From Sulfitobacter sp. DSM 110093 (lineage in GTDB: Bacteria; Pseudomonadota; Alphaproteobacteria; Rhodobacterales; Rhodobacteraceae), in assembly GCF_022788715.1 (NCBI RefSeq), contig NZ_CP085170.1, positions 124,001-188,000 of the forward strand: a DNA stretch of 64,000 nt. The letters run 5' to 3'. The notes under the pieces are model-generated. The model was not told where the DNA came from. It did no database searches and saw only the letters and a list, made by a program, of their open reading frames with translations. Numbering within the stretch: position 1 is the first letter of the stretch; each line of letters begins with the position of its first letter. Positions 1 through 64,000 of this stretch are shown piece after piece. The position numbers and the translations under genes are program-made.

Positions 1-1
1 T

Positions 2-799
2 GCAGAGGCACTGGAAACCACGGTGGCCGAGGCCGACGCGCTTTTCATTCTCACCCATAACTACACCGGCTATCCCATGATCCGCCAAGCGCGGGCGATG
101 GTCGAAGCAGGTGATCTGGGCGATATCCGCATCGTTCAGGCAGAGTACCCGCAGGATTGGCTAACCGCGCCGATGGAAAACGAAGGCGTCAAACAAGCCG
201 AATGGCGCACCGATCCCGCGCGGTCGGGCGCCGGCGGCTCGGTGGGGGACATCGGCACCCATGCCCATAACCTCGCCTGTTTCGTCAGTGGCTTGCAGGT
301 CGAAAGCCTTGCCGCCGATCTGCAAAGCTGGGGGAAGGGGCGCAAGCTGGACGACAATGCGCATATGATGCTGCGTTTTGCTGGTGGCGCGCGGGGTATG
401 CTGTGGTCAAGCCAAGTGGCCCCGGGCAACGAGAACGCGCTGAAATTGCGGATCTATGGCGACAAGGGCGGCATGGAATGGTCGCAGGAGGATCCCAACT
501 ACCTGTGGTTCACGCCCTTGGGAGAGCCGAAGCGTCTGATCACCCGCAACGGGGCAGGGGCGTCGGAGGCATCGCAATCCGTGAGTCGCATTCCCGGTGG
601 CCACCCCGAAGGCTACCTTGAAGGGTTCGCGACAATCTATAATGAGGCCGCCGATGCGATCCGCGCGGTACAGGGCGGGGCGTCCCGCGAAAGCGCTATG
701 GGCGTGCTCCCCGGCATCGCGGCGGGGATGTACGGAATGCGCTTCATCAACGCCTGCGTGACCTCTTCGGCGAATGATGCGGCGTGGACAAAACTATGA
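2..799 (+). CDS. Gfo/Idh/MocA family oxidoreductase, C-terminal part
   Basis: NAD(P)-dependent sugar or polyol dehydrogenase-like protein. The gene enters the window already in frame, so the N-terminal Rossmann GxGxxG and the usual EKP motif are missing and about 266 residues remain. What is visible is the substrate-binding half, including GGSVGDIGTHAHNL, which carries the conserved Asp and His of the family's active site, followed by the antiparallel sheet region. The stop overlaps the next ATG by four bases (ATGA), so it is translationally coupled to the sugar ABC transporter. It probably oxidises the imported sugar or polyol. The family is clear; the substrate is not. Confidence 0.9.
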   Translation, partial: AEALETTVAEADALFILTHNYTGYPMIRQARAMVEAGDLGDIRIVQAEYPQDWLTAPMENEGVKQAEWRTDPARSGAGGSVGDIGTHAHNLACFVSGLQVESLAADLQSWGKGRKLDDNAHMMLRFAGGARGMLWSSQVAPGNENALKLRIYGDKGGMEWSQEDPNYLWFTPLGEPKRLITRNGAGASEASQSVSRIPGGHPEGYLEGFATIYNEAADAIRAVQGGASRESAMGVLPGIAAGMYGMRFINACVTSSANDAAWTKL

Positions 800-2313
800 G
801 CAACAGCCCCGTTCTTGCCCTGCGCGACGTGAGCAAAAGCTTCGGCTCGATCGAGGTGCTGCACGGCGTGACCCTCGCGCTGGAGCCGGGAACAGTTCAT
901 GCGCTCATTGGTGAGAACGGGGCGGGCAAATCCACCACGATGAAAATCATGGCGGGCTATCAATTGCCCAGCAGGGGCGATGTACAACTCGACGGCGCGC
1001 CGGTGCGGTTCAACAGCCTGCACGAAGGCGAGATGGCCGGGATCGTGATGATCCATCAAGAGTTCAATCTGGCCGAACAGTTGACGGTCGAGCAGAACAT
1101 CTTTCTGGGGCGCGAATTGAAACGTGGGCCGCTACTCGACAAGGCCGAGATGCGGCGGCGCACGCGCGACTATCTTGATCGGGTGGCCTGCAACGTTTCC
1201 CCCGACGCGCTGGTGTCGGGCCTGTCGAACTCTGACAAACAGATGGTTGAGATCGCCAAAGCCCTATCGCGCGATGCGCGGGTGCTGATCATGGATGAGC
1301 CGACGGCGGTGCTGACCAAGCGCGAGACCGATGTGCTGTTCAAACAGGTCGCGGCGCTGCGCGCGGCGGGCACGGCGGTACTGTTTACGTCGCATAAACT
1401 CGATGAAGTGGCCGAGATCTCGGACCATGTGACCATCATGCGCGACGGGGCGGTGGTGCATTCGGGACCAACCTCAGACATCACCGAAGACGAAATGGCC
1501 ACCGCCATGGTGGGCCGTGATGTGTCCGACCTTTATCCGGCGAAGCCCGGTGTCGCCGCAGACGCGCCAGAGGTGCTGTCGGTCGAAAACCTGAGCGTGC
1601 CGGGCTGTGCCAACAACGTGTCCTTTTCGCTCCGCCGTGGGGAAATTTTGGGCGTCGGCGGGCTGATCGGCTCGGGCCGGACGGAACTGATGGAAGGCCT
1701 CGCGGGTCTGCGCCCGGCGCGCTTTGATCGCGTGACGCTCTTTGACAAGCCAGTACATTTCAAACAACCCAGCGACGCGCAGCAGGCCGGGCTGTGCTAC
1801 CTCACCGAAGACCGCAAACTGCGCGGGCTGCTGTTGGAACGCGGCATGCGCGAGAACCTGACGCTGCAGAACCTCCATAAATTCGGCGGTTTCCTGATCG
1901 ACCGAGGTGCCGAGGAAGCGGCGCTAACCCATGCGATCAGCGAATTCGACATTCGCGCGGGCAGCCGTGATGTGCGCGTCGGCAATATGTCTGGCGGCAA
2001 CCAACAGAAACTGCTGCTGGCGAAAATCATGCTCTCTGAGCCGCGCATCCTGATCGTCGATGAACCCACACGCGGCATCGACATCGGCACCAAACAGCAA
2101 ATCTATGCCTTCCTGCGCAATTTGGCCGATCAGGGTCATGCGATCATCGTGATCACCTCTGAAATGCCCGAACTCATCGGCCTTGCCGACCGTGTGATGG
2201 TCATGCGGTTGGGCGAGGTCAGCGGCACGCTGAACGCGGATGAAATCACGGAAGACGCGATTGTGCGCCTCTCGATGGGGCTGCGCGCCGAACAAATGCC
2301 GATGACGGCCTAA
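796..2313 (+). CDS. Sugar ABC transporter, double ATP-binding protein (RbsA/XylG type)
   Basis: Energises import of a monosaccharide, with two ABC modules in one 505-residue chain as in RbsA, MglA and XylG. Module 1 has Walker A GENGAGKST at residues 39-47 and Walker B VLIMDEPT. Its signature is degenerate (LSNSDKQ), as is usual for this family. Module 2 has a degenerate P-loop (GLIGSGRTEL, no Lys) but a good signature SGGNQQK and Walker B LIVDEPTRGID. A GTG lies in frame at 784, but ATG 796 overlaps the upstream stop as ATGA and gives the usual N-terminus. Followed 11 bp later by the permease. Importer class is secure; the sugar is unknown. Confidence 0.95.
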   Translation: MSNSPVLALRDVSKSFGSIEVLHGVTLALEPGTVHALIGENGAGKSTTMKIMAGYQLPSRGDVQLDGAPVRFNSLHEGEMAGIVMIHQEFNLAEQLTVEQNIFLGRELKRGPLLDKAEMRRRTRDYLDRVACNVSPDALVSGLSNSDKQMVEIAKALSRDARVLIMDEPTAVLTKRETDVLFKQVAALRAAGTAVLFTSHKLDEVAEISDHVTIMRDGAVVHSGPTSDITEDEMATAMVGRDVSDLYPAKPGVAADAPEVLSVENLSVPGCANNVSFSLRRGEILGVGGLIGSGRTELMEGLAGLRPARFDRVTLFDKPVHFKQPSDAQQAGLCYLTEDRKLRGLLLERGMRENLTLQNLHKFGGFLIDRGAEEAALTHAISEFDIRAGSRDVRVGNMSGGNQQKLLLAKIMLSEPRILIVDEPTRGIDIGTKQQIYAFLRNLADQGHAIIVITSEMPELIGLADRVMVMRLGEVSGTLNADEITEDAIVRLSMGLRAEQMPMTA

Positions 2314-2324
2314 GGAAACCGAAG

Positions 2325-3323
2325 ATGACAGATGTAACCACACCTCACACCAAAAGCTTCCGGATGCCGTCGATGTCCGTCCTCGGGCCAATCATCGCGC
2401 TGATCGTCCTTTTGGTCATCGGCGCGCTGATGAACTCCAACTTCCTGAGTGCGGCGAATATCACCAACGTGCTTGCGCGCTCGGCCTTCATCGGGATCAT
2501 TGCGGTGGGCATGACCTTTGTCATCACCGCCGGGGGGCTTGACCTCTCTGTCGGGTCGATGGCGGCCTTTATCGCGGGGCTGATGATCTTGGTGATGAAC
2601 GCGGCGCTGCCCAGCCTTGGGATTGGCGTGCCGATCATCTTGTTGGGGATGTTCACGGCCATCGTCGCGGGGCTGCTGGCGGGGTTGTTGAACGGCTTTT
2701 TGATCACCGCCCTTGGCATTGAGGCCTTCATCGTCACGCTTGGCTCCATGGGCATCTACCGTTCGCTGGTGACGTGGCTGGCCGATGGCGGCACCCTGTC
2801 GCTCGATTTCGGGCTGCGCAGTTTCTATCGGCCCGTGTATTTCGACGGCATCCTCGGGATCAGTTGGCCGATCATCGTCTTTGCGCTGGTGGTCATCATT
2901 GGTGAGATCATCATGTCGCGCACCGTTTATGGCCGCCACTGCGCCGCCACGGGCTCCAACGAACATGTCGCGCATTATTCCAATGTGAACGTTAACCGCA
3001 CGCGGCTGATCTCTTATGCCGCTCTGGGCATTTTGGTGGGCATCGCCACGATCATGTATGTGCCGCGCCTCGGCTCGGCTTCGGCCTCGACCGGGGTGCT
3101 GTGGGAGCTGGAGGCGATTGCCGCTGTGATCATCGGCGGCACCGTGCTCAAGGGCGGTTTCGGTCGGGTCTGGGGCACGGTCATCGGCGTGCTGATCCTA
3201 AGCCTCATCGGCAATATTCTGAACCTCACCGATTTCGTATCGCCATATCTCAACGGGGCGATCCAAGGGATTATCATCATTCTCGCTGTGATCCTACAGC
3301 GCGAAAGGAAGACGGCGCTTTAA
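2325..3323 (+). CDS. Sugar ABC transporter permease (RbsC/XylH type)
   Basis: Inner-membrane channel subunit of the ribose/xylose class, 332 residues, the normal size. Strongly hydrophobic, with eight to ten predicted membrane spans. The family motif TAGGLDLSVGSMAAF lies near residue 66, and a GGTVLKGGFGRVWGT segment sits in the C-terminal third, typical of BPD_transp_2 permeases that dock on RbsA-type ATPases. ATG is preceded by AAGGAAACCGAAG. It lies between its ATPase and the periplasmic binding protein, so the transporter set is complete (ATPase, permease, binding protein). Confidence 0.95.
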   Translation: MTDVTTPHTKSFRMPSMSVLGPIIALIVLLVIGALMNSNFLSAANITNVLARSAFIGIIAVGMTFVITAGGLDLSVGSMAAFIAGLMILVMNAALPSLGIGVPIILLGMFTAIVAGLLAGLLNGFLITALGIEAFIVTLGSMGIYRSLVTWLADGGTLSLDFGLRSFYRPVYFDGILGISWPIIVFALVVIIGEIIMSRTVYGRHCAATGSNEHVAHYSNVNVNRTRLISYAALGILVGIATIMYVPRLGSASASTGVLWELEAIAAVIIGGTVLKGGFGRVWGTVIGVLILSLIGNILNLTDFVSPYLNGAIQGIIIILAVILQRERKTAL

Positions 3324-3356
3324 GCCGTAGTTGAACGCTTCATGGGAGGAGCAAAA

Positions 3357-4304
3357 ATGACATTTACCAAAACATTCATTGCCACCGCGCTGGCCACGGC
3401 TGTCGGTACGGGCGCCTTTGCCCAAGAGACCAAAGTCATCGGCGTCTCGATCCCGGCGGCGACCCACGGCTGGGCGGGGGGCATGAACTTCCACGCCAAG
3501 GAAACCGTCGAGCGGCTGGAAGAGGTCTATCCCGATCTCGACTTCGTCCTCGCCACCGCGTCGGACCCCGGCAAGCAGGTGAATGATATCGAAGATATGG
3601 TCGCCACGCGCAACATCGACGCGCTGGTGGTGCTGCCGTTCGAATCCGACCCGCTGACCCCGCCGGTGCAGGCTGTGGCCGAAGGCGGTGCATGGGTGAC
3701 GGTGGTCGACCGTGGTCTCTCGGTCGAGGGGATCCAAGACCTCTATGTTGCGGGTGACAACAGCGGCTTTGGCAAGGTCTCGGGTGAGTTCATGGCCCAG
3801 CAGATGCCCGACGGCGGCGACATCGTCGTGCTGCGCGGCATCCCCACCACCATCGATAACGAGCGCGTCGAGGGGTTCAACACTGCCATCGAAGGCGCCG
3901 GGATCAACGTGCTCGATATGGAGCACGGCAACTGGAACCGCGACGACAGCTTTACCGTGATGCAGGATTTCCTGTCGAAGTATCCCAACATCGACGCGGT
4001 GTGGGCTTCGGACGATGACATGGCGATTGGTGTTCTGGCCGCGATCGAAGCCGCGGGGCGCGATGACGTGAAATTCGTGCTCGGCGGTGCTGGTATGAAA
4101 GAGATGATCAAACGCACAGCCGATGGCGACGCGATGATCCCGGCCAATGTGACCTATCCGCCGTCGATGATCGCCACCGCGATTGAACTGACCGCCGTGG
4201 GCCTCACCTCCAACGCGCCGGTGTCGGGCACATTCGTGATCGGCTCGGTGTTGGTGACGCAAGAGAACGCGATGGATTTCTACTATCCCGACAGCCCGTT
4301 CTGA
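3357..4304 (+). CDS. Periplasmic sugar-binding protein (ribose/xylose-type, Peripla_BP_4)
   Basis: Captures the substrate for the upstream RbsA/RbsC-type importer. 315 residues with an N-terminal signal peptide ending AFA just before QETKVIG. The fold is two-lobed type I periplasmic binding protein: IGVSIPAATHGW in the first lobe and VWASDDDMAIGVLAAI in the second, the latter a sugar-binding family hallmark. I chose ATG 3357 over the in-frame ATG 3342 because the GGGAGG Shine-Dalgarno would lie inside the longer form. A strong hairpin follows the stop, consistent with higher expression of the binding protein. Ligand unknown; pentose or polyol is inferred from the kinase downstream. Confidence 0.92.
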   Translation: MTFTKTFIATALATAVGTGAFAQETKVIGVSIPAATHGWAGGMNFHAKETVERLEEVYPDLDFVLATASDPGKQVNDIEDMVATRNIDALVVLPFESDPLTPPVQAVAEGGAWVTVVDRGLSVEGIQDLYVAGDNSGFGKVSGEFMAQQMPDGGDIVVLRGIPTTIDNERVEGFNTAIEGAGINVLDMEHGNWNRDDSFTVMQDFLSKYPNIDAVWASDDDMAIGVLAAIEAAGRDDVKFVLGGAGMKEMIKRTADGDAMIPANVTYPPSMIATAIELTAVGLTSNAPVSGTFVIGSVLVTQENAMDFYYPDSPF

Positions 4305-4312
4305 TGAACAGC

Positions 4313-4335
4313 GCCACCGGCAGGCTGCCGGTGGC
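4313..4335 (+). terminator. Strong hairpin after the sugar-binding protein gene
   Basis: Perfect 10-bp stem GCCACCGGCA / TGCCGGTGGC with a 3-nt loop, followed by AATTTCC rather than a long U-run. It starts nine bases after the stop and lies before xylB. It may be an attenuating terminator or a 3' mRNA stabiliser that raises binding-protein expression relative to the kinase. Confidence 0.7.
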
Positions 4336-4366
4336 AATTTCCCACTTGTGAAGTAATGAGTACCGC

Positions 4367-5809
4367 ATGACCTATCTCGGCTTGGACCTAGGCACCTCGG
4401 GCGTCAAAGCGCTTTTGATCGACGAAGGCCAAAGGGCCTTGGCCGAGGGTCATGCCCCGTTGGAGGTCCAGCGCCCGCACCCGATGTGGAGCGAGCAGGA
4501 CCCCCAATCATGGATCACCGCCTGCGAGGCCGCGATTGCGCAGGTCCGCACGGCGGCCCCTGTGCACTTCGCAGCGCTGCGCGGCATTGCTGTGTCGGGC
4601 CAGATGCACGGGGCAACCTTGCTTGACGCAAACGACCGACCCCTGCGCCCGGCAATCTTGTGGAACGATGGCCGCGCCCACGCCGAATGCGCGGAGCTGG
4701 AAGCACGCGCCGATTTTCGCGGGCTAGGCGGCAATATCGTCATGGCAGGTTTCACCGCGCCCAAGCTGCGGTGGGTGCAAAAACATGAGCCTGAGGTTTT
4801 CGCGCAGGTTCGCAAAGTCTTGCTGCCCAAAGACTATGTCGGCCTTTGGTTGACGGGCGAACATGTGTCTGAGATGTCTGACGCGGCGGGCACGCTTTGG
4901 CTTGATGTGGCAAAGCGCGATTGGTCTGATGCATTGCTCGCCGCCACGGACCTCACCCGCGATCATATGCCCAGATTGGTCGAAGGCAGCGCGCGGGCCG
5001 GAGGACTTCGGGCTGAGCTTGCCACAGAGTGGGGCGTCGGCAACGTCGCGGTTGCGGGTGGCGCGGGCGACAACGCGGCCACCGCCGTGGGGCTGGGGCT
5101 AGTGGAACCGGGGCAGGGGTTTCTGTCACTCGGCACATCGGGGGTGCTCTTTTCCGTAACCGACCGTTTCGCGAGCAATACCGAGAGCGCTGTGCATAGT
5201 TTCTGCCACGCGGTTCCCGACACTTGGCATCAGATGGGCGTGATCCTGTCGGCCACGGATGCGCTGGCATGGCTGGGGCAGATCGCCGGGCAAAAGCCTG
5301 CGGTGCTTGCGGGGATGGTTCGAGACGTGACCCAACCCTCGCCGATCACCTTTTTGCCCTATCTTTCTGGCGAACGAACCCCACATAACGCGCCGGATGC
5401 CACCGGTGCCTTCCACGGTCTGCGCCGCGCGCATGAGCTGCCCGATATGGTCCAAGCCGTGATGGAAGGGGTCGGCTTCGCCTTTGCCGATTGCTGTCGC
5501 GCGCTTGCGCAATGCGGCTCTTTGCCAGAACGGGTTTGCGTTGCGGGCGGCGGCAGCCAGTCTGAAACTTGGTTACAAATGATCGCGGATATCACTGGCT
5601 TGACGCTCGACGTGCCGGAAAGCGGCGCACAGGGCGCCGCCCTTGGGGCGGCGCGCCTTGCGAAACTGGGCAGCGGCGATGCCGCGAAGGCAGAGGTAAT
5701 TCGACCGCCCCAGATCAACAAAAGTATCGCGCCCAATCCTGCGCTCAAAGAGGCCTATGCCGAAAGGTATGCGGCCTTCCGCACAGCATGGGACAGCGCG
5801 TCAGCCTAG
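4367..5809 (+). CDS. xylB: Xylulokinase (FGGY carbohydrate kinase)
   Basis: Phosphorylates D-xylulose, or a related ketopentose, with ATP to give an entry compound for the pentose phosphate pathway. 480 residues, normal for XylB. The N-terminal phosphate-binding motif is LGLDLGTSGVKALLID. GQMHG appears near residue 78, as in xylulokinases, and the C-terminal actin-like ATP site shows GAGDNAA, LSLGTSG and VAGGGSQS. Downstream of a pentose-type ABC importer, so the cluster probably handles xylose, xylitol, arabitol or a similar compound. The 3' end overlaps the convergent amidohydrolase by nine bases. Confidence 0.9.
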   Translation: MTYLGLDLGTSGVKALLIDEGQRALAEGHAPLEVQRPHPMWSEQDPQSWITACEAAIAQVRTAAPVHFAALRGIAVSGQMHGATLLDANDRPLRPAILWNDGRAHAECAELEARADFRGLGGNIVMAGFTAPKLRWVQKHEPEVFAQVRKVLLPKDYVGLWLTGEHVSEMSDAAGTLWLDVAKRDWSDALLAATDLTRDHMPRLVEGSARAGGLRAELATEWGVGNVAVAGGAGDNAATAVGLGLVEPGQGFLSLGTSGVLFSVTDRFASNTESAVHSFCHAVPDTWHQMGVILSATDALAWLGQIAGQKPAVLAGMVRDVTQPSPITFLPYLSGERTPHNAPDATGAFHGLRRAHELPDMVQAVMEGVGFAFADCCRALAQCGSLPERVCVAGGGSQSETWLQMIADITGLTLDVPESGAQGAALGAARLAKLGSGDAAKAEVIRPPQINKSIAPNPALKEAYAERYAAFRTAWDSASA

Positions 5810-7273
5810 AGGATAGCTTGTGGGGAAAATTTCCTCGACCGGCGGATGGAACAGCGTCCGATCCGGGTATTGGGCTACCATCGCATCGAACTGCGCCTGC
5901 GTGCGGCGGTGAAAATCCGCCTCGTCAACGCCGGGGATGATGCCATCTCGCATGACAAACTGGCCAGCAATCATCACGTCCGACACATCCCTTCCAGAGC
6001 CATTTAGCAACAGGGTCTGGATTGGATCAATGAGCTGCCCGATGGCAGGATTATCAAGCCGGATAACATTCAAATCTGCCGCAGCACCGGGGGCGAGCCG
6101 CCCCAGATCTGGCCTGTTCAACGCCTCCGCTCCGCCCAAGGTCGCCGCATCGTAGAAATCAGCAGCGCTCACACAGGTCGGATTACCTTCGGCAATGCGC
6201 GCGGTCATCACCCCTAGCGCCATATTCTGGATCATATCCGCCGGATGCGTATCGGTGCCCATGCCAATGGTCACCCCAAGGTCGCGGAAGCGTGGAAAGG
6301 ACCGCATCACCTTACCGCCCCGCGCCATTACCAGCGGGCAATGCACCAATGCCGCACCCGATTGGCGCAGAATGTCATGGTCCGGCGCGCCATGGGTGAT
6401 CCCGTTGATGCCCGACAGGAACAACCCATGTGGCAGGATCGTTGCGGGGGCGAAGAAGGCGGTGTCCCGCAGCAATTCCAGCGGGCTTTTGCCGTGCTGT
6501 TGCAACACCAGATCGTATTCCAGCCGGGACTGGCAGCAATGCAACCGGATCGGCACGTCATGGGCGCGTGCGGCGGCACCGCTTCGGGCCAGTAGGTCGG
6601 GCGTACAGGTCTCGATCCGGTCGGGCGTCAGCATCGTGCGGATCAGGCCGCTGTGGGTGTTCTCATGGCGGGTGATGAAGGCTTCGGCATCGGCAAGCCC
6701 CTGAAATCCCCGCGCTTCGTCATAGTGAAAACCGATCTGCCGCTCCGCATTCACCACTAGATTGCCGCTGCGATAGGCGGGGCCGAGGTAAACCCGCAGC
6801 CCGAGGTCTGCTGCTGCATCCGCTGCGGCGTCGAATTCTTCCGCAGTCTCTCCCCATGCACGGTAGAATAGCGAAGCGATGGGCAGTGCGGTGGTGATGC
6901 CGTTGCGAATAAGCCGTGTGAAGGCGTAACGTTTTTGAAATGCCAGTTCCTCGGGCGAGTACATCTCGCGCGGGCCAGCCTGCATGTAGCTTTCTGGCCA
7001 AACCCGACCTTTGAGTTCGGGTGGATGGTTGTCATAGCCCAACACCGTGGTATCGAGGTCAGCCAGCGCGTCTAGGTCGATGAACCCCGGCCCGATCAGC
7101 GTCTCTCCAAAATCTATGGTTTCTGCCACCTCGCCGTCGAAGTCATGGCCGACGTGGAGTACTTTCTCGCCTTCAACGACGACTGTACCGTTGCGGTAGA
7201 GGCGGTGCTGACCGTCTGCGTGGCCGACGACCCAAGCGGCGGTCAGAGCCGTGCGCTTCACGCCGTTTGCCAT
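5801..7273 (-). CDS. Amidohydrolase-superfamily protein lacking the HxH motif (chlorohydrolase-like)
   Basis: 490-residue TIM-barrel amidohydrolase, last gene of the minus-strand operon. Later metal/catalytic positions are recognisable: a strand-5-like His in IRLHCCQS, a strand-6-like His in ILPHG, and the strand-8 Asp in GMGTDTHPADM. The first motif, normally PGFxDxHxH, reads GPGFIDLDALADLD, so both histidines of HxH are missing. The C-terminus carries the expected small beta-domain (ADLNVIRLDNP). I believe related proteins form a recognised subfamily annotated chlorohydrolase-like, but the reaction is unknown. The start overlaps the end of the next upstream gene by 16 bp, showing co-transcription. 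Probably acts on a nitrogenous ring or amide product of the same pathway. Confidence 0.85.
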   Translation of the reverse strand: MANGVKRTALTAAWVVGHADGQHRLYRNGTVVVEGEKVLHVGHDFDGEVAETIDFGETLIGPGFIDLDALADLDTTVLGYDNHPPELKGRVWPESYMQAGPREMYSPEELAFQKRYAFTRLIRNGITTALPIASLFYRAWGETAEEFDAAADAAADLGLRVYLGPAYRSGNLVVNAERQIGFHYDEARGFQGLADAEAFITRHENTHSGLIRTMLTPDRIETCTPDLLARSGAAARAHDVPIRLHCCQSRLEYDLVLQQHGKSPLELLRDTAFFAPATILPHGLFLSGINGITHGAPDHDILRQSGAALVHCPLVMARGGKVMRSFPRFRDLGVTIGMGTDTHPADMIQNMALGVMTARIAEGNPTCVSAADFYDAATLGGAEALNRPDLGRLAPGAAADLNVIRLDNPAIGQLIDPIQTLLLNGSGRDVSDVMIAGQFVMRDGIIPGVDEADFHRRTQAQFDAMVAQYPDRTLFHPPVEEIFPTSYPLG

Positions 7274-8463
7274 GCCGCCTCCGTCACGCCATCACGGGCC
7301 ACGATCTGCCCACCGGAAATGACCAACCTGCGCGGCGGGCGCAGGGTGATCGCTTCCGACACCGCCTCAACATCCACCAGCACCAGATCGGCCCGGCTGC
7401 CTTTGGTGAGGCCGTAGCCCTCCAGCCCCATCACCCGCGCGCCGTCAGTGGTGCAGGTGTCGAGCGCCCAGGCGACCTCAACATCGGCGCGGAAATTGTT
7501 GCGCAGGCCGACAAGCATCGCGCGTTCCAGCATGCAGGCGTTGCCGTAAGGCGTCCACGTATCACGGATGCCATCATTACCCGCACAGATCGCGATGCCC
7601 CGTTCGCGGCAGGCCGCGACCGAAGGCACCGGGCGCGAAGCAGGCGCGGTGGTGGCCAGCGAGATTTCCAACGCGGCGATCCGGTCAAGCAATCCCGCCA
7701 CCCGCGCCTGATCGTTCATGCCAAGGCAGAAGGCGTGGCTCACGGTCACCTTGCCCTGCATCGCCAGCGCCTCGGCCCGGTCGAGGATCATCTCAAGGCT
7801 GAATGCGCCCATTTCACCCGGCTCGTGCAGATGAATGTCGATCTGTTTGCCGTGTTTTTCGGCCAAGCCAAACACCGCATCAAGCTGACCCTTAGGGTCA
7901 CGGTCAATGCCGCAAGGGTCCAACCCGCCGACAATCTCGGCCCCGTTGCGCAAGGCTTGGTCCATTAACTCTACCGTGCCGGGGCGGATCATCAGACCCG
8001 ATTGCGGGAAAGCGACGATTTCGATCTGCATCACTTCGGCATAGCGTTCACGTGTCGCTGCAACGCCTTCAAACAAGCTCAGCCCGTGATCTGTATCGAT
8101 ATCTACATGGCTGCGGATCGCGGTGGTGCCTTTCGAGAGCGCCAACGCCACCTGCCGCGTCGATTGGCGGGCGGGGTCCATGTCAAGCTCATGGCGCAGC
8201 GTGCGCTCGGTGTCGATCATCTGTTGCAGGCTTTTGCCTTGTTGGTGAGGGTGCCACGGCATGCCCCAAAGTGTTTTGTCCAGATGAGCATGGGCATCGA
8301 CAAGACCCGGCAAGGCCAGCGCGCCGCCGCAGTCTTCGATGGTGATATTACCGCTTGGGGTGATCTGAGGGGCAATACGGGTGAAACGCCCGCCCTCGAT
8401 CAGGACATCGGTCTGGGCCGCGCCCATCAGACGCAGATTTTTTAGCAGCAAGGGCTTGGTCAT
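7258..8463 (-). CDS. Cytosine deaminase-like amidohydrolase
   Basis: 401-residue metal-dependent hydrolase of the CodA/cytosine deaminase group. Motifs seen are HxH in LPGLVDAHAHLDKT, His-x-His-Glu in IDIHLHEPGEMG, a further His in VTVSHAFCLG, and the strand-8 Asp in AGNDGIRDTWTPYG; the GIRD-W-PYG pattern is characteristic of cytosine deaminases. An upstream in-frame extension to 8604 overlaps the neighbour's coding region; ATG 8463 gives the normal N-terminus (MTKPLLLKN). Neighbours suggest a heterocycle such as a pyrimidine, hydantoin or creatinine-like compound, but the exact substrate is not readable. Confidence 0.9.
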   Translation of the reverse strand: MTKPLLLKNLRLMGAAQTDVLIEGGRFTRIAPQITPSGNITIEDCGGALALPGLVDAHAHLDKTLWGMPWHPHQQGKSLQQMIDTERTLRHELDMDPARQSTRQVALALSKGTTAIRSHVDIDTDHGLSLFEGVAATRERYAEVMQIEIVAFPQSGLMIRPGTVELMDQALRNGAEIVGGLDPCGIDRDPKGQLDAVFGLAEKHGKQIDIHLHEPGEMGAFSLEMILDRAEALAMQGKVTVSHAFCLGMNDQARVAGLLDRIAALEISLATTAPASRPVPSVAACRERGIAICAGNDGIRDTWTPYGNACMLERAMLVGLRNNFRADVEVAWALDTCTTDGARVMGLEGYGLTKGSRADLVLVDVEAVSEAITLRPPRRLVISGGQIVARDGVTEAAWQTA

Positions 8464-8479
8464 GGGGTGTCCTGTCTTA

Positions 8480-9217
8480 TCACGAAAGGGGTGCGACGCG
8501 CGGCTGCGGTTCAGCGGGTTGCTTGACGCGGGGCAGGGCATAGGCACCGGTTTTGGCGGTGACCAATCCGGTGGCGGCAAGCGCTGCGGCCATGCGGATG
8601 GCAAAGCCCACGCCGTCGATCACCGGCACGCCTGCGTCGCGGCCCAGTTGCTCCAGATGCGCGCTCATCCCAGCACAGCCAAGCACGACCGCTTCGGCGC
8701 GGTCTTCTTCGACAGATTGGCGGATCTTGCGGGCGATCAGCGGTAGTGTTTGCACGGGCGCAAATTCAAGGTCCAACACGGGGATATCGGCAGCGTGTAC
8801 CGCACAAAGCCCGCGACCGCAGCCGTAGCGATCACCAAGGTCTTCGATGATCGGCACGGCGCGGGGTAGGGTTGTGACCACGGAAAAGCGCTTGGTAATT
8901 CGGCCAGCTGCGATCAACGCGGCCTCGCACAGTCCAATCACCGGCCCCATTGCCACGGCGCGCGCGGCATCAAGGCCCGGATCGTCAAAACATGCGATTA
9001 CATGGGCCACCGCCCCCTGCGCCTCGGCGGCGAGAATGGCATCGAGCATGGCGGGCACGGCGCGGGCCTCGTCGGCGTAGCCTTCGATGCTGGGCGGCGT
9101 GCCACGTGCAGTGGCAGCCATGATCTCGATCCCCGGCCCGGCATGGGCGCGGGCGGTGCGAGCGATGGCATCGGTCATGCCCGGTGTCGAGTTTGGATTA
9201 ATCAGGTGAATTTTCAT
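8480..9217 (-). CDS. Aspartate/glutamate racemase family protein (hydantoin racemase type)
   Basis: Cofactor-independent racemase, 245 residues, close to hydantoin racemase (HyuE) and allantoin racemase. The two catalytic cysteines are in plausible positions: Cys in VIACFDDPGL and Cys in VVLGCAGMS. The N-terminus IHLINPNSTPGMT matches the family pattern NPNT/S. It sits between a flavin reductase-like gene (4-bp overlap) and the cytosine deaminase-like gene. Such racemases usually supply the stereoisomer used by a hydantoinase or amidase, which fits a heterocycle catabolic operon. Confidence 0.9.
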   Translation of the reverse strand: MKIHLINPNSTPGMTDAIARTARAHAGPGIEIMAATARGTPPSIEGYADEARAVPAMLDAILAAEAQGAVAHVIACFDDPGLDAARAVAMGPVIGLCEAALIAAGRITKRFSVVTTLPRAVPIIEDLGDRYGCGRGLCAVHAADIPVLDLEFAPVQTLPLIARKIRQSVEEDRAEAVVLGCAGMSAHLEQLGRDAGVPVIDGVGFAIRMAAALAATGLVTAKTGAYALPRVKQPAEPQPRVAPLS

Positions 9218-9849
9218 GGCACGGCTTTCCGTTTCACGCCAGTGGGATGCTGGGTGGGGACTTTCAGTTCAAACTGTCTGTCAGAGGTGATGTAATTGTC
9301 GGCATGGAGCCGCGCGATAGGTTGGTAATTTTCGGGCCTCACATAGCGGCCTGCGTCATCAAGACAATTGTCGCGGATATGCATCTGTACGACCCGACCC
9401 AGAATGATCTCGCGCCGCTCGTAGCGGATGGTCTCGGCCACCACACATTCCATGGCGCAGGGGCTTTCCGCGATCCAACCCCCTTCGATCTGGCTGGCGG
9501 GCGTCATGGTCAGCCCGGCGGTGGCGATCTCGTCCACGTCCGGCTCATAACTGATGCCGCAGGTGATCATCGCTTGCGCCAGCGCCATGTCGACCATGTT
9601 GATGCAGAAACTCTGCCGGGCGTTGATGTTGTTCACCGTGTCTTTGACCGTGCCATCTGGCCGGGTCTGGATGCCAAGGATCACGATGGGCGGCTCTTGT
9701 GAGAAGACGTTGAAAAAGCTCATGGGCGCGGCATTGGCCACCCCATCGGGGCAAAGCGTCGTGACCAGCGCGATGGGGCGCGGGGCGACGAAGCTAGACA
9801 GCAAGCGATAGCGGTCGCGCTCGGGCAGGGTAGTGAAATCAAACTCCAT
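9214..9849 (-). CDS. Flavin reductase-like FMN-binding protein
   Basis: 211-residue member of the flavin reductase-like domain family (FMN-binding split barrel). The N-terminal pattern SSFVAPRPIALVTT followed by NAAPMSFFNVFSQEPP is typical of this group. These proteins reduce FMN with NAD(P)H for a partner monooxygenase or act as flavoproteins themselves. No flavin-dependent monooxygenase lies next to it in this operon, so its partner is either elsewhere or it works alone. The stop overlaps the racemase start (ATGA). Confidence 0.88.
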   Translation of the reverse strand: MEFDFTTLPERDRYRLLSSFVAPRPIALVTTLCPDGVANAAPMSFFNVFSQEPPIVILGIQTRPDGTVKDTVNNINARQSFCINMVDMALAQAMITCGISYEPDVDEIATAGLTMTPASQIEGGWIAESPCAMECVVAETIRYERREIILGRVVQMHIRDNCLDDAGRYVRPENYQPIARLHADNYITSDRQFELKVPTQHPTGVKRKAVP

Positions 9850-9853
9850 TGCG

Positions 9854-10891
9854 TTACTCCGCCGCCAGTCTGAGCCATGCGGGCAGGCGCCCTTCGTCCG
9901 CTGCGTGGCAGGCAGATTTCTGTCCGCCCGCCCGAAGGTTCAACTCAGGTGACACGCTGCGGCAGATGTCATTTGCCAACGGACAACGTGGGTGAAAGGC
10001 GCAGCCGGGCGGGGGCGAAATCGGGTTTGGCACTTCGCCCGCCACCGGGGCACGCTCAGTCCCGCCAACGGTGAGTTTAGGCACGGTTTCCATCAGCAGC
10101 CGGGTATAGGGGTGCTGCGGGTTCTCGAAAATCTGTTCCTTCGGGCCGACCTCGACGATCTTGCCCAGATACATTACCGCCAGCACATCGGCCATGTACC
10201 AGACCACCGCCAGATCGTGGCTGATAAAGATGTAGCTCATGTTGAACTCATCCTGCAGATCTTTCATCAAGTTGAGGATCTGGCTCTGCACACTCACATC
10301 CAGCGCCGAGGTCGGCTCGTCGCAGATCAGCAGTTCGGGCCGTGTGGTAAGCGCACGGGCAATTGAGAGGCGCTGGCGCTGGCCGCCCGAAAACTCATGC
10401 GGAAACTTCTTGGCGTCGGCAGGGTTCAGCCCCACTTGGCTCAGCAGTTTTTCCACCTCGCGGGTCACCTCGGCGCGGGTCTTACATATACCAAAGTTCT
10501 TCAGCGGCTCGCCAATGATGTCGCGCACCCGCCAGCGCGGGTTGAGCGAGGCATAGGGGTCTTGAAAGATCATCTGCATCCGACGGCGCAGTTCGGGGGG
10601 ATTGCCGGGGGGCATATGGGTGATGTCTGTCCCCTCAAAGCGGATTGCGCCCGCGCTTGGGGTGTGCAGCCCCATCAGCAACCGCGCTACGGTGGACTTG
10701 CCGCAGCCGGATTCGCCCACCACGGCAAAGGTCTTGCCGCGCGGCACGTCAAAGCTGATGTCGTTCACCGCCGTCAGGATACGGCGCGGACGGCGCTCCA
10801 GCAGCCGGTTAAGAAAGGGTTCGGACACGTCAAAGCGTTTGGAGATGTTCTGCACGCTCAGGATGTCATCGGGGGCGATTTGAGGGGTCAT
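9854..10891 (-). CDS. Oligopeptide-type ABC transporter ATP-binding protein (DppF/OppF type)
   Basis: 345-residue ATPase of the peptide/nickel/opine uptake family. Walker A AVVGESGCGKST near residue 47, signature FSGGQRQRLSIARAL, Walker B LLICDEPTSALD, and the C-terminal oligopeptide-transporter extension with Cys-rich GCAFHPRCPLANDIC. ATG 10891 overlaps the stop of the DppD-type gene as ATGA; the longer in-frame extension would run 96 bp into that gene. Pairs with the next ATPase to power the importer encoded just upstream. Confidence 0.94.
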   Translation of the reverse strand: MTPQIAPDDILSVQNISKRFDVSEPFLNRLLERRPRRILTAVNDISFDVPRGKTFAVVGESGCGKSTVARLLMGLHTPSAGAIRFEGTDITHMPPGNPPELRRRMQMIFQDPYASLNPRWRVRDIIGEPLKNFGICKTRAEVTREVEKLLSQVGLNPADAKKFPHEFSGGQRQRLSIARALTTRPELLICDEPTSALDVSVQSQILNLMKDLQDEFNMSYIFISHDLAVVWYMADVLAVMYLGKIVEVGPKEQIFENPQHPYTRLLMETVPKLTVGGTERAPVAGEVPNPISPPPGCAFHPRCPLANDICRSVSPELNLRAGGQKSACHAADEGRLPAWLRLAAE

Positions 10892-11853
10892 GCTGTCTCT
10901 CCATAAAGGTGGCAGGCAACTTGGCCGGTGCCGGCGTCTTGCGGCGCGGGGCGGATGCTGTGGCAATGTTCCATCGCCCGGGGACAACGGGGCGCAAAGG
11001 CGCAGCCGGGCGCGGGGTTGCGCAGGCCGGGCATGGCGCCTTCGATCTGCGTGAGGCGGCGGTCGCGGTTGCCGATCTGCGGAATCGAGGCCATGAGGCC
11101 CCGCGTATAGGGGTGCAGCGGCTCTTCGATGACCTGTTTGACGTCGCCAATTTCAACCAGCCGCCCGGCGTACATCACCGCGACGCGGTCGGCGGTCTCG
11201 GCTATCACGCCCATGTCGTGGGTCACCAGCACCACCGCCGTGCCATTCTCGCGGCAGAGCCGTTTCAGCAAGGCGAGGATCTGCGCCTGCACGCTCACAT
11301 CAAGCGCCGTGGTCGGCTCATCCGCGATGATCAACTTTGGTTCAGCACAAAGCGCCAGCGCGATCACCACCCGTTGCCGCATCCCCCCAGAGAATTGGTG
11401 TGGATACTGGTCGAGCCGTGCCTCGGGGGCGGGGATGCCGACTTCGGCCAGCCAGTCGATGGCGCGTTGGCGAGCCGTCTTCTGGTCAAACCCCAGATGC
11501 ACGCGCATCGTGTCGATCAACTGCTCGCCCACGGTATAAACCGGGTTGAGGCTGGTCAGCGGGTCTTGGAAGATCGCGCCGATCTCCTTGCCTCGAATGC
11601 GGCGCATCTTTTCGGGGGGCAGGTTGTCGATCCGCTCCCCACGTAGTCGCACCTCGCCCGAGCGGATCAGGCCGGGTGGTTCGATCAGCCCGGTGATCGC
11701 AGCACCCGTGATCGATTTGCCCGCACCGGATTCACCGACCAGCCCTAGAATTTCACCCTCATCGAGATCGAGGCTTAGCCCTTTGACCGCTTCCAGCGGA
11801 CCACGGCGGGTGGGGAATTCGACAACGATATTGTCCAGTTCAAGAAGTGACAT
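10888..11853 (-). CDS. Oligopeptide-type ABC transporter ATP-binding protein (DppD/OppD type)
   Basis: 321 residues. Walker A GLVGESGAGKSITG at about 36-49, Q-loop IFQDPLTSLNP, signature FSGGMRQRVVIALAL, Walker B LIIADEPTTALD, and the family's C-terminal Cys motif in GCAFAPRCPRAMEHC. Second ATPase of the heterodimeric importer. Nine bases separate it from the DppC-type permease. In this operon the transporter likely brings in the nitrogenous substrate of the amidohydrolases rather than a peptide; that is inference from neighbours. Confidence 0.94.
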   Translation of the reverse strand: MSLLELDNIVVEFPTRRGPLEAVKGLSLDLDEGEILGLVGESGAGKSITGAAITGLIEPPGLIRSGEVRLRGERIDNLPPEKMRRIRGKEIGAIFQDPLTSLNPVYTVGEQLIDTMRVHLGFDQKTARQRAIDWLAEVGIPAPEARLDQYPHQFSGGMRQRVVIALALCAEPKLIIADEPTTALDVSVQAQILALLKRLCRENGTAVVLVTHDMGVIAETADRVAVMYAGRLVEIGDVKQVIEEPLHPYTRGLMASIPQIGNRDRRLTQIEGAMPGLRNPAPGCAFAPRCPRAMEHCHSIRPAPQDAGTGQVACHLYGETA

Positions 11854-11862
11854 TGGGGTACC

Positions 11863-12786
11863 TCACCGCAGTTTGGGGTTAAGCGCATCGCGCAGCCAGT
11901 CGCCCAGCAGGTTCACCGCCAGCACGAGGATCGCCAGTGCCGCGGCAGGGAAGACGACGACCCACCAGATGCCGGAGAACAGGAATTCATTGCCGATCTG
12001 GATCAGCGTGCCGAGCGAGGGTTGGGTGGGCGGCATGCCGACACCCAGAAAGCTCAGCGTCGCTTCGGTTAGCACCGCCATGCCAAGGTTGATGGTGGCG
12101 ATCACCAGCACTGGGCCAAGCACATTGGGCAGGATATGCTTCATCATAATCGCCAGCTTGCCGGTGCCGAGGGTGCGGGCCGCCTCGATATATTCCTTGC
12201 GGCGTTCCACCATGGTCGAGCCGCGCACGGTGCGGGCGTATTGTACCCAGTTGGTCAGGCCGATCGACAGGATCAACACGATCAGCGCCGACTCTGCCTG
12301 CGCCGAACTGGGCAGGGCACCGCGTAGGATGCCATTGATTAGCAGCGCCACGAGGATCGGCGGGAAGCTCAGCAGAACATCGGCGATCCGCATCAGCACC
12401 GCATCGACGATCCCGCCGAGAAAGCCACCCAGAAGACCAAGCGCCACCCCCATCACAGCGGCGAGGATGACACTGGCGAAACCGACCAGCAGCGAAATCC
12501 GCATTCCATGCATGATCGACGACAGCACATCACGGGCCTGCGTGTCGGTGCCGAGGAGATAAGCGTTGCTGCCGCCCTCGACCCAGAACGGGGGCAATTC
12601 GCTGTCGAAGAGGTCCAGCTCTGCGATGTTGAACGGATCCTGTGGCGCGAGGCTTGGGGCGAAGATCGCGGTGAGGAACATCGCCAGCAGCACCAGCGCC
12701 GAGATGACAGCCACCCGCGATTTGCGGAAACTGTAGGTGATATCGCTGTCCCAGAAGGCGTACAGCATGGGCATGAAGTTTGACAT
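11863..12786 (-). CDS. Oligopeptide-type ABC transporter permease (DppC/OppC type)
   Basis: 307-residue inner-membrane permease. The N-terminal membrane anchor (VISALVLLAMFLTAIFAP) precedes the periplasmic LGTDTQARDVLS motif typical of OppC-type subunits. The EAA loop contacting the ATPase reads EAARTLGTGK. C-terminal NLLGDWLRDALNPKLR matches the family ending. An in-frame extension to 12885 exists but overlaps the neighbouring permease; ATG 12786 lies just after a GAGGAG-type ribosome site. Confidence 0.94.
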   Translation of the reverse strand: MSNFMPMLYAFWDSDITYSFRKSRVAVISALVLLAMFLTAIFAPSLAPQDPFNIAELDLFDSELPPFWVEGGSNAYLLGTDTQARDVLSSIMHGMRISLLVGFASVILAAVMGVALGLLGGFLGGIVDAVLMRIADVLLSFPPILVALLINGILRGALPSSAQAESALIVLILSIGLTNWVQYARTVRGSTMVERRKEYIEAARTLGTGKLAIMMKHILPNVLGPVLVIATINLGMAVLTEATLSFLGVGMPPTQPSLGTLIQIGNEFLFSGIWWVVVFPAAALAILVLAVNLLGDWLRDALNPKLR

Positions 12787-12796
12787 AATCTGCTCC

Positions 12797-13783
12797 TCAG
12801 ACGCCGCGGGCGGGCGTTCTTTCGGCCCGCAAGCGCGGGTCGGCGACGTTGTACAAAAGATCGACCAGCGTGTTGATGACGACAAAGATGAAGGACACCA
12901 GCACCAGATAGGCGGCCATGACGGGGACGTCGGTGAAGTTCACCGCCTGAATGAACAGGAACCCCATGCCCGGCCATTGGAAGACAGTCTCGGTGATGAT
13001 GGCAAAGGCGATAAGGCCACCCAGTTGCAGGCCAAAGATCGTCATGACCGGGATCAGCGTGTTCTTCAACGCATATTTAAAATGCAGCATCCGGTTGGGA
13101 ATGCCCCGCGCCTTGGCGAATTTGATGTAGTCGGCGCGCAGCACCTCCAGCATCTCAGCGCGCACCAGCCGCATGATCAGCGTCATTTGGAACAGCGCCA
13201 ACATGATCGCGGGCAGGATCAGTGCTTTGAGGCCCGAAGTGGTGAGGAAACCCGTCGTCCACCAGCCCAGATCAACCACCGTGCCGCGCCCGAAGCTGGG
13301 CAGCCAGCCCAAGGTGACGGAAAAAACGAGGATGAGTAGGATGCCTGTGACGAAGGTCGGCACTGAGATGCCCAAGAGAGAGACCACCTGCAACCCCTGG
13401 CTCAGCCAGCCGCGCGGGTTTAGCGCGGTATAGATGCCCAAGGGGATGCCAAGCGCCAGCGCGAGGCTTGCCGCTACCAGCACCAGTTCGGCGGTGGCAG
13501 GGAAGCGTTCGGCCAGAAGGTCCGAGACGGGGCGGTTGTTGCGGTAGGATTGGCCGAAGTCGCCTTGGGCGGCATCGACGATAAAGCGCCCGTATTGTAC
13601 AAGAACGGGGTCGTTCAGCCCCATCTTCTCGCGCATCTCGGCGCGGTCCTGAACGGTGGCATCTTCGGGCAGAAGGTTGGAAATCGGGTCGCCCAGAAAG
13701 CGAAACATCAGAAAGGCGATCGAGGCGACGACGAGCATCACCAGCGCGGCCTGAATGATACGGCGGATAAGAAAGGCAAACAT
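12797..13783 (-). CDS. Oligopeptide-type ABC transporter permease (DppB/OppB type)
   Basis: 328 residues, about six membrane spans, beginning FAFLIRRIIQAALVML as OppB-type subunits do. Internal family features are GLNDPVLVQYGRF, GDFGQSY and an EAA-like loop FAKARGIPNR that couples to the ATPases. Ends VADPRLR, the usual OppB terminus. First permease after the binding protein gene, from which it is separated by 61 bp holding a strong hairpin. Confidence 0.94.
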   Translation of the reverse strand: MFAFLIRRIIQAALVMLVVASIAFLMFRFLGDPISNLLPEDATVQDRAEMREKMGLNDPVLVQYGRFIVDAAQGDFGQSYRNNRPVSDLLAERFPATAELVLVAASLALALGIPLGIYTALNPRGWLSQGLQVVSLLGISVPTFVTGILLILVFSVTLGWLPSFGRGTVVDLGWWTTGFLTTSGLKALILPAIMLALFQMTLIMRLVRAEMLEVLRADYIKFAKARGIPNRMLHFKYALKNTLIPVMTIFGLQLGGLIAFAIITETVFQWPGMGFLFIQAVNFTDVPVMAAYLVLVSFIFVVINTLVDLLYNVADPRLRAERTPARGV

Positions 13784-13811
13784 GCTGGCCTCCGGCTGGC
13801 AAGGAAAGGGT

Positions 13812-13836
13812 GGCGGGCGTGGGGAGGTCGCCCGCC
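13812..13836 (-). terminator. Hairpin between binding-protein and permease genes
   Basis: Perfect 8-bp inverted repeat GGCGGGCG / CGCCCGCC with a 9-nt loop, just downstream of the binding protein stop on the transcribed strand. No U-run follows, so more likely a processing/stability element that raises binding-protein mRNA over permease mRNA than a full terminator. A comparable hairpin follows the sugar-binding protein at 4313-4335. Confidence 0.6.
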
Positions 13837-13844
13837 GGGGTAAG

Positions 13845-15410
13845 TTACTCGATCCGGGCGAGCCAGAGGCGCGGTTTATCGTCTGCGGTCTGGGGGATTT
13901 TCACCGCATCGCGGGCTGCCCAAGATAGGGGCTGCGCGTGCAGCGGCAACCATGCCACTTCATCGTCCGCGATGCGGAAGGCTTCGACCATCATCTCTTG
14001 CCGTTTTTCGGCGTCAAGCTCGGTGGCCACGGCTTTGGTCAGGCGGTCGACCTCGGGGTTGGAATAGCCGCCGGGATTCCATGTGCCCATCTGCCCGCCG
14101 GGGGTGTGCAGCATAGCTGAGAGGACCGAGTAGCCGTCAAGCATTGGAAGGGTTGCCCAGCCGAGCATGAACATATCCGTTTCATTGGCGCGGGCGCGTT
14201 CGAAATGGATCGCCTTGGTCTCTGCCGTGAGGTCCGCCTTCACACCAACCCGCGCGAACATTGCGGCCAGCGCCTGACAGATCGCCGTGTCGTTGACGTA
14301 GCGGTCATTGGGGCAGTTCATGTTAAAGCTAAAGCCTTCGGGATAGCCCGCATCGACCAGCATCTGCTTGGCCTTCTCGGGGTCATAGGCGGGGATCGCA
14401 TCGACACCTTCGTCAAAACCCGGCACTTGCGGGGCGACCAGCCCACCTAGATTGCGGGACTTGCCGCGCATGATCTTGTCGCGCAGCAGGTCATAGCTGA
14501 TGGCATGGACCAGCGCCTGACGGACCTCGACCTTTTGCAGCGGATTGCCGTCCTGATTGGGGTTGTTGGATTTGTCGGACATGTTGATGCCCATCATGAT
14601 CGCGCGCAGGCCCGGCGCTTCGAGCACATGCATGCCGTCGGTGGATTCAATGCGCTTGGCGTCCTGTAGGGGGGAGGGGAAGATCATGTCGAGTTCGCCA
14701 GACAGCATCGCCGCTACGCGGGTCGCGTCGGAGTTGATCGGGTTCAGCTCAATTCGGGTCAGGTTGTGTTGCGGTTCGTCCCACCAATCGTTGTTCACCG
14801 CCAGCACTGTCTGCGCGTCGGGTGTGCGGGATTCAAACCGGAAGGGTCCGGTGCCATTGGCGTTTGAGGTGGTGTAACCCTCTTCGCCCTTTTGCGCGTC
14901 AATCGGGTCTAGCGCGTTATGCTCTTCCAGCCAGCTGCTGTCGAAGATCAGAACGTTTGTTAGAAAGTTGTTGAGCAGCGGGTTCGGCCCGTCGAGCATC
15001 AGATCAACGGTCATCTCATCGACCATCTTGGCATCGACCAGCCCGGCGATATTGCCGCGAATGGGCGAGTCCTCATGTGCCGCGCGTTTGACGGATGCCA
15101 CCACATCCTCGGCCGAGAAGTCCTGCCCATCGTGGAACTTGATCCCTTCACGCAGGGTGTAGCGCACGGTGGTCTCGTCGATCTGCTCCCAACCCGTTGC
15201 AAGGGCCGGTTCGATCTTGAGGTCAGCATCATAGCGCACCAGCGCTTCATAGACGTGGTTAAGGAACGACACAGTAAAGCTGTCGGTCATCGAGTGCGGG
15301 TCAAGGCCGTAAAGATCGCCATTCGTGCCCAGCCGGAAGGTTTCGGCCTGTACGGTGCCGGCGCAGGTCAGCGCCAGTGCCGAGGTTAATAGAAGGTTGC
15401 GCGGTTTCAT
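13845..15410 (-). CDS. Family 5 extracellular solute-binding protein of the oligopeptide-type importer
   Basis: 521 residues, SBP_bac_5 family. A signal peptide (LLLTSALALTCAGTVQA) precedes the mature start ETFRLGT. Family features are TVRYTLREGIKFHDGQDFSAEDVV near residue 90 and VEVRQALVHAISYDLL further on. Start ATG 15410 was chosen because the longer in-frame form would extend through the palindromic operator and the divergent promoter. It heads the five-gene transporter operon that continues into the amidohydrolase genes. Ligand unknown. Confidence 0.93.
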   Translation of the reverse strand: MKPRNLLLTSALALTCAGTVQAETFRLGTNGDLYGLDPHSMTDSFTVSFLNHVYEALVRYDADLKIEPALATGWEQIDETTVRYTLREGIKFHDGQDFSAEDVVASVKRAAHEDSPIRGNIAGLVDAKMVDEMTVDLMLDGPNPLLNNFLTNVLIFDSSWLEEHNALDPIDAQKGEEGYTTSNANGTGPFRFESRTPDAQTVLAVNNDWWDEPQHNLTRIELNPINSDATRVAAMLSGELDMIFPSPLQDAKRIESTDGMHVLEAPGLRAIMMGINMSDKSNNPNQDGNPLQKVEVRQALVHAISYDLLRDKIMRGKSRNLGGLVAPQVPGFDEGVDAIPAYDPEKAKQMLVDAGYPEGFSFNMNCPNDRYVNDTAICQALAAMFARVGVKADLTAETKAIHFERARANETDMFMLGWATLPMLDGYSVLSAMLHTPGGQMGTWNPGGYSNPEVDRLTKAVATELDAEKRQEMMVEAFRIADDEVAWLPLHAQPLSWAARDAVKIPQTADDKPRLWLARIE

Positions 15411-15506
15411 TATTATCTCCCTGTTCATGCTGCCAAGCGGGCATAGCGGGCCTGCAATACAGCGACTAAAGGCAGGCTGGCACGATTCCGATTTTCTGTC
15501 TACAAT

Positions 15507-15520
15507 TATTGTTAACAATA
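15507..15520. promoter_or_regulatory. Palindromic operator in the divergent SBP/gntR promoter
   Basis: Perfect 14-bp palindrome TATTGTTAACAATA in the 200-bp divergent region, about 97 bp from the binding-protein start and 90 bp from the regulator start. TTGT-(N)-ACAA is the kind of half-site arrangement bound by FadR-subfamily GntR proteins. A weaker ATTG...CAAT repeat lies at 15534-15547. Binding by the adjacent regulator is inferred. Confidence 0.65.
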
Positions 15521-15610
15521 TTTGAACACACAAATTGCTTGCACAATATCGGGCATTTCGACGACAATTGCGGCAGATTCAGAAAAGAACATTTTATAAG
15601 GGGTCGGCAG

Positions 15611-16306
15611 GTGACGGAAGCAAAGCTTACGGAAAAGCAGATTTACGAACGGATCTGGAAATCCATCGCCGAGCGCCGCTTGCCGCCCGGCACGCGACTG
15701 AAAGAAGAGCGCCTGTGCGAGATTTTCGGCGTTAGCCGTCCGCGCATTCGCCGGGCGCTGGATCAGTTGACCCATGATGGATTGGTCAGTCACATCCCCA
15801 ACCGGGGTGCCTTTGTCACGACACCTTCGGTTGACGAGGCCCGCGATGTTTTCTTTACCCGCCGAGTGGTGGAGCGGGGCGTGATTGAGGCTCTTCAAAA
15901 ACACGGCGCCCAAGATAAACTGGCGGCGCTAGAGACGCATATCGCCGAAGAGCGCGAAGCGTTGGCCGAGGGGGACACCGCGCGGATCATCCGTCTTTCG
16001 GGGGCGTTCCACATGCTTTTGGCCGAACTTGCCGCTTCTCCGCATCTGGCCGATATTCTGCGCGACCTTGTATCAAAAAGCACGCTGGTCACAGCAGTGT
16101 TCCAACCCAAATGCGACGCACAATGCGGTCCGGATGAACACGCTGCAATCGTCGCAGCACTGGCAGCAGGCGATTTCGATACCGCCAAAACCGCGATGGA
16201 CGCGCATCTAATAGAAGCTGAGCGACTGCTGGAGCTTGAGGCTTCAGGCGATGGCACCGGCCCGCAGGACGATGTGCTTGGCGCCGCATTGAGCAAGGAA
16301 CTGTGA
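15611..16306 (+). CDS. GntR-family transcriptional regulator (FadR/FCD type)
   Basis: 231 residues from the GTG start. N-terminal winged helix: KQIYERIWKSIAERRLPPGTRLKE and RPRIRRALDQL..GLVSHIPNRGAFV. C-terminal FCD ligand domain has ETHIAEEREAL, FHMLLAEL, and a DEHAAIVAAL..GDFDTAKTAMDAHL ending typical of metal-binding FCD domains. GTG 15611 is preceded by AAGGGG, and an ATG at 15509 lies inside the putative operator, so the GTG is preferred. Divergent from the transporter operon, which it probably represses until the substrate or an intermediate binds. Stop overlaps the next gene. Confidence 0.9.
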   Translation: MTEAKLTEKQIYERIWKSIAERRLPPGTRLKEERLCEIFGVSRPRIRRALDQLTHDGLVSHIPNRGAFVTTPSVDEARDVFFTRRVVERGVIEALQKHGAQDKLAALETHIAEEREALAEGDTARIIRLSGAFHMLLAELAASPHLADILRDLVSKSTLVTAVFQPKCDAQCGPDEHAAIVAALAAGDFDTAKTAMDAHLIEAERLLELEASGDGTGPQDDVLGAALSKEL

Positions 16307-17703
16307 TGACCACACGCGCGATAACTAACACCACTGCAATCACGATGGACCCCGCCCGCCGCGTCATCGAGAACGCAACAATCCTAATGGAGGCGGACCG
16401 GATTACCGCCGTTGGCCCTGCCTCAGAGATCAGTGTGCCGATCAAGGCTGAACGGATCGCGGGCGAGGATATGATAACGCTGCCGGGACTGATTGACAGT
16501 CATGCCCATGCGGGCCACGGGCTGACCCGCAACCTTGGTGGCGGGGATGGCGATGCGTGGTTTCAGGCCTGCGAAGACATCTATACCCGCGGCTCTACCC
16601 CCGGTTTCTGGCAGGCCGAGGCGCGGCTGTCTGGGTTGGAGCGGTTGAAGGCCGGGATCACCACCTGCACCATGCTGCTTGGCGGCGGGGCGGATCATTA
16701 CCGCACCGATACGACCGAAGCGGGCGATCTGCACTGCGCCGCCACGCGTGAGATTGGCATTAGAACGATGCTTGCTGTCGGTCTGAACCGGCGGCCTTTC
16801 CCAAAGCGTTACAAAAGCCTTGATCTGACGCGTGACATCATGCTGTCATTCGAGGATCAAATGGCGGTTTGCGGTGAGTTGGCGCAAAAGCACAACGATC
16901 TGCTGGAAAGCCGGACCGGCATCTGCCTGATCATGCCCGTCTACTCCCCCGCGGAGGCCACGCAAGACCCCGACGAGATCCGCCAGATGTGCGACGCGGC
17001 CATGGACTTGCGCGAAAAGCACGGCCTGCGCTTTACCCAAGACGGGCACCGCGACGGTTCGATTGCGCTTGCTGAAAGCTTTGGCATCCTCGGTCCCTGG
17101 GCCTATCTATCGCATTCGGTTGACCTGACCGCCGATGATATGGAGGCCGCAAAACGCAGTGGCGCGTCTATTGTGCACAATCCGTCGGCTATAATGTCAG
17201 TGTTGGGCCGCTGCCCCGCGCCAGAACTGCGCGAAATGGGCGTGAACGTTGCACTTGGCTCTGACGCGGCGGCGCCGGATCGGGGCTATGACATGTTTCG
17301 CCATATGGCCCAATGCCTACACTATCACCGCCGTCACTTCCGAAACCCCGAGGTGATGATGCCGCTCGACGTGTTGGAAATGTGTACGATCGACGCGGCC
17401 AAAGCGATTGGGCTGGAGGGTGAACTCGGCTCGCTTGAAGTGGGCAAAAAGGCTGATATCGTCATGCTGGATCGACGCAAGCCGCATCTTTATCCACCGA
17501 TGATGCCGCTGACCACGGTGGCGCAATTCGCCAACGCAGCAGATGTGGATACGGTAATCGTGAACGGCGAAATCCGTATGCAGAATCGCCGAACGGCGCT
17601 GGACGAAGGGGCGATACTCGACGCCGCGGCGCAGGAGTTGCACGCAGCTGTGGCCCGCTGTGATCTGACACATCTGCTGGCAGAGAATGGGGCAGCGGAT
17701 TAG
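16306..17703 (+). CDS. Amidohydrolase, ATZ/TRZ-like aminohydrolase family
   Basis: 465-residue amidohydrolase of the group that includes atrazine chlorohydrolase, TrzN, guanine and 8-oxoguanine deaminases. HxH is in LPGLIDSHAHAGHG, followed by LTRNLGGG as in this family. A later His is in AYLSHSVDL and the strand-8 Asp in VALGSDAAAPDRG; GKKADIVMLD is the usual C-terminal motif. The position that is normally HxAE reads TQDGHRDG, a local variation. ATG 16306 shares its first base with the regulator stop, so the two are co-transcribed. Likely a deaminase or hydrolase on the same heterocycle pathway. Confidence 0.88.
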   Translation: MTTRAITNTTAITMDPARRVIENATILMEADRITAVGPASEISVPIKAERIAGEDMITLPGLIDSHAHAGHGLTRNLGGGDGDAWFQACEDIYTRGSTPGFWQAEARLSGLERLKAGITTCTMLLGGGADHYRTDTTEAGDLHCAATREIGIRTMLAVGLNRRPFPKRYKSLDLTRDIMLSFEDQMAVCGELAQKHNDLLESRTGICLIMPVYSPAEATQDPDEIRQMCDAAMDLREKHGLRFTQDGHRDGSIALAESFGILGPWAYLSHSVDLTADDMEAAKRSGASIVHNPSAIMSVLGRCPAPELREMGVNVALGSDAAAPDRGYDMFRHMAQCLHYHRRHFRNPEVMMPLDVLEMCTIDAAKAIGLEGELGSLEVGKKADIVMLDRRKPHLYPPMMPLTTVAQFANAADVDTVIVNGEIRMQNRRTALDEGAILDAAAQELHAAVARCDLTHLLAENGAAD

Positions 17704-17718
17704 ACCGCCCCATTCTAT

Positions 17719-19908
17719 TTACATGCCCGCGATGACCTTATCCAAAGTGGCGGGATAATCGCGCACCCGCACGCCGGTGGCATTATAGATCGCGTTGGTG
17801 ATCGCTGCGGCGGCCCCGCAGATGCCCAACTCGCCGATGCCCTTGGCTTGTAGGGGATTGGCCCAATCGTCGCGCTCTTCCAATAGATCGACGGTCAGCT
17901 GCGGTACGTCCGCGTTCACCGGGATATGGTATTCGGCCAAGTTGTGGTTGGCCACATGTCCGTCGCGCGGGTCAAAGGCCATCTCTTCGGTCAGCGCGAT
18001 GCCGATGCCGAAAGTCATACCGCCCAAACACTGCGAACGTGCCGTTTTCGCGTTCAAGATCCGCCCTGCTGCAAAGGTGCCATGCATCCGCCGCACCCGC
18101 GTCTCACCCGAGGCGGCATGCACTGCGACTTCGGCGAAATAGGCGCCAAATGTCGCCTGCCGGACCGCCTCAGACGTATCACCCGGCTGCACATGACCCA
18201 GTTTGGCGATCTCATCACCGTTTAGGATCTCGGTCAGCGGGCGGGTTTGGTTGTCAGAAGTGGCCATACCATCTTTCAGCGTGAGGTCGCTTTGGCTCAC
18301 CTCCAACCGTTCGGCCAACTGTTTTCGGATCGCTTCGCAGGCCAAATAAACGGAGGTGCCGCTTGACGCCGCTCCCCAAGACCCGCCCGAACCAGAGGCC
18401 GGGGGCAGGGTGGTATCGCCCAGCACCACGTCCACAGCATCACGCGGCAGGCCCAGCATGTCGCCGGTAATCTGACCAAGGATCGCATAGGTGCCCGTGC
18501 CGATGTCGGTCATATCCGTCTCAACCCGCGCACGGCCTTCGGGGGTCAAGGTCACCCGCGCTTGGCTTTCCATCAGTACGTTGATCCGTGCTGCCGAAGC
18601 CATGCCGTAGCCGATCAACCATTCCCCCTCGCGCCGTTCTTTGACGCCGGGGCGGTCGGCCCAGCCAAATGTTTCGGCACCGCTGTCGAGCGCTTCGAGG
18701 AAACGGCGGGATGAAAACTTCTTCCCGCTTTCGGGGTCTTTTTCAGGAATGTTGCGGCGGCGAAGCTCAACCGGGTCCATGCCGATCTGGACGGCTAATT
18801 CGTCCATCGCCCCCTCAAAAACGGTGACGCCGACCGCTTCGCCCGGCGCGCGGACAGACCCTGCGCAGAGGCGGTGCACCCGCGCCAGATCCATCGACAT
18901 TTTGCGGCTCTCCCCGGCATAGAGAAAATGTGACGCCTGCAAAACCGGTTCGGCAAAAGTCTCTCCGGGGAGGTTCGAGACGCGCGCATCATGGCCGAGC
19001 CCGGTCAAACGCCCCTCTGCATCGGCGGCGAGACGTACTCGCTGTGTAGTTTCAGAGCGGCGCATCGTCGCCTCATAGACCTGCGGACGCTGCAAAGCGA
19101 CCGACACGGGGCGGCCCACCTGTTTCGCTGCAATTGCCGCCGCGACCGCCTCGGGCGCGATCCCAAGTTTCGAGCCAAAGCCGCCGCCGACATAGGGCGA
19201 CAGGATGCGGAGCCGGTCGGGGTGAATGCCAAGCGCGTCAGACAGCTCATTCCGGTTGTATTTCAACATCTGATAGCTGCCGCGCAGGGTCAGGTTATCG
19301 CCTTCCCATGACGCAATAGAGGCATGCGGTTCCATGGGGGAGCTGGAATGCGACGGCGTGGTATAAGTCACATCGACCGAGAATGTTGCGTCTTTCATAG
19401 CGCCATCCAAATCGCCTTGATCCAGCGTTTTCGCCTCTTGCGGCTCCACCGCTGCGGTGGCGGGGTCGACGGGCATGACCTCGCCGTTTTCAAGCTGCAC
19501 CTGCAAGGACTGTGCCGCATGGCGGGCCTGTTCAAAACCTTCGGCCACCACCACGGCGATCAGTTGACCAAGGTAAGCTGCGTGTTGCGGCCCTTGGATC
19601 GGTGCTTTGTTCGCCGTGCCCTGCGCGGGATTGCGCAGCAGACGTTCATCTTGGATCACGGCCAGTACGCCGGGCATTTTTTCTACGGCATCACGGTTTG
19701 CCAAAACCACCCGCCCACTGTTGCCGGGCGCGCGGACCATGACACCATGCACCATCCCTTCAACTTGCCATTCATTAGCGTAGGTCGCGGTACCCGTCAC
19801 TTTCAATGGCCCTTCAGGTCGGTTAAGCGGCGCACCGACAAGACCTTGGGCCATGTCATCAAGCCTGCGTGCTTTGGCAGGGGCGTCCATTTTAAACTGC
19901 TCGGTCAT
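17719..19908 (-). CDS. paoC: Molybdenum aldehyde oxidoreductase, large (Moco) subunit, PaoC-like
   Basis: 729 residues, the size of E. coli PaoC/YagR. Contains the aldehyde-oxidase/xanthine-dehydrogenase hammerhead domain ([20 protein letters not shown]) and Moco-binding segments: [36 protein letters not shown]. The active-site Glu is in [12 protein letters not shown], close to the PaoC sequence, and it ends [12 protein letters not shown] as PaoC does. Catalyses hydroxylation of aldehydes, often aromatic, to carboxylates with electrons passing to the FeS and FAD subunits. Start overlaps the FAD-subunit stop (ATGA). The PaoD-type chaperone gene found in E. coli is not here. Confidence 0.88.
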
Positions 19909-20891
19909 TGCTGTGCCTCCTGTGTCAGTTCGTTTAGCACCGACACCAATGTGCGGCGGGCGAGGGGGATTTTGAAATCATTCGCGCCATAGCCTTGAGC
20001 GTCGGCAAGCAGCAGATCAGCGGCTTTGTTAAACAGGTCTTCCGATGGGGCTTCGCCGGTCAACAAGGCTTCAACCTCGGCATTGCGCCACGGTTTCGGG
20101 GCAAGCCCGCCAAAGGCCAGATTGGCACGGGCAATCCGCCCCTCTTCCAGTTTGGCGATCCCGGCGACCGACACCAAAGCAAAGGCATAAGACGCCCTAT
20201 CGCGCACCTTGCGGTAGGTTTGTTTTCCATCCACGGGGGCGGGCAATACCACGGCGGTGATTAACTCGCCCGGTTCCAGCACGGTTTCTTGATCTGGTCG
20301 GTCGCCCGGCAGCAGATAGACGTCATCAAGCGTAAGACGGCGCGTGCTGCCGTTTTCTTTTAACGTTTCCACCTCGGCTCCGAGCGCACGCATGGCCACG
20401 GCCATGTCACTGGGATGGGTCGCAATACAATGTTCCGACGTGCCGAGCACCGCCAGAATGCGGTTGAACCCGTCTTTCGCCGAACACCCTGTGCCCGGCT
20501 CGCGTTTGTTGCAGGGCATGGCGCGGTCATAGAAATACAGGCAGCGCGTTCGTTGTAATAGATTGCCGCCAGTGGTCGCCTTATTGCGGAGCTGACCGCT
20601 GGCCCCGGCGAGCAAAGCGCGGCTCAGCACTGGCCAGCCTTTGCGAATACGGGTGTCATTTGCCAGATCACTGTTGCTGACTAGCGCACCGATACGCAGC
20701 CCGCCATCATCCGTCTCTTCAATCTCTCCCAAGTCTAGGCGATTGATATCAATTAACGCCTCGGGTGCCATGACCTCTAGTTTCATCAGGTCTAGCAGAT
20801 TGGTGCCTCCGGCGATGAAAGTGCCACCGCTGGCGGCCTGCCGCGCTGCGGCTTCGGAGGTGTCGGCACGGGTATAATCGAATGGTCTCAT
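19905..20891 (-). CDS. paoB: Aldehyde oxidoreductase FAD-binding subunit, PaoB-like
   Basis: 328 residues, FAD_binding_5 family. FAD-binding [16 protein letters not shown] near residue 25 and [13 protein letters not shown] further on. An insert with several cysteines, [17 protein letters not shown] followed by PGTGCSA, resembles the segment that carries an extra [4Fe-4S] cluster in PaoB, unlike ordinary xanthine dehydrogenases. C-terminal CO-dehydrogenase flavoprotein domain follows. Passes electrons from the Moco subunit to FAD. Start ATG 20891 forms an ATGA overlap with the FeS gene. Confidence 0.87.
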
Positions 20892-21394
20892 GCGTTCTCT
20901 CCCGCCGCTTTGCGGATCGCTTCGACGATGTTGGGATAGGCCGAGCAACGGCAGAGATTGCCGCTCATCCGTTCTGAAATTTCCTCGGCTGTCAACCTGG
21001 CTTTGCCGTCCAGATCATCGGTCACATGGCTGGGCCACCCGTCAGAGATCTCTTTGAGCATCGCAGTGGCCGAACAGATTTGACCGGGGGTGCAATAGCC
21101 GCATTGAAAACCGTCTTCGTTGACGAATGCTTCTTGGAGGGGGCTTAGATTGCCCGGCTGGCCCAGTCCTTCGATGGTGGTGACGTCATCGCCGTCATGC
21201 ATACACGCCAGCGTCAGGCAGGCATTGATCCGGCGGCCGTTCACCATGACGGTACAGGCCCCGCATTGCCCATGATCGCAGCCCTTTTTGCTGCCGGTCA
21301 GCCCAAGATGGTGGCGCAGCGCATCCAAAAGCGTGGTGCGCGGATCAAGGTCCAACCGCTGCTCGGTGCCATTGATTGTCAGATTGGTTTCCAC
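20888..21394 (-). CDS. paoA: Aldehyde oxidoreductase 2Fe-2S subunit, PaoA-like without export signal
   Basis: 168 residues. Two [2Fe-2S] sites: plant-ferredoxin type [21 protein letters not shown] near residue 39, and C-terminal [11 protein letters not shown] with [13 protein letters not shown]. coli PaoA is longer because of an N-terminal twin-arginine leader; here the protein begins directly with the ferredoxin fold ([14 protein letters not shown]) and I find no leader, so the complex is predicted to be cytoplasmic. First gene of a three-gene operon. Its upstream region ends after about 190 bp at an IS30 element. Confidence 0.87.
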
Positions 21395-21584
21395 GGCAAA
21401 TTCCTTTGGCTAAATGGGGCCAGAGGACGAAACCCTCCGGCTATTGGCTAAACCGGATTTAGGTCGGTGGGCTTAAGCGGCAAGCGGAGGGTGCGGTCTC
21501 AGTGTGGCGCGGGCGGGTTTCTGGAAGGCTAGAACAGCTTTTTATTACATAATTAGCATTATTGGATGTTCCTGCGGTTCGGGG

Positions 21585-21614
21585 GTGGATTCACAAATGA
21601 AGTGCGAATTCTGT
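21585..21614. repeat. IS30 left inverted repeat
   Basis: Begins GTGGATTCAC and ends GCGAATTCTGT. Aligns with the reverse complement of 24032-24060 with one gap and scattered mismatches, as is normal for IS30-family terminal repeats. Confidence 0.7.
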
Positions 21615-21645
21615 ATCAATACAGGACCTTGCATGGAGTTGATCA

Positions 21646-22182
21646 ATGGGACGCTGCTACCCTCACCTAAACCTCGAAGAACGCCGCAAGCTGGCCAAAT
21701 GGCTTGATGCGAAGATACCAATCAAAGAGATCGCCGACAATCTGCGTCGCGCGCCCTCAACAATCTACCGCGAGATCAGGCGGAACTTCTATCATGACGA
21801 AGAACTGCCACAGCTGAACGGCTACCACGCTGTGAACGCGCAGGACAGATACGAACAACGCCGCGCGGTGCATCGTAAGTTGATCCGATATCCTGACATC
21901 ATGGCGGCAGTCCGCGACGGACTTGATGCGGGTTGGTCGCCTGAACAGATCGCGGGACGCATGCGGCAAGAGTGCCATCCCATGCGCGTCAGCCATGAGA
22001 CGATCTATCGTTATGCTTACTCCAAAGACGGCCGTGCTGAGAAGTTCTATCGCCATTTACCAGAGCATCGCCGACGCCGCAGGCCACGCGGAACCCGCAG
22101 GCATCATGGGCGCAGATTTCTTGATGAAATTGCCATAGCCCATCGCCCCGAAGCGATAGCCGAACGTAGCCAATTCGGGCAT
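21646..22182 (+). pseudogene. IS30-family transposase, N-terminal fragment
   Basis: 179 codons reading MGRCYPHLNLEERRKLA at the start. This includes the IS30 helix-turn-helix (IKEIADNLRRAPSTIYREIRR) and a second DNA-binding segment (WSPEQIAGRMRQE, VSHETIYRYAY). It stops after QFGH, exactly where intact IS30 transposases continue WExD, the first catalytic Asp of the DDE triad. The interruption is the IS1111-type element, so this fragment has DNA binding but no catalytic core. Reading on into the insertion gives an immediate stop. Confidence 0.88.
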
Positions 22183-22187
22183 TGATG

Positions 22188-22199
22188 GTGTGGATGCCC
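22188..22199 (+). repeat. IS1111-type left subterminal inverted repeat
   Basis: GTGTGGATGCCC, five bases inside the left junction; its perfect reverse complement is at 23536-23547, one base inside the right junction. Asymmetric subterminal placement is typical of IS1111 elements. Confidence 0.85.
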
Positions 22200-22268
22200 C
22201 ACCCCTGAAGCGGCATCAAAGTGTGCCATAATGGTGATGTTGAAAGCACCAAATTGGAGGAAGCATCC

Positions 22269-23294
22269 ATGAATGAAGTTACAATGATCGGCGTCGACTT
22301 GGCAAAGTCCGTTTTCCAGGCACACGGCGCGACGGCTACTGGTGAGCCAATGTTCCGCAAGAAACTAACTCGGGGTCAGTTCCTGAAGTTCTTGGGCGAA
22401 CAGCCCTCTTGCGTGGTCGCAATGGAGGCATGTGCGTCATCGCACTACTGGGGTCGCGAGATCATGAAGTTGGGCCATGACGTCCGCTTGATCCCACCTA
22501 TCTATGTGAAGCCATTCGTTAAGCGCCAGAAGAATGACGCAAACGACGCCGAGGCCATTGCGGAAGCGGCAGTCAGGCCCACAATGCGATTTGTTCCTGT
22601 CAAATCGGCTGAACAACAATCCCGTTCGATGGTCTTCAAGACACGGGATTTGTTTGTTCGGCAACGTAACTCCATCATCAATGCGCTGCGTGGTCATTTG
22701 ATGGAATACGGGATCATCGCCCCTCCCGGTCGGAACTTTGTAAAGAAGTTAGCTGAACAGATTGATAGCCCGGATTGTGACCTGCCTTCAATTGTTATTG
22801 AACTCAGCCATATACACTTGGATCAGCTAAGTATCATTACTGACAAAATAGTTGCGATAGAGCGGCGCCTGAAAGAAGAATCGAAATCCGACCCAGAAAC
22901 GATCCGATTGCAAACTGCGCCGGGGGTCGGACCTGTGAGTGCAATGGCGATCAAGGCATTCTCCCCGCCGCTAGAAGGCTTCAAACGCGGTCGGGATTTT
23001 GCGGCATGGCTGGGTCTGGTCCCGGTTCAGAAATCAACAGGTGGGCGGCAAGTGTTGGGGCGAACATCAAAGATGGGGCAACGCGACATCCGACGACTGC
23101 TGATCATCGGCGCCATGACCCGGATCAGATGGGCGATCAAAAATGGACCACCTAAAGGGTCGTGGCTTGAGCAAATGTTAGAACGCAAACCACGTATGTT
23201 GGTCGCAATCGCGTTGGCTAACAAAACAGCCCGAACCATTTGGGCAATGATGACGAAGCATGAAGATTATCGAGATCCGATCGCGACGGCGTAA
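22269..23294 (+). CDS. IS110/IS1111-family transposase (DEDD recombinase)
   Basis: 341 residues. N-terminal RuvC-like DEDD domain: Asp10 in IGVDLAKSVFQ, Glu53 in AMEACASSHYWG, and Asp90/Asp93 in KNDANDAEAIAEA. A central coiled region leads to the C-terminal Transposase_20 domain (TAPGVGPVSAMAI, FAAWLGLVPVQKSTGG, and RTSKMGQRDIRRLLI). Start ATG 22269 has a good GGAGGAAG ribosome site; an in-frame GTG at 22221 has none. The family recombines DNA guided by a structured RNA from its own non-coding end. Nothing in the frame suggests inactivation. Confidence 0.93.
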   Translation: MNEVTMIGVDLAKSVFQAHGATATGEPMFRKKLTRGQFLKFLGEQPSCVVAMEACASSHYWGREIMKLGHDVRLIPPIYVKPFVKRQKNDANDAEAIAEAAVRPTMRFVPVKSAEQQSRSMVFKTRDLFVRQRNSIINALRGHLMEYGIIAPPGRNFVKKLAEQIDSPDCDLPSIVIELSHIHLDQLSIITDKIVAIERRLKEESKSDPETIRLQTAPGVGPVSAMAIKAFSPPLEGFKRGRDFAAWLGLVPVQKSTGGRQVLGRTSKMGQRDIRRLLIIGAMTRIRWAIKNGPPKGSWLEQMLERKPRMLVAIALANKTARTIWAMMTKHEDYRDPIATA

Positions 23295-23304
23295 GCCTGC
23301 AACG

Positions 23305-23535
23305 CTCGGTATGATGTGAGAAGGACATTGAGACAGTAAGGACAAATGATCGACCAGATCGAGGTTAGGAAAACCAGGCACTCCCAGAGAGCTCCGCGCT
23401 CGTGTCATTGATATGGACCCAACCTTCGCATCGCCATACCGGCCCGCGGCATGTGAAACGTCGCAAATTGAGGCCTGACACATGACCGTACCCGATCACA
23501 TGTTTAAACCGTCAAATTATCTCTTGCATCAAAGC
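23305..23535 (+). ncRNA. Putative bridge RNA (seekRNA) of the IS1111-type element
   Basis: The 254-nt 3' non-coding end (23295-23548) has no gene. Four short segments fit a bridge RNA in order. Left target guide GGACATTG (23323-23330) resembles target GGGCATTG (22177-22184), 7/8. Right target guide GCACTCCCA (23378-23386) is the exact reverse complement of target TGGGAGTGC (23549-23557). Left donor guide ACACATG (23478-23484) equals the element's right end plus the TG core. Right donor guide ACCGTCA (23508-23514) pairs with TGATGGT (22183-22189) with one G:T wobble. Each guide meets at the TG core. RNA ends are approximate; expression and structure are inferred. Confidence 0.62.
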
Positions 23536-23547
23536 GGGCATCCACAC
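23536..23547 (+). repeat. IS1111-type right subterminal inverted repeat
   Basis: GGGCATCCACAC, the perfect reverse complement of the left repeat at 22188-22199. It is followed by one base and then the IS30 reading frame (TGG GAG TGC GAT). Confidence 0.85.
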
Positions 23548-23548
23548 A

Positions 23549-24019
23549 TGGGAGTGCGATCTGGTGATGTTCCGCAAGGAGTTTGGGAAAGCGAATGTGA
23601 CTTCGTTGGTCGAACGCGTGAGCCGGTTCGCTGTCGTTTTAAAGAACCCAGATCGTCAGTCAAAGCCGGTGATGGAAGGCCTGATTGATAGCTTATCTCC
23701 CCTGCCCGCTGAAGCCCGTCGCAGCATCACATTTGATCGCGGCACAGAGTTCACTGCCTGGCGGCATTTGAAAGCTGGGCTTGGTGTCGACGCTTGGTTC
23801 TGCGACCCCCAATCGCCTTGGCAGAAGGGTACGGTCGAAAACACCAACAACCGTCTACGCCGCTACCTTCCGCGAAAGGCTGATCCCACGGTGTTCACAG
23901 ATCGATATTTAAGGTCGATCTGCGACCGTCTCAACAGCACGCCGCGCAAGTGTCTGGGGTATCAAACGCCCGCTGAAGTCTTCCGATTGAACCTGATGGA
24001 AAGGGTGACGTCACCCTGA
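23549..24019 (+). pseudogene. IS30-family transposase, C-terminal catalytic fragment
   Basis: Continues the interrupted transposase: WECDLVMFRKEFG supplies the first catalytic Asp, ITFDRGTEF the second, and WQKGTVENTNNRLRRYLPR the catalytic Glu. Thus all DDE residues are on this fragment and the DNA-binding domain is on the other. 156 codons plus stop. An internal ATG at 23564 could start a shorter peptide, but it would lack the first Asp. Non-functional unless the insertion is excised. Confidence 0.88.
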
Positions 24020-24031
24020 TAAACTGATCAA

Positions 24032-24060
24032 ACAGAAATTGCGCTTCAACGTGAGTTCAC
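24032..24060. repeat. IS30 right inverted repeat
   Basis: ACAGAAATTGCGC...GTGAGTTCAC, reverse complement similar to 21585-21614; marks the right end of the IS30 element, directly against the kdgK remnant. Confidence 0.7.
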
Positions 24061-24530
24061 AGGGGGAACACAAACTGCATCGGCGACGATGCCGTGTCAG
24101 ACGAGATGAAGGCGTTCATGGCATCGGAAGATATCGATACGACGACGCTGCGCCGCGTGGTTGGGCGGACCCCCGGCCTTTATATGATCTCGCTCGACTG
24201 GGGCGAACACAGCTTTACCTATTGCGCGACACCTCCGCGGCGCGCTTTCTGGCCGACGTTATCCGATGACTGGAAGTTACGCTGAGCACTGCGCGCCACG
24301 TGCATTTCTCCGGGATCACCGTCGCGATCCTGCCCCCCGGCGGGCCGGGAACGTCTGTTTGATGCCCTTACCCGCGTCCGAAATGCGGGTAGCAGCGTGT
24401 CCTTCGACACCAATATTCGACGCCGCCTGTGGGACGACGACACGACCATGCGCAAAGCCCTTCTGCAGGCTGCCGCCGCCAGCGACATCGTCTTGCCTAG
24501 TTTGATAATGAGCAGGGCGTACCATCACCG
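24061..24530 (+). pseudogene. kdgK: Remnant of 2-keto-3-deoxygluconate kinase (PfkB family)
   Basis: Three pieces in different frames make a coherent PfkB kinase. First, IGDDAVSDEMKAFM...DIDTTTLRRVVGRTPGLYMISL and GEHSFTY (frame from about 24073). After a frameshift near 24220 comes RDTSAARFLADV. Then ARHVHFSGITVAILPPGG from about 24285, a further shift near 24340, and RERLFDALTRVRNAG...SFDTNIRRRLWDDD continuing to ASDIVLPS. GLYxIxxD, FTYWRxxSAA and FDxNxRPRLW are typical KDG kinase segments. The 5' third is absent and not found on the other side of the IS30. The C-terminal ATP-site motif DTTAAGDSF is not seen. Dead gene. Confidence 0.8.
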
Positions 24531-24753
24531 ATATCAGCTTGGATCACGGTTGAACCCCAGTGGGTTTCTCTGTGGTTCGAATTGATCGAAAACGCATGAC
24601 GCGGCGATTGGTCTGCGCGGTGTCAGTCACGAATGTCGCCGGAAGCCTCATGCGCTTGACAGCTTTTTCATAAAGACTTTGGGGGCTATCACAACAGACT
24701 ACAAATGGCAGCTTACATCAGCGTCGGAAATTCCGAGAATAAGTCATATAGCA
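24531..24753. other. Non-coding remnant region
   Basis: No recognisable gene between the kdgK remnant and pcaQ. It probably holds further decayed sequence from the same locus plus the 3' untranslated end of pcaQ; every frame contains stops. Confidence 0.5.
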
Positions 24754-25689
24754 TCAGTCCCGTTCCAATGAAGTTTCTCGGCGGAGCGAAGAGGCATCTT
24801 GCGAAACTGCCCTGCTGAAGAGCCCTACGAGCGGAGACAAGTTCTCTTCGGAACGCGCCATGATGCCGACGGCACCGTCGGTCGGGCCCATGTCGATATC
24901 CAACGCGACAAGCCGACCCGCGTTCAGGTCATCCGCGACGACCCCGCGGGAAATAAACCAAACGGGCATTAGTGGGCCAAGTGTCATCGCCCGCCCGAAC
25001 GCACCCGAGACACATTCGATCCGGTCCGCAAACAACGGCAAGCCCCGCGATAGCATAAGACGCGCCATCAAAGGGCGAATAGCAGAAGTTTCGGGCGGAT
25101 AAATCACCAACTCATTTTCGATCTGATTCAATTGGGTCGCATCGCGTGCGGAATGATCCGGTGCCACCACCGCCACGACCCGCTCGTTATAAAGCGCCGT
25201 GAATGACAGGCCGCGCATGGTGTCGGCGGCTCCCAATCGCCCGATCACAAGGTCCAGATCTCCGCTGCGCAACCTATCAGTCAACAACCCATGCGCTCCT
25301 TCTTCGATATGCAGTATCGTATTCGGAGACTCCTGCCGAAACCGTTCAATGGCGGTCGGCAAGACCTGTGCTGAAACGCTGGGCAACGCACCGATTTTCA
25401 GCACAGCGCCACCTGCATCACTTAGGCTTGCGATACTGCTGATACCCTGTTGCAGCGCGGCGGTGCTTTGTTCGGCATATTGCAAAAAAACATGTCCCTC
25501 GGGAGTGAGCCGCACGCCCGCGCGGTCACGCTCCATTAATGAGACCCCAAGGATAACTTCGAGATCCCGCAGGGTTTTTGAGATTGCCGGTTGGGTTAGG
25601 TTCATTTGCTGTGCCGCACGTTTTAACCGCTTGGCGCGTGCGATCGACACGAACGCTTCGAGGTGTCGAAACTTGATCCTGCGGTCCAT
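24754..25689 (-). CDS. pcaQ: LysR-family regulator, PcaQ type
   Basis: 311 residues. The N-terminal helix-turn-helix, RHLEAFVSIARAKRLKRAAQQMNLTQPAISKTLRDLE, is preceded by MDRRIKF, matching the start of alphaproteobacterial PcaQ proteins. Regulatory LysR substrate domain follows (LKIGALPSVSAQVLP, DLDLVIGRLG). ATG 25689 gives the normal PcaQ N-terminus; upstream in-frame ATGs at 25701 and 25743 are less likely. Divergent from pobA with 106 bp between. PcaQ activates protocatechuate genes in response to beta-carboxymuconate or gamma-carboxymuconolactone in rhizobia, and probably does so here. Confidence 0.88.
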   Translation of the reverse strand: MDRRIKFRHLEAFVSIARAKRLKRAAQQMNLTQPAISKTLRDLEVILGVSLMERDRAGVRLTPEGHVFLQYAEQSTAALQQGISSIASLSDAGGAVLKIGALPSVSAQVLPTAIERFRQESPNTILHIEEGAHGLLTDRLRSGDLDLVIGRLGAADTMRGLSFTALYNERVVAVVAPDHSARDATQLNQIENELVIYPPETSAIRPLMARLMLSRGLPLFADRIECVSGAFGRAMTLGPLMPVWFISRGVVADDLNAGRLVALDIDMGPTDGAVGIMARSEENLSPLVGLFSRAVSQDASSLRRETSLERD

Positions 25690-25735
25690 TTTTCTTTCCA
25701 TTTTGGGCAACAAACCCTGACAGACTATCAATTTA

Positions 25736-25750
25736 CTTCTCAAAAAGAAG
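25736..25750. promoter_or_regulatory. Candidate LysR operator in the pcaQ-pobA intergenic region
   Basis: Inverted repeat CTTCT-CAAAA-AGAAG, containing a TTC-N7-GAA core of the LysR T-N11-A form. It lies 47 bp from the pcaQ start and 46 bp from the pobA start, the expected place for a shared PcaQ site, although it does not match the ATAACC-type site described in rhizobia. Confidence 0.45.
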
Positions 25751-25795
25751 CATCAGAATGATGCCAAACCAAAATGATTGTTGGAGTGTCACTGC

Positions 25796-26983
25796 ATGAG
25801 TCGAACCAAAGCGCTGAGGACTCAGGTTGCAATCATTGGCGGCGGTCCGTCCGGGCTGCTGCTGTCGCAACTTCTACATACCCGCGGAATTGAAAGTGTC
25901 GTGTTGGAACGCAAAACCAAGGACTATGTTCTTGGCCGCATCCGGGCTGGCGTTCTGGAACAAGGGCTTGTCGGCCTGATGGAAGAAGCAGGCTGTGCAG
26001 AACGGTTGCATGCCGAAGGCTATCCCCATGATGGAACGCTGCTGTCTTACGGCAACGAGATGTTTCGCGTAGATTTCAAAGAACACACCGGGACGCCGGT
26101 CATGGTTTACGGCCAGACAGAAGTGACCCGCGACCTTTATGAGGCCCGAGAAAAGGCGGGCGGGCTGGTTGAGTTCAACGTTGAGGACGTGGTGATCCAC
26201 GACGCAGATGGTGATGCGCCATACCTCACCTATTCGGTGAATAACGAGGACCGCCGGATCGACTGCGATTTCGTTGCCGGATGTGATGGGTTTCACGGCG
26301 TCAGTCGCAAGACGATCCCCGACGATGTACGGCGCGAATACGAAAAAATCTATCCATTCGGATGGCTGGGCATACTCAGCGAAACACCCCCCGTGAACCA
26401 CGAACTGATCTACGCAAACTCGCCGCGTGGGTTTGCTTTGGCCTCCATGCGCAATGAAAACCTGTGCCGCTATTACATCCAGTGTTCCTTGAATGACAAA
26501 CCTGAAGATTGGTCTGACGAAGCATTTTGGGCCGAGTTCAAAAAACGTATCCCCGCCGATCAAGCCGAAAAATTGGTGACCGGCCCAAGCATCGAGAAAT
26601 CCATCGCGCCTTTGCGGTCCTTTGTGACAGAACCGATGCGTTGGGGTCGCTTGTTCCTATGCGGCGATGCTGCTCATATTGTGCCTCCAACCGGGGCAAA
26701 AGGGCTGAACACCGCGGCGTCCGATGTGCACTATCTGTTCAACGGCCTGCGTGAATTTTACGAAAAGAACAGCTGCGCTGGCATTGATGCCTATTCCACC
26801 AAGGCGCTCGCGCGGGTCTGGAAAGCGGAACGGTTCAGCTGGTGGTTCTCATCGCTCATGCATCGCTATCCGGATCAAACAGACTTTGACCATAAAATTC
26901 AGATTGCTGAATTGGAATTCCTGCGCAGCAACACAGCTGCGCAAAAGGCTATGGCCGAAAACTATGTGGGGCTGCCTTACTGA
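25796..26983 (+). CDS. pobA: 4-hydroxybenzoate 3-monooxygenase
   Basis: Flavoprotein that hydroxylates 4-hydroxybenzoate to protocatechuate with NAD(P)H and O2. 395 residues, the normal length. FAD dinucleotide fold VAIIGGGPSGLLLSQLL near residue 11, the RIRAGVLEQG segment near 45 conserved in PobA, DFVAGCDGFHGVSR (the DG motif), and LFLCGDAAHIVPPTGAKGLN for FAD ribityl binding. ATG 25796 is used; an upstream in-frame start would add six residues. Followed directly by pcaC (11-bp gap), so one operon carries 4-hydroxybenzoate through ring cleavage. Confidence 0.96.
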   Translation: MSRTKALRTQVAIIGGGPSGLLLSQLLHTRGIESVVLERKTKDYVLGRIRAGVLEQGLVGLMEEAGCAERLHAEGYPHDGTLLSYGNEMFRVDFKEHTGTPVMVYGQTEVTRDLYEAREKAGGLVEFNVEDVVIHDADGDAPYLTYSVNNEDRRIDCDFVAGCDGFHGVSRKTIPDDVRREYEKIYPFGWLGILSETPPVNHELIYANSPRGFALASMRNENLCRYYIQCSLNDKPEDWSDEAFWAEFKKRIPADQAEKLVTGPSIEKSIAPLRSFVTEPMRWGRLFLCGDAAHIVPPTGAKGLNTAASDVHYLFNGLREFYEKNSCAGIDAYSTKALARVWKAERFSWWFSSLMHRYPDQTDFDHKIQIAELEFLRSNTAAQKAMAENYVGLPY

Positions 26984-26994
26984 TGGAGGATACG

Positions 26995-27375
26995 ATGGGA
27001 AACAGATACGATATCGGAATGCAGACACGTCGCAAAGTTTTGGGCGACGCCCATGTCGACAAGGCAGAGGCCAGCAAAGCGACCTTCGACGCGCCCTTCC
27101 AATCGATGATCACCGAAGGTGCTTGGGGTACTCTTTGGTCTGACGATACGATCCCCCACCGTGAACGCTCTATGCTGACCCTTGCCCTGCTGGCAGCGAC
27201 GGGCAACTTCGAAGAAATCCCGATGCATATCCGCGCCACCCAGAATACCGGAGCCACCCCTCAGGACGTGCTGCAGGCATTCATGCATGTTGCTGTTTAC
27301 GCCGGGGTGCCAAAGGCCAATCATGCGATAAAGCTTGCCAAACAGACCTACGCAGAACTGGGAGTTGATATATGA
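26995..27375 (+). CDS. pcaC: 4-carboxymuconolactone decarboxylase
   Basis: 126 residues, CMD/AhpD-like fold. Converts gamma-carboxymuconolactone to beta-ketoadipate enol-lactone. [21 protein letters not shown] is the typical PcaC N-terminus, and the conserved WGTLWSD and [18 protein letters not shown] segments follow. ATG 26995 is preceded by GGAGG six bases away; an in-frame ATG at 26983 overlaps the pobA stop. Its stop overlaps pcaH (ATGA). Confidence 0.95.
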
Positions 27376-28115
27376 ACCACAGCACCCCACCAAAGCTGGG
27401 CGGCTTCGTTCCGCGTGATCGTGACTGGCAGCCAGAAGCCTTGACGCCAGCCTACAAGACCAGTGTCAAACGCAGCCCGCAGGCGGCGCTGTTGTCTTTC
27501 CCGACATCCCTTTCCGAGGAAACCTCGCCCGTTTTCGGCCACAGTATGCTGGGCGCGCTTGATAACGATCTGATCCACAACTTTGCTGCTGACGGGCAAT
27601 CCGCCATCGGGCCGCGCATCATCGTGCATGGGCGTGTACTGGATGAAATGGGGCGCGGCGTTCCGGGGGCGTTGCTGGAATTTTGGCAGGCTAACGCGGG
27701 CGGACGATACCGCCATAAAAAAGAGGGTTACCTTGCCGCGCTGGACCCGAACTTTGGTGGCTGCGGCCGCACCATTACCAGCGATGACGGAACATACGAA
27801 TTTGCCACCATCCAGCCCGGCCCCTACCCTTGGCCCAATGGCATGAATGACTGGCGCCCTGCGCATATCCATTTCTCCATCTTCGGACACGGCTTTGCCC
27901 AACGCCTAATTACTCAGATGTACTTTGAAGGTGATCCGCATATTCCGCTTTGCCCGATCGTGGGCATCCTCAAGTCCCAAGAAGCAATTGACGCGCTCAC
28001 GGCCCCCTTGGACATGCACCGCACTGTTCCAATGAACAGCCGCGCGTTCAAATTTGACATTGTTCTTCGCGGACAGCGCCAAACCTATTTTGAGAACCGC
28101 AAGGAGGGACTTTAA
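27372..28115 (+). CDS. pcaH: Protocatechuate 3,4-dioxygenase beta subunit
   Basis: 247 residues, iron-containing intradiol dioxygenase subunit that opens protocatechuate to beta-carboxymuconate. Fe(III) ligands can be placed: Tyr in NAGGRYRHK, Tyr in PGPYPWPNG, and the His pair in [10 protein letters not shown]-terminal PcaH-specific region ([18 protein letters not shown]) is present. Overlaps pcaC by four bases and is followed two bases later by pcaG, giving the usual HG order. Confidence 0.96.
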
Positions 28116-28117
28116 TC

Positions 28118-28732
28118 ATGGTACAGAAGCTGAACTACCTCCGCGAAAGCCCCAGTCAAACAGCAGGCCCCTACGTTCACATTGGCTGCACGCCGAATTT
28201 CACCGGCATCGACATTTATGGCGGTGATTTGGGCACCACGATGAAAACCGGCCCCGTTCAAGGGCAGGAAATCACGGTCACCGGGGTGGTATACGATGGC
28301 ACCGATGCGCCGCTGCGTGATGCGATGATTGAAATCTGGCAGCCGGATGCGGCAGGTCTTTTCCCATCAGCCAATGAAACACGCGGCACGCCTGATCCGA
28401 ATTTTACCGGCTGGGGGCGATCTCCCGGTGATATGGAGACTGGCGAGTTCCGGTTTGAGACGGTGAAGCCGGGCGCTGTGCCGTGGCCCGATGGCCGGAT
28501 GCAGGCCCCGCATATCACCGCATGGATCGTCGCGCGCGGGATCAACATCGGTCTGCACACGCGGATCTATTTTGCGGACGAAGATGACGCCAATGCCGCC
28601 GATCCGATCCTGTCCCGCATTGAACATCAGAACCGCATTCCGACATTGCTGGCCAAGAAAACCGGCACCGGCGCCTATCGGTTCGACATTCATCTTCAAG
28701 GTCCGAATGAGACCGTCTTCTTCGATATCTGA
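28118..28732 (+). CDS. pcaG: Protocatechuate 3,4-dioxygenase alpha subunit
   Basis: 204 residues, the partner of PcaH. Starts LRESPSQTAGPYVHIG, the hallmark alpha-subunit motif. Shares the intradiol fold (VYDGTDAPLRDAMIEIWQPD, GAVPWPDGRMQAPHI) but lacks the full iron ligand set, as expected of the non-catalytic subunit. Immediately downstream of pcaH; the next gene begins eight bases after the stop. Confidence 0.95.
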   Translation: MVQKLNYLRESPSQTAGPYVHIGCTPNFTGIDIYGGDLGTTMKTGPVQGQEITVTGVVYDGTDAPLRDAMIEIWQPDAAGLFPSANETRGTPDPNFTGWGRSPGDMETGEFRFETVKPGAVPWPDGRMQAPHITAWIVARGINIGLHTRIYFADEDDANAADPILSRIEHQNRIPTLLAKKTGTGAYRFDIHLQGPNETVFFDI

Positions 28733-28739
28733 GGGCCAA

Positions 28740-29576
28740 ATGACCAATCCCTGCATTATCTGCGTCGCAATCACAGGTTCGCTCCCGACCAAAGACAATA
28801 ACCCGGCGGTGCCAATCAGCATTTCTGAACAGATCGAAAGCACTCAAGAGGCGTTCGAGGCTGGTGCAAGTATTGCGCATTGCCATGTCCGTGATGACGC
28901 AGGCAAACCGACGGCTGATCCCGAACGCTACGCACGTTTGAAAGAGGGCCTAGAGACCCATTGCCCCGGCATGATCATCCAATTGTCTACAGGCGGGCGG
29001 TCAGGTGCGGGGCGCGAACGTGGTGCTATGTTGAACCTTTCGCCCGATATGGCGTCCATATCAGTCGGCTCAACCAACTTCCCTGCTCGGGTTTATGAAA
29101 ACGCGCCCGATCTGGTGGACTGGCTCGCCGCAGAGATGATCGTCCATGACGTGAAGCCCGAAGTTGAGGCCTTTGACCTGAGCCACATCCTCAAAGCCAA
29201 AGAGATGTTTGGCAAGGGCCAGATCAAAACAACGCCATACGTGCAATTCGTGATGGGCGTGAAAAACGCCATGCCTGTCGATCGCGACGTATTTGACTAT
29301 TATATTCACACCGTTCATCGCCTGTTTGGCGCGGATGCACCATGGTGTGCGGCGGGGATTGGCCCTAATCAAATCGTCTTGAACGACTGGGCCATTTCGT
29401 CCGGTGGCCATGCGCGCACGGGTCTAGAGGACAATGTCCGGCTTGATCGCGATACCCTTGCGCCGTCTAATGCGGCCCTCGTGCAACGTACCGTCGAGAT
29501 TTGCGAGAAATATGAACGCCCCGTCGCATCTTGGGCCGAGGCCCGAGAGATCCTAGGATTGCGAAAGATCGTTTGA
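28740..29576 (+). CDS. Beta-keto acid cleavage enzyme (BKACE, DUF849)
   Basis: 278 residues, a TIM-barrel Zn enzyme of the 3-keto-5-aminohexanoate cleavage (Kce) family. Such enzymes condense a beta-keto acid with acetyl-CoA to give acetoacetate and a new acyl-CoA. Metal ligand pair in AHCHVRDDAGKPT; ISVGSTNFP and SGGHARTGLEDN carry the later conserved residues. Here it sits between pcaG and pcaD, so beta-ketoadipate is the obvious substrate, giving succinyl-CoA and acetoacetate in place of PcaIJ and PcaF. That assignment is inferred from position plus the known family reaction. Stop overlaps pcaD start (TGATG). Confidence 0.87.
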   Translation: MTNPCIICVAITGSLPTKDNNPAVPISISEQIESTQEAFEAGASIAHCHVRDDAGKPTADPERYARLKEGLETHCPGMIIQLSTGGRSGAGRERGAMLNLSPDMASISVGSTNFPARVYENAPDLVDWLAAEMIVHDVKPEVEAFDLSHILKAKEMFGKGQIKTTPYVQFVMGVKNAMPVDRDVFDYYIHTVHRLFGADAPWCAAGIGPNQIVLNDWAISSGGHARTGLEDNVRLDRDTLAPSNAALVQRTVEICEKYERPVASWAEAREILGLRKIV

Positions 29577-30356
29577 TGGCGTTTGTCACGTTCAACGGGG
29601 TCACGCATCACTACCGCTTTCGCGCGGGGGTCGGCACGCCTATCGTGTTCCTCAATTCCCTTGGGACCGATTTCCGCATTTGGGAGGAGGTAATTAACCA
29701 TCTGGACGGGCAACCCCCCATTTTATGCATGGACAAACGTGGGCACGGTTTAAGTGATGATGGCCCTATCACAATGGACGATCTCGTAGGCGACGTGGCT
29801 GCGTTGATGGATCATCTTGATGTGAAAGGCGCGCTGATTTGTGGTGTGTCGGTTGGGGGTTTGATCGCTCAGGGCCTCGCGACCGCGCGGCCTGATCTTA
29901 TCTCTGCGCTTGTGTTGTGCTGCACGGGCTCAAGGATCGGCGATGCAGAGGGGTGGAATGCCCGTATTGAAACGACCCAAACCAGCGGCATCGCCTCTAT
30001 GTCCGGACGCCATACTTGAACGCTGGTTTTCCATAAGCTTCCGTCAAGATCGTAAGGCCGATCTTTCAGGCTACCGCAACATGCTGACGCGGACCTCTGC
30101 CAAAGGCTGTGCTGGCGTCTGCGGAGCGATCCGTGACAGTGACTTTACCCTAGTGAATTCCAATATAGGCGTGCCCACCCTCTGCATCGCGGGGACTGAT
30201 GACCTTGCCACGCCCCCTGAACTGGTCAAAGCGCTCGCCCAGACGATCCCGAACGCGCGGCATCAAGAGATTGACAACTGCGGCCACCTGCCTTGCATTG
30301 AAGCCCCCTGCACTTTGGCAGATGCCATCAAAAAGATGCGCAGGGAACTGACATAA
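29576..30356 (+). pseudogene. pcaD: 3-oxoadipate enol-lactone hydrolase, frameshifted
   Basis: Alpha/beta hydrolase that opens beta-ketoadipate enol-lactone. The first frame (29576-30019) gives LNSLGTDFRIW, MDKRGHGLSD and nucleophile motif CGVSVGGL, then stops after IASMSGRHT. The +1 frame continues DAILERWFSISFRQDRK to NCGHLPCIEAP, which holds the catalytic His, with Asp in GTDDLATP. An extra G in the GG at 30005-30006 explains the shift: removing it gives IASMSDAILERW, the family sequence. All catalytic residues are otherwise intact. Either a very recent mutation or an assembly/base-call error. Confidence 0.88.
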
Positions 30357-30649
30357 CCGGCAGTTCTTACCGCCCTTGGCTGGGCAGGCGTTTCTGCGAT
30401 GAAAAGGCTGCGGAGCTTTTGGCAGCAGGCCGCCAAATCGGCCAAATGCTCGCATCTGATAGCGCATCTCGACCAACTTTTCAGTGCCTTCAAACCCTAT
30501 CTCCGAAACAGCCACGTAAGACCGCCGCGCTGGTTCTCGTGGGCGATCCTAACGTATGTACCATTTTTTATTGGCGAGAGTTCCCCAAGCTAAACCGCAG
30601 CAACCAATCTGTCCCTTAGTATGCCGTGTAAAGTGCAAATCATCCACCA

Positions 30650-30662
30650 ATATGTCCATTCC
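30650..30662 (+). promoter_or_regulatory. Shared 13-bp operator candidate upstream of the LIV-type operon
   Basis: ATATGTCCATTCC, identical to the motif at 42838-42850 when each is read in the direction of its own operon. It lies 118 bp upstream of the binding-protein start. Likely recognised by the AraC-family regulator at 42.9 kb. Confidence 0.6.
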
Positions 30663-30739
30663 GCTTTCTCGCTATCGCTTCTAGCGTAGTCTGACGAGCC
30701 ATTCGTTCGGGTGAGGAGGCCTGCACAATTGCTCGAGTT

Positions 30740-30761
30740 GTCGGGACGCATAGTCCCTGAC
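30740..30761. promoter_or_regulatory. Inverted repeat in the leader of the LIV-type operon
   Basis: GTCGGGAC / GTCCCTGAC around GCATA, 5-bp perfect core extended to 8 with one bulge. Located 18 bp before the start codon. May be a leader hairpin or a second regulator site. Confidence 0.4.
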
Positions 30762-30779
30762 ACCATAGGGAGAGAGAAA

Positions 30780-32009
30780 ATGATTAATATGAACCGCAGG
30801 CTTGCCCTGCGTCTTACAGGTGTTGCCGCAGCGCTGCTTATGGGCGCCGCACCTCTTGCCGTAACCGCCCAAGACCGCACATCTGTTACAATTGGTTATG
30901 CCGTTTCAAAAACCGGGCCGAATGCCGGTGGCGCGGGTATTACAACGATCCCGAACTACGAGCTTTGGGTCAATGAGGTGAACGAAGCTGGCGGGTTGGA
31001 ATTACCCGACGGCACGCGCCTTCCGATTGATTTGATTGAATATGATGACCGTTCCTCTGCAGAAGAAGTCGTGCGTGCGACCGAGCGTATGGCCACGCAG
31101 GATGAAGTTGATTTTATGCTGCCGCCTTGGGGCACCGGCTTTAATCTTGCGGTCGCACCGCTTTATGACCGCTACGGATATCCGCAACTTGCCGTGTCGG
31201 CAGTAACAGACCGCGCGCCTGATTTCGTAAAACGCTGGGACAAAAGTTTCTGGCTGCTGGGCGGCGGACATGACTATGCCAATGCTTTGGCGGATGTGCT
31301 TGGGGCCGCGTCCGCGGACGGCACCATCAACAGCCAAGTCGCGATGATTTCCGTGGCCGATGGCTTTGGCATCGACCTCGTGAATGCCGCCCGCCCCGCA
31401 ATGGAAGAGGCAGGCATTGAGATCGTGTTCGACCAGACCTACCCCGCGGGCACATCCGATTTCACGTCGATCATCAATGAAGCCGCCGCAAGTGGCGCGG
31501 ATAGCTTTGTTGCCTTTTCCTACCCTCCGGAAACCTTCGCACTCACCCAACAGATACAGGTTGCCGACTTTAATCCATCGGTTCTATATCTCGGCGTTGG
31601 CACCGGGTTTCCTGTCTACGGGGCCAATAATGGCGCAAACGCAGAGGGCATCATGAGCCTTGGCGGTATTGATTACAGCAACGACGAGACCATGGCCTAC
31701 CGCGCCCGCCACGAAGAAGTAACCGGCCAAGCGCCCGATCTTTGGGGTTCTGTGATCACCTTCTCCAGCCTGCAAATGTTGCAGGAATCCATCAAGCGGG
31801 TGGGGCTGGATCGCGAAGCCGTCGCTGAAGAGTTGTCCACGGGCACCTTCCAAACAGCGGCGGGTGAGATCACGCTCGAAGACAACCAACTTCGCAATCT
31901 GTGGTTCACAGGCCAGTGGCAGGACGGGCAGTTCGTGGCCATAGCCCCTGCCGATCGTGAGGGAGCAAGCACTGTCATGCTGCCAAAACCAGAATGGCAA
32001 AGCCAGTAA
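30780..32009 (+). CDS. LIV-type ABC transporter substrate-binding protein
   Basis: 409 residues, Peripla_BP_6 family. Signal peptide (LALRLTGVAAALLMGAAPLAV) ends near TAQ. Mature part begins VTIGYAVSKTGPNAGGAG, the family's ligand-binding opening, with NYELWVNEVNEAGGL and IEYDDRSSAEEVV following. Although the family was named for branched-chain amino acids, many such proteins bind aromatic acids, and the downstream aldehyde dehydrogenase and SDR favour an aromatic ligand here. ATG 30780 and 30789 are both possible starts. Confidence 0.93.
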   Translation: MINMNRRLALRLTGVAAALLMGAAPLAVTAQDRTSVTIGYAVSKTGPNAGGAGITTIPNYELWVNEVNEAGGLELPDGTRLPIDLIEYDDRSSAEEVVRATERMATQDEVDFMLPPWGTGFNLAVAPLYDRYGYPQLAVSAVTDRAPDFVKRWDKSFWLLGGGHDYANALADVLGAASADGTINSQVAMISVADGFGIDLVNAARPAMEEAGIEIVFDQTYPAGTSDFTSIINEAAASGADSFVAFSYPPETFALTQQIQVADFNPSVLYLGVGTGFPVYGANNGANAEGIMSLGGIDYSNDETMAYRARHEEVTGQAPDLWGSVITFSSLQMLQESIKRVGLDREAVAEELSTGTFQTAAGEITLEDNQLRNLWFTGQWQDGQFVAIAPADREGASTVMLPKPEWQSQ

Positions 32010-32037
32010 CCCCACAGCTAAAAAGCGGAGAACGTTT

Positions 32038-32910
32038 ATGCTGATGTCGACACTTGTCGCAGGGCTTGTGCTGGGGGGGACTTATGCCCTCGTCGCAATG
32101 GGGCTCACGATCCAGTACGGGATCGCGCGCACCATGAATTTGGCCTATGGCGAGGTCACAATAGCAGGGGCGTTCGCTGCCTATCTGATTTATAATGTAC
32201 TTGGGGTCAGCCCTATTTTGGGGCTGACGATCATCGCCCCCATTGGATTTGCATTTGGCTGGATAGTTTATGGCCTCTTGCTTCGCCCGCTGGTGGCGCG
32301 GTCTAAAAACACCGCCGCGCTTGAGATCAATTCGATCCTTGCAACCTTTGGCCTGCTCTTCGTCGTGCAAGGCGTGATGCTGGTCATCTTTGGCGGCAAC
32401 TACACCAGCTATAATTTCATGAATTACGGGGTCGATGTACTTGGCACCCGCGTCGCCGCGAACCGACTGTTGGCACTATTTCTTGCGGTCACCGTGGGTG
32501 GCGGGCTCTACTTGGTGCTGACCCGCACCCGCTGGGGCACGGCCCTGCGAGCAGTCGCGGTGAACCCCGCCGCAGCACCACTGGTCGGCATCGACGCCAA
32601 CCGTGCCGCGCGCTTTGCCTTTGCCCTTGGCGGAGGACTAGCCGCAAGCGGTGGTGTGGCGATCTCTATGTATCAGACCTTCACCGCGTCATCGGGCGTT
32701 GAATTTACCATGAAGGCGCTCATCGTGGTGATCATGGGCGGTGTCGGAAACCTTGCTGGCGCGATTCTTGCGGGTCTGTTGCTGGGCCTCGCTGAGACGT
32801 TCGTGGCGACCTACATCAGTCCCGGCCTGACCATTGCTTCGGTCTATCTGATCTTCCTTGCGGTCCTTCTGTGGCGCCCTCAAGGCCTGTTTGGAAAGGT
32901 AAGCCGATGA
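32038..32910 (+). CDS. LIV-type ABC transporter permease (LivH type)
   Basis: 290 residues, BPD_transp_2. Starts STLVAGLVLGGTYALVAMGLTIQYG, the LivH hallmark, and contains NLAYGEVTIAGAFAAY, RTRWGTALRAVAVNP and ALIVVIMGGVGNLAGA, the last giving the ATPase-contact loop region. ATG 32038 follows GCGGAG. Stop overlaps the LivM-type gene start by four bases. Confidence 0.94.
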   Translation: MLMSTLVAGLVLGGTYALVAMGLTIQYGIARTMNLAYGEVTIAGAFAAYLIYNVLGVSPILGLTIIAPIGFAFGWIVYGLLLRPLVARSKNTAALEINSILATFGLLFVVQGVMLVIFGGNYTSYNFMNYGVDVLGTRVAANRLLALFLAVTVGGGLYLVLTRTRWGTALRAVAVNPAAAPLVGIDANRAARFAFALGGGLAASGGVAISMYQTFTASSGVEFTMKALIVVIMGGVGNLAGAILAGLLLGLAETFVATYISPGLTIASVYLIFLAVLLWRPQGLFGKVSR

Positions 32911-33848
32911 AACCCGTCTTGCTTTGGGGGGGCGGTCTGGCAGTCCTCATCCTTCTGGCCTGTGCGCCATTCTATGTTGGCCCTTATTGGCTTGGCCTAT
33001 TAATTGGCTTGGCGGGCTATGTGACATTAGCCTCTGCTTGGGCGCTATTTTCGGGGCGCACGGGCTACGTCTCTCTCGCCACGGTCGCTTTCTTCGGAAT
33101 TGGTGCCTATACCGTCGCGGTACTGAGCGAGAAGCTGCCCTATGCTCTGGTTCTTCTCATCGCCGCAGGGATCGGCCTTTTAGTGGCGCTGCTCGTCGGT
33201 TTGGCCACGCTGCGCTTGGCAGGTGTCTATTTCGTCATCTTTTCTTTCGGGCTGGCCGAACTGGTGCGCCAATTGGTGACGTGGTTTGAAACAACCATCA
33301 ACGCGACCTTGGGGCGCTATATCTTTCTGCCGCTGGGGCCAGAACATATCTATTGGCAATTGCTTGCACTTGCCGTGGTGACGATTGGGTTGACGGCATG
33401 GATCGGCCGCTCGCGGCTCGGATTGGCGCTGAAGGTGATCGCCGACGACGAAACCGTCGCGGCCCATATCGGCATAAGCATCTCGTGGACGAAAATCGCG
33501 CTTTTCGCAGTAAGTGCAACGATCATCACCCTTGTTGGCGCCATCCAAGCGCCCCGTTGGACCTATATCGAACCCAACATTGTATTTAACCCAACGGTGT
33601 CCTTCATGACGCTGATCATGGCGCTGTTCGGGGGCGCGGGCCGCTTGTGGGGGCCTGCTTTGGGCGCGATCCCATTGTTCTTATTGTTCGAATGGTTGTC
33701 AGCCAATTTCCCCGACCACTATTCGATCCTCTTAGGGATCCTGTTCATCCTGATCGTCTTTTTGTTGCCGCGCGGCGTCGTGGGACTGTTCGAAGACTTG
33801 CTTCAAAGCAACCCCAAGCCATCCGCACCCAAGGAGCAACTTGAATGA
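32907..33848 (+). CDS. LIV-type ABC transporter permease (LivM type)
   Basis: 313 residues, second membrane subunit. FSGRTGYVSLATVAFFGIGAY and LRLAGVYFVIFSFGLAEL are the LivM signatures; FGGAGRLWGPALGA is near the C-terminus. Overlaps both neighbours by four bases, so it is stoichiometrically coupled. Works with the LivH-type subunit and the two ATPases downstream. Confidence 0.94.
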   Translation: MKPVLLWGGGLAVLILLACAPFYVGPYWLGLLIGLAGYVTLASAWALFSGRTGYVSLATVAFFGIGAYTVAVLSEKLPYALVLLIAAGIGLLVALLVGLATLRLAGVYFVIFSFGLAELVRQLVTWFETTINATLGRYIFLPLGPEHIYWQLLALAVVTIGLTAWIGRSRLGLALKVIADDETVAAHIGISISWTKIALFAVSATIITLVGAIQAPRWTYIEPNIVFNPTVSFMTLIMALFGGAGRLWGPALGAIPLFLLFEWLSANFPDHYSILLGILFILIVFLLPRGVVGLFEDLLQSNPKPSAPKEQLE

Positions 33849-34573
33849 GCGCCCTACTGGAAGTGTCTGGCATTACCAAACGGTTCGGTGGGCTGACAGC
33901 GGTGAATAACCTGTCGTTCAACGTGAACGAGGGCGAGGTTTTGGCACTGTTGGGGCCGAACGGGTCAGGAAAGACCACGATGATGAACATCATATCGGGC
34001 GCATTGGTAGCTGGAAGCGGGCAAATCAAACTTGATGGAACGTCGATCACCGGCTTACCGCCCCATAAGATCGCCGCCAAAGGCATCGCGCGTACATTCC
34101 AACTGGTAAAAGTTCTCCCATCGCTCAACGTGCGCGAGAACACCGTCGCGGCATTGGCCTACCGGCAGGATCACATCTGGGGCACCGCCGCCCATGACGA
34201 AGCCGATCGGTTGTTGGCTCATGCTGGGTTGGCAGGTCGTGGCGAGGAGATGGTCGAAAACCTCACCTACATCGATCAAAAGCGTGTCGAGCTCGCCCGT
34301 GCTTTGGCAGCAAAACCGCGGCTTCTACTGCTGGACGAATGGCTCGCCGGATTGAACCCGACCGAGTTGCGCGTCGGCATCGACATCATCGCAAAGCTGC
34401 GCGCCAGCGGCATGACGGTTCTGCTGGTCGAACATGTGATGGAGGCCGTGCGCGCGCTTTGCGAACGCAGTGTCGTGATGAGTGCTGGCCAAAAGATCGC
34501 CGATGGCCCCACAGCTGCCGTCTTGAAAGAACCCGAAGTTATTCGCGCCTATCTAGGGAATGAAGATGCTTAA
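33845..34573 (+). CDS. LIV-type ABC transporter ATP-binding protein (LivG type)
   Basis: 242 residues. Walker A LLGPNGSGKTT near residue 37, LivG-type FQLVKVLPSLNVRENT, Walker B LLLLDEWLAGLNPTE. The signature region reads LTYIDQKRVELARAL in place of LSYGxQR, a mild divergence from the consensus. Walker B has Glu-Trp instead of Glu-Pro. Likely functional because the catalytic Glu and P-loop are kept. Confidence 0.93.
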   Translation: MSALLEVSGITKRFGGLTAVNNLSFNVNEGEVLALLGPNGSGKTTMMNIISGALVAGSGQIKLDGTSITGLPPHKIAAKGIARTFQLVKVLPSLNVRENTVAALAYRQDHIWGTAAHDEADRLLAHAGLAGRGEEMVENLTYIDQKRVELARALAAKPRLLLLDEWLAGLNPTELRVGIDIIAKLRASGMTVLLVEHVMEAVRALCERSVVMSAGQKIADGPTAAVLKEPEVIRAYLGNEDA

Positions 34574-35279
34574 AATCGACAACCTTTCGGTTGCTTATGG
34601 CAAACACAAAGCCCTGCAAAATGTGACTCTGTCTATGGAAAACGACGAGGTTGTCGTGATCCTTGGGGCGAACGGTGCGGGCAAATCTTCCCTGTTGAAA
34701 TCCATCGCCGGTTTGGTGGCGCCCAGCACCGGGTCTGCCGCGTCGATGGATGGTCAGAGCCTCATCGGTTTGCCGCAACATAAGGTCGTTGATACCGGCA
34801 TTGCGGTGGTTCCCGAGGGGCGCGGCATTTTCGGTGATTTGACCGTACGTGAAAACCTGCTGCTCGGTGCCCTACCCGCCCGTGCGCGCGCCAGTGAGCC
34901 CGCCAACCTCGACAAGGTAAGGAGCCTGTTTCCGCGGCTTGCGGAACGGGAACAGCAGATGGTTTCAACAATGTCGGGTGGTGAACAACAGATGGTCGCC
35001 ATTGGCCGCGCTTTGATGTCGGAACCACGTTGCTTGTTGCTCGACGAGCCGAGCCTTGGTCTGGCACCTGTCCTTGTAGGCGAGCTGTTCCAGTCGCTAA
35101 CAAAAATCCGCGACAGCGGCGTTGGCCTGCTGATTGTCGAACAGAACGTCAAAATCAGCCTCTCGATCGCCGATCGCGGTTACCTGCTCGAAGCGGGCCG
35201 GATCGTCGGACATGACACTGCAGAAAAATTGAAAAGTGACCCTGCCGTCCAGAATGCATTTCTGGGCAGCGCGGCCTAA
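34566..35279 (+). CDS. LIV-type ABC transporter ATP-binding protein (LivF type)
   Basis: 237 residues. Walker A ILGANGAGKSS near residue 36, GIAVVPEGRGIFGDLTVRENL (the LivF hallmark), signature MSGGEQQMVAIGRALM and Walker B LLLDEPSLGLAP. An ATG at 34560 is also in frame; 34566 is better placed after AGGGA. Overlaps the LivG-type gene by eight bases. Completes the five-gene importer. Confidence 0.94.
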   Translation: MLKIDNLSVAYGKHKALQNVTLSMENDEVVVILGANGAGKSSLLKSIAGLVAPSTGSAASMDGQSLIGLPQHKVVDTGIAVVPEGRGIFGDLTVRENLLLGALPARARASEPANLDKVRSLFPRLAEREQQMVSTMSGGEQQMVAIGRALMSEPRCLLLDEPSLGLAPVLVGELFQSLTKIRDSGVGLLIVEQNVKISLSIADRGYLLEAGRIVGHDTAEKLKSDPAVQNAFLGSAA

Positions 35280-35299
35280 TCCTAAAGGGGAGTACTCAC

Positions 35300-36751
35300 A
35301 TGCAAACGCTAGACCTTATGATCAACGGAAGCGACGTTGCCGCATCAAATGGTGCCACGTTCGAGCGCAACAATCCGATCACCAACGAGGTGGCGACCAA
35401 AGCCGCCGCCGCAACCAGCGATGATGCGATCGCCGCTGTCGATGCCGCGGCCGCTGCCTTTCCGGAATGGTCGCGCGCTTCCCCAAAAGAGCGGCGGACT
35501 ATTTTGAACAAGGCGGCTGATATCCTGTTGGAAAAGATGCCTTTGTTTATTGAAGCTATGGCCGCAGAAATCGGTGCGACTGCTGGCTGGGTGGGTTTCA
35601 ACGTTACGCTGGCATCCGACATGCTGCGCGAGGCGGGCGCGATGACGACACAGATCACCGGGGACGTGGTCCCATCCAACCGCCCCGGTTCGCTGGCGAT
35701 GGCAATCCGCCAACCGGCGGGTGTTGTCCTATCAATGGCACCGTGGAATGCCCCCGTTATCCTCGGCGTTCGATCCCTCGCGATGCCGATCGCCTGCGGC
35801 AACACCGTGGTCATGAAAACCTCTGAAATATGCCCACGCACGCACCGGTTAATCATCGACGCGCTGAACGAGGCTGGGTTGCCCGCTGGGGTCTTGAATG
35901 CCATTTCAAACGATCCTGATGACGCGCCGGAAATTGTCGAAACCCTGATCTCGCAAAACGCTGTGCGCCGGGTGAATTTTACAGGCTCCACCCGCGTGGG
36001 CCGGATTATTGCCGAACTATGCGGGCGCCATCTGAAACCGTCGTTGATGGAATTGGGCGGCAAGGCCCCGTTAGTGGTACTGGACGATGCCGACATCGAC
36101 GCCGCCGTTGCAGCGGCAGGCTTTGGCGCGTTCATGAACCAAGGTCAGATCTGCATGGCCACCGAACGGCTGATCGTCGACAACAGCATCGCCGATGAAT
36201 TCGTCGCAGCCCTTGCCATCAAAGCGAACAGTCTGAAGGCTGGTGATCCTTCTGAGGGCAAAGCCCCGCTCGGCTCTGTTGTCGATATGACGGCGGCAAA
36301 CCGTATTGACATGCTGGTTAAAGACGCAATCAACAAGGGAGCGACCCTTGTCGCAGGAGGCGGTTTTGACGGCACGATCATTTCGGCGATCGTGCTCGAT
36401 AACGTCACCCCCTCCATGAAAATCTACTCTCAAGAATCCTTTGGCCCCGTCCTCGCCATCTCGCGAGTTGGCAGTGTGGACGAGGCTGTCTCTATCGCCA
36501 ATGATACTGAATATGGGCTATCGTCGGCGGTCTTTGGGCGTGACACCATGCGGGCGATGTCCGTGGCGCGGCGCATTGAATCGGGCATCTGCCACATCAA
36601 CGGACCAACCGTGCATGACGAGGCGCAAATGCCCTTCGGCGGCACCAAGGACTCCGGGTTTGGGCGGTTCGGCGGCAAGGCCAGCATTCAAGAGTTCACT
36701 GAGCTGCGCTGGATCACGATGCAAGATGGTCCGATCCATTACCCAATCTAA
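35300..36751 (+). CDS. NAD(P)-dependent aldehyde dehydrogenase (benzaldehyde/vanillin dehydrogenase-like)
   Basis: 483 residues, ALDH superfamily. Cofactor and catalytic features: PWNAPVILGVRSLAMPIACGNTVVMKTSE, the Rossmann FTGSTRVGR, catalytic Glu in MELGGKAPLVVL, and nucleophile Cys in NQGQICMATERL. C-terminal ESFGPVLA and PFGGTKDSGFGRFGG are standard. The Asn of PWN stabilises the oxyanion. Similar in style to vanillin and benzaldehyde dehydrogenases. Downstream of the aromatic-type LIV importer and upstream of an SDR, so it probably oxidises an aryl aldehyde to an acid such as 4-hydroxybenzoate. Confidence 0.92.
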   Translation: MQTLDLMINGSDVAASNGATFERNNPITNEVATKAAAATSDDAIAAVDAAAAAFPEWSRASPKERRTILNKAADILLEKMPLFIEAMAAEIGATAGWVGFNVTLASDMLREAGAMTTQITGDVVPSNRPGSLAMAIRQPAGVVLSMAPWNAPVILGVRSLAMPIACGNTVVMKTSEICPRTHRLIIDALNEAGLPAGVLNAISNDPDDAPEIVETLISQNAVRRVNFTGSTRVGRIIAELCGRHLKPSLMELGGKAPLVVLDDADIDAAVAAAGFGAFMNQGQICMATERLIVDNSIADEFVAALAIKANSLKAGDPSEGKAPLGSVVDMTAANRIDMLVKDAINKGATLVAGGGFDGTIISAIVLDNVTPSMKIYSQESFGPVLAISRVGSVDEAVSIANDTEYGLSSAVFGRDTMRAMSVARRIESGICHINGPTVHDEAQMPFGGTKDSGFGRFGGKASIQEFTELRWITMQDGPIHYPI

Positions 36752-36760
36752 GGAACTGTG

Positions 36761-37519
36761 ATGCTAAAGCTTGATGGAAAAGTGGCCATCATCACAGGCG
36801 GCGGCGGAAGCCTCGGCGCTGCTACTGCGCGGTTGTTCATTCAGAATGGCGCACGAGTGATGTTGGTGGATCGCGAAGCCGATGCGTTGAACGTTGTGGC
36901 AGGCGAATTGCCCGCAGATCAGGTCGCCACCTGCGTGGCAGACGTGTCAGACGAGGTGGACACTGCCGCTTATGTCGCCGCGACATTGGACCGTTTCGAC
37001 GCAATTGATGTGCTGTTTTCCAACGCTGGCAACTTCGGGACGGTCGCGCAAATTGCGGATTACCCTATCGATGTCTTCGACAGCGTTCTGGCCGGCCACG
37101 TGCGGGGCGCGTTTCTGGCGGCCAAACACGCCGCCCCGCACATGACCAAAGATTGCTCTATCATCATCACCTCCAGCGTGGCGGGTGTGCGCGGAGATGC
37201 AGGTGTCTATGCCTATATCACCGCCAAACATGCGCAGGTGGGACTGATGCGCTGCCTCGCCAAAGAGCTTGGCCCCCGTGGCATTCGCGTCAACACCGTG
37301 CACCCCGGTCCTGTAGATAATGGCTTCCAACTTGCGGTCGAAGACGGCTTGGGCAAAGCGATGGGTGTTGACGGCACCGAGTTATTCAACCAGATGATCC
37401 CGCTTGGGCGGCATGGGTCGGCAGAGGAGATCGCCCGCTCGGTGCTTTACCTCGCAGGCGACGATTCCAGTTTTGTCACAGGATCAACCCTTATGGTTGA
37501 TGGCGGAATGAGCGTTTAG
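36761..37519 (+). CDS. Short-chain dehydrogenase/reductase
   Basis: 252 residues, classical SDR. Cofactor motif TGGGGSLGAATARLF near residue 14, NAG-type motif LFSNAGNFG near 86, catalytic Ser in IITSSVAGVRG and Tyr-x3-Lys in YITAKHAQ. After NAD-binding come VNTVHPG and the end GSTLMVDGGMSV. ATG 36761 follows a GTG at 36758. Last gene of the LIV-type operon; the 3' end overlaps the convergent cupin gene by four bases. Likely oxidises an alcohol to a ketone or aldehyde in aryl catabolism. Confidence 0.92.
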   Translation: MLKLDGKVAIITGGGGSLGAATARLFIQNGARVMLVDREADALNVVAGELPADQVATCVADVSDEVDTAAYVAATLDRFDAIDVLFSNAGNFGTVAQIADYPIDVFDSVLAGHVRGAFLAAKHAAPHMTKDCSIIITSSVAGVRGDAGVYAYITAKHAQVGLMRCLAKELGPRGIRVNTVHPGPVDNGFQLAVEDGLGKAMGVDGTELFNQMIPLGRHGSAEEIARSVLYLAGDDSSFVTGSTLMVDGGMSV

Positions 37520-38049
37520 CGAAATAGCGTATCGACGTAGTCTGCGCCCAGACCGACCTTTTCGTAATGGGCGCGGCACATTTCGATGTAGTTGTGAACG
37601 TCGAAATATCCCTCCGGCTCACCGTCCTCATCAAGCCAGACCAATGGACCCGTCACGATGAAAAACGCTCTCATCGGGTCTTCGTGTTCATATGCGACAA
37701 GCGTATGCCCCTCACCCGGACTTTCAAAGATGAAATCGCCTGCGGTGGCAGTCCAATCGTGCTCCAGATAGCCCCATTTGCCTGAGATCGTATAGGCAAA
37801 GACTTCATGAGGGTGGTAGTGGCGGTTCACCACGCCCGCCTCTTTCGCCATCAGGATATCGGCCCATCTGTTTTGATCCGGGGAAATCCAAAGCGGCCGG
37901 GACGAAACCGTTTCCGTGAACGGCACGTAATAACGCTCATCTTCTGTGGCGGCATCTGGTATGTAGACTTCTGGCTTGGCGTCGGGACGGAATACGTTGG
38001 TGATCGGCTTAAGGTCACGCCAGAATTCATTGGTAGGTTTCTCGGCCAT
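37516..38049 (-). CDS. Cupin dioxygenase, 2,4'-dihydroxyacetophenone dioxygenase-like
   Basis: 177 residues, single cupin domain, the size of 2,4'-dihydroxyacetophenone dioxygenase. Metal motif 1 is HYHPHEVFAYTISGKWGYLEHDW with three histidines; motif 2 has FIFESPGEGHTLV. HPHxxxAxTxSGxWGYLEHDW is, in my recollection, characteristic of this family, which cleaves an aryl hydroxymethyl ketone to 4-hydroxybenzoate and formate. That product would feed PobA at 25.8 kb. Last gene of the TRAP/ThDP operon. The dioxygenase family is likely; the exact substrate is inference. Confidence 0.75.
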   Translation of the reverse strand: MAEKPTNEFWRDLKPITNVFRPDAKPEVYIPDAATEDERYYVPFTETVSSRPLWISPDQNRWADILMAKEAGVVNRHYHPHEVFAYTISGKWGYLEHDWTATAGDFIFESPGEGHTLVAYEHEDPMRAFFIVTGPLVWLDEDGEPEGYFDVHNYIEMCRAHYEKVGLGADYVDTLFR

Positions 38050-38065
38050 GGTTTGTCCTCTTCGG

Positions 38066-39781
38066 TTAGGGGCGAACGCGCACATCAAGCAGCGCGAGGC
38101 TACGATTTGTCGCGATATGTTCAAGCGCAGCACCCAATGCGTCCGGCAGCTCTGGTCCGGTTTCCACGCGACGTGCCCATGCGCGGCTGGCTTCGGCGAC
38201 CTTGCAAAAATCCGGTACCGGTGAGAGCTGAGTGAGTGGCATCCGGTTCGTCCGCGATGCGTAGCCGTCGGGATAAATGCCCAGCACCGATTGCCGCACA
38301 GCGCCCCATTCGGCGTTGTTAACGATCACCAACAACAGCGGCAATTCCATCGCCTCTGCGATTTGATGACAGGCCACGGGGTTGGAGAACATGTAAGATC
38401 CATCCCCCATGGTCGCGACGATCAGCCTGTCACGGTCGGCCAACTGCATCCCAAGTGCTGCTGGGAATGACCAGCCCAAACCGCCGGCGTGGGGTTCTTG
38501 ATACCATGCTTGGTGATGGTCCAGCGACATCGGTGCCATCGGGCAACCAAGTTCCGAAAGGATCGTGGATTTGGTCCCTTCAATCGCACGAGACAGGCAT
38601 AGGCTCACCCACTCTTTCGTCATCTGCCCATCCCGGCCCGCATTGGCACGATCGCGCGTTTCTTTGCGGGTCTGGGCATTGCTCTTTTCAACTTTAGCGC
38701 GGCGGTCGATCACCGCGCTTTTGCCTTTGGGCAAACGTGCATCCATTGCGGCCTTAAGCGCAGGAATCCCCTGCGCCAACTCGGAACTGACCGTGATATC
38801 AGAGCGAAAGTTCCGGACCGGCGTGCGCGCCTTCAGCGGGTCAGGCCCCATCTGAATGACCGTGCAATCCGGCGCAGGGGTATGGCTGTCCGGCGCCCAA
38901 GGGGCCAATGCATCCAGCACCAAAACAGCATCCGCATTTTCCAAAAGTGGCGCCGGATCAGGCCCCGTCGCCATGGGGTGATCTGTCGGAATCGCAAGAG
39001 CAACGGCCCAATACTGACAGACCGGAATGCCCCAGTCGTAGGCCAGCTGCGATAGGGCGGCAAAACCTTCGGGGCTGCCCGCACCGTGTTGGGCAAAGAT
39101 TACGGGGTTCTTAGCGCGGGCAAGAACATCTGCTACCTGTTCGATCTGTGTTGCGCTGGCGTGCTGTACCGTGGGCTGCATACTCGGCGGGTTAGACAGG
39201 CCTGCTGTCGGTGTCGTTTCGCACAAGACTTCGCGCGGCAGGCTGACGTAGACAGGCCCACGCGGGGTCGAATTGGCGATGGCCCACGCGCGGTCCGTAA
39301 TCTCGGCCACTTGCTCGGGAAAGCGCAACTCATAGTCCCATTTGCTTGCCTCGCGGACCAGCGCCGTCTGGTCGCGCATTTCCTGCCCCCAGCCGATTGG
39401 CACCGTGCGCGCGCCAAAGCGGTCCTTTTCGACCGTAGGTGTGCGCCCTGAGAACAGCAGCACAGGCACGTTCTCCATCGCCGCGTTAATCGCGCCGATT
39501 GAACAATTCGCAAGCCCGACATTCGTGTGGGCCATCACCGCCTGCGACCGCCCCGTGGCAAGGTAATAGCCGTGCGCCATGCCCATTGCTGCCGCTTCAT
39601 GCGGGATGATGATCGCCTCGGGCAGGTCGATGCTTTTTGCTTCGGCTTCGGCCAAGCCTTCGATGACGGGCGGAAAATCTGTGCCGGAGTTGGCAAAAAT
39701 ATAGTCCACCCCGACGGATTTCAGACGGGCCAAAAGCGCGCCTCCGGCTGTCATACTGGCAGTGGGGGTCTCATGTTTCAT
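38066..39781 (-). CDS. Thiamine diphosphate-dependent enzyme (benzoylformate decarboxylase/acetolactate synthase-like)
   Basis: 571 residues from ATG 39781 (AAGGA six bases upstream); an ATG at 39796 overlaps the TRAP gene stop and is the alternative. Conserved Glu that activates ThDP is in IIPHEAAAMGMAHGY near residue 65. The ThDP/Mg motif is GDGSYMFSNPVACHQIAE...VIVNNAEWG. The central domain is the usual degenerate Rossmann. Possible reactions are 2-oxo-acid decarboxylation (aroylformate to aryl aldehyde) or acyloin cleavage; either would yield an aldehyde for the dehydrogenase of the facing operon. Placed between a TRAP importer and an aryl-ketone cupin dioxygenase. Confidence 0.85.
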   Translation of the reverse strand: MKHETPTASMTAGGALLARLKSVGVDYIFANSGTDFPPVIEGLAEAEAKSIDLPEAIIIPHEAAAMGMAHGYYLATGRSQAVMAHTNVGLANCSIGAINAAMENVPVLLFSGRTPTVEKDRFGARTVPIGWGQEMRDQTALVREASKWDYELRFPEQVAEITDRAWAIANSTPRGPVYVSLPREVLCETTPTAGLSNPPSMQPTVQHASATQIEQVADVLARAKNPVIFAQHGAGSPEGFAALSQLAYDWGIPVCQYWAVALAIPTDHPMATGPDPAPLLENADAVLVLDALAPWAPDSHTPAPDCTVIQMGPDPLKARTPVRNFRSDITVSSELAQGIPALKAAMDARLPKGKSAVIDRRAKVEKSNAQTRKETRDRANAGRDGQMTKEWVSLCLSRAIEGTKSTILSELGCPMAPMSLDHHQAWYQEPHAGGLGWSFPAALGMQLADRDRLIVATMGDGSYMFSNPVACHQIAEAMELPLLLVIVNNAEWGAVRQSVLGIYPDGYASRTNRMPLTQLSPVPDFCKVAEASRAWARRVETGPELPDALGAALEHIATNRSLALLDVRVRP

Positions 39782-39792
39782 TACGTTTTCCT

Positions 39793-41115
39793 TCATGACA
39801 GCAGCCGGGGAAGAAAGAGGGCGATACCCGGAAGCAAAATCAACAAGGTCACGCGCACGATCTCGGTCGCGAAAAAGGGCATGACGCCTTTAAAGGTTTC
39901 GCGCATGGGAACATCAGGCGCGACCGCGTTAATAACAAATACGTTCAGTCCGACCGGGGGCGTGATCAGACCCAGTTCAACCACCACCAAAATGATGATC
40001 CCGAACCACAATTTGGTTTCATCCGGCGACAACCCAAAGTCGAGGCCCGCCACAACCGGCCAGAAAAACGGAATCGCGAGGATCACCATAGACAGGCTGT
40101 CCATCAGGCAACCGAGGATCAGGAATGTAACGATGATCAGAATTAGTATCGTCATGGGCGCAAGCCCGCTGTTTTGCAACATTTCAGCGGCGGCCTGCGG
40201 CACCCCGGCGCGGGACATGAAGATTTTTAGCAGTTCCGCCCCAAAGACGATAAGAAAGATCATCGCACTCGTCCGTGCGGTTTCAAGTAAGGCGTCGAGG
40301 GTATCGGCGAACGTCAACCGCCGCCGTACCCCGCCATAGATCAACACCATGACCACGCCGATCGACGCCGCCGCCGTGGGGCTGTAAATGCCCGCGTAAA
40401 TGCCCCCGATGACCACACCAAAAATGATAAGCACAGGGCACATCGCCAGCGTTGCTTGGCCAAGTTCGCGTGCGGTGACGGGAATGGCCTTTGGGCCAGA
40501 ACCGGGTGCAAAGCGCACGTAAAGCCCGATCGTTCCGATGAACATCAAGGTTGCCAACAGGCCGGGGATCAGGGCGGCGGCGAACATTTTGATAATGTTC
40601 ACCTCAACAATGATTGCATAGACAATCAGCACGATAGACGGCGGGATCAAGATCCCCAGGGTGCCGCCGGCGGCGATGCACCCGGTCGCCAACGCGCCGG
40701 AGTATTTGTATTTGCGCAACTCAGGGATCGCGACCTTACCCATCGTAGAGGCGGTCGCCGTGGAAGAGCCGCAAACTGCGCCGAATCCCGCACAAGCCGC
40801 GATGGCTGCCATCGCAACCCCGCCCCGAAACCGGCCTAGCCATGCATTCGCGCCCCGGAAGATATCGCTCGACAATCCACATCGCGCGGCCAGCCCGCCC
40901 ATCAAAATGAACATCGGTAAGACCGACAGATCGTAATTTGAGAACTGCCCATAAGCGAGGTCTTTGAGCTGATTCAGGATAATCGTCGGGCCGGATTGCA
41001 AAATGATGCCAACCAACGCGACCAAGATCATCGCATAGGCAATGGGCACGCGGATAACGATCAAGGCCAGCAGGCCAAATAGCCCGCCGATGCCGATCAG
41101 GAATTCTTCTGTCAT
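39793..41115 (-). CDS. TRAP transporter large permease (DctM type)
   Basis: 440 residues, about 12 membrane spans. Family motifs are RVPIAYAMILVALVG at the N-terminus, FGAVCGSSTATASTMGKVAIPELRKYKY (DctM hallmark) near residue 120, and GLITPPVGLNVFVINAVAP near the C-terminus. ATG 41115 overlaps the small permease stop (ATGA). An in-frame extension to 41232 would run into that gene. Uses an ion gradient to move the substrate captured by the DctP-type protein. Confidence 0.94.
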   Translation of the reverse strand: MTEEFLIGIGGLFGLLALIVIRVPIAYAMILVALVGIILQSGPTIILNQLKDLAYGQFSNYDLSVLPMFILMGGLAARCGLSSDIFRGANAWLGRFRGGVAMAAIAACAGFGAVCGSSTATASTMGKVAIPELRKYKYSGALATGCIAAGGTLGILIPPSIVLIVYAIIVEVNIIKMFAAALIPGLLATLMFIGTIGLYVRFAPGSGPKAIPVTARELGQATLAMCPVLIIFGVVIGGIYAGIYSPTAAASIGVVMVLIYGGVRRRLTFADTLDALLETARTSAMIFLIVFGAELLKIFMSRAGVPQAAAEMLQNSGLAPMTILILIIVTFLILGCLMDSLSMVILAIPFFWPVVAGLDFGLSPDETKLWFGIIILVVVELGLITPPVGLNVFVINAVAPDVPMRETFKGVMPFFATEIVRVTLLILLPGIALFLPRLLS

Positions 41116-41675
41116 AGGGGGCCACGTTTGGTTGAGAGGGCATGATAAGCGCGGACCTGCGCCGCAAGGGTCACACAGGCGGCAAGGCCCAACAGGACAA
41201 GCGAGAACAAAATAGGTGGAAAGGCTGTCCATAACGGCAGTTTCAGCACCGGCGTAATCTCACGATATTTAAGATAGCTTTGCATGCCGCCCGACATCTG
41301 AACGAACATCAAAATCGCAAACCCCAAGGCGAATACCGAAGCCAGAACGTCCAGCAGCGCTTTGCGCCGCTCTGCCAAACCTTCGGTAAAAATATCGACC
41401 GCGATGTTTGACCCGGTGATCTGGCAGTAGGGTAGGAACATAAAGATGGCGATGGCGACGATGTGTTTGACCAACTCGTAGTCCGCAGGCAAAGGGCGTC
41501 CGACAAAGATATTTGACAGGGCGCTGCCCGCAGTCATCAATGCAAGACCCAAAGTCACGATGCCGCCCAGCAACGCCCACCAGCGCACGAATTTTACAAT
41601 CCATGCGCCGATGAGGGTTTTCGTTTCGGCGGCAGGGGGTTCACCACTTGCCGCTAAATTTGGCGTATCGCTCAC
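41112..41675 (-). CDS. TRAP transporter small permease (DctQ type)
   Basis: 187 residues with four membrane spans. VKFVRWWALLGGIVTLGLALMTAGSALSNIFVGRP at the N-terminus and YCQITGSNIAVDIFTEGL in the middle match DctQ proteins. Overlaps the DctP-type and DctM-type genes by four bases on each side, giving the usual P-Q-M order. Confidence 0.92.
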   Translation of the reverse strand: MSDTPNLAASGEPPAAETKTLIGAWIVKFVRWWALLGGIVTLGLALMTAGSALSNIFVGRPLPADYELVKHIVAIAIFMFLPYCQITGSNIAVDIFTEGLAERRKALLDVLASVFALGFAILMFVQMSGGMQSYLKYREITPVLKLPLWTAFPPILFSLVLLGLAACVTLAAQVRAYHALSTKRGPL

Positions 41676-42712
41676 GGTTTACGGGCCGCGATAGCGTTGC
41701 GTGCCGCCTCTACGATCTGCGCCCCATCAAAGCCGGATTGTTCTCCAACCCAGCGGTCCACGACGGGGGAAAGCGCATCGTTGAAGGCCGCCATTTCGTC
41801 TTCGGTCAACACAACATGTTCATTGCCGTTTTCTTTGGCCATATTGATTCCGAAATCATCCGCATTGCGCCAGATATCCGCCACCTCACGCAGCCAATCT
41901 TCACCGCTGTTATCCGTAAAGACCTGTTTGAGATCGTCTGGCAAGCCTTCCCAACGGGCCTTGTTCATCGACACTTGGAACGTGGTTGTCCCAAAGCGGT
42001 TCTGGTCTGGCCCTTCGATCTGATATTGCGTGGATTCAAACAGTTGCAACGGCGGAATGATCTCCCAAGGGATCAGAGCACCGTCTACGCCGCTTGTGCT
42101 AAGCGCTTGCGGTAGATCGGGCACGGGCATCGTCACAGGCGTTGCGCCCAAAGCTTCGACAACAGCGTTGCCCGTCGGTCCCGGCACCCGCAGTTTCAGG
42201 CCATTCGCATCCGCTGGGGAACGGACGAGTTTGTTCGCCATCTGAAGCCCCTGCCCCGCATGAACATGCATGAACAGCACCTCAACATCGGCAAAATCTT
42301 CGGCCAGATGCTCTTCAAAGACGTCCCGCATCGCAAGGTTCGTCGCCGTAATATCGTTGGTGAAAACGGTGGGCAGTTCGAACACTTCGGATCGCGGGAA
42401 CAGGCCGGGCGTGTAGCCGTTTACCGTCCAGACAATATCCACTACGCCTTCGGCCACCTGACGGAACAACTGCGGCGGTGCGCCCCCAAGGGACATGGCG
42501 GGATAAAGCTCAATTTTGATCCGGCCGTCCGATTGTTCCATGATCCGCTGTGCCCACGGTTCCAGCATCTGGCTGTGTGCGGGGGCTTTCGGCCCCAAAA
42601 AATGGTGGAGTTTCAGTTCGACTTCGGGCGATTGCGCCCAAGCTTTGCGCAAGTAAGCTGGCATCGCAACGGCGGCTGCGCCGCCAACAAGAATATGGCG
42701 TCTGTTAATCAT
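41672..42712 (-). CDS. TRAP transporter substrate-binding protein (DctP type)
   Basis: 346 residues. The N-terminal leader MINRRHILVGGAAAVAMP has an RR motif, so export may be through Tat. The mature protein shows the family's VELKLHHFLGPKAPAHS, IELYPAMSLGGAPPQLF and the conserved Arg-containing LKLRVPG that clamps carboxylates. First gene of the TRAP operon, divergent from the AraC regulator. Ligand probably an organic, likely aromatic, acid. ATG 42712 was chosen because the longer form would run through the promoter region. Confidence 0.92.
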   Translation of the reverse strand: MINRRHILVGGAAAVAMPAYLRKAWAQSPEVELKLHHFLGPKAPAHSQMLEPWAQRIMEQSDGRIKIELYPAMSLGGAPPQLFRQVAEGVVDIVWTVNGYTPGLFPRSEVFELPTVFTNDITATNLAMRDVFEEHLAEDFADVEVLFMHVHAGQGLQMANKLVRSPADANGLKLRVPGPTGNAVVEALGATPVTMPVPDLPQALSTSGVDGALIPWEIIPPLQLFESTQYQIEGPDQNRFGTTTFQVSMNKARWEGLPDDLKQVFTDNSGEDWLREVADIWRNADDFGINMAKENGNEHVVLTEDEMAAFNDALSPVVDRWVGEQSGFDGAQIVEAARNAIAARKP

Positions 42713-42837
42713 TTTATATCCTCCCATAGCCTGCGCGAACAGGTTTCCCGCGCCACGGCGTTTCACGCAGCCTGCATGGGTCTCCTCCCCTGTGCCGGTC
42801 AGCGCGAGAAAAAGCTTACAAAGCATCCTTCTCCATA

Positions 42838-42850
42838 GGAATGGACATAT
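42838..42850 (-). promoter_or_regulatory. Shared 13-bp operator candidate upstream of the TRAP operon
   Basis: Reads ATATGTCCATTCC on the transcribed (minus) direction, 126 bp upstream of the TRAP binding-protein start and about 45 bp from the divergent regulator gene. Identical to 30650-30662. Direct evidence is the exact repeat in two facing operon promoters at similar spacing; regulator binding is inferred. Confidence 0.62.
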
Positions 42851-42896
42851 ACAGACAAGAATTGTACTATTCACGGAGTGAATGAAAAGGCGACCC

Positions 42897-43772
42897 ATGC
42901 GACTTGCGAGTCAGTTCAGCGATCTTGTGGCCCCCCCGGACGCCGAGGTGACGCAAATCAAAAGCCAGTTGGGGGCCATAGAGTGGTCTATTCACGAGCG
43001 AACACACCGCTGCGTTGTGCTACTTGCTGGCGAGGGGCGCGTGGTGCTTGAGCATGGTGATCTGGCTTTCAATGCGCCCTGCCTAATCTGGCTGCCTTCA
43101 AGAACTGCCGAAAGATTGGTATTGAACGCAGGCAGCCGCGGCATGTCTTTGTCGGTGACCGAAGTGGGGATTGCACAAGCTGTATCTGTCGGCCCTGTGG
43201 CCTCGCAGATACGCAGCATTCTAAGCGAACCCCTCGTAAAACCGCGCATTGATCCAAAACTGGCACAACGTGTTGCTCAGTCGATGGAAACCATCTCCGA
43301 AGAAATAGAAAGCGGCGAAAGCGGCGCGCAGGAGAGTGTAAAACACCTTCTAGCATTGATGTTTATTCGCATTTGGCGGTTGTCCGGCCCCGCCCAACGC
43401 GAGGCCCAGCCCCTACCCCGCACAATCGCACTACAGTTTTTACAGTCAGTTGAATTGCACCTGCGCGATCACTGGAGCGTCGCGCAATACGCTGCAGAGA
43501 TTGGCGTAACGCCGGACCGTTTGAATGCAACGATGCGGCGCACGACGGGCCGCCCGCCTATGGCACTCATCCACGCCCGGATTATTTTGGAAGCGGAGGC
43601 CTTGCTGGATGCCTCGACCCTTCAGATTTCTGAGATCGCCGAAGAGCTCGGCTTCACCGATCCCGCCTATTTCAGTCGTTTTTATAAGCGCATCACCGGG
43701 CAGTCCCCAAACCACAAACGTCGAGAACTGAAGCTAGAGATTAGCCGCCCTTCTTACGCCGCTTGGCCGTAG
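42897..43772 (+). CDS. AraC-family transcriptional regulator
   Basis: 291 residues from ATG 42897, which has AAAGG six bases upstream; ATG 42882 would add five residues. N-terminal cupin-like ligand domain (THRCVVLLAGEGRVVLEHGDLAFNAPCLIWLPS). C-terminal double helix-turn-helix: WSVAQYAAEIGVTPDRLNATMRRTTGRPP and QISEIAEELGFTDPAYFSRFYKR. The architecture resembles regulators of aromatic-acid genes such as PobR-type activators. Divergent from the TRAP operon and adjacent to the shared motif, it likely controls both convergent operons. Confidence 0.9.
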   Translation: MRLASQFSDLVAPPDAEVTQIKSQLGAIEWSIHERTHRCVVLLAGEGRVVLEHGDLAFNAPCLIWLPSRTAERLVLNAGSRGMSLSVTEVGIAQAVSVGPVASQIRSILSEPLVKPRIDPKLAQRVAQSMETISEEIESGESGAQESVKHLLALMFIRIWRLSGPAQREAQPLPRTIALQFLQSVELHLRDHWSVAQYAAEIGVTPDRLNATMRRTTGRPPMALIHARIILEAEALLDASTLQISEIAEELGFTDPAYFSRFYKRITGQSPNHKRRELKLEISRPSYAAWP

Positions 43773-44035
43773 GATGCCGTGTTCAACTAGGCCCCCCAAC
43801 GCACCGGTTCCTCTGCCGGGAAATGGGAAGGTCGGAGCGGCGAGCTGCCTATTCTGATGGCGGTAGCACCCTTCTGATTTCTGGGGGACATCACCTTTTC
43901 CGCTGGCCCCCGCAACATTTCTCAGCCAACCGATATTAAATCTTTGGGCTACAAAGCCTTGTTCGCGTCAGTACACTTTGGAACACCTCTACTTCACGCC
44001 ACCCATACCGTTCCCGATTACGTAAAGCGGGTTTA

Positions 44036-44064
44036 TTGCGAACCACACTCTTCATGTGTATACT
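44036..44064 (+). promoter_or_regulatory. Sigma-70-like promoter of ccdAB
   Basis: TTGCGA (44036-44041) and TATACT (44059-44064) separated by exactly 17 bp, 22 bp before the ccdA start. Clear by consensus and position. Confidence 0.65.
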
Positions 44065-44080
44065 CCATATTCAAATGGAG
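44063..44080. promoter_or_regulatory. Inverted repeat overlapping the ccdAB start site
   Basis: CTCCAT-ATTCAA-ATGGAG, a perfect 6-bp inverted repeat between the -10 element and the ribosome site. Suitable as an autoregulatory operator for CcdA or the CcdAB complex, as in other ccd operons; binding is inferred. Confidence 0.5.
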
Positions 44081-44086
44081 GGTACA

Positions 44087-44332
44087 ATGTATCAGGCCAC
44101 AGTAGAAAAAAAGCGCACGAACGTTACGCTGACTAAGGCAAACCTAGCTGCCGCACGGGAACTGGGGCTCAATGTTTCGGCAATTAGTGACGCTGCGGTC
44201 GCAGAGGCTGTGAGGATGGCAAAAACGAAAGCTTGGACTGAGCAGAACGCCGCAGCCATCGCAGAGCGTCGCGCCTGGATCGAAGCTAATGGAACCCCTC
44301 TGACTGATCTTCAGGTTCTGAAGACCGACTAA
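44087..44332 (+). CDS. ccdA: CcdA-family antitoxin
   Basis: 81 residues. The N-terminal ribbon-helix-helix region (KKRTNVTLTKANLAAARELGLNVSAISDAAVAEAVR) binds DNA. The C-terminal WTEQNAAAIAERRAWIEANGTPL aligns with the toxin-wrapping tail of CcdA, including the conserved W..EN..A....IE..G pattern. ATG 44087 follows GGAGGG; an upstream ATG at 44036 would include the promoter. Ends on the same base that starts ccdB. Confidence 0.92.
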   Translation: MYQATVEKKRTNVTLTKANLAAARELGLNVSAISDAAVAEAVRMAKTKAWTEQNAAAIAERRAWIEANGTPLTDLQVLKTD

Positions 44333-44628
44333 TGGCGCAATTTCAAGTTTATCGTATCGCGGGTGATCGGTTCGTCCTCGACCTCCAGACCGACCTGATC
44401 GAGACTGGCTCCCGCGTGGTTGCTCCACTGGTCTCACTAGCATCCGGGCCAAAGCCCATTGGCCGGCTGGAGCCGATCTTTAACATTCAAGGCATGGCGT
44501 ACGCGCTCCACACGGCTGAAATGGCCGCGATCCCGTCTGCGCTGCTCAAAGGGGCACCTGTCGCTGATCTTTCCGAATTCGATTATGAAATTCGCGCCGC
44601 TCTCGACATGGTTTTTTCGGGTTTCTGA
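44332..44628 (+). CDS. ccdB: CcdB-family toxin (DNA gyrase poison homologue)
   Basis: 98 residues, close to the 101 of plasmid F CcdB. FQVYRIAGDRFVLDLQTDLIETGSRVVAPL aligns along the whole N-terminal half, and VADLSEFDYEIRAALDMVF matches the C-terminal helix. The last residues are FSGF, whereas classical CcdB ends WGI; Trp99 and Ile101 of that tail contact gyrase. Here Trp is replaced by Ser and the final Ile by Phe, Gly kept. One-base overlap with ccdA. It may be weakened or act differently. Confidence 0.92.
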   Translation: MAQFQVYRIAGDRFVLDLQTDLIETGSRVVAPLVSLASGPKPIGRLEPIFNIQGMAYALHTAEMAAIPSALLKGAPVADLSEFDYEIRAALDMVFSGF

Positions 44629-44647
44629 CCATTCAAAGTGCGAGAAA

Positions 44648-44782
44648 TCACCCGGTTTCGCCGACGGTATCTGCTTCCTTTGCAGCGAGTGCGCAAGCTA
44701 TGTTACGGGACAGTTAAACGCCTCTGACGGTGGATTTGACGGGACCGGCGTGGGCCTACCCATGCTTAGGGTCGATCGGTAA
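44648..44782 (+). pseudogene. C-terminal remnant of a short-chain dehydrogenase
   Basis: Frame starting at about 44657 reads FADGICFLCSECASYVTGQ, then LNASDGGFDGTGVGLPMLR and a stop at 44780-44782. This is the typical SDR C-terminus (SYVTGQ...VDGGFDATGVGLP). Only about 40 codons remain, directly after ccdB, so the rest of the gene was lost, probably when the ccdAB segment arrived or through a deletion. No start codon or upstream SDR domain is present. Confidence 0.72.
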
Positions 44783-44813
44783 TATGTTGGGCTGCCTTAA
44801 GCGAGATGAGGCA

Positions 44814-44843
44814 AGTAACCCCGGCAACAACACCGGAGTTACT
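44814..44843. terminator. Hairpin between the ccdAB side and ggt
   Basis: AGTAACCCCGG / CCGGAGTTACT, an 11-bp stem with one mismatch, loop CAACAACA, followed by TCTTT on the plus strand. It lies just beyond the convergent ggt stop, so it could end transcription in both directions. Confidence 0.65.
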
Positions 44844-44852
44844 TCTTTAAAG

Positions 44853-46577
44853 TCAGTGTCCCAAGGTCGCCGCATCTACGCGCCGAGGGTCGGACGCGCC
44901 GAACAGATAGCCGCTTTCTTTGTCTACGAGGATCGACTGGGTCGAGCCCATGACCGACTTTTCGCTGACCTTATGACCGCGCTGCTCAAGTAACCCCACC
45001 GTGTCGAGGTTGACCCCCTCTTCGACGCGGATCTCATCAGGCAACCACTGGTGGTGGATACGCGGTGCGAAAGAGGCTTCGGCGATGTTCATCCCGTGAT
45101 CAATGACATTCATAATGACCTGCAAGGTGGTGGTGATGATGCGCGATCCGCCGGGCGAACCCGTCACCATGAAGACCTCTCCGTCCTTCATCACAATTGT
45201 AGGTGACATCGAAGAAAGCGGTCGCTTTCCGCCCTCGACAGCGTTGGCATCGCCGCCAATCAACCCATAGGCATTGGGCACACCGGGTTTGGCGGCGAAA
45301 TCATCCATTTCATTGTTCATAAGAATGCCAGTGCCATCGGCAACCATACCGGACCCATAGGAAAAGTTGATCGTATAGGTGTTGGAAACGGCGTTTCCAT
45401 CTTTATCCACGATCGAAAAATGCGTCGTCTGATCGGACTCATACGGCGCAAGTTCCCCCGGCTTGATGCTGCTGGATGGTGTTGCCGCGTTCAGGCTGAT
45501 TTCCCCCCGAATATCCTCGGCATAGGCCTTTGAAGTAACCTCACTCAAAGGCACATCTACAAAATCACTATCGCCAAGGTATTCCGAACGATCCGCATAG
45601 GCTCGCTTCATCGCTTCGGCCATAAGGTGGATCGTGTCGGCCGTGTTATGGCCAAGGAAAGAAATCGGGTAATCTTCAAGAACGTTGAGGATTTGAATGA
45701 TATGCGCACCACCCGAACTGGGCGGCGGCATAGAGACGATCTCATAACCGCGGTAGGTACCGCGCACCGGATCACGCAGAACCGGCTTGTAATTGGCCAT
45801 ATCTTCGACCGTGATCCGGCCCCCGGCAGCTTGTACCGCATCCGCAATTTTTGTTGCCGTTTCTCCTTTGTAAAAGCCGTCTGTTCCTGCGTCAGCAATC
45901 TTTTGCAATGTATTGGCTAAGTCCGCCTGAACGAGAGTTTCGCCCGGCTCATAAAAACCGCCGCCCTCTTTAAAAAAGATGCTTTCAGAGGTCGGCCATT
46001 TCTTTAGCCGATCCTCAAGACCTTTCAGGCTGTCAGCAAGGCCGGGCGTGACCGCGATACCTTCGCGAGCAAGAGCAATGGCTGGCTCTAATACTTCGGC
46101 AAGCGACATGCTGCCGTAATTCTCCAGCGCCATCTGCATGCCCGCCACCGTTCCCGGCACGCCGACGGCCAGCCCGGTGAACCGCGAAAGCTCGCTGTCG
46201 GCATTGCCCTCGGCGTCGAGGTACATATCCCTCTCAGCAGAAGCAGGCGCCATTTCGCGGTAGTCGATCGCCTTGGTCTCGCCGCTCTCAGCGTCATGGA
46301 CAATCATGAAACCGCCACCGCCGATATTGCCCGCGCGCGGCAAGGTTACAGCCAGCGCAAATGCCACGGCGACTCCCGCGTCCACAGCATTGCCGCCAGC
46401 TTTGAGAATATCGAGCCCGATCTGGGCCGCTACGGCTTCTTGGGCCGACACCATCCCGTTCTCGGCATAGACGGGGTGAACACGGTCATTCCCAGAAAAA
46501 ATCGCTGCTTCTTGGGCATGAAGCGCGGGGGCAGCCGACATCGTCAGGCATACCGCGCCAGTGATAATCTGTCTCAT
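44853..46577 (-). CDS. ggt: Gamma-glutamyltranspeptidase
   Basis: 574 residues, normal for bacterial GGT. A signal peptide (IITGAVCLTMSAAPALHA) directs it to the periplasm. Hydrolyses or transfers the gamma-glutamyl group of glutathione and related compounds. N-terminal substrate-loop region SAQEAVAAQIGLDILKAGGNAVDA and GNIGGGGFMI. The autoprocessing site is before TTHFS in ESDQTTHFSIVDKDG, where the first Thr becomes the nucleophile. PLSSMSPTIV and GSPGGSRI (the GG oxyanion motif) follow. ATG 46577 follows GGAGGAATT. Stands alone, facing ccdAB. Confidence 0.95.
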   Translation of the reverse strand: MRQIITGAVCLTMSAAPALHAQEAAIFSGNDRVHPVYAENGMVSAQEAVAAQIGLDILKAGGNAVDAGVAVAFALAVTLPRAGNIGGGGFMIVHDAESGETKAIDYREMAPASAERDMYLDAEGNADSELSRFTGLAVGVPGTVAGMQMALENYGSMSLAEVLEPAIALAREGIAVTPGLADSLKGLEDRLKKWPTSESIFFKEGGGFYEPGETLVQADLANTLQKIADAGTDGFYKGETATKIADAVQAAGGRITVEDMANYKPVLRDPVRGTYRGYEIVSMPPPSSGGAHIIQILNVLEDYPISFLGHNTADTIHLMAEAMKRAYADRSEYLGDSDFVDVPLSEVTSKAYAEDIRGEISLNAATPSSSIKPGELAPYESDQTTHFSIVDKDGNAVSNTYTINFSYGSGMVADGTGILMNNEMDDFAAKPGVPNAYGLIGGDANAVEGGKRPLSSMSPTIVMKDGEVFMVTGSPGGSRIITTTLQVIMNVIDHGMNIAEASFAPRIHHQWLPDEIRVEEGVNLDTVGLLEQRGHKVSEKSVMGSTQSILVDKESGYLFGASDPRRVDAATLGH

Positions 46578-46866
46578 CAAAATTCCTCCCATTTGCGTTC
46601 GCGTGAGTTGAGGTTGGCTGTTTCCCTTCAAAAGTGCAACGGGGAGGGCAGACCTGACCTACTCCGTATGGCGGGACATCAAGGCTAAGCTTTTACAGGT
46701 TCGCACCCAGTTGCCTTTCTGCCGCTCTATAAGTACCACTCTATCGGGTGCACACCGTATCCTGCTCACCCTGCCAACCCCCCGTGACATGGAAGTCCTC
46801 ACAGGTCATGCCCTTCATCTATCACATATCCAAAGCTCCCAAATTCTCCGCAAAAAGGGGCTTTGA

Positions 46867-47868
46867 ATGAGGACCGCAATTGTCACAGGGTCGTCCGGGT
46901 TCATTGGGTATTTTGTTTCTCTGACGCTTCTTAGATCCGGGTGGCGTGTCATCGGCATCGACAGCCTGTCAGACTACTATGACACCAATCTAAAACTGCA
47001 GCGTCAATCGCAGCTTAGCGCGTATGCTGAGTTCACTGTCGTGAACGAAAAATTGGAAACGCCTCAAGCGCTGATGTCTCTTTTCAAAGAACACCGCCCC
47101 GAGGTGGTGATCCATCTGGCTGCGCAGGCAGGTGTGCGGCACTCCATCGACGTGCCCCGCGCCTATGTGGATGCCAATATTATCGGCACCTTTGAACTGC
47201 TCGAAGCTGCGCGCGCATTCCCGCCCGCCCATATGTTGCTGGCCTCAAGCTCTTCCATTTTTGGGGCAAACAGCCAGATGCCATACAAGGAAGCGGATAA
47301 GGTCGACACGCAGATGTCCTTTTACGCGGCGACCAAGAAAGCGACTGAAAGCATGGCGCATTCCTATGCCCATCTTTACGATCTGCCGACGACCATGTTC
47401 CGTTTCTTTACCGTGTACGGGCCATGGGGGCGCCCTGACATGGCGTATTTCAAGTTTACAAAGGCCATTCTGAACGGAGAGCCGATAGACGTTTACAACC
47501 ATGGCAAGATGCAGCGCGATTTCACCTATGTCGACGATCTTGTCCGCGCCATTGTGGCCTTGATCAACGTCACCCCCGACCCCGCCAATCCGGTGGCCAG
47601 CGACAGCGTTTCGCCTGTCGCCCCGTTTCGCGTCGTGAACATTGGCAATGCGTCACCCGTGACGTTGATGGACTTCATCGCAGCGATTGAAGCCGCCTGC
47701 GGGCTGGAAGCGATCAAGACCTATCACCCGATCCAGCCCGGCGATGTGCCCGCCACTTGGGCCGACACGTCCTTGCTGCAAAACCTCATCGGCCAGCAAC
47801 ATTCCACCCCCGTCACCGACGGGTTGCAAAAATTCGTAGACTGGTACCGCGACTTCTACAAAGTTTGA
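46867..47868 (+). CDS. NAD-dependent nucleotide-sugar epimerase (UDP-glucuronate 4-epimerase-like)
   Basis: 333 residues, extended SDR. Cofactor motif VTGSSGFIG near residue 6, IDSLSDYYDTNLK (very like UDP-glucuronate 4-epimerases), HLAAQAGVRHSI, catalytic Ser in LASSSSIFG and Tyr-x3-Lys in FYAATKKATE. RFFTVYGPWGRPDMAYFKFTKAI is also a 4-epimerase hallmark. Interconverts UDP-GlcA and UDP-GalA, or the N-acetyl forms (as TviC does). Together with the nucleotide-sugar dehydrogenase at 58.3 kb it would supply uronic acids for a glycan. Confidence 0.9.
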   Translation: MRTAIVTGSSGFIGYFVSLTLLRSGWRVIGIDSLSDYYDTNLKLQRQSQLSAYAEFTVVNEKLETPQALMSLFKEHRPEVVIHLAAQAGVRHSIDVPRAYVDANIIGTFELLEAARAFPPAHMLLASSSSIFGANSQMPYKEADKVDTQMSFYAATKKATESMAHSYAHLYDLPTTMFRFFTVYGPWGRPDMAYFKFTKAILNGEPIDVYNHGKMQRDFTYVDDLVRAIVALINVTPDPANPVASDSVSPVAPFRVVNIGNASPVTLMDFIAAIEAACGLEAIKTYHPIQPGDVPATWADTSLLQNLIGQQHSTPVTDGLQKFVDWYRDFYKV

Positions 47869-47878
47869 TCTGAACAGC

Positions 47879-47894
47879 CGCCACGGCGGTGGCG
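47879..47894. terminator. Short GC hairpin between convergent genes
   Basis: CGCCAC-GGCG-GTGGCG, a 6-bp stem with 4-nt loop, in the 28-bp gap between the epimerase stop and the GNAT stop. No U-run; weak support as a terminator. Confidence 0.4.
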
Positions 47895-47896
47895 CA

Positions 47897-48751
47897 TCAA
47901 TGTATTTTGATGTTCAGCAAAACACACTCAGAATACAGCATATCGATCTCGGAAGGGTCCAAAAGCCCGTGCTGGCAATATCTGGGCGTTGCAAACTCCC
48001 TCACATCGTCACATGCGATCCCGCTGCGTGCAAAGCGGCGGTCCAGCGATAGGATCGCCGCCTCGGAAGGCAGGACCGATGCCGCGATGCGTTTTGCGTA
48101 TTCAGCAAAGAGAGGCTGATCCGAGAGATACATGATTTCATGCGTCACGTAATCGTCGTGCTTTTTCTGTGGGTAGATGACCATCGTGCATAGCCCCTCG
48201 GGCGTCTCTACCGACAAATGCCTAAGCCGCAGCCCCTGATGATCCCCAATGATCCGTCGGTCCTTTGCGGGCAAACGATCCCCCAGTGCCAATGGATCTG
48301 CGTGCACTTCAAATCCTGCACTTTTCGAAGGGTGCCAGACCAGACGCTCCCGATCCAACTCTGCCAGCCCTGCCTTTTCCAAAACATTGACCGCCGCCTT
48401 GGCACTGGAAAAGTTTGTCACCGTCACGTCCGGGTCCAAGGTCGCCAGCGCGATCATCTTTTTGCCCACACCTTGCCCGCGATATTCCTTAAGCACATAC
48501 CAAGAGGTCATGTCGGCGGTGGTTCTTGGGCCGTTAGACGTTTGACGTTCGGCATAGACCAACCCCAAAACGCCGATCAACTTGCCATCATCCCGCACCG
48601 TTATGGCATAGCGCCCCTCGGGCCCGCACCATCTTCCGGCCAGCAGCTTGCGCCAGCTATCAATGCCCCATTTTGCGCGCACGAATACGGCGTTCATAAA
48701 TTGGGCGACTTCTTCCCGCTCGGCGGGGGAAGCATAGGCAATATCTAGCAT
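47897..48751 (-). CDS. GNAT-family acetyltransferase
   Basis: 284 residues with an N-terminal GNAT domain: NAVFVRAKWG, the substrate strand DDGKLIGVLGLVYAER, and the acetyl-CoA motif EYRGQGVGKKMIALA near residue 93. The remainder, including FEVHADPLALGDRLPAKDRRI, is a second domain I do not recognise; it may be a degenerate second GNAT fold. Seven bases upstream lies the polysaccharide deacetylase-like gene, so they form an operon. Acetylation of an amino sugar during glycan assembly is a reasonable guess, not shown by sequence. Confidence 0.8.
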   Translation of the reverse strand: MLDIAYASPAEREEVAQFMNAVFVRAKWGIDSWRKLLAGRWCGPEGRYAITVRDDGKLIGVLGLVYAERQTSNGPRTTADMTSWYVLKEYRGQGVGKKMIALATLDPDVTVTNFSSAKAAVNVLEKAGLAELDRERLVWHPSKSAGFEVHADPLALGDRLPAKDRRIIGDHQGLRLRHLSVETPEGLCTMVIYPQKKHDDYVTHEIMYLSDQPLFAEYAKRIAASVLPSEAAILSLDRRFARSGIACDDVREFATPRYCQHGLLDPSEIDMLYSECVLLNIKIH

Positions 48752-48758
48752 TTCGTGC

Positions 48759-49517
48759 TCATTTTATTAGGCAATCCAATGATATCCACTGGGTCTTTGC
48801 ACCCTGTGTCAGACGCGACATCAACGCTTCGGTAAAGCTCCAAGTGTCTTCATCGGTTTGCAGGTGGTGGCTGACAAAGCCGGTCGGCTCATCCCGGTAT
48901 GCGTCTTCCAGCCGACGTTTTCGCAGGTGACGCACACATTGCTCCAACGTCTTCTCCTCCCCCGCGAATTTCGCCCCTTCCTTCCAGCGGATCGGATCAA
49001 TGTGACCATTAAACCGCTGCAAGCCCGGCACGGGTTCGGGATGGGGCCGGGCGTCAAAGTTGGAAAGTGCTGTGTACCCCCACTGGGGCAGGTATGGCAA
49101 AACCTGTTCACCAATGCGGTTCCACGGCGGCACGAACACCGGCAGTATATTCGGCAGCCTCGCCACTTGCATGCGCCGCCAGCCTTCGCGCAGGTCCGTT
49201 TCGATCAGGGTCAAATCGCGCATCACGCCGACTTCGGACGCGCGAGTGCCTTTGGGCTCGTGGTTCTTATGTGCAAAACCATGCTGCAAGCTATATACAT
49301 GCGGCGACATTGACAGGCGGTCGGCAAGGTCGTCGGCAATTGCAACGGGTATGACCGCCAGATGCAAAGGCGCATCAAAGCGTTCCGAAAGCGCGATCAA
49401 CCTATCTAAGTCATCCGTACAGGCTTCGGTGTCATCATCACGCCACCAGAAAGTCGGCGTTTCACCCTGCGAGGCCCATTTTTCAAGCTCTTCGTCTAAT
49501 TCTGCCCAGGTCGCCAC
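48759..49517 (-). CDS. Polysaccharide deacetylase-like protein
   Basis: 252 residues from GTG 49517, which follows AAAGGGG; the longer in-frame form would cross the divergent promoter. TPTFWWRDDDTEACTDDLDRLI near residue 22 is the metal/base motif of a polysaccharide deacetylase-type barrel (the DDD). SLQHGFAHKNH supplies the His ligands, and PVFVPPWNRIG and GLQRFNGHIDPI give the later conserved positions. No signal peptide, so it acts in the cytoplasm, possibly on a sugar nucleotide or lipid-linked glycan. GNAT follows in the same operon, giving a deacetylase/acetyltransferase pair. Confidence 0.8.
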   Translation of the reverse strand: MATWAELDEELEKWASQGETPTFWWRDDDTEACTDDLDRLIALSERFDAPLHLAVIPVAIADDLADRLSMSPHVYSLQHGFAHKNHEPKGTRASEVGVMRDLTLIETDLREGWRRMQVARLPNILPVFVPPWNRIGEQVLPYLPQWGYTALSNFDARPHPEPVPGLQRFNGHIDPIRWKEGAKFAGEEKTLEQCVRHLRKRRLEDAYRDEPTGFVSHHLQTDEDTWSFTEALMSRLTQGAKTQWISLDCLIK

Positions 49518-49723
49518 GTGCGGACCCCTTTCAGGTGTTATTTGCTTATTAATTGAACCATTTGGGTGCCTGAATGTACACTCACTTTTCCTCGAATGGG
49601 CCTGATGGCGCGGCCAATGGCGAATTTGTGGCCCAAGCAGCCTTGCGAGGCTGGACGCCCCCCCGCAAATCGGCTTCACTCCTTTTGCGGACCGCACTTT
49701 TGCGGAAATGGAATGGGACACCG
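49518..49723. other. Divergent promoter region
   Basis: 206 bp between the deacetylase start and the ABC ATPase start. AT-rich GTTATTTGCTTATTAATTG at 49536-49554 is the likely promoter area. The stretch from 49574 is open in frame with the ATPase, but its translation has no family similarity that I can recognise. Confidence 0.5.
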
Positions 49724-51493
49724 ATGACATCTCTGTTGGAAGTTGACGGGCTGACAATCGGGTTTGGCAATGCCGACCCGGTGGTGCGCGATGTCAGCTT
49801 TTCCGTCGCCCCCGGTGAAACGCTCGCATTGGTCGGCGAAAGTGGCTCTGGCAAAACCCTGACTTGCCGAAGCATTCTGCGTATCCTGCCTGACGTCGCA
49901 AGAATCCGTAGCGGTCGGATCGTTTTCGCGGGTGATGACGCGCCCGTTGATATGCTGTCCTTGGGCGAACCTGCGATGCGCCAAATCAGGGGCAACCGCA
50001 TCTCAATGATCTTTCAAGAACCGATGCGCTCTCTCTCACCCCTGCACCGACTGGGCAACCAAGTGGCCGAAGTGCTGCGCCTACACCGCTCCATGGGCCG
50101 CGCAGAGGCAAAGCGGACTGTGCTCGAGAAATTTGAGCGCGTAGGCTTTGCCGAACCGGAGCGGGTCTGGCGCAGCTATCCCTTTGAGATGTCCGGCGGC
50201 ATGCGACAACGCGCTATGATTGCCATGGCGATGGTGGCCAAACCTGATTTGTTGATTGCAGACGAACCCACAACGGCGCTGGACGTGACGACGCAGGCAC
50301 AGGTGCTGGGGCTGATCAAAACGCTGCAATCGGAAACCGGAATGGCGGTGGTCCTTGTCACGCATGATCTTGGTGTGGTGGCGAATATGGCGCAGCAAGT
50401 CGTCGTCATGAACGGGGGCCGCGTCATGGAAAGCGGCACCGCAGCAGAGGTGCTGGGCAGCCCAGAACACGGCTATACACGCAAGCTTTTTGCCGCGGCC
50501 ACAATGATCCCCGAGGTCGCCGCCCCTGCCCGCGCGGTCGCCCATGATGATCTGATCATGGACCTGCGCAACGTAGGCAAAACCTTCGCCCTGCGCACCG
50601 GAGGATGGCGCAAACCGACCACAGTGACCGCCTGCAAAGACGTCAATCTGCAGGTGGTACGGGGCAAGACATTGGCCGTGGTCGGAGAAAGTGGTTCGGG
50701 CAAGACGACATGCGCGCGCATGGCCCTTGGGGCCGAGACACCCGATTCCGGGGGCGAGGTTTTGTTTTACCCCGAACCGGGTGCCCTGCCCATGCCGGTA
50801 CACGATATGTCCGTATCGCAACGTACCGCCTTTCAACGCCAAGCGCAGATGGTGTTCCAAGATCCATATTCCTCGCTGTCGCCAAGAATGCGTATCGGCG
50901 CGGCATTGACCGAACCGCTGGAAATTCACGGCATCGGGTCGCGCGCTGATCGGCGCGACAAGGCCGCCGAGATGCTCGAACTCGTCGGCCTTAACCCCGA
51001 CATGATGACGCGCTATCCGCATGCGTTTTCGGGCGGGCAGCGACAGCGCCTCTCCATCGCCCGCGCCTTGACGCTGAACCCCAAACTTTTGATCTGTGAC
51101 GAACCCACGTCCGCATTGGATGTATCCGTGCAGGAACAAATCCTGACGCTGCTGGAAGACATCCGTGAACACGCCGCGTTGAGCTATCTGTTCATCAGCC
51201 ACGATCTGGCTGTTGTGGCCCGCATCGCTGATGAGGTCGTGGTGATGCGAGCGGGCGTAATTGTGGAACAGGCCCCCCCCGAGACGCTGTTTTACGACCC
51301 GCGCCATCCCTATACCAAGGCGCTTATCGCAGCCCAGCCCGAACCCGATATCTCAAGACCGATTGACCTTGAACTGGTCGCCAAGGGGGCCGGCGCGCCA
51401 TCGTCATGGCCAGAGATGTTTCGCATCGAAGGCGGGACCGCGCCAGCATTGCAAGACGTCGGTGCCGGTCACAAGGTTCGCTGTCATGTCTAG
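49724..51493 (+). CDS. Oligopeptide ABC transporter, double ATP-binding protein (YejF/GsiA type)
   Basis: 589 residues with two full ABC modules, as in YejF. Module 1: Walker A LVGESGSGKTL, IFQEPMRSLSP, signature MSGGMRQRAMIAMAM, Walker B LLIADEPTTALD. Module 2: Walker A VVGESGSGKTT, VFQDPYSSLSPRM, FSGGQRQRLSIARAL, LLICDEPTSALD. The start is ATG 49724 (TSLLEVDGLT). It overlaps the binding-protein gene by eight bases. Four genes form a Yej-like importer: ATPase, binding protein, permease, permease. Confidence 0.93.
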   Translation: MTSLLEVDGLTIGFGNADPVVRDVSFSVAPGETLALVGESGSGKTLTCRSILRILPDVARIRSGRIVFAGDDAPVDMLSLGEPAMRQIRGNRISMIFQEPMRSLSPLHRLGNQVAEVLRLHRSMGRAEAKRTVLEKFERVGFAEPERVWRSYPFEMSGGMRQRAMIAMAMVAKPDLLIADEPTTALDVTTQAQVLGLIKTLQSETGMAVVLVTHDLGVVANMAQQVVVMNGGRVMESGTAAEVLGSPEHGYTRKLFAAATMIPEVAAPARAVAHDDLIMDLRNVGKTFALRTGGWRKPTTVTACKDVNLQVVRGKTLAVVGESGSGKTTCARMALGAETPDSGGEVLFYPEPGALPMPVHDMSVSQRTAFQRQAQMVFQDPYSSLSPRMRIGAALTEPLEIHGIGSRADRRDKAAEMLELVGLNPDMMTRYPHAFSGGQRQRLSIARALTLNPKLLICDEPTSALDVSVQEQILTLLEDIREHAALSYLFISHDLAVVARIADEVVVMRAGVIVEQAPPETLFYDPRHPYTKALIAAQPEPDISRPIDLELVAKGAGAPSSWPEMFRIEGGTAPALQDVGAGHKVRCHV

Positions 51494-53396
51494 ACTGTTC
51501 GCTCTGCTGTTCTGTCTGGCGGGGCCGGTGTGGGCTGCGCCCCCATTGCAGGAAACGATCTTTTGGGCGGCAGAAGTGAACGAAGGCAATCTGCCACCGA
51601 TCGCCGAGCGCCTGCCTGATGTCCCCCTTATCGTGGATCTGGAGGCCAAGGGCCGCAGTTACGGCACCCAAGGCGGCACATTGCGCACTTTTGGCACCCG
51701 GTCCAAAGATGTGCGGCTGATGTCAGCCTATGGCTATGCCCGGCTGGTTGGATACACCTCTGATTATACGCTCTCGCCTGATATCCTGCGCGATGTTGAA
51801 GTGACTGAGAACCGGAAGTTCACGCTGCACCTGCGCCCGGGCCATCGCTGGTCAGACGGTGCTGCGTTCACCTCAGAAGATTTTCGCTATTGGTGGGAAA
51901 ACGTCGCGCAAGACCCTGATATCACGCCCTCTGGCCCGCCGGATTTCATGTTTGTGGATGGTGTATTGGGTACGGTAAATTTCCCCGATCCCCATACTGT
52001 CATTTTCGAATGGCCCACGGCAAACCCGAATTTCCTACCTCTGCTGGCACAGGCCAGTCCGCCGTTCATCTACCGCCCCGCACATTACCTCAAGCAGTTT
52101 CATCAAAAGTTCACCGGCCCCGGCGCGCTTCATGCAGCCATCACTAAGGCGCGCGTGAAAAGCTGGGCGGCGTTGCACAACAAACGCGACAGCATGAGCA
52201 AATTCGACAATCCAGAACAACCGACACTGCAACCTTGGATAAACGCCACGACCACCGGCACATCCCGGCAACTGTTTGTCCGCAACCCCTACTATCACCG
52301 CATTGACGCGCGCGGCGTGCAACTGCCTTACATTGACATCGTCGAGATGACGATTGCGACCGGCGGGCTTATCGCGGCAAAGGTCAACGCGGGAGAGGCG
52401 GACTTGCAAGCGCGTGGAATCGATTTCCCCGACATCTCGATCCTCAAGAAGGGCGAAGCGGATGGCGGCAACTATCGCACATTGTTGTGGGAGAACGGGG
52501 CCGCAAGCCAGATCGCGATTTACCCTAACCTCAACTTTGCCGATCCGGTCTGGCAGGAGGTGATGCGCGATGTTCGGTTTCGCCGCGCGCTTAGTCACGG
52601 CGTTGATCGGCATATGATCAACCGCGCGCTCTATTTCGGGTTAGCCCAAGAAGGGGGTATGACCGCATTGCCCCAAAGCCCGCTGTATGATCCCCAAAAC
52701 GCCTCTGCCTATGCCAATTATTCTCCGGCCAAGGCAAACGCCCTGCTGGATGAGATTGGCCTGACAGAGAGAACCCAAGCAGGCATTCGCAAGCTGCCCG
52801 ATGGCCGCCCGATGGAGTTCGTGGTCGAAACCGCGGGAGAGCGACAAGAAGTCGAAAATGCGCTGGCCATCCTTACCGACACTTGGCGGGAAATGGGGAT
52901 CAAGCTGGTGATGCGCCCACTGGATCGCGACATTCTGCGCAACCGGGTCTATGCGGGGCTCAGCATGGCGTCTGTGTGGTTCGGTTGGGATAATGGGCTG
53001 CCCACATCTCAGACGTCGCCGATGTACCTTGCCCCCACCAATCAGGAATTTTTCGCTTGGCCGATGTGGGGGCAATATTACCAATCCAAGGGCGAACTGG
53101 GCGAGGAACCTCAAGGCCCTGCGCCGAACGAATTGCTGGCGATGGCAGACCGCTGGAACCACGCGACAGATGCGGAAACCAGAACGACCCTGTGGCGTAA
53201 AATGCTTAAGATTCATGCCCAAGAGGTCTATGCCATCGGCATTCTTTCCGAAGCGCCGCAGCCTGTGGTCGTCTCAAAAGGGTTGCGCAATGTCCCTGAA
53301 CAGGGACTTTGGGCTTATGATCCGGGTGCGCATTTCGGCGTGCATCGGATTGACGAGTTCTATTTCGAGGAACCTTTTCAGCAGGTTGTCCAATGA
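51486..53396 (+). CDS. Family 5 extracellular solute-binding protein (YejA-like)
   Basis: 636 residues, larger than ordinary OppA proteins and similar to YejA. Short signal peptide (SRLFALLFCLAGPVWA) before APPLQETIFW. GGTLRTFGTRSKDVRLMSAYGYARLVGYT and FTLHLRPGHRWSDGAAFTSEDFRYWWENVA are typical of the YejA-type branch. VRFRRALSHGVDRHMIN is the SBP_bac_5 motif. Binds a peptide or peptide-like ligand. Located within a glycan locus, so a glycopeptide or lipopeptide ligand is possible. Confidence 0.92.
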   Translation: MSRLFALLFCLAGPVWAAPPLQETIFWAAEVNEGNLPPIAERLPDVPLIVDLEAKGRSYGTQGGTLRTFGTRSKDVRLMSAYGYARLVGYTSDYTLSPDILRDVEVTENRKFTLHLRPGHRWSDGAAFTSEDFRYWWENVAQDPDITPSGPPDFMFVDGVLGTVNFPDPHTVIFEWPTANPNFLPLLAQASPPFIYRPAHYLKQFHQKFTGPGALHAAITKARVKSWAALHNKRDSMSKFDNPEQPTLQPWINATTTGTSRQLFVRNPYYHRIDARGVQLPYIDIVEMTIATGGLIAAKVNAGEADLQARGIDFPDISILKKGEADGGNYRTLLWENGAASQIAIYPNLNFADPVWQEVMRDVRFRRALSHGVDRHMINRALYFGLAQEGGMTALPQSPLYDPQNASAYANYSPAKANALLDEIGLTERTQAGIRKLPDGRPMEFVVETAGERQEVENALAILTDTWREMGIKLVMRPLDRDILRNRVYAGLSMASVWFGWDNGLPTSQTSPMYLAPTNQEFFAWPMWGQYYQSKGELGEEPQGPAPNELLAMADRWNHATDAETRTTLWRKMLKIHAQEVYAIGILSEAPQPVVVSKGLRNVPEQGLWAYDPGAHFGVHRIDEFYFEEPFQQVVQ

Positions 53397-54421
53397 TGTT
53401 CCTCCGCTATGCAGTTTATCGCTTTTTCACGATGTTGCTGACCTTGTTGGTCGTGTCGGTTCTGATCTTTGTGATTATCAACCTCCCGCCGGGCGATTAC
53501 CTTTCCAATCAGATCGCCGAATTGCGTGCCACCGGCCAAGCGGAAGGCGTGGCAAAAGCGGAATTTCTGCGCGCCGAATACGCGCTCGACCGGCCTCTCT
53601 GGGAGCAATATCTAATCTGGGTGGGATTTGCCCCGGGTCCGCAGGGTTTCTCTGGCCTAATACAAGGCGATTTCGGTTGGTCCTTCGAATTTGACCGCCC
53701 CGTGGGCGAGATCGTCGGGGATGCCCTGTGGTTGACGGTATTGGTCAATCTGGCCGCTGTGCTGTTCGTCTATGCGGTGGCTTTGCCCTTGGGTGTGATT
53801 GCCGCCGCCAAGTCTGAGACATGGGCCGATTATACGGCGGGCTTTGTTGGGTATTTGGGCCTTGCGACGCCGAATTTCCTACTGGCGCTCATTTTGTTTT
53901 ACTACGGGCACAAATACTTTGACCTGCCAATCGGCGGCCTAATGGATCCGGCATTCGAGGGCGCCCCGATGTCATGGCCCAAAGTTAAATCAATCCTCGT
54001 GCATATGATCGTCCCGACCTTTGTCATCGGCACGTCAGGGGCAGCCGCCATGATGCAACGCTTGCGCGCCAATATGCTGGACGAATTAAGCAAACCCTAT
54101 GTCGAAACCGCCAAGGCCAAGGGCATGGCCCCTGCACGGTTGCTGGTAAAATATCCCCTGCGCATGGCGTTCAATCCTTTCGTCGCGGACATCGGCAACC
54201 TGCTGCCCGCGATGGTCTCGGGGTCGGTGCTGGTGTCCGTGGTACTGGGTTTGCAGACAATCGGGCCTTACCTGCTGACCGCGCTAAAGTCGCAAGATCA
54301 GTTTCTGGCCGGTTTCGTCCTGATGTTCGTGGCTCTGCTGACATTGATCGGCACAATGATCTCCGACATGCTGCTGGTGCTGCTAGACCCGCGCATTCGC
54401 TATGGCGGGCGCGGCGCATGA
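53393..54421 (+). CDS. Oligopeptide ABC transporter permease (YejB/OppB type)
   Basis: 342 residues. VYRFFTMLLTLLVVSVLIFVIINLPPGDYLSNQIAEL is the OppB/YejB N-terminus; YALDRPLWEQYLIWVG and GDFGWSFEF follow. EAA-type loop YVETAKAKGMAPARLLVKYPLR. Ends LLVLLDPRIRYGGRGA. Starts ATGATG with a four-base overlap with the binding protein stop; the C-terminus overlaps the next permease by four bases. Confidence 0.93.
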   Translation: MMFLRYAVYRFFTMLLTLLVVSVLIFVIINLPPGDYLSNQIAELRATGQAEGVAKAEFLRAEYALDRPLWEQYLIWVGFAPGPQGFSGLIQGDFGWSFEFDRPVGEIVGDALWLTVLVNLAAVLFVYAVALPLGVIAAAKSETWADYTAGFVGYLGLATPNFLLALILFYYGHKYFDLPIGGLMDPAFEGAPMSWPKVKSILVHMIVPTFVIGTSGAAAMMQRLRANMLDELSKPYVETAKAKGMAPARLLVKYPLRMAFNPFVADIGNLLPAMVSGSVLVSVVLGLQTIGPYLLTALKSQDQFLAGFVLMFVALLTLIGTMISDMLLVLLDPRIRYGGRGA

Positions 54422-55572
54422 GTACACAGCCTACCAATCGATTTGTCGACACCACACCTTGGGTGGACACCCCTGATATTTCAGTGCCCGAGCGATCGGA
54501 TATGGATGCACCCGCGTGGCGACTGATGTGGCGCAGTTTCCGACGGCATAAGCTCGCGCTCATCTGCGGCATCTTCTTGTTGATCTCTTACCTGATCTTG
54601 CCGATCGCCGGTTTTATCGCGCCTTACACGCCGAACGAACGCAGTGCCGATTATCTCTATGCCCCGCCGCAAAGCATCAACCTTTGGCATGAAGATGCTT
54701 TCATCGGCCCATACGTCTATCCGATCACAGCCGAGGCCGATCTAGAGAATTACCGTTGGACTTACACCACCGATGAGACCACCCCCCTGCCGTTGCGGTT
54801 TTTCTGCGAGGGGGAAGGCTACAAGCTTTTTGGATTGATCCCATCAGACACGCATCTTTTCTGTGCGCCTGAGGGCGCAAGCCTGTTCCTTTGGGGGTCT
54901 GACCGTTTGGGCCGCGATGTGTTCAGCAGGATCTTATACGGTGCGCAACTGTCGCTGACCGTAGGACTTATCGGCATCACTGTGTCCTTCGCGCTTGGTA
55001 TCACCTTCGGCGCGATGGCGGGCTATTTCGGTGGCAAGATCGACTGGTTTCTTAACCGCGTGATCGAGATACTGCGCAGCCTTCCTGAATTGCCGCTTTG
55101 GCTTGCGCTTTCGGCGGCAGTGCCGTCCAATTGGGGACCGGTGGCGGTCTTTTTTGTGATCTCGATCATTCTAGGCATCCTTGATTGGCCCGGATTGGCG
55201 CGATCCGTGCGGGCCAAATTCCTGTCTCTACGCGAGGAGGAATACGTTAAGGCCGCCGAGATGATGGGCGCCAAGCCCGGCCGTGTCATCCGCCGCCATT
55301 TGCTGCCCAACTTTATGTCCCACCTGATTGCCAGTGCGACGCTTTCGATACCCGCCATGATCCTTGGAGAAACAGCGCTCAGCTACCTTGGGTTGGGCCT
55401 CCGCGCGCCTGCCGTCAGTTGGGGGGTGATGCTGAATGATGCCCAGAACCTCGCCAGCATCGAGATCTATTGGTGGACCGCAATACCGATGCTGCCGATC
55501 ATCGTGGTGGTACTGGCGTTCAACTTCCTTGGGGACGGGCTCCGCGCCTCTCTGGATCCTTACAAGAATTGA
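54418..55572 (+). CDS. Oligopeptide ABC transporter permease (YejE/OppC type)
   Basis: 384 residues, longer than DppC because of a periplasmic insert (about residues 60-160) that is typical of this branch. WRLMWRSFRRHKLALICGIFLLISYLILPIAGFIAPYTPNERS precedes the insert. LWGSDRLGRDVFSRILYGAQLSLTVG is the OppC signature, and the EAA loop reads EYVKAAEMMGAKPGR. Ends FLGDGLRASLDPYKN. Last gene of the importer operon. Confidence 0.93.
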   Translation: MSTQPTNRFVDTTPWVDTPDISVPERSDMDAPAWRLMWRSFRRHKLALICGIFLLISYLILPIAGFIAPYTPNERSADYLYAPPQSINLWHEDAFIGPYVYPITAEADLENYRWTYTTDETTPLPLRFFCEGEGYKLFGLIPSDTHLFCAPEGASLFLWGSDRLGRDVFSRILYGAQLSLTVGLIGITVSFALGITFGAMAGYFGGKIDWFLNRVIEILRSLPELPLWLALSAAVPSNWGPVAVFFVISIILGILDWPGLARSVRAKFLSLREEEYVKAAEMMGAKPGRVIRRHLLPNFMSHLIASATLSIPAMILGETALSYLGLGLRAPAVSWGVMLNDAQNLASIEIYWWTAIPMLPIIVVVLAFNFLGDGLRASLDPYKN

Positions 55573-55699
55573 TCCGGCTTAACGCCAACAGCTGTTTTGA
55601 CTAGCCCCCTGTGCTGCTGCCCATCACTGAAAGCACGTCACTGACATCATCAGCGCCATACCCCGGATGATGCAGGCCCATTAAACCCGAGGCATCACC

Positions 55700-58099
55700 T
55701 CAGCGATCATCGGTGCTGCTTTCACCCCGATCATCGCGTTCCAACATATCCTCATCAAGCGAAGCGTGGGCTGCTGCCGCGACTTTACGCTTTTGCGCGT
55801 CAGTGAGATCGTCCGGGTTGCCGTCGGCCAACCGCACTGTAACCTCTCGATGTGCGAATTTGATGCCTTCGCGTTCAAAGAGAGTGCGGATTTCTTGATA
55901 GACCTTCTTTCGGGCGAGCCATTGGTCCCCCGGCTTGGTCATAAACTTCACCCGGATGATCATGGCGCTGTCTTGCATTTCAATGACGCCTTGGGACTTC
56001 AAAGGCAGGATGAAGGCTTCTCCGATTTCTGGATCACTGAGCAGGTCTTGGCCCAACCTTTTGATCAGCTTACGGACCTTTTCGATATCGGTGTCATAGG
56101 TCACCCGTAATGGCAGCTTCATCATCACCCAATCGCGCGAATAATTGGTGATCACCTGCAATTCACCAAACGGAATGGTGTGCAGCGCTCCCAAATGGTG
56201 ACGCAGTTGGAAAGAACGGACCGAGATCTTCTCAACCGTGCCTTTGACGTTGCCAACATCTAGATATTCGCCCTTTCGGAATGCATCATCAAAAAGGAAA
56301 AACGCCCCGGCAAAGACATCCCGCACCAGCGCCTGACTGCCAAAACCAATGGCGATGCCAATGATTCCGGCCCCGGCGAACAATGGGCCGACATTGATAC
56401 CGACCTCCATCAAAACAATCAGCAAGATCGTGACCACAACAAGGATCAGCGTGAAATTGCGAAACAACGGCAGCAGCGTGGCCAGCCGACTGGCGCTAGA
56501 GCCGCCGCCTTCATCGCCCAGCTCGCCCGCATCCAGATCGGGTGTTTCTTCTTTGATCTTACTGTCGATCCAGATGCGGATGGCATGATAAATGACATAG
56601 CCGATGAAGATGACGACCATGATATCCAAAAGCTGGGAGGCAAAGCCTTCGACCATTTCAGCGCCGTTATTGTCCCAGATATAGAAAAACGCATAGGTCC
56701 CCGCGACAAAGGACAAAATGCCCGCCACTCGGCGTGCCAGTTCCTCGTAAGTACTTAGGGATTGCCGCGGCATCACGGTATCCGCTGCGGTTTCATGCTG
56801 CGGCTCTTGTTGCAGCGCATCCGCCCCGCTTTCTTCTTCTAGCGCTTGGCTTTGGCGCGCGCCCTTGGTTTCCCTTTCAGCGTTCACCCGACGCAACGCG
56901 CGGGTCCGGGCAAAGCCGCGTTCGATCCCGAAATTGATCAGACCATAGACAACGATGATCGTGATCAAGATCCCGTAGGCGCCCGCAATCAACGGGGCCG
57001 CATTGGCGTTGCCAAGAACAAGGTTAACCGTCAGATCAATCCATGCGAAGACGGCATAAAGACAAACGATGGGCGCCCATGCCCGCGACAAAAAGCGCAC
57101 GATAATCGACGTTTCCTCGGGCGGTTTGCCGTTGCGAAGCGCGCGGCTGATGGCGCTACGATTGACCAGCACCAGCAGTATGTTCAACAGCACCAACGCG
57201 GCAGACATCACAGAGGCCAAGAACGCATAGGCGTCGGAATTCAAGCCAAGCTCTGCGATCCAGATGCCAAACAGAATTGCGCAGATCTCGGCGGACGCCA
57301 GCACCCAAAGCCAACGATGCAACCGTTTGGCATCCCGATCATTAAGCGCGGGAATACGGTATTGCCCAAGGAACGGCGACAAGATCATGCGCCATAGACC
57401 GGCGACAAAGCGACAAGAGAAATAGCCGATATTGATGAGCGTTACAGTGAACTGCATCGCCGTATCGGTCAGCGGGCCAAAGAGCAGGGTGCCGAGTACA
57501 TAGGCCACCGCCATTGATACAAGGACGCCGCCCACCCCAACAACAAAGCGAAGCACAAGAAAGGGAATTTTCTCGACGTAGCCTTGCGGATTCTCGCGAA
57601 CCTGTTTTGTAATGATCCTTTTCATCAGGCGTTGACCGTAGATTTTCCGTTCTACGATGACGCCCACGCCAAACATTAGCAGACATAACAACAATGCCTT
57701 GCCAAAGGCCCAAAGTGTTCCGTCTGGGCTGGCTGCGCGCAAGATATAGAGAACCTCATTGAACGCGACCGGAAGGGTCAGCAGCCGCTCCACCAGCGCG
57801 GCGCGAAATTTGGCGGCGCGGTCCTGCATCCGCATCATTGATGACGGGCCGTCGCTCTCGGCCAATTCTGCCTCAGATGCGGGAAGGTCGCCTAAAACTT
57901 GACCAGAGCTGTCGATCACCACCACGCCAACACCGTTTTCGGCTGCTCTGCGCAGGATCAAGTCGATATCAGGGGTGTCTGCGGCTTCCGCAGTGCCCGT
58001 GCCCGTAAACAACGAGCCAACGCCTTGTGATTGCCCAGCAACTGGTAGGACCGAGGAAAAAATCAAAGAAAATAGGCCGGCAATGAAAAAGGCGCGCAT
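55700..58099 (-). CDS. Large MscS-family mechanosensitive channel
   Basis: 799 residues, far longer than E. coli MscS (286) and like the MscK/YbdG-style large members. Signal peptide (AFFIAGLFSLIFSSVLPVAG) starts the protein. About ten membrane spans run through the N-terminal two thirds. The pore helix region reads LFAGAGIIGIAIGFGSQALVRDVFAGAFFLFDDAF, followed by the beta domain GEYLDVGNVKGTVEKISVRSFQLR. ATG 58099 excludes an in-frame extension. Releases solutes on osmotic downshift. It stands between the Yej-like importer and the glycan genes, transcribed the other way. Confidence 0.92.
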   Translation of the reverse strand: MRAFFIAGLFSLIFSSVLPVAGQSQGVGSLFTGTGTAEAADTPDIDLILRRAAENGVGVVVIDSSGQVLGDLPASEAELAESDGPSSMMRMQDRAAKFRAALVERLLTLPVAFNEVLYILRAASPDGTLWAFGKALLLCLLMFGVGVIVERKIYGQRLMKRIITKQVRENPQGYVEKIPFLVLRFVVGVGGVLVSMAVAYVLGTLLFGPLTDTAMQFTVTLINIGYFSCRFVAGLWRMILSPFLGQYRIPALNDRDAKRLHRWLWVLASAEICAILFGIWIAELGLNSDAYAFLASVMSAALVLLNILLVLVNRSAISRALRNGKPPEETSIIVRFLSRAWAPIVCLYAVFAWIDLTVNLVLGNANAAPLIAGAYGILITIIVVYGLINFGIERGFARTRALRRVNAERETKGARQSQALEEESGADALQQEPQHETAADTVMPRQSLSTYEELARRVAGILSFVAGTYAFFYIWDNNGAEMVEGFASQLLDIMVVIFIGYVIYHAIRIWIDSKIKEETPDLDAGELGDEGGGSSASRLATLLPLFRNFTLILVVVTILLIVLMEVGINVGPLFAGAGIIGIAIGFGSQALVRDVFAGAFFLFDDAFRKGEYLDVGNVKGTVEKISVRSFQLRHHLGALHTIPFGELQVITNYSRDWVMMKLPLRVTYDTDIEKVRKLIKRLGQDLLSDPEIGEAFILPLKSQGVIEMQDSAMIIRVKFMTKPGDQWLARKKVYQEIRTLFEREGIKFAHREVTVRLADGNPDDLTDAQKRKVAAAAHASLDEDMLERDDRGESSTDDR

Positions 58100-58263
58100 G
58101 TGGTCCCCAGTAAACTCAACCCTAACCATTAGCAGGCTATGCCAGCAATCAACCTATTGCAATTCTGCGGGTGCCAAACTATCTGAGATGCGCGCGGCGA
58201 CCTGCCATTTGGCCGTGACATACTGCGCGCGGCCCGGACTGACACAATCCCAAGGATACACCG

Positions 58264-59544
58264 TTGCCACGCCCTGCTTCTGATAACCGAATTGCTGTTT
58301 TGGGCCTTGGCTACGTTGGTCTGCCCCTCGCGCTGGCGCTGGCGCGAAACGAATTTGACGTTGTCGGCTTTGATACCTGCACCGCAACGGTGGGTGCCTT
58401 GCGCAAGGGCTGTGACCCGAACGGAGAAGTCTCGGACGACGCTGTTGGCGGAAGCACTGCGACCTACACATATGACGCCGCCGATCTGAAAGGATGTAGC
58501 GTTTTCATCATCGCCGTCCCGACACCGATCACCGACGCCAAAGCCCCCGACCTAAACCCTATCCTGAACGCCTGTGCCACCATTGCCCCCTATCTCACGG
58601 ACGGTGCGATGGTGATCTTGGAAAGCACCGTCTACCCCGGTGTGACCGAAGAAGTCTGCGGTCCGGCCCTTGCCGCTGGCAGCGGATTGGAAGCGGGACG
58701 CCAGATCAAGTTGGCCTATAGCCCAGAACGGGTAAACCCCGGCGATGCCGAACATTCCATGGAGAATGTCGTCAAGATTATCGCCGCGCAGGATGCGGAA
58801 ACGCTCACCCGTGTCGAGGCGATCTATGCCCCGGTGGTAAAAGCCGGGCTGCACCGCGCGTCCTCCATCGCGACCGCCGAAGCAGCCAAGGTGATCGAGA
58901 ATACGCAACGCGATCTGAATATCGCGCTGGTGAACGAATTCTCGCTAATTTTCTCTCGGCTTGGCCTTGATACGCTAGAGGTTCTTGAGGCGGCAGGTAC
59001 CAAGTGGAACTTTCTGCCGTTCCGCCCCGGCCTTGTCGGCGGGCACTGCATTGGGGTCGATCCCTATTACCTGACATACCGGGCCGAGCAGTTGGGCTAT
59101 CACCCGCAGGTCATCCTTGCAGGAAGGCGCATCAACGACCAGATGGGTGCACATGTGGCGCAGACGCTGGTTAAGGCGATGCTGGGCCGCGATATTGGCG
59201 TGCGCGGCGCCCGAGTTTTGATCATGGGCTACACCTTCAAGGAAAACTGTGCCGACACCCGCAACACAAAGGTTGCCGATATCGCCTCAGAGCTTGCGGC
59301 CTATTCTGTCAGCGTTGATGTGCATGATCCGTGGGTCGGGGCAGTGAAACTGCAATCAGAGCACCACGTAAACGGGATAGAAGCCCCGGAAGCTGGCGTT
59401 TATGACGCCGTGATCGTTGCAGTGGGGCACGCGGAATTTGTCGAATTGGGCAGCGACGCCCTGCGAAAATTAGGCAAACCCGGCGCGGTATTGTTTGACA
59501 TCAAGGGTATTTTCGGAAAGTCCGGTAGTGACTTGCGGCTTTAA
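58264..59544 (+). CDS. Nucleotide-sugar dehydrogenase (UDP-GlcNAc/ManNAc type, TviB-like)
   Basis: 426 residues from a TTG start preceded by AAGGA at nine bases; no ATG/GTG fits better. The NAD fold is IAVLGLGYVGLPLALALA near residue 10, VPTPITDAKAPDL follows, then VILESTVYPGVTEE and KLAYSPERVNPGD. Catalytic Cys in PGLVGGHCIGVDPYYLTYRAEQLGYHP matches the WecC/TviB branch. Oxidises a UDP-N-acetylhexosamine (or UDP-glucose) to the uronic acid with two NAD. With the epimerase at 46.9 kb it resembles the TviB/TviC pair that makes N-acetylgalactosaminuronic acid; that pairing is inferred. The glycosyltransferase gene follows 11 bases later. Confidence 0.92.
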   Translation: MPRPASDNRIAVLGLGYVGLPLALALARNEFDVVGFDTCTATVGALRKGCDPNGEVSDDAVGGSTATYTYDAADLKGCSVFIIAVPTPITDAKAPDLNPILNACATIAPYLTDGAMVILESTVYPGVTEEVCGPALAAGSGLEAGRQIKLAYSPERVNPGDAEHSMENVVKIIAAQDAETLTRVEAIYAPVVKAGLHRASSIATAEAAKVIENTQRDLNIALVNEFSLIFSRLGLDTLEVLEAAGTKWNFLPFRPGLVGGHCIGVDPYYLTYRAEQLGYHPQVILAGRRINDQMGAHVAQTLVKAMLGRDIGVRGARVLIMGYTFKENCADTRNTKVADIASELAAYSVSVDVHDPWVGAVKLQSEHHVNGIEAPEAGVYDAVIVAVGHAEFVELGSDALRKLGKPGAVLFDIKGIFGKSGSDLRL

Positions 59545-59555
59545 AGGCAGTTGAG

Positions 59556-60776
59556 ATGGATAAACGCGCGGACCAAGAAGCTGCCCAACATCACCGTGAA
59601 GACTTGCCGCCGCGCCGGATCATGTTCTACAGCCACGACACTTTTGGGCTGGGCCATCTGCGCCGCTCTCGCACCTTGGCGACCGCGCTGACGCAAAGTG
59701 ATCCACGCGCTTCGGCGATCATTCTGACAGGTTCCCCGGTGGCCGGGCGTTTCACCTTTCCCGAACGTGTCGATCACATACGCCTGCCCGGCGTGACCAA
59801 ATTGCCCGATGGCAGCTATGTCAGCCAGTCGCTCGGTACGGGCATCGAAGACACGACATCTCTGCGCGCCGGTTTGATTCAGGCCGCAATCGAACGCTAT
59901 GAGCCTGACCTGCTGGTGGTGGACAAAGAACCAACAGGGTTTCGGGGCGAACTGCTGCCAACCCTTCAGGGACTGCGCGCGCGTGGGCACACCCGCACCG
60001 TTCTTGGCCTGCGCGATGTGCTCGACGAGCCTGCGGCACTTGCGGCCGAGTGGGAGCGTAAGGGCGCGTTGCGTGCCGCCGAAGAGCTTTATGATGAAAT
60101 CTGGGTCTACGGCATGCGCGAGATGTATGATCCGACCCAAGGTTTGCCGCTGTCGCAAGAGGCCCGCGCGCGGATGCATTGGACCGGGTATCTGCGCCGC
60201 GAAATCGCGGATGAGGCAGAGGTGCCCGACAACCCTTATGTGCTAATCACACCGGGCGGTGGCGGCGATGGTGCGGCGATGGTGTCGCTTGTGCTTTCGG
60301 CTTATGAGCAAGATCCGACGTTGAAGCCGAATGCAGTGCTGGTCTATGGGCCGTTCCTGTCGGGCGATCTGCGCGATCGTTTCGAGGCGCGCGTGGCCAA
60401 ACTGGGCGGACGGGTCACGGCAACTGGGTTTGACAGACAGATCGAGGCCCTTTTCGTTGGCGCAGAGGGCGTCATCAGCATGGGCGGCTACAACACCTTT
60501 TGCGAGGTGCTCTCGTTTGACAAACGCGCCGTAATCGTACCGCGAACGACTCCGCGGTTAGAGCAATGGCTGCGCGCCAGCCGCGCCGAAGAGATGGGTC
60601 TGGTTCGCATGCTAGAGGAAACCCGCGACGGCATGACCACGCAGGCAATGATCGACGCCATCCGCAATTTGCCGCAGCAGAAAAAACCGTCAGAGGCCGG
60701 AGCCAATGATCTGCTGGGCGGGCTTGAAATGGTGGTCGCACGCGCCGACGCGCTGATGAGCAGAAGGGAAACATGA
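59556..60776 (+). CDS. MurG-like glycosyltransferase family protein
   Basis: 406 residues, GT-B fold. FYSHDTFGLGHLRRSRTLATAL near residue 24 is the glycine-rich N-terminal motif of MurG/GT28-like proteins. VLITPGGGGDGAAMV starts the C-terminal nucleotide-sugar-binding domain, and ISMGGYNTFCEVLSF carries the MurG-type GGxNT/E signature. FGLGHLRRxRxLA is also seen in uncharacterised glycosyltransferases of marine alphaproteobacteria. First of three overlapping glycosyltransferase genes (four-base overlap with the next). Confidence 0.85.
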   Translation: MDKRADQEAAQHHREDLPPRRIMFYSHDTFGLGHLRRSRTLATALTQSDPRASAIILTGSPVAGRFTFPERVDHIRLPGVTKLPDGSYVSQSLGTGIEDTTSLRAGLIQAAIERYEPDLLVVDKEPTGFRGELLPTLQGLRARGHTRTVLGLRDVLDEPAALAAEWERKGALRAAEELYDEIWVYGMREMYDPTQGLPLSQEARARMHWTGYLRREIADEAEVPDNPYVLITPGGGGDGAAMVSLVLSAYEQDPTLKPNAVLVYGPFLSGDLRDRFEARVAKLGGRVTATGFDRQIEALFVGAEGVISMGGYNTFCEVLSFDKRAVIVPRTTPRLEQWLRASRAEEMGLVRMLEETRDGMTTQAMIDAIRNLPQQKKPSEAGANDLLGGLEMVVARADALMSRRET

Positions 60777-62020
60777 TGACCAACCCCCGCATTGCCGTCG
60801 TCGTGAAAGGATGGCCCCGCCTTTCGGAAACTTTCATCGCGCAAGAGCTCGTGGCGTTGGAGGAGGCGGGCCTTGATCTAGACATCTGGTCGCTGCGCCA
60901 CCCGACCGACAAGAAGACCCATGCGCTTCATGCCCGGTTGCAGGCGCCAGTGCGCTATCTGCCTGAGTATCTCCGAGATGAGCCGCGCCGGGTGGCAGAG
61001 GCCATGGGTGCCGCAGCGTCCCTGCCCGGTTTCGATGCTGCCGCCGATGCCTATGCCCGCGACGTTGCCCGCGATGACACTACAAACCGGCGGCGACGCT
61101 GGGGGCAGGCCTGCGTCATGGCACATGAGATGACGCAGGATGTCGGGGGCATCTATGCTCATTTTCTGCACACACCCGCATCCGTGGCGCGTTATGTGTC
61201 GATCCTACGTGGCTTGCCGTGGTCCTTTTCGGCTCATGCCAAGGACATCTGGACCTCTCCTGAATGGGAGTTGCGCGAGAAACTGTCGCCGGAGCACCAT
61301 GGCGCGACATTCGGCGCGACCTGTACCGGTTTCGGAGCAGAGCATCTGCAAGGGTTGGCCGACAACCCCAGCCGCGTCAGCCTTGTGTATCACGGGCTGG
61401 ACCTTGCCCGTTTTCCGGCCCCACCAGATCGCGCGATGCGCGGGGATGGCAGCCCACTCAGGTTGATGTCAGTCGGGCGACTAGTGGAAAAGAAGGGCTT
61501 TGATAATCTGATCGATGCGCTTGCGCTGCTGCCCGACACCCTTGATTGGCATTGGACCCATATCGGCGGTGGCACGCTGGATGCGCAGATGCGCGACCGC
61601 GCCGCCGACCGGGGTGTCGCAGACCGTATCACGTGGCGGGGCGCGTGCGACCAACTTGAGGTGATTGAAGCGATGCGCGCCAATGACCTGTTCGTGCTTC
61701 CGTCTCGTGTGGCCGAAGATGGCGATCGGGATGGTCTGCCGAATGTCCTGATGGAGGCCGCAAGCCAGAAACTCCCTATTCTGAGCACGCCGGTTTCCGC
61801 CATTCCAGAGTTCATTGAAGATGGCACCCACGGGTTGCTGCGCAGCGACGACCCGATCGTGCTGGCACAGACCATCGCCGCCTTTGCCGCCGACCCTTCC
61901 ACCGGGCCCCGTCTGGCCGAGGCCGCGCATCAGCGCTTGATCCAAGACTTCACCATGGCGCCCGGCATCGCACAGCTTGATCACCGTCTGCGGGCCATGC
62001 TCGGCCAGACGGCCGAATGA
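60773..62020 (+). CDS. Glycosyltransferase family 4 protein
   Basis: 415 residues from ATG 60773 (ATGATG), GT-B. RIAVVVKGWPRLSETFIAQELVALEEAG is the typical GT4 opening for colanic-acid-type transferases. The C-terminal donor domain shows LMSVGRLVEKKGFDNLIDAL and then VLPSRVAEDGDRDGLPNVLMEAASQ with the catalytic-site EAxxxxxPI pattern. Transfers a sugar from an NDP-sugar to a growing glycan or lipid carrier. Four-base overlaps with both neighbours. Confidence 0.9.
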   Translation: MMTNPRIAVVVKGWPRLSETFIAQELVALEEAGLDLDIWSLRHPTDKKTHALHARLQAPVRYLPEYLRDEPRRVAEAMGAAASLPGFDAAADAYARDVARDDTTNRRRRWGQACVMAHEMTQDVGGIYAHFLHTPASVARYVSILRGLPWSFSAHAKDIWTSPEWELREKLSPEHHGATFGATCTGFGAEHLQGLADNPSRVSLVYHGLDLARFPAPPDRAMRGDGSPLRLMSVGRLVEKKGFDNLIDALALLPDTLDWHWTHIGGGTLDAQMRDRAADRGVADRITWRGACDQLEVIEAMRANDLFVLPSRVAEDGDRDGLPNVLMEAASQKLPILSTPVSAIPEFIEDGTHGLLRSDDPIVLAQTIAAFAADPSTGPRLAEAAHQRLIQDFTMAPGIAQLDHRLRAMLGQTAE

Positions 62021-63093
62021 CCCTCGCCTTTTATGCGCCGATGAAGCCACCGGATCACCCGGTGCCGTCTGGTGATCGCTCTATGGCACGCGCGCTGATC
62101 CGGGCGCTGGAAAGCGCGGGACATACAGTCATCCTTGCCAGCCGACTGCGCAGCCGCGACGGCAAAGGTGATGCGACGCGACAACAGCAGATCACGGCAG
62201 AGGCGGATGCCACCCTACCCGCCCTGATCGCACGCGGTCGTGCCGAAGGTTGGCGCGCGTGGATCACCTACCACACCTACTACAAAGCCCCCGACCTGAT
62301 CGGCGGGCCGGTCGCGCAGGCGCTTGGCATTCCTTATGTGCTTGTCGAAGCCACCCGCGCGTCCAAGCGGCTTAGCGGGCCGTGGGCGCAGTATGCAATG
62401 GCCGCCGAACGCGCCTGCGATCTGGCGGATGCTATCTTTTATCTTACCGTCCGCGATGCCGAAGCCCTGCGGAAAGACGCGCCGCCCACGCAAAAATTGA
62501 TCCACTTGGCCCCTTTTTTGACAGACGACACGCTGCCTGCCGCACCCATTGCCCCAGATGGCCCGATGCTCAGCGTCGGCATGATGCGTCATGGCGACAA
62601 GCTCGCCTCTTACCGCATCATCGCCGAGACACTGGCGCTGCTGCCGAATGATGCTTGGCGGCTTGAGATTGCTGGTGATGGCCCCGCGCGGGATGAGGTG
62701 ATGGCCCTGATGGCCCCCTTTGGGGAGAAGGTCACCTTCCTTGGTAACCTAAACGCTGCCGATCTCGCTGCGGCTTATGCCCGTGCTGCGCTGCTTTTCT
62801 GGCCGGGGGTGAACGAAGCCTTTGGGTTTGTCTATCTTGAAGCTCAGGCCGCAGGGCTGCCGGTTGTGGCACAGGATCGTCCCGGCGTGCGGGAGGTGCT
62901 GGCGCGCGGAGATTACCCATCTACCGAAGATGGCCCCGTTGCCCTCACCGCCAATCTGTCGCGTCTGTTAGATAATCCTGAAACCCGCCATATTGCAGGA
63001 CGTGCCGCGCAAAAACATGTGGCCGATAATCACCTGCTGCCCGCAGCGGTTGCTACCTTGACGCGCGGTCTTGCCAGCGTGGGGGTCACCTGA
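62017..63093 (+). CDS. Glycosyltransferase family 4 protein
   Basis: 358 residues, GT-B. N-terminal FYAPMKPPDHPVPSGDRSMARALIRAL, with the PSGDR motif seen in a roseobacter-type group. The C-terminal domain has LEIAGDGPARDEV, VTFLGNL...DLAAAYARAALLFWPGVNEAFGFVYLEAQAAGLPVVA, the GT4 EAFGxxxLEA signature. Overlaps the previous gene by four bases and shares one base with the next. Confidence 0.9.
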   Translation: MTLAFYAPMKPPDHPVPSGDRSMARALIRALESAGHTVILASRLRSRDGKGDATRQQQITAEADATLPALIARGRAEGWRAWITYHTYYKAPDLIGGPVAQALGIPYVLVEATRASKRLSGPWAQYAMAAERACDLADAIFYLTVRDAEALRKDAPPTQKLIHLAPFLTDDTLPAAPIAPDGPMLSVGMMRHGDKLASYRIIAETLALLPNDAWRLEIAGDGPARDEVMALMAPFGEKVTFLGNLNAADLAAAYARAALLFWPGVNEAFGFVYLEAQAAGLPVVAQDRPGVREVLARGDYPSTEDGPVALTANLSRLLDNPETRHIAGRAAQKHVADNHLLPAAVATLTRGLASVGVT

Positions 63094-63677
63094 TGCCCCA
63101 GTTGGCACTTTTGCGCCACGGGCATACCCCTTGGAACCGGGAGGGGCGAATACAGGGCCGGACCGATGTGCCGCTGGACGACGCGGCGCGCGCGCAATTG
63201 CAAGGGTTTTGCCTGCCTGCGCCATGGGACAGCGCAAAGGTCTGGTCCAGCCCGCTGGCCCGCGCCTTTGAGACTGCGCAGATTGTCAGCAACCGAAACC
63301 CAGTGACTGACCCAGCCCTTATTGAAATGGATTTCGGAGACTGGGAAGGACGCAGGAGCGATGACCTATTCGCAGACACCACGTCCGGATTTCGCCACAT
63401 AGAGGACTGGGGCTGGCAGTTTTCCCCGCCGGGGGGCGAGCGCCTAACAGACGTGAAAAATCGCCTGAACCGCTGGGCAGAGGCACTGACAGAAGACGCG
63501 CTTGCGGTCTGCCACATTGGTGTGATGCGTGTCTTGATGGCGCAGGCAACGGGCTGGGATTTCGACGGCCCGGCCCCGTTTCAGATCAAGCGCAATCGGC
63601 TCTATACCATACAGATTTCAAAGGGCGGCTGGCAGCTTGAGGACGGCTTCACCCGCCTTGTGGAGCGTGGCTTATGA
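63093..63677 (+). CDS. Histidine phosphatase family protein
   Basis: 194 residues. LALLRHGHTPWNREGRIQG supplies the catalytic RHG near residue 8; WSSPLARAFETAQI and EMDFGDWEGRR follow, and AVCHIGVMRVL holds the second catalytic His. Resembles alpha-ribazole phosphatase and phosphoglycerate mutase-like phosphatases. Set inside a string of glycosyltransferases, so it probably dephosphorylates a sugar phosphate or lipid-linked intermediate. Overlaps the next gene (ATGA). Confidence 0.9.
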   Translation: MPQLALLRHGHTPWNREGRIQGRTDVPLDDAARAQLQGFCLPAPWDSAKVWSSPLARAFETAQIVSNRNPVTDPALIEMDFGDWEGRRSDDLFADTTSGFRHIEDWGWQFSPPGGERLTDVKNRLNRWAEALTEDALAVCHIGVMRVLMAQATGWDFDGPAPFQIKRNRLYTIQISKGGWQLEDGFTRLVERGL

Positions 63678-64000
63678 ACGTGATGATCGTTGTCACCCAT
63701 CTGCTAGGAACGGGCCATCTGGCCCGCGCATTGAACCTTGCCCGCGCGTTTCAGGATGCGGGGCATACGGTTACTGTCGTGTCAGGCGGCATGCCGGTCC
63801 CTTTGATGGATCGCGGCGATGTGCCGCTCGTACAACTTCCCCCACTGCGGTCGGATGGCGTGGATTTCTCCCGGCTGTTGGACGCAGATGGCACTTTGGC
63901 TGATCCTGCATTGCTGAATGCCCGCAAGGCCCGGATCCTCGACGAATTCGTCCAGCTATGCCCCGATGTTCTGATAACCGAACTCTTTCCCTTCGGTCGC
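63674..64000 (+). CDS. MurG-like glycosyltransferase, N-terminal part
   Basis: Continues past the window end; 109 codons visible. MIVVTHLLGTGHLARALNLARAFQDAGHTVTVVSGG is the GT28/MurG-type N-terminal domain, with GTGHLARA as the glycine-rich acceptor motif. Similar in style to the gene at 59.6 kb. ATG 63674 overlaps the phosphatase stop. Shows that the glycan operon extends beyond this window. Confidence 0.82.
   Translation, partial: MNVMIVVTHLLGTGHLARALNLARAFQDAGHTVTVVSGGMPVPLMDRGDVPLVQLPPLRSDGVDFSRLLDADGTLADPALLNARKARILDEFVQLCPDVLITELFPFGR

Follow-up and report, generated by a model that had tools for sequence, protein, structure and literature searches.

RNA-guided target choice is established in the IS1111 group of insertion sequences, in which a target-matching RNA, the seekRNA described in 2024, carries its match to the top strand of the target 5' of its match to the bottom strand (Siddiquee et al. 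2024, PMC11187229, on ISEc11, ISPa11 and ISKpn4). ISEc11 has a short RNA of 82 nt and a long RNA of 154 nt; the short form, with its target matches, is reported to suffice for transposition, so that transposition in that assay may need no donor loop, and in the accessible text of that report the role of the long form is left to be established (PMC11187229). The same text describes ISEc21, of the IS110 family, whose targets are codons of IS3 transposases that surround the second D (PMC11187229). In IS621 the bridge RNA has four guides (Durrant et al. 2024, PMC11208160), those on the 5' side of each loop pairing with the bottom strand; bridge RNAs are predicted by those authors in 93.0% of IS1111 elements, and in the accessible text many of these RNAs have potential donor-binding bases in a multi-loop (PMC11208160). 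Target guiding by an IS1111 RNA is already known biology. Covariation evidence that an IS1111 donor loop reads the 7-bp and 3-bp extensions of the element was not found in the openly accessible article text that was searched, and such evidence may exist elsewhere.

The window analysed here is a stretch of 64,000 nucleotides from Sulfitobacter sp. DSM 110093 (NZ_CP085170.1), and its positions 22183-23548 form a complete insertion sequence of the IS1111 type (Table 1). An empty site defines its extent: in an intact IS30 of Sulfitobacter indolifex, identical to the window's flanks at 392 of 400 positions on the left and 396 of 400 on the right, 22182 and 23549 directly abut with no base gained or lost, so the element is 1,366 bp long and no target duplication accompanied its insertion. 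Relatives have the same end pattern, and because the TG core is found at both ends the limits 22185-23550 are equally valid. An earlier, sequence-only reading of this DNA had carried the element on to 23557; the last 9 bases of that interval are target, the true right end being 23548 or 23550. Its call of an IS1111-type element was borne out. The subterminal repeats lie 7 bp from the left end and 3 bp from the right end, which is the IS1111 form, 3 bp being the usual right-end extension in this group. Downstream of the recombinase gene there is a non-coding stretch of 254 nt (23295 to 23548), and the gene itself, for a DEDD (RuvC-like) recombinase, scores above the Pfam cut-off for both PF01548 and PF02371, with the Transposase_20 domain C-terminal. 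The recombinase has GLVPVQKSTG at residue 249; this corresponds to the motif GL-P----S(t)G, which, like the 7-bp offset of the left repeat, is given as a mark of IS1111 elements (PMC11187229).

Table 1. Features of the IS1111-type element and its insertion site (window coordinates).
Feature	Start	End	Strand	Details
IS30-family element split by the IS1111 copy	21585	24060	+	ends approximate; transposase split ...QFGH/WECDL...
IS1111-type insertion sequence	22183	23548	+	from intact IS30 comparison and relatives' end pattern
Left 7-bp extension TGATGGT	22183	22189	+	bases 1-2 are the core, positions 3-7 the right donor half
Left subterminal inverted repeat GTGGATGCCC	22190	22199	+	
IS110/IS1111 DEDD recombinase, 341 aa	22269	23294	+	Pfam DEDD_Tnp_IS110 and Transposase_20
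Predicted two-loop guide RNA (bridge RNA / long seekRNA)	23340	23505	+	closing stems 23340-43/23502-05, 23348-52/23493-97
Target-binding hairpin (predicted)	23362	23425	+	stems 23362-69/23418-25, 23374-76/23414-16; apical hairpin 23389-92/23398-401
Right target guide (RTG) CACTCCCA	23379	23386	+	reverse complement of core and right target; G 23378 also pairs here
Left target guide (LTG) GTCATTG	23404	23410	+	left target 5 nt and core; corrected position
Donor-binding hairpin (predicted)	23426	23489	+	stem 23426-28/23487-89; apical stems 23441-44/23472-75, 23446-50/23460-64
Probable right donor guide (RDG) GCCAU	23433	23437	+	pairs with left-end ATGGT, one G:T
Left donor guide (LDG) ACACATG	23478	23484	+	equals last 5 nt of element and core
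Possible -35 TTGCAT	23524	23529	+	17-nt spacer, CATGAT across right/left junction
Right subterminal inverted repeat GGGCATCCAC	23536	23545	+	
Right 3-bp extension ACA	23546	23548	+	

Four identical copies of the element are present in the genome. Three of them lie inside copies of one IS30, all with identical junctions, and every IS30 match in the genome (3/3) is interrupted; the insertion point falls between the transposase codons Q-F-G-H|W-E-C-D-L, in a motif with a catalytic aspartate. The fourth copy (G000:C2:283085) lies in a gene for which the flank on the right gives a match to the PMT glycosyltransferase family. The sequence-only reading had suggested that the 3' end of the element encodes a guide RNA that directed it into the IS30 site, and had named four guide segments, all of which are located where it put them. 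Its right target guide, GCACTCCCA at 23378-23386, matches the reverse complement of TGGGAGTGC, the right half of the site, at every base, and the reading estimated correctly that, by counting, 254 nt should contain any given 9-mer about 0.001 times. The fourth copy carries the same 3' end in an unrelated gene, yet the 9 bases of the right half are unchanged at its site: CTCAC|TGGGAGTGC there and GGCAT|TGGGAGTGC in the IS30, and the left half of each pairs with the left target guide, in its corrected position (Table 1), at 6/7 positions. A check that the sequence-only reading had set for itself thereby came out in its favour. The genome contains no free CAYTGGGAGTGC; we set this aside as weak support for guiding, as about one is expected by counting and a reversed control pattern also gave 0.

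The three IS30 locations might nonetheless represent one insertion event, if an IS30::IS1111 composite had been moved by the IS30 transposase. The identity of all three junctions fits such passive spread, as do two of the IS30 copies, which have 601 and 513 bp around the element in common and differ beyond (the third is identical over 483 and 396 bp), whereas it leaves unexplained the fourth copy, whose unrelated site also matches the guides. We rate the chances of passive spread as even; it is compatible with guided insertion on at least two occasions.

If the element is guided by an RNA, guide and flank should change together among its relatives, as the sequence-only reading had itself proposed to check. 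We gathered relatives from genomes and plasmids, and 121 transposase matches yielded 108 distinct combinations of element and flank. Nine of these were left out for odd ends (L045, L103, L030, L034, L126), for short flanks (L116, L027) or as two L065 rows; three loci (L039, L008, L147) are missing from the automatically extracted elements. The test set comprised 99 elements; grouping by non-coding region at 90% identity gave 67 clusters, each with one representative. From named genomes 80 loci were kept, 10 of them without believable repeats, and the nearest of the 80 was that of Sulfitobacter maritimus, with a 99% identical recombinase. Core dinucleotides among the relatives are TG, AG, CG or GG. 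Standard and G:T pairs between guide and DNA were scored in the 67 representatives against 1000 permutations of the flanks; such permutation leaves some relatedness in, which slid controls and a second set address in part.

Guide and flank do change together: for each of the four guides in Table 1, none of the 1000 permutations did as well as the real pairing, and the same was found with TG-core elements only (n = 46; 0/1000 each). Slid controls for these four guides gave 0.03-0.65 paired. Over 9 positions the right target guide reached 0.707 against 0.472 permuted and the left target guide (23402-23410) 0.799 against 0.492, the outer two of the 9 positions of the latter pairing no better than chance. 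When every window-aligned column of the non-coding region was scanned against positions in flanks and ends (15,206 tests), the diagonals of these guides were among the highest rows, for example 23408 to 23404 with left target -1 to -5, and 23384 to 23379 with right target 3 to 8; we ignored the first five rows, which are zero-variance artefacts (paired equals expected), and several RE rows, which compare the element end with itself. Among the closest 13 elements, the window's included, the stretches that vary with the flank are about 23378-23386 and 23404-23410, the latter just before TGAT. The right target guide named by the sequence-only reading tracks the flank, and its left donor guide ACACATG, equal to the right end plus TG, and its TG core, which RTG, LTG and LDG all include, were correct as well.

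With columns held fixed across the 99 elements, the right target guide paired at 8/8 positions in 46, at 7 in 14, at 6 in 5 and at 1-5 in 34, and the left target guide at 7/7 in 51, 6 in 36 and 5 in 12, the window copy having 6/7. Some of the 34 elements with low RTG scores have loop length differences, and others may be off-target or mis-ended. Poor RTG matches are also found among close relatives (L145, 3/8; L046, 5/8), and in L042, L043 and L046 the left target guide has one extra base, which fixed columns step over. The right target guide precedes the left one, so that the top-strand match is 5' of the bottom-strand match; this corrected order is the published IS1111 order.

The left target guide of the sequence-only reading was a different segment, GGACATTG at 23323, which does match the left half of the site, GGGCATTG, at 7 of 8 positions (a match of at least 7/8 is expected 0.094 times in the 254-nt stretch by counting) but does not track the flank in relatives, including the closest 13 elements. 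It scored 0.402 against 0.385 permuted, with 160/1000 permutations as good, and was marginally above chance in TG-core elements only (20/1000, n = 46). We rejected it in favour of GTCATTG at 23404-23410, 3' of the right target guide. Its right donor guide, ACCGTCA at 23508, similarly pairs with TGATGGT with one wobble but does not follow the left end: it scored 0.579 against 0.570, with 203/1000 permutations as good (128/1000 in TG-core elements only), and the segment changes among close relatives while TGATGGT stays. We rejected this candidate too, GCCAT at 23433-23437 being better placed. The two rejected segments together, in an IS621-like order, constitute an alternative assignment of the guides that has in its favour the presence of both strings and their match to the window copy; given the permutation results, the changes at 23508 and the position of 23323-23330 outside the covarying fold described below, we regard it as very improbable.

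Several relatives have evidently changed target along with their guides. Close relatives usually lie at the conserved W-E-x-D codons of IS30 transposases: of the 17 with a recombinase more than 70% identical, 10 are inserted at W-E in IS30-type genes, and in L145, an eleventh, this holds for the left half of the site only. This preference might be taken to mean that the recombinase itself recognises the IS30 codons, the similarity of the RNA being incidental. Against this, the gene entered by L044 (recombinase 78% identical) is IS66 TnpB and that entered by L049 (77%) encodes a Tn3 transposase, and each element has RTG at 8/8 and LTG at 7/7 with wobbles; the window's own element has an identical copy in a host gene, where the guide matches too; and guide and flank were associated by permutation in both sets of relatives. 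A protein-determined target is accordingly hardly credible. Two further elements fit in part: L042, in a DDE_Tnp_1 gene, has RTG at 8/8 and LTG at 5/7, and L046, on the other strand of an ISL3-type gene, has RTG at 5/8 and LTG at 7/7. Members of this clade appear to retarget by changes in their guides, and the earlier proposal of a guide-paired insertion into the IS30 site is upheld, as a prediction, by this tracking and by the fourth copy.

On the donor side, the left donor guide scored 0.983 against 0.854 permuted (0/1000, 67 representatives) and was exact (7/7) in 93 of the 99 elements, through 13 different end-plus-core sequences that include ACACATG, ACAAAAG, ACACACG, ACATACG, ATGCACG and AGACATG; it follows even single-base changes of the end, core included. 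For the right donor guide at 23433-23437 the score was 0.907 against 0.855 (0/1000, 67 representatives), with all five positions paired in only 37 of the 67. It follows the left end in part (ATGGA/UCCAU, ATGGC/GCCAU, ATGGT/GCCAU with a wobble, and ATGC/GCAU, all in the first set), its fifth base is mismatched in all eight AG-core representatives (8/8), and mismatches lie further in for L018, L035 and L123 and, in the second set, L168 and L215, L168 being an outright exception (left end ATGCT, RNA CACCAU). Pairing of this guide with the core was looked for in the column scan and the element tables and none was seen; the bases 3' of CCAU ignore the core. A right donor guide in the conserved CGATCACATG (23492-23501) was dropped, as that segment is unchanged in AG-core elements. 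We conclude that GCCAU is probably the right donor guide.

These guides occupy a predicted fold with two internal loops, in agreement with the sequence-only proposal of a guide RNA in the element's 3' end. An alignment (A1) was made of 56 of the 67 representatives, 2 having been excluded at less than 44% identity and 9 more left out (L078, L035, L137, the second element of L115, L129, L131, L130, L128, L132). In the consensus of 36 pairs, 91.6% of cells are paired, against 84.1% in shuffled and 22.6-43.9% in slid controls; 25 of the 36 pairs have changed on both sides, and the covariation score is 0.291 against 0.157 (0/500), a test that is not independent of the alignment, as the stems were derived from an overlapping sequence set. 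The outermost helix is the weakest (67.7%). RTG faces LTG across the first internal loop, and RDG faces LDG across the second. The segment at 23323-23330 lies outside this fold. When the window sequence is folded alone, the target guides partly pair with each other, and a scan of the window with Rfam at gathering scores gave no match.

A covariance model (R1) was built from the 56 sequences, and a second set of elements was drawn up with guide positions fixed beforehand. Its input was 41 loci (all 29 new loci from the phylum and 12 of the 28 new ones from the family), in which ends were found for 20 of 42 matches; the 19 used are no near-duplicates of the first set, though some are related to it. 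We kept in it L162, L209, L171 and L225, whose core differs between the ends, along with L219 and the second L223 match, despite their odd ends, and two relatives of the first-set element L018, namely L165 and L184. In these 19 elements RTG scored 0.732 against 0.450 and LTG 0.817 against 0.506 (0/1000 each), LDG without the core 0.905 against 0.784 (0/1000), and RDG 0.798 against 0.770, with 184/1000 permutations as good.

The donor guides bear on the purpose of the long seekRNA. It could be that the RNA reads the target only, that 23478-23484 is a repeated DNA or protein site, such as another place where the recombinase binds, and that the protein recognises the ends through the subterminal repeats. 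The left donor guide is an identity and not a complement, and a duplicated stretch of DNA would give the same picture; the right donor guide, which is a complement, did no better than 184/1000 in the second set; and a short seekRNA with target matches is reported as sufficient for ISEc11 (PMC11187229). Yet the left donor guide lies in an internal loop of a covarying fold, opposite a segment complementary to the other end, and it follows single-base changes of the end including the core, and the right donor guide changes with the left end in the first set. We find a target-only RNA unlikely. The reading we favour, and consider likely, is that the seekRNAs of IS1111 elements are bridge RNAs in full, with the long form's 3' half as a donor loop that would read the 7-bp and 3-bp extensions, and that the guide order of IS1111 and IS621 is the same if the ends are named by the RNA. 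If so, the reading of the extensions by the donor loop would explain why IS1111 repeats are subterminal.

Some classical plasmid elements of the group have donor matches of a similar kind. IS4321 and IS5075 are IS1111 members that target the terminal repeats of Tn21-type transposons. In IS4321 (L226), with a 36% identical recombinase and other target and ends, the corresponding places hold the left donor identity ATAGATT for right end ATAGA plus TT and the complement CUCAU for left-end ATGAG; L232, of the IS4321 type, reads alike. A Raoultella element (L229, 40%) has ATCTATG for ATCTA plus TG and UCCAU for ATGGA, with both target guides seen by eye, and a Photobacterium element (L231, 38%) has an exact LDG and RDG at 4/5. 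The guides of all four were read by eye; another three of the seven classical plasmid elements (L227, L228, L230) lack clear subterminal repeats by the rule applied and are uninformative. Besides the end itself, the 7-base LDG match is found once per non-coding region in L226, L229, L231 and L232, but the 5-base RDG match recurs at two or three places in L226, L229 and L232 and so carries weight there by its position only.

Taken together, the window's element very probably moves by RNA-guided recombination, with a two-loop RNA that carries target and donor guides; we infer both the RNA and its use from sequence. In the mechanism we envisage, the joined ends of a circular form (expected junction ...GGGCATCCACACA-TGATGGTGTGG...) would complete a promoter from which recombinase and RNA are transcribed. 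A possible -35 lies near the right end (Table 1), CTTGC occurs 26 nt from that end in 58 of the 67 cluster representatives, and a junction promoter in the circle is reported for ISEc11 (PMC11187229). RTG, on the 5' side of the target loop, and LTG, on its 3' side, would pair with the halves of the site around the TG core; in the donor loop LDG, on the 3' side, would match the right end plus core, and RDG, on the 5' side, would probably pair with the left end. The RNA would so hold the target and the circle-junction DNA at their common TG while the recombinase exchanges strands, the outcome being precise insertion in a single orientation.

The element resembles those with described seekRNAs in its DEDD recombinase, its subterminal repeats with 7- and 3-bp extensions, its long 3' non-coding region, the lack of target duplication and the order of the target matches, and the lengths of 83 nt for the target hairpin with neighbouring bases (23346-23428) and 166 nt for the whole RNA (23340-23505) recall the 82 and 154 nt given for ISEc11 (PMC11187229). 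It differs in being a new element with an IS30 target and a donor loop backed by covariation, a simple internal loop as opposed to the multi-loop of the accessible IS1111 predictions (PMC11208160). Like ISEc21 it targets conserved motif codons of another transposase, though ISEc21 belongs to the IS110 side of the family and its target is IS3, not IS30. With IS621 it shares two internal loops, target first and then donor, each with two guides around a core dinucleotide. In IS621 the RNA lies in the left end, and here in the right; the sides of the loops are exchanged when ends are named by the gene; the core enters all four pairings there, whereas here RDG is without it; and the core dinucleotides of this clade (TG, AG, CG or GG) are a further difference. 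With the ends named by the RNA and not by the gene, the order of the guides would be the same in IS1111 and IS621, the 3'-side donor guide would in both read the end that contains the RNA gene, and what differs would be the direction of transcription of gene and RNA with respect to the ends; the RNA would follow one logic in both.

For this IS1111 clade the comparison provides a position-by-position guide map. With its 13 natural end-plus-core sequences and several natural switches of target, the map amounts to a set of reprogramming events that have occurred in nature, and it makes two points testable, namely the purpose of the long seekRNA and the reason for the subterminal position of the IS1111 inverted repeats. 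Conserved codons of other transposition genes (IS30, IS66, Tn3) are among the clade's insertion sites. R1 matches occur in 25 of 61 genomes of the family and in 61 of 349 drawn from the phylum, the element's own genome, where R1 scores 160.3 bits, being in both counts. R1 matches in that genome that lack a transposase were considered as stand-alone guide RNAs; L155 and L156 look like decayed remnants.

The IS30 element that is interrupted in the window (21585-24060), together with its copies, is present at three places whose outer flanks differ, and it may therefore have moved, carrying its IS1111 passenger, by means of IS30 transposase supplied in trans. Elsewhere in the clade, six related loci (L042, L046, L077, L115, L013 and L012) lie in or beside other mobile-element genes (DDE_Tnp_1, ISL3, DDE_3), or have the element inserted between GGCTCTGT and TGCACAAATCG, a site that we take to be an IS terminal-repeat type of sequence.

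The dinucleotide at the two ends is not the same in four of the related elements (L059, L078, L129 and the second element at L115), one example being AG at the left end and GG at the right. The predicted guide RNA of L129 has AG in the left target guide and the left donor guide, and GG in the right target guide. Elements of this kind could show which partner supplies which strand of the core. At L145, on a plasmid of Leisingera thetidis, the element's right end is joined to TGACACATGACC, a sequence identical to the part of the RNA gene that encodes the donor guide; the junction looks like the product of recombination between one copy and the RNA gene of a second copy.

Three further loci are reduced forms (see table). 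L166, with a right flank that is an inverted copy of its left end, has been shortened to ~430 bp while keeping both subterminal repeats, the complete guide RNA and ~30 codons from the beginning of the recombinase gene, making it a possible guide-carrying element without a transposase. The L155 and L156 stretches, both in the window's own genome, are identical, the 3 kb around them is duplicated, and no recombinase match was found near either. Reading frames that by eye we named galE-like and beta-barrel-like flank both.

Guide RNAs of reduced elements (G000, own genome; G048, another genome; bits, covariance model R1 score)
Locus	Feature	Position	Bits
L155	Decayed IS1111 3' end with recognisable guide RNA	G000:C2:207175-207336	68.2
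L156	Decayed IS1111 3' end with recognisable guide RNA	G000:C3:152105-152266	68.2
L166	Guide RNA of internally deleted element	G048:C3:51019-51179
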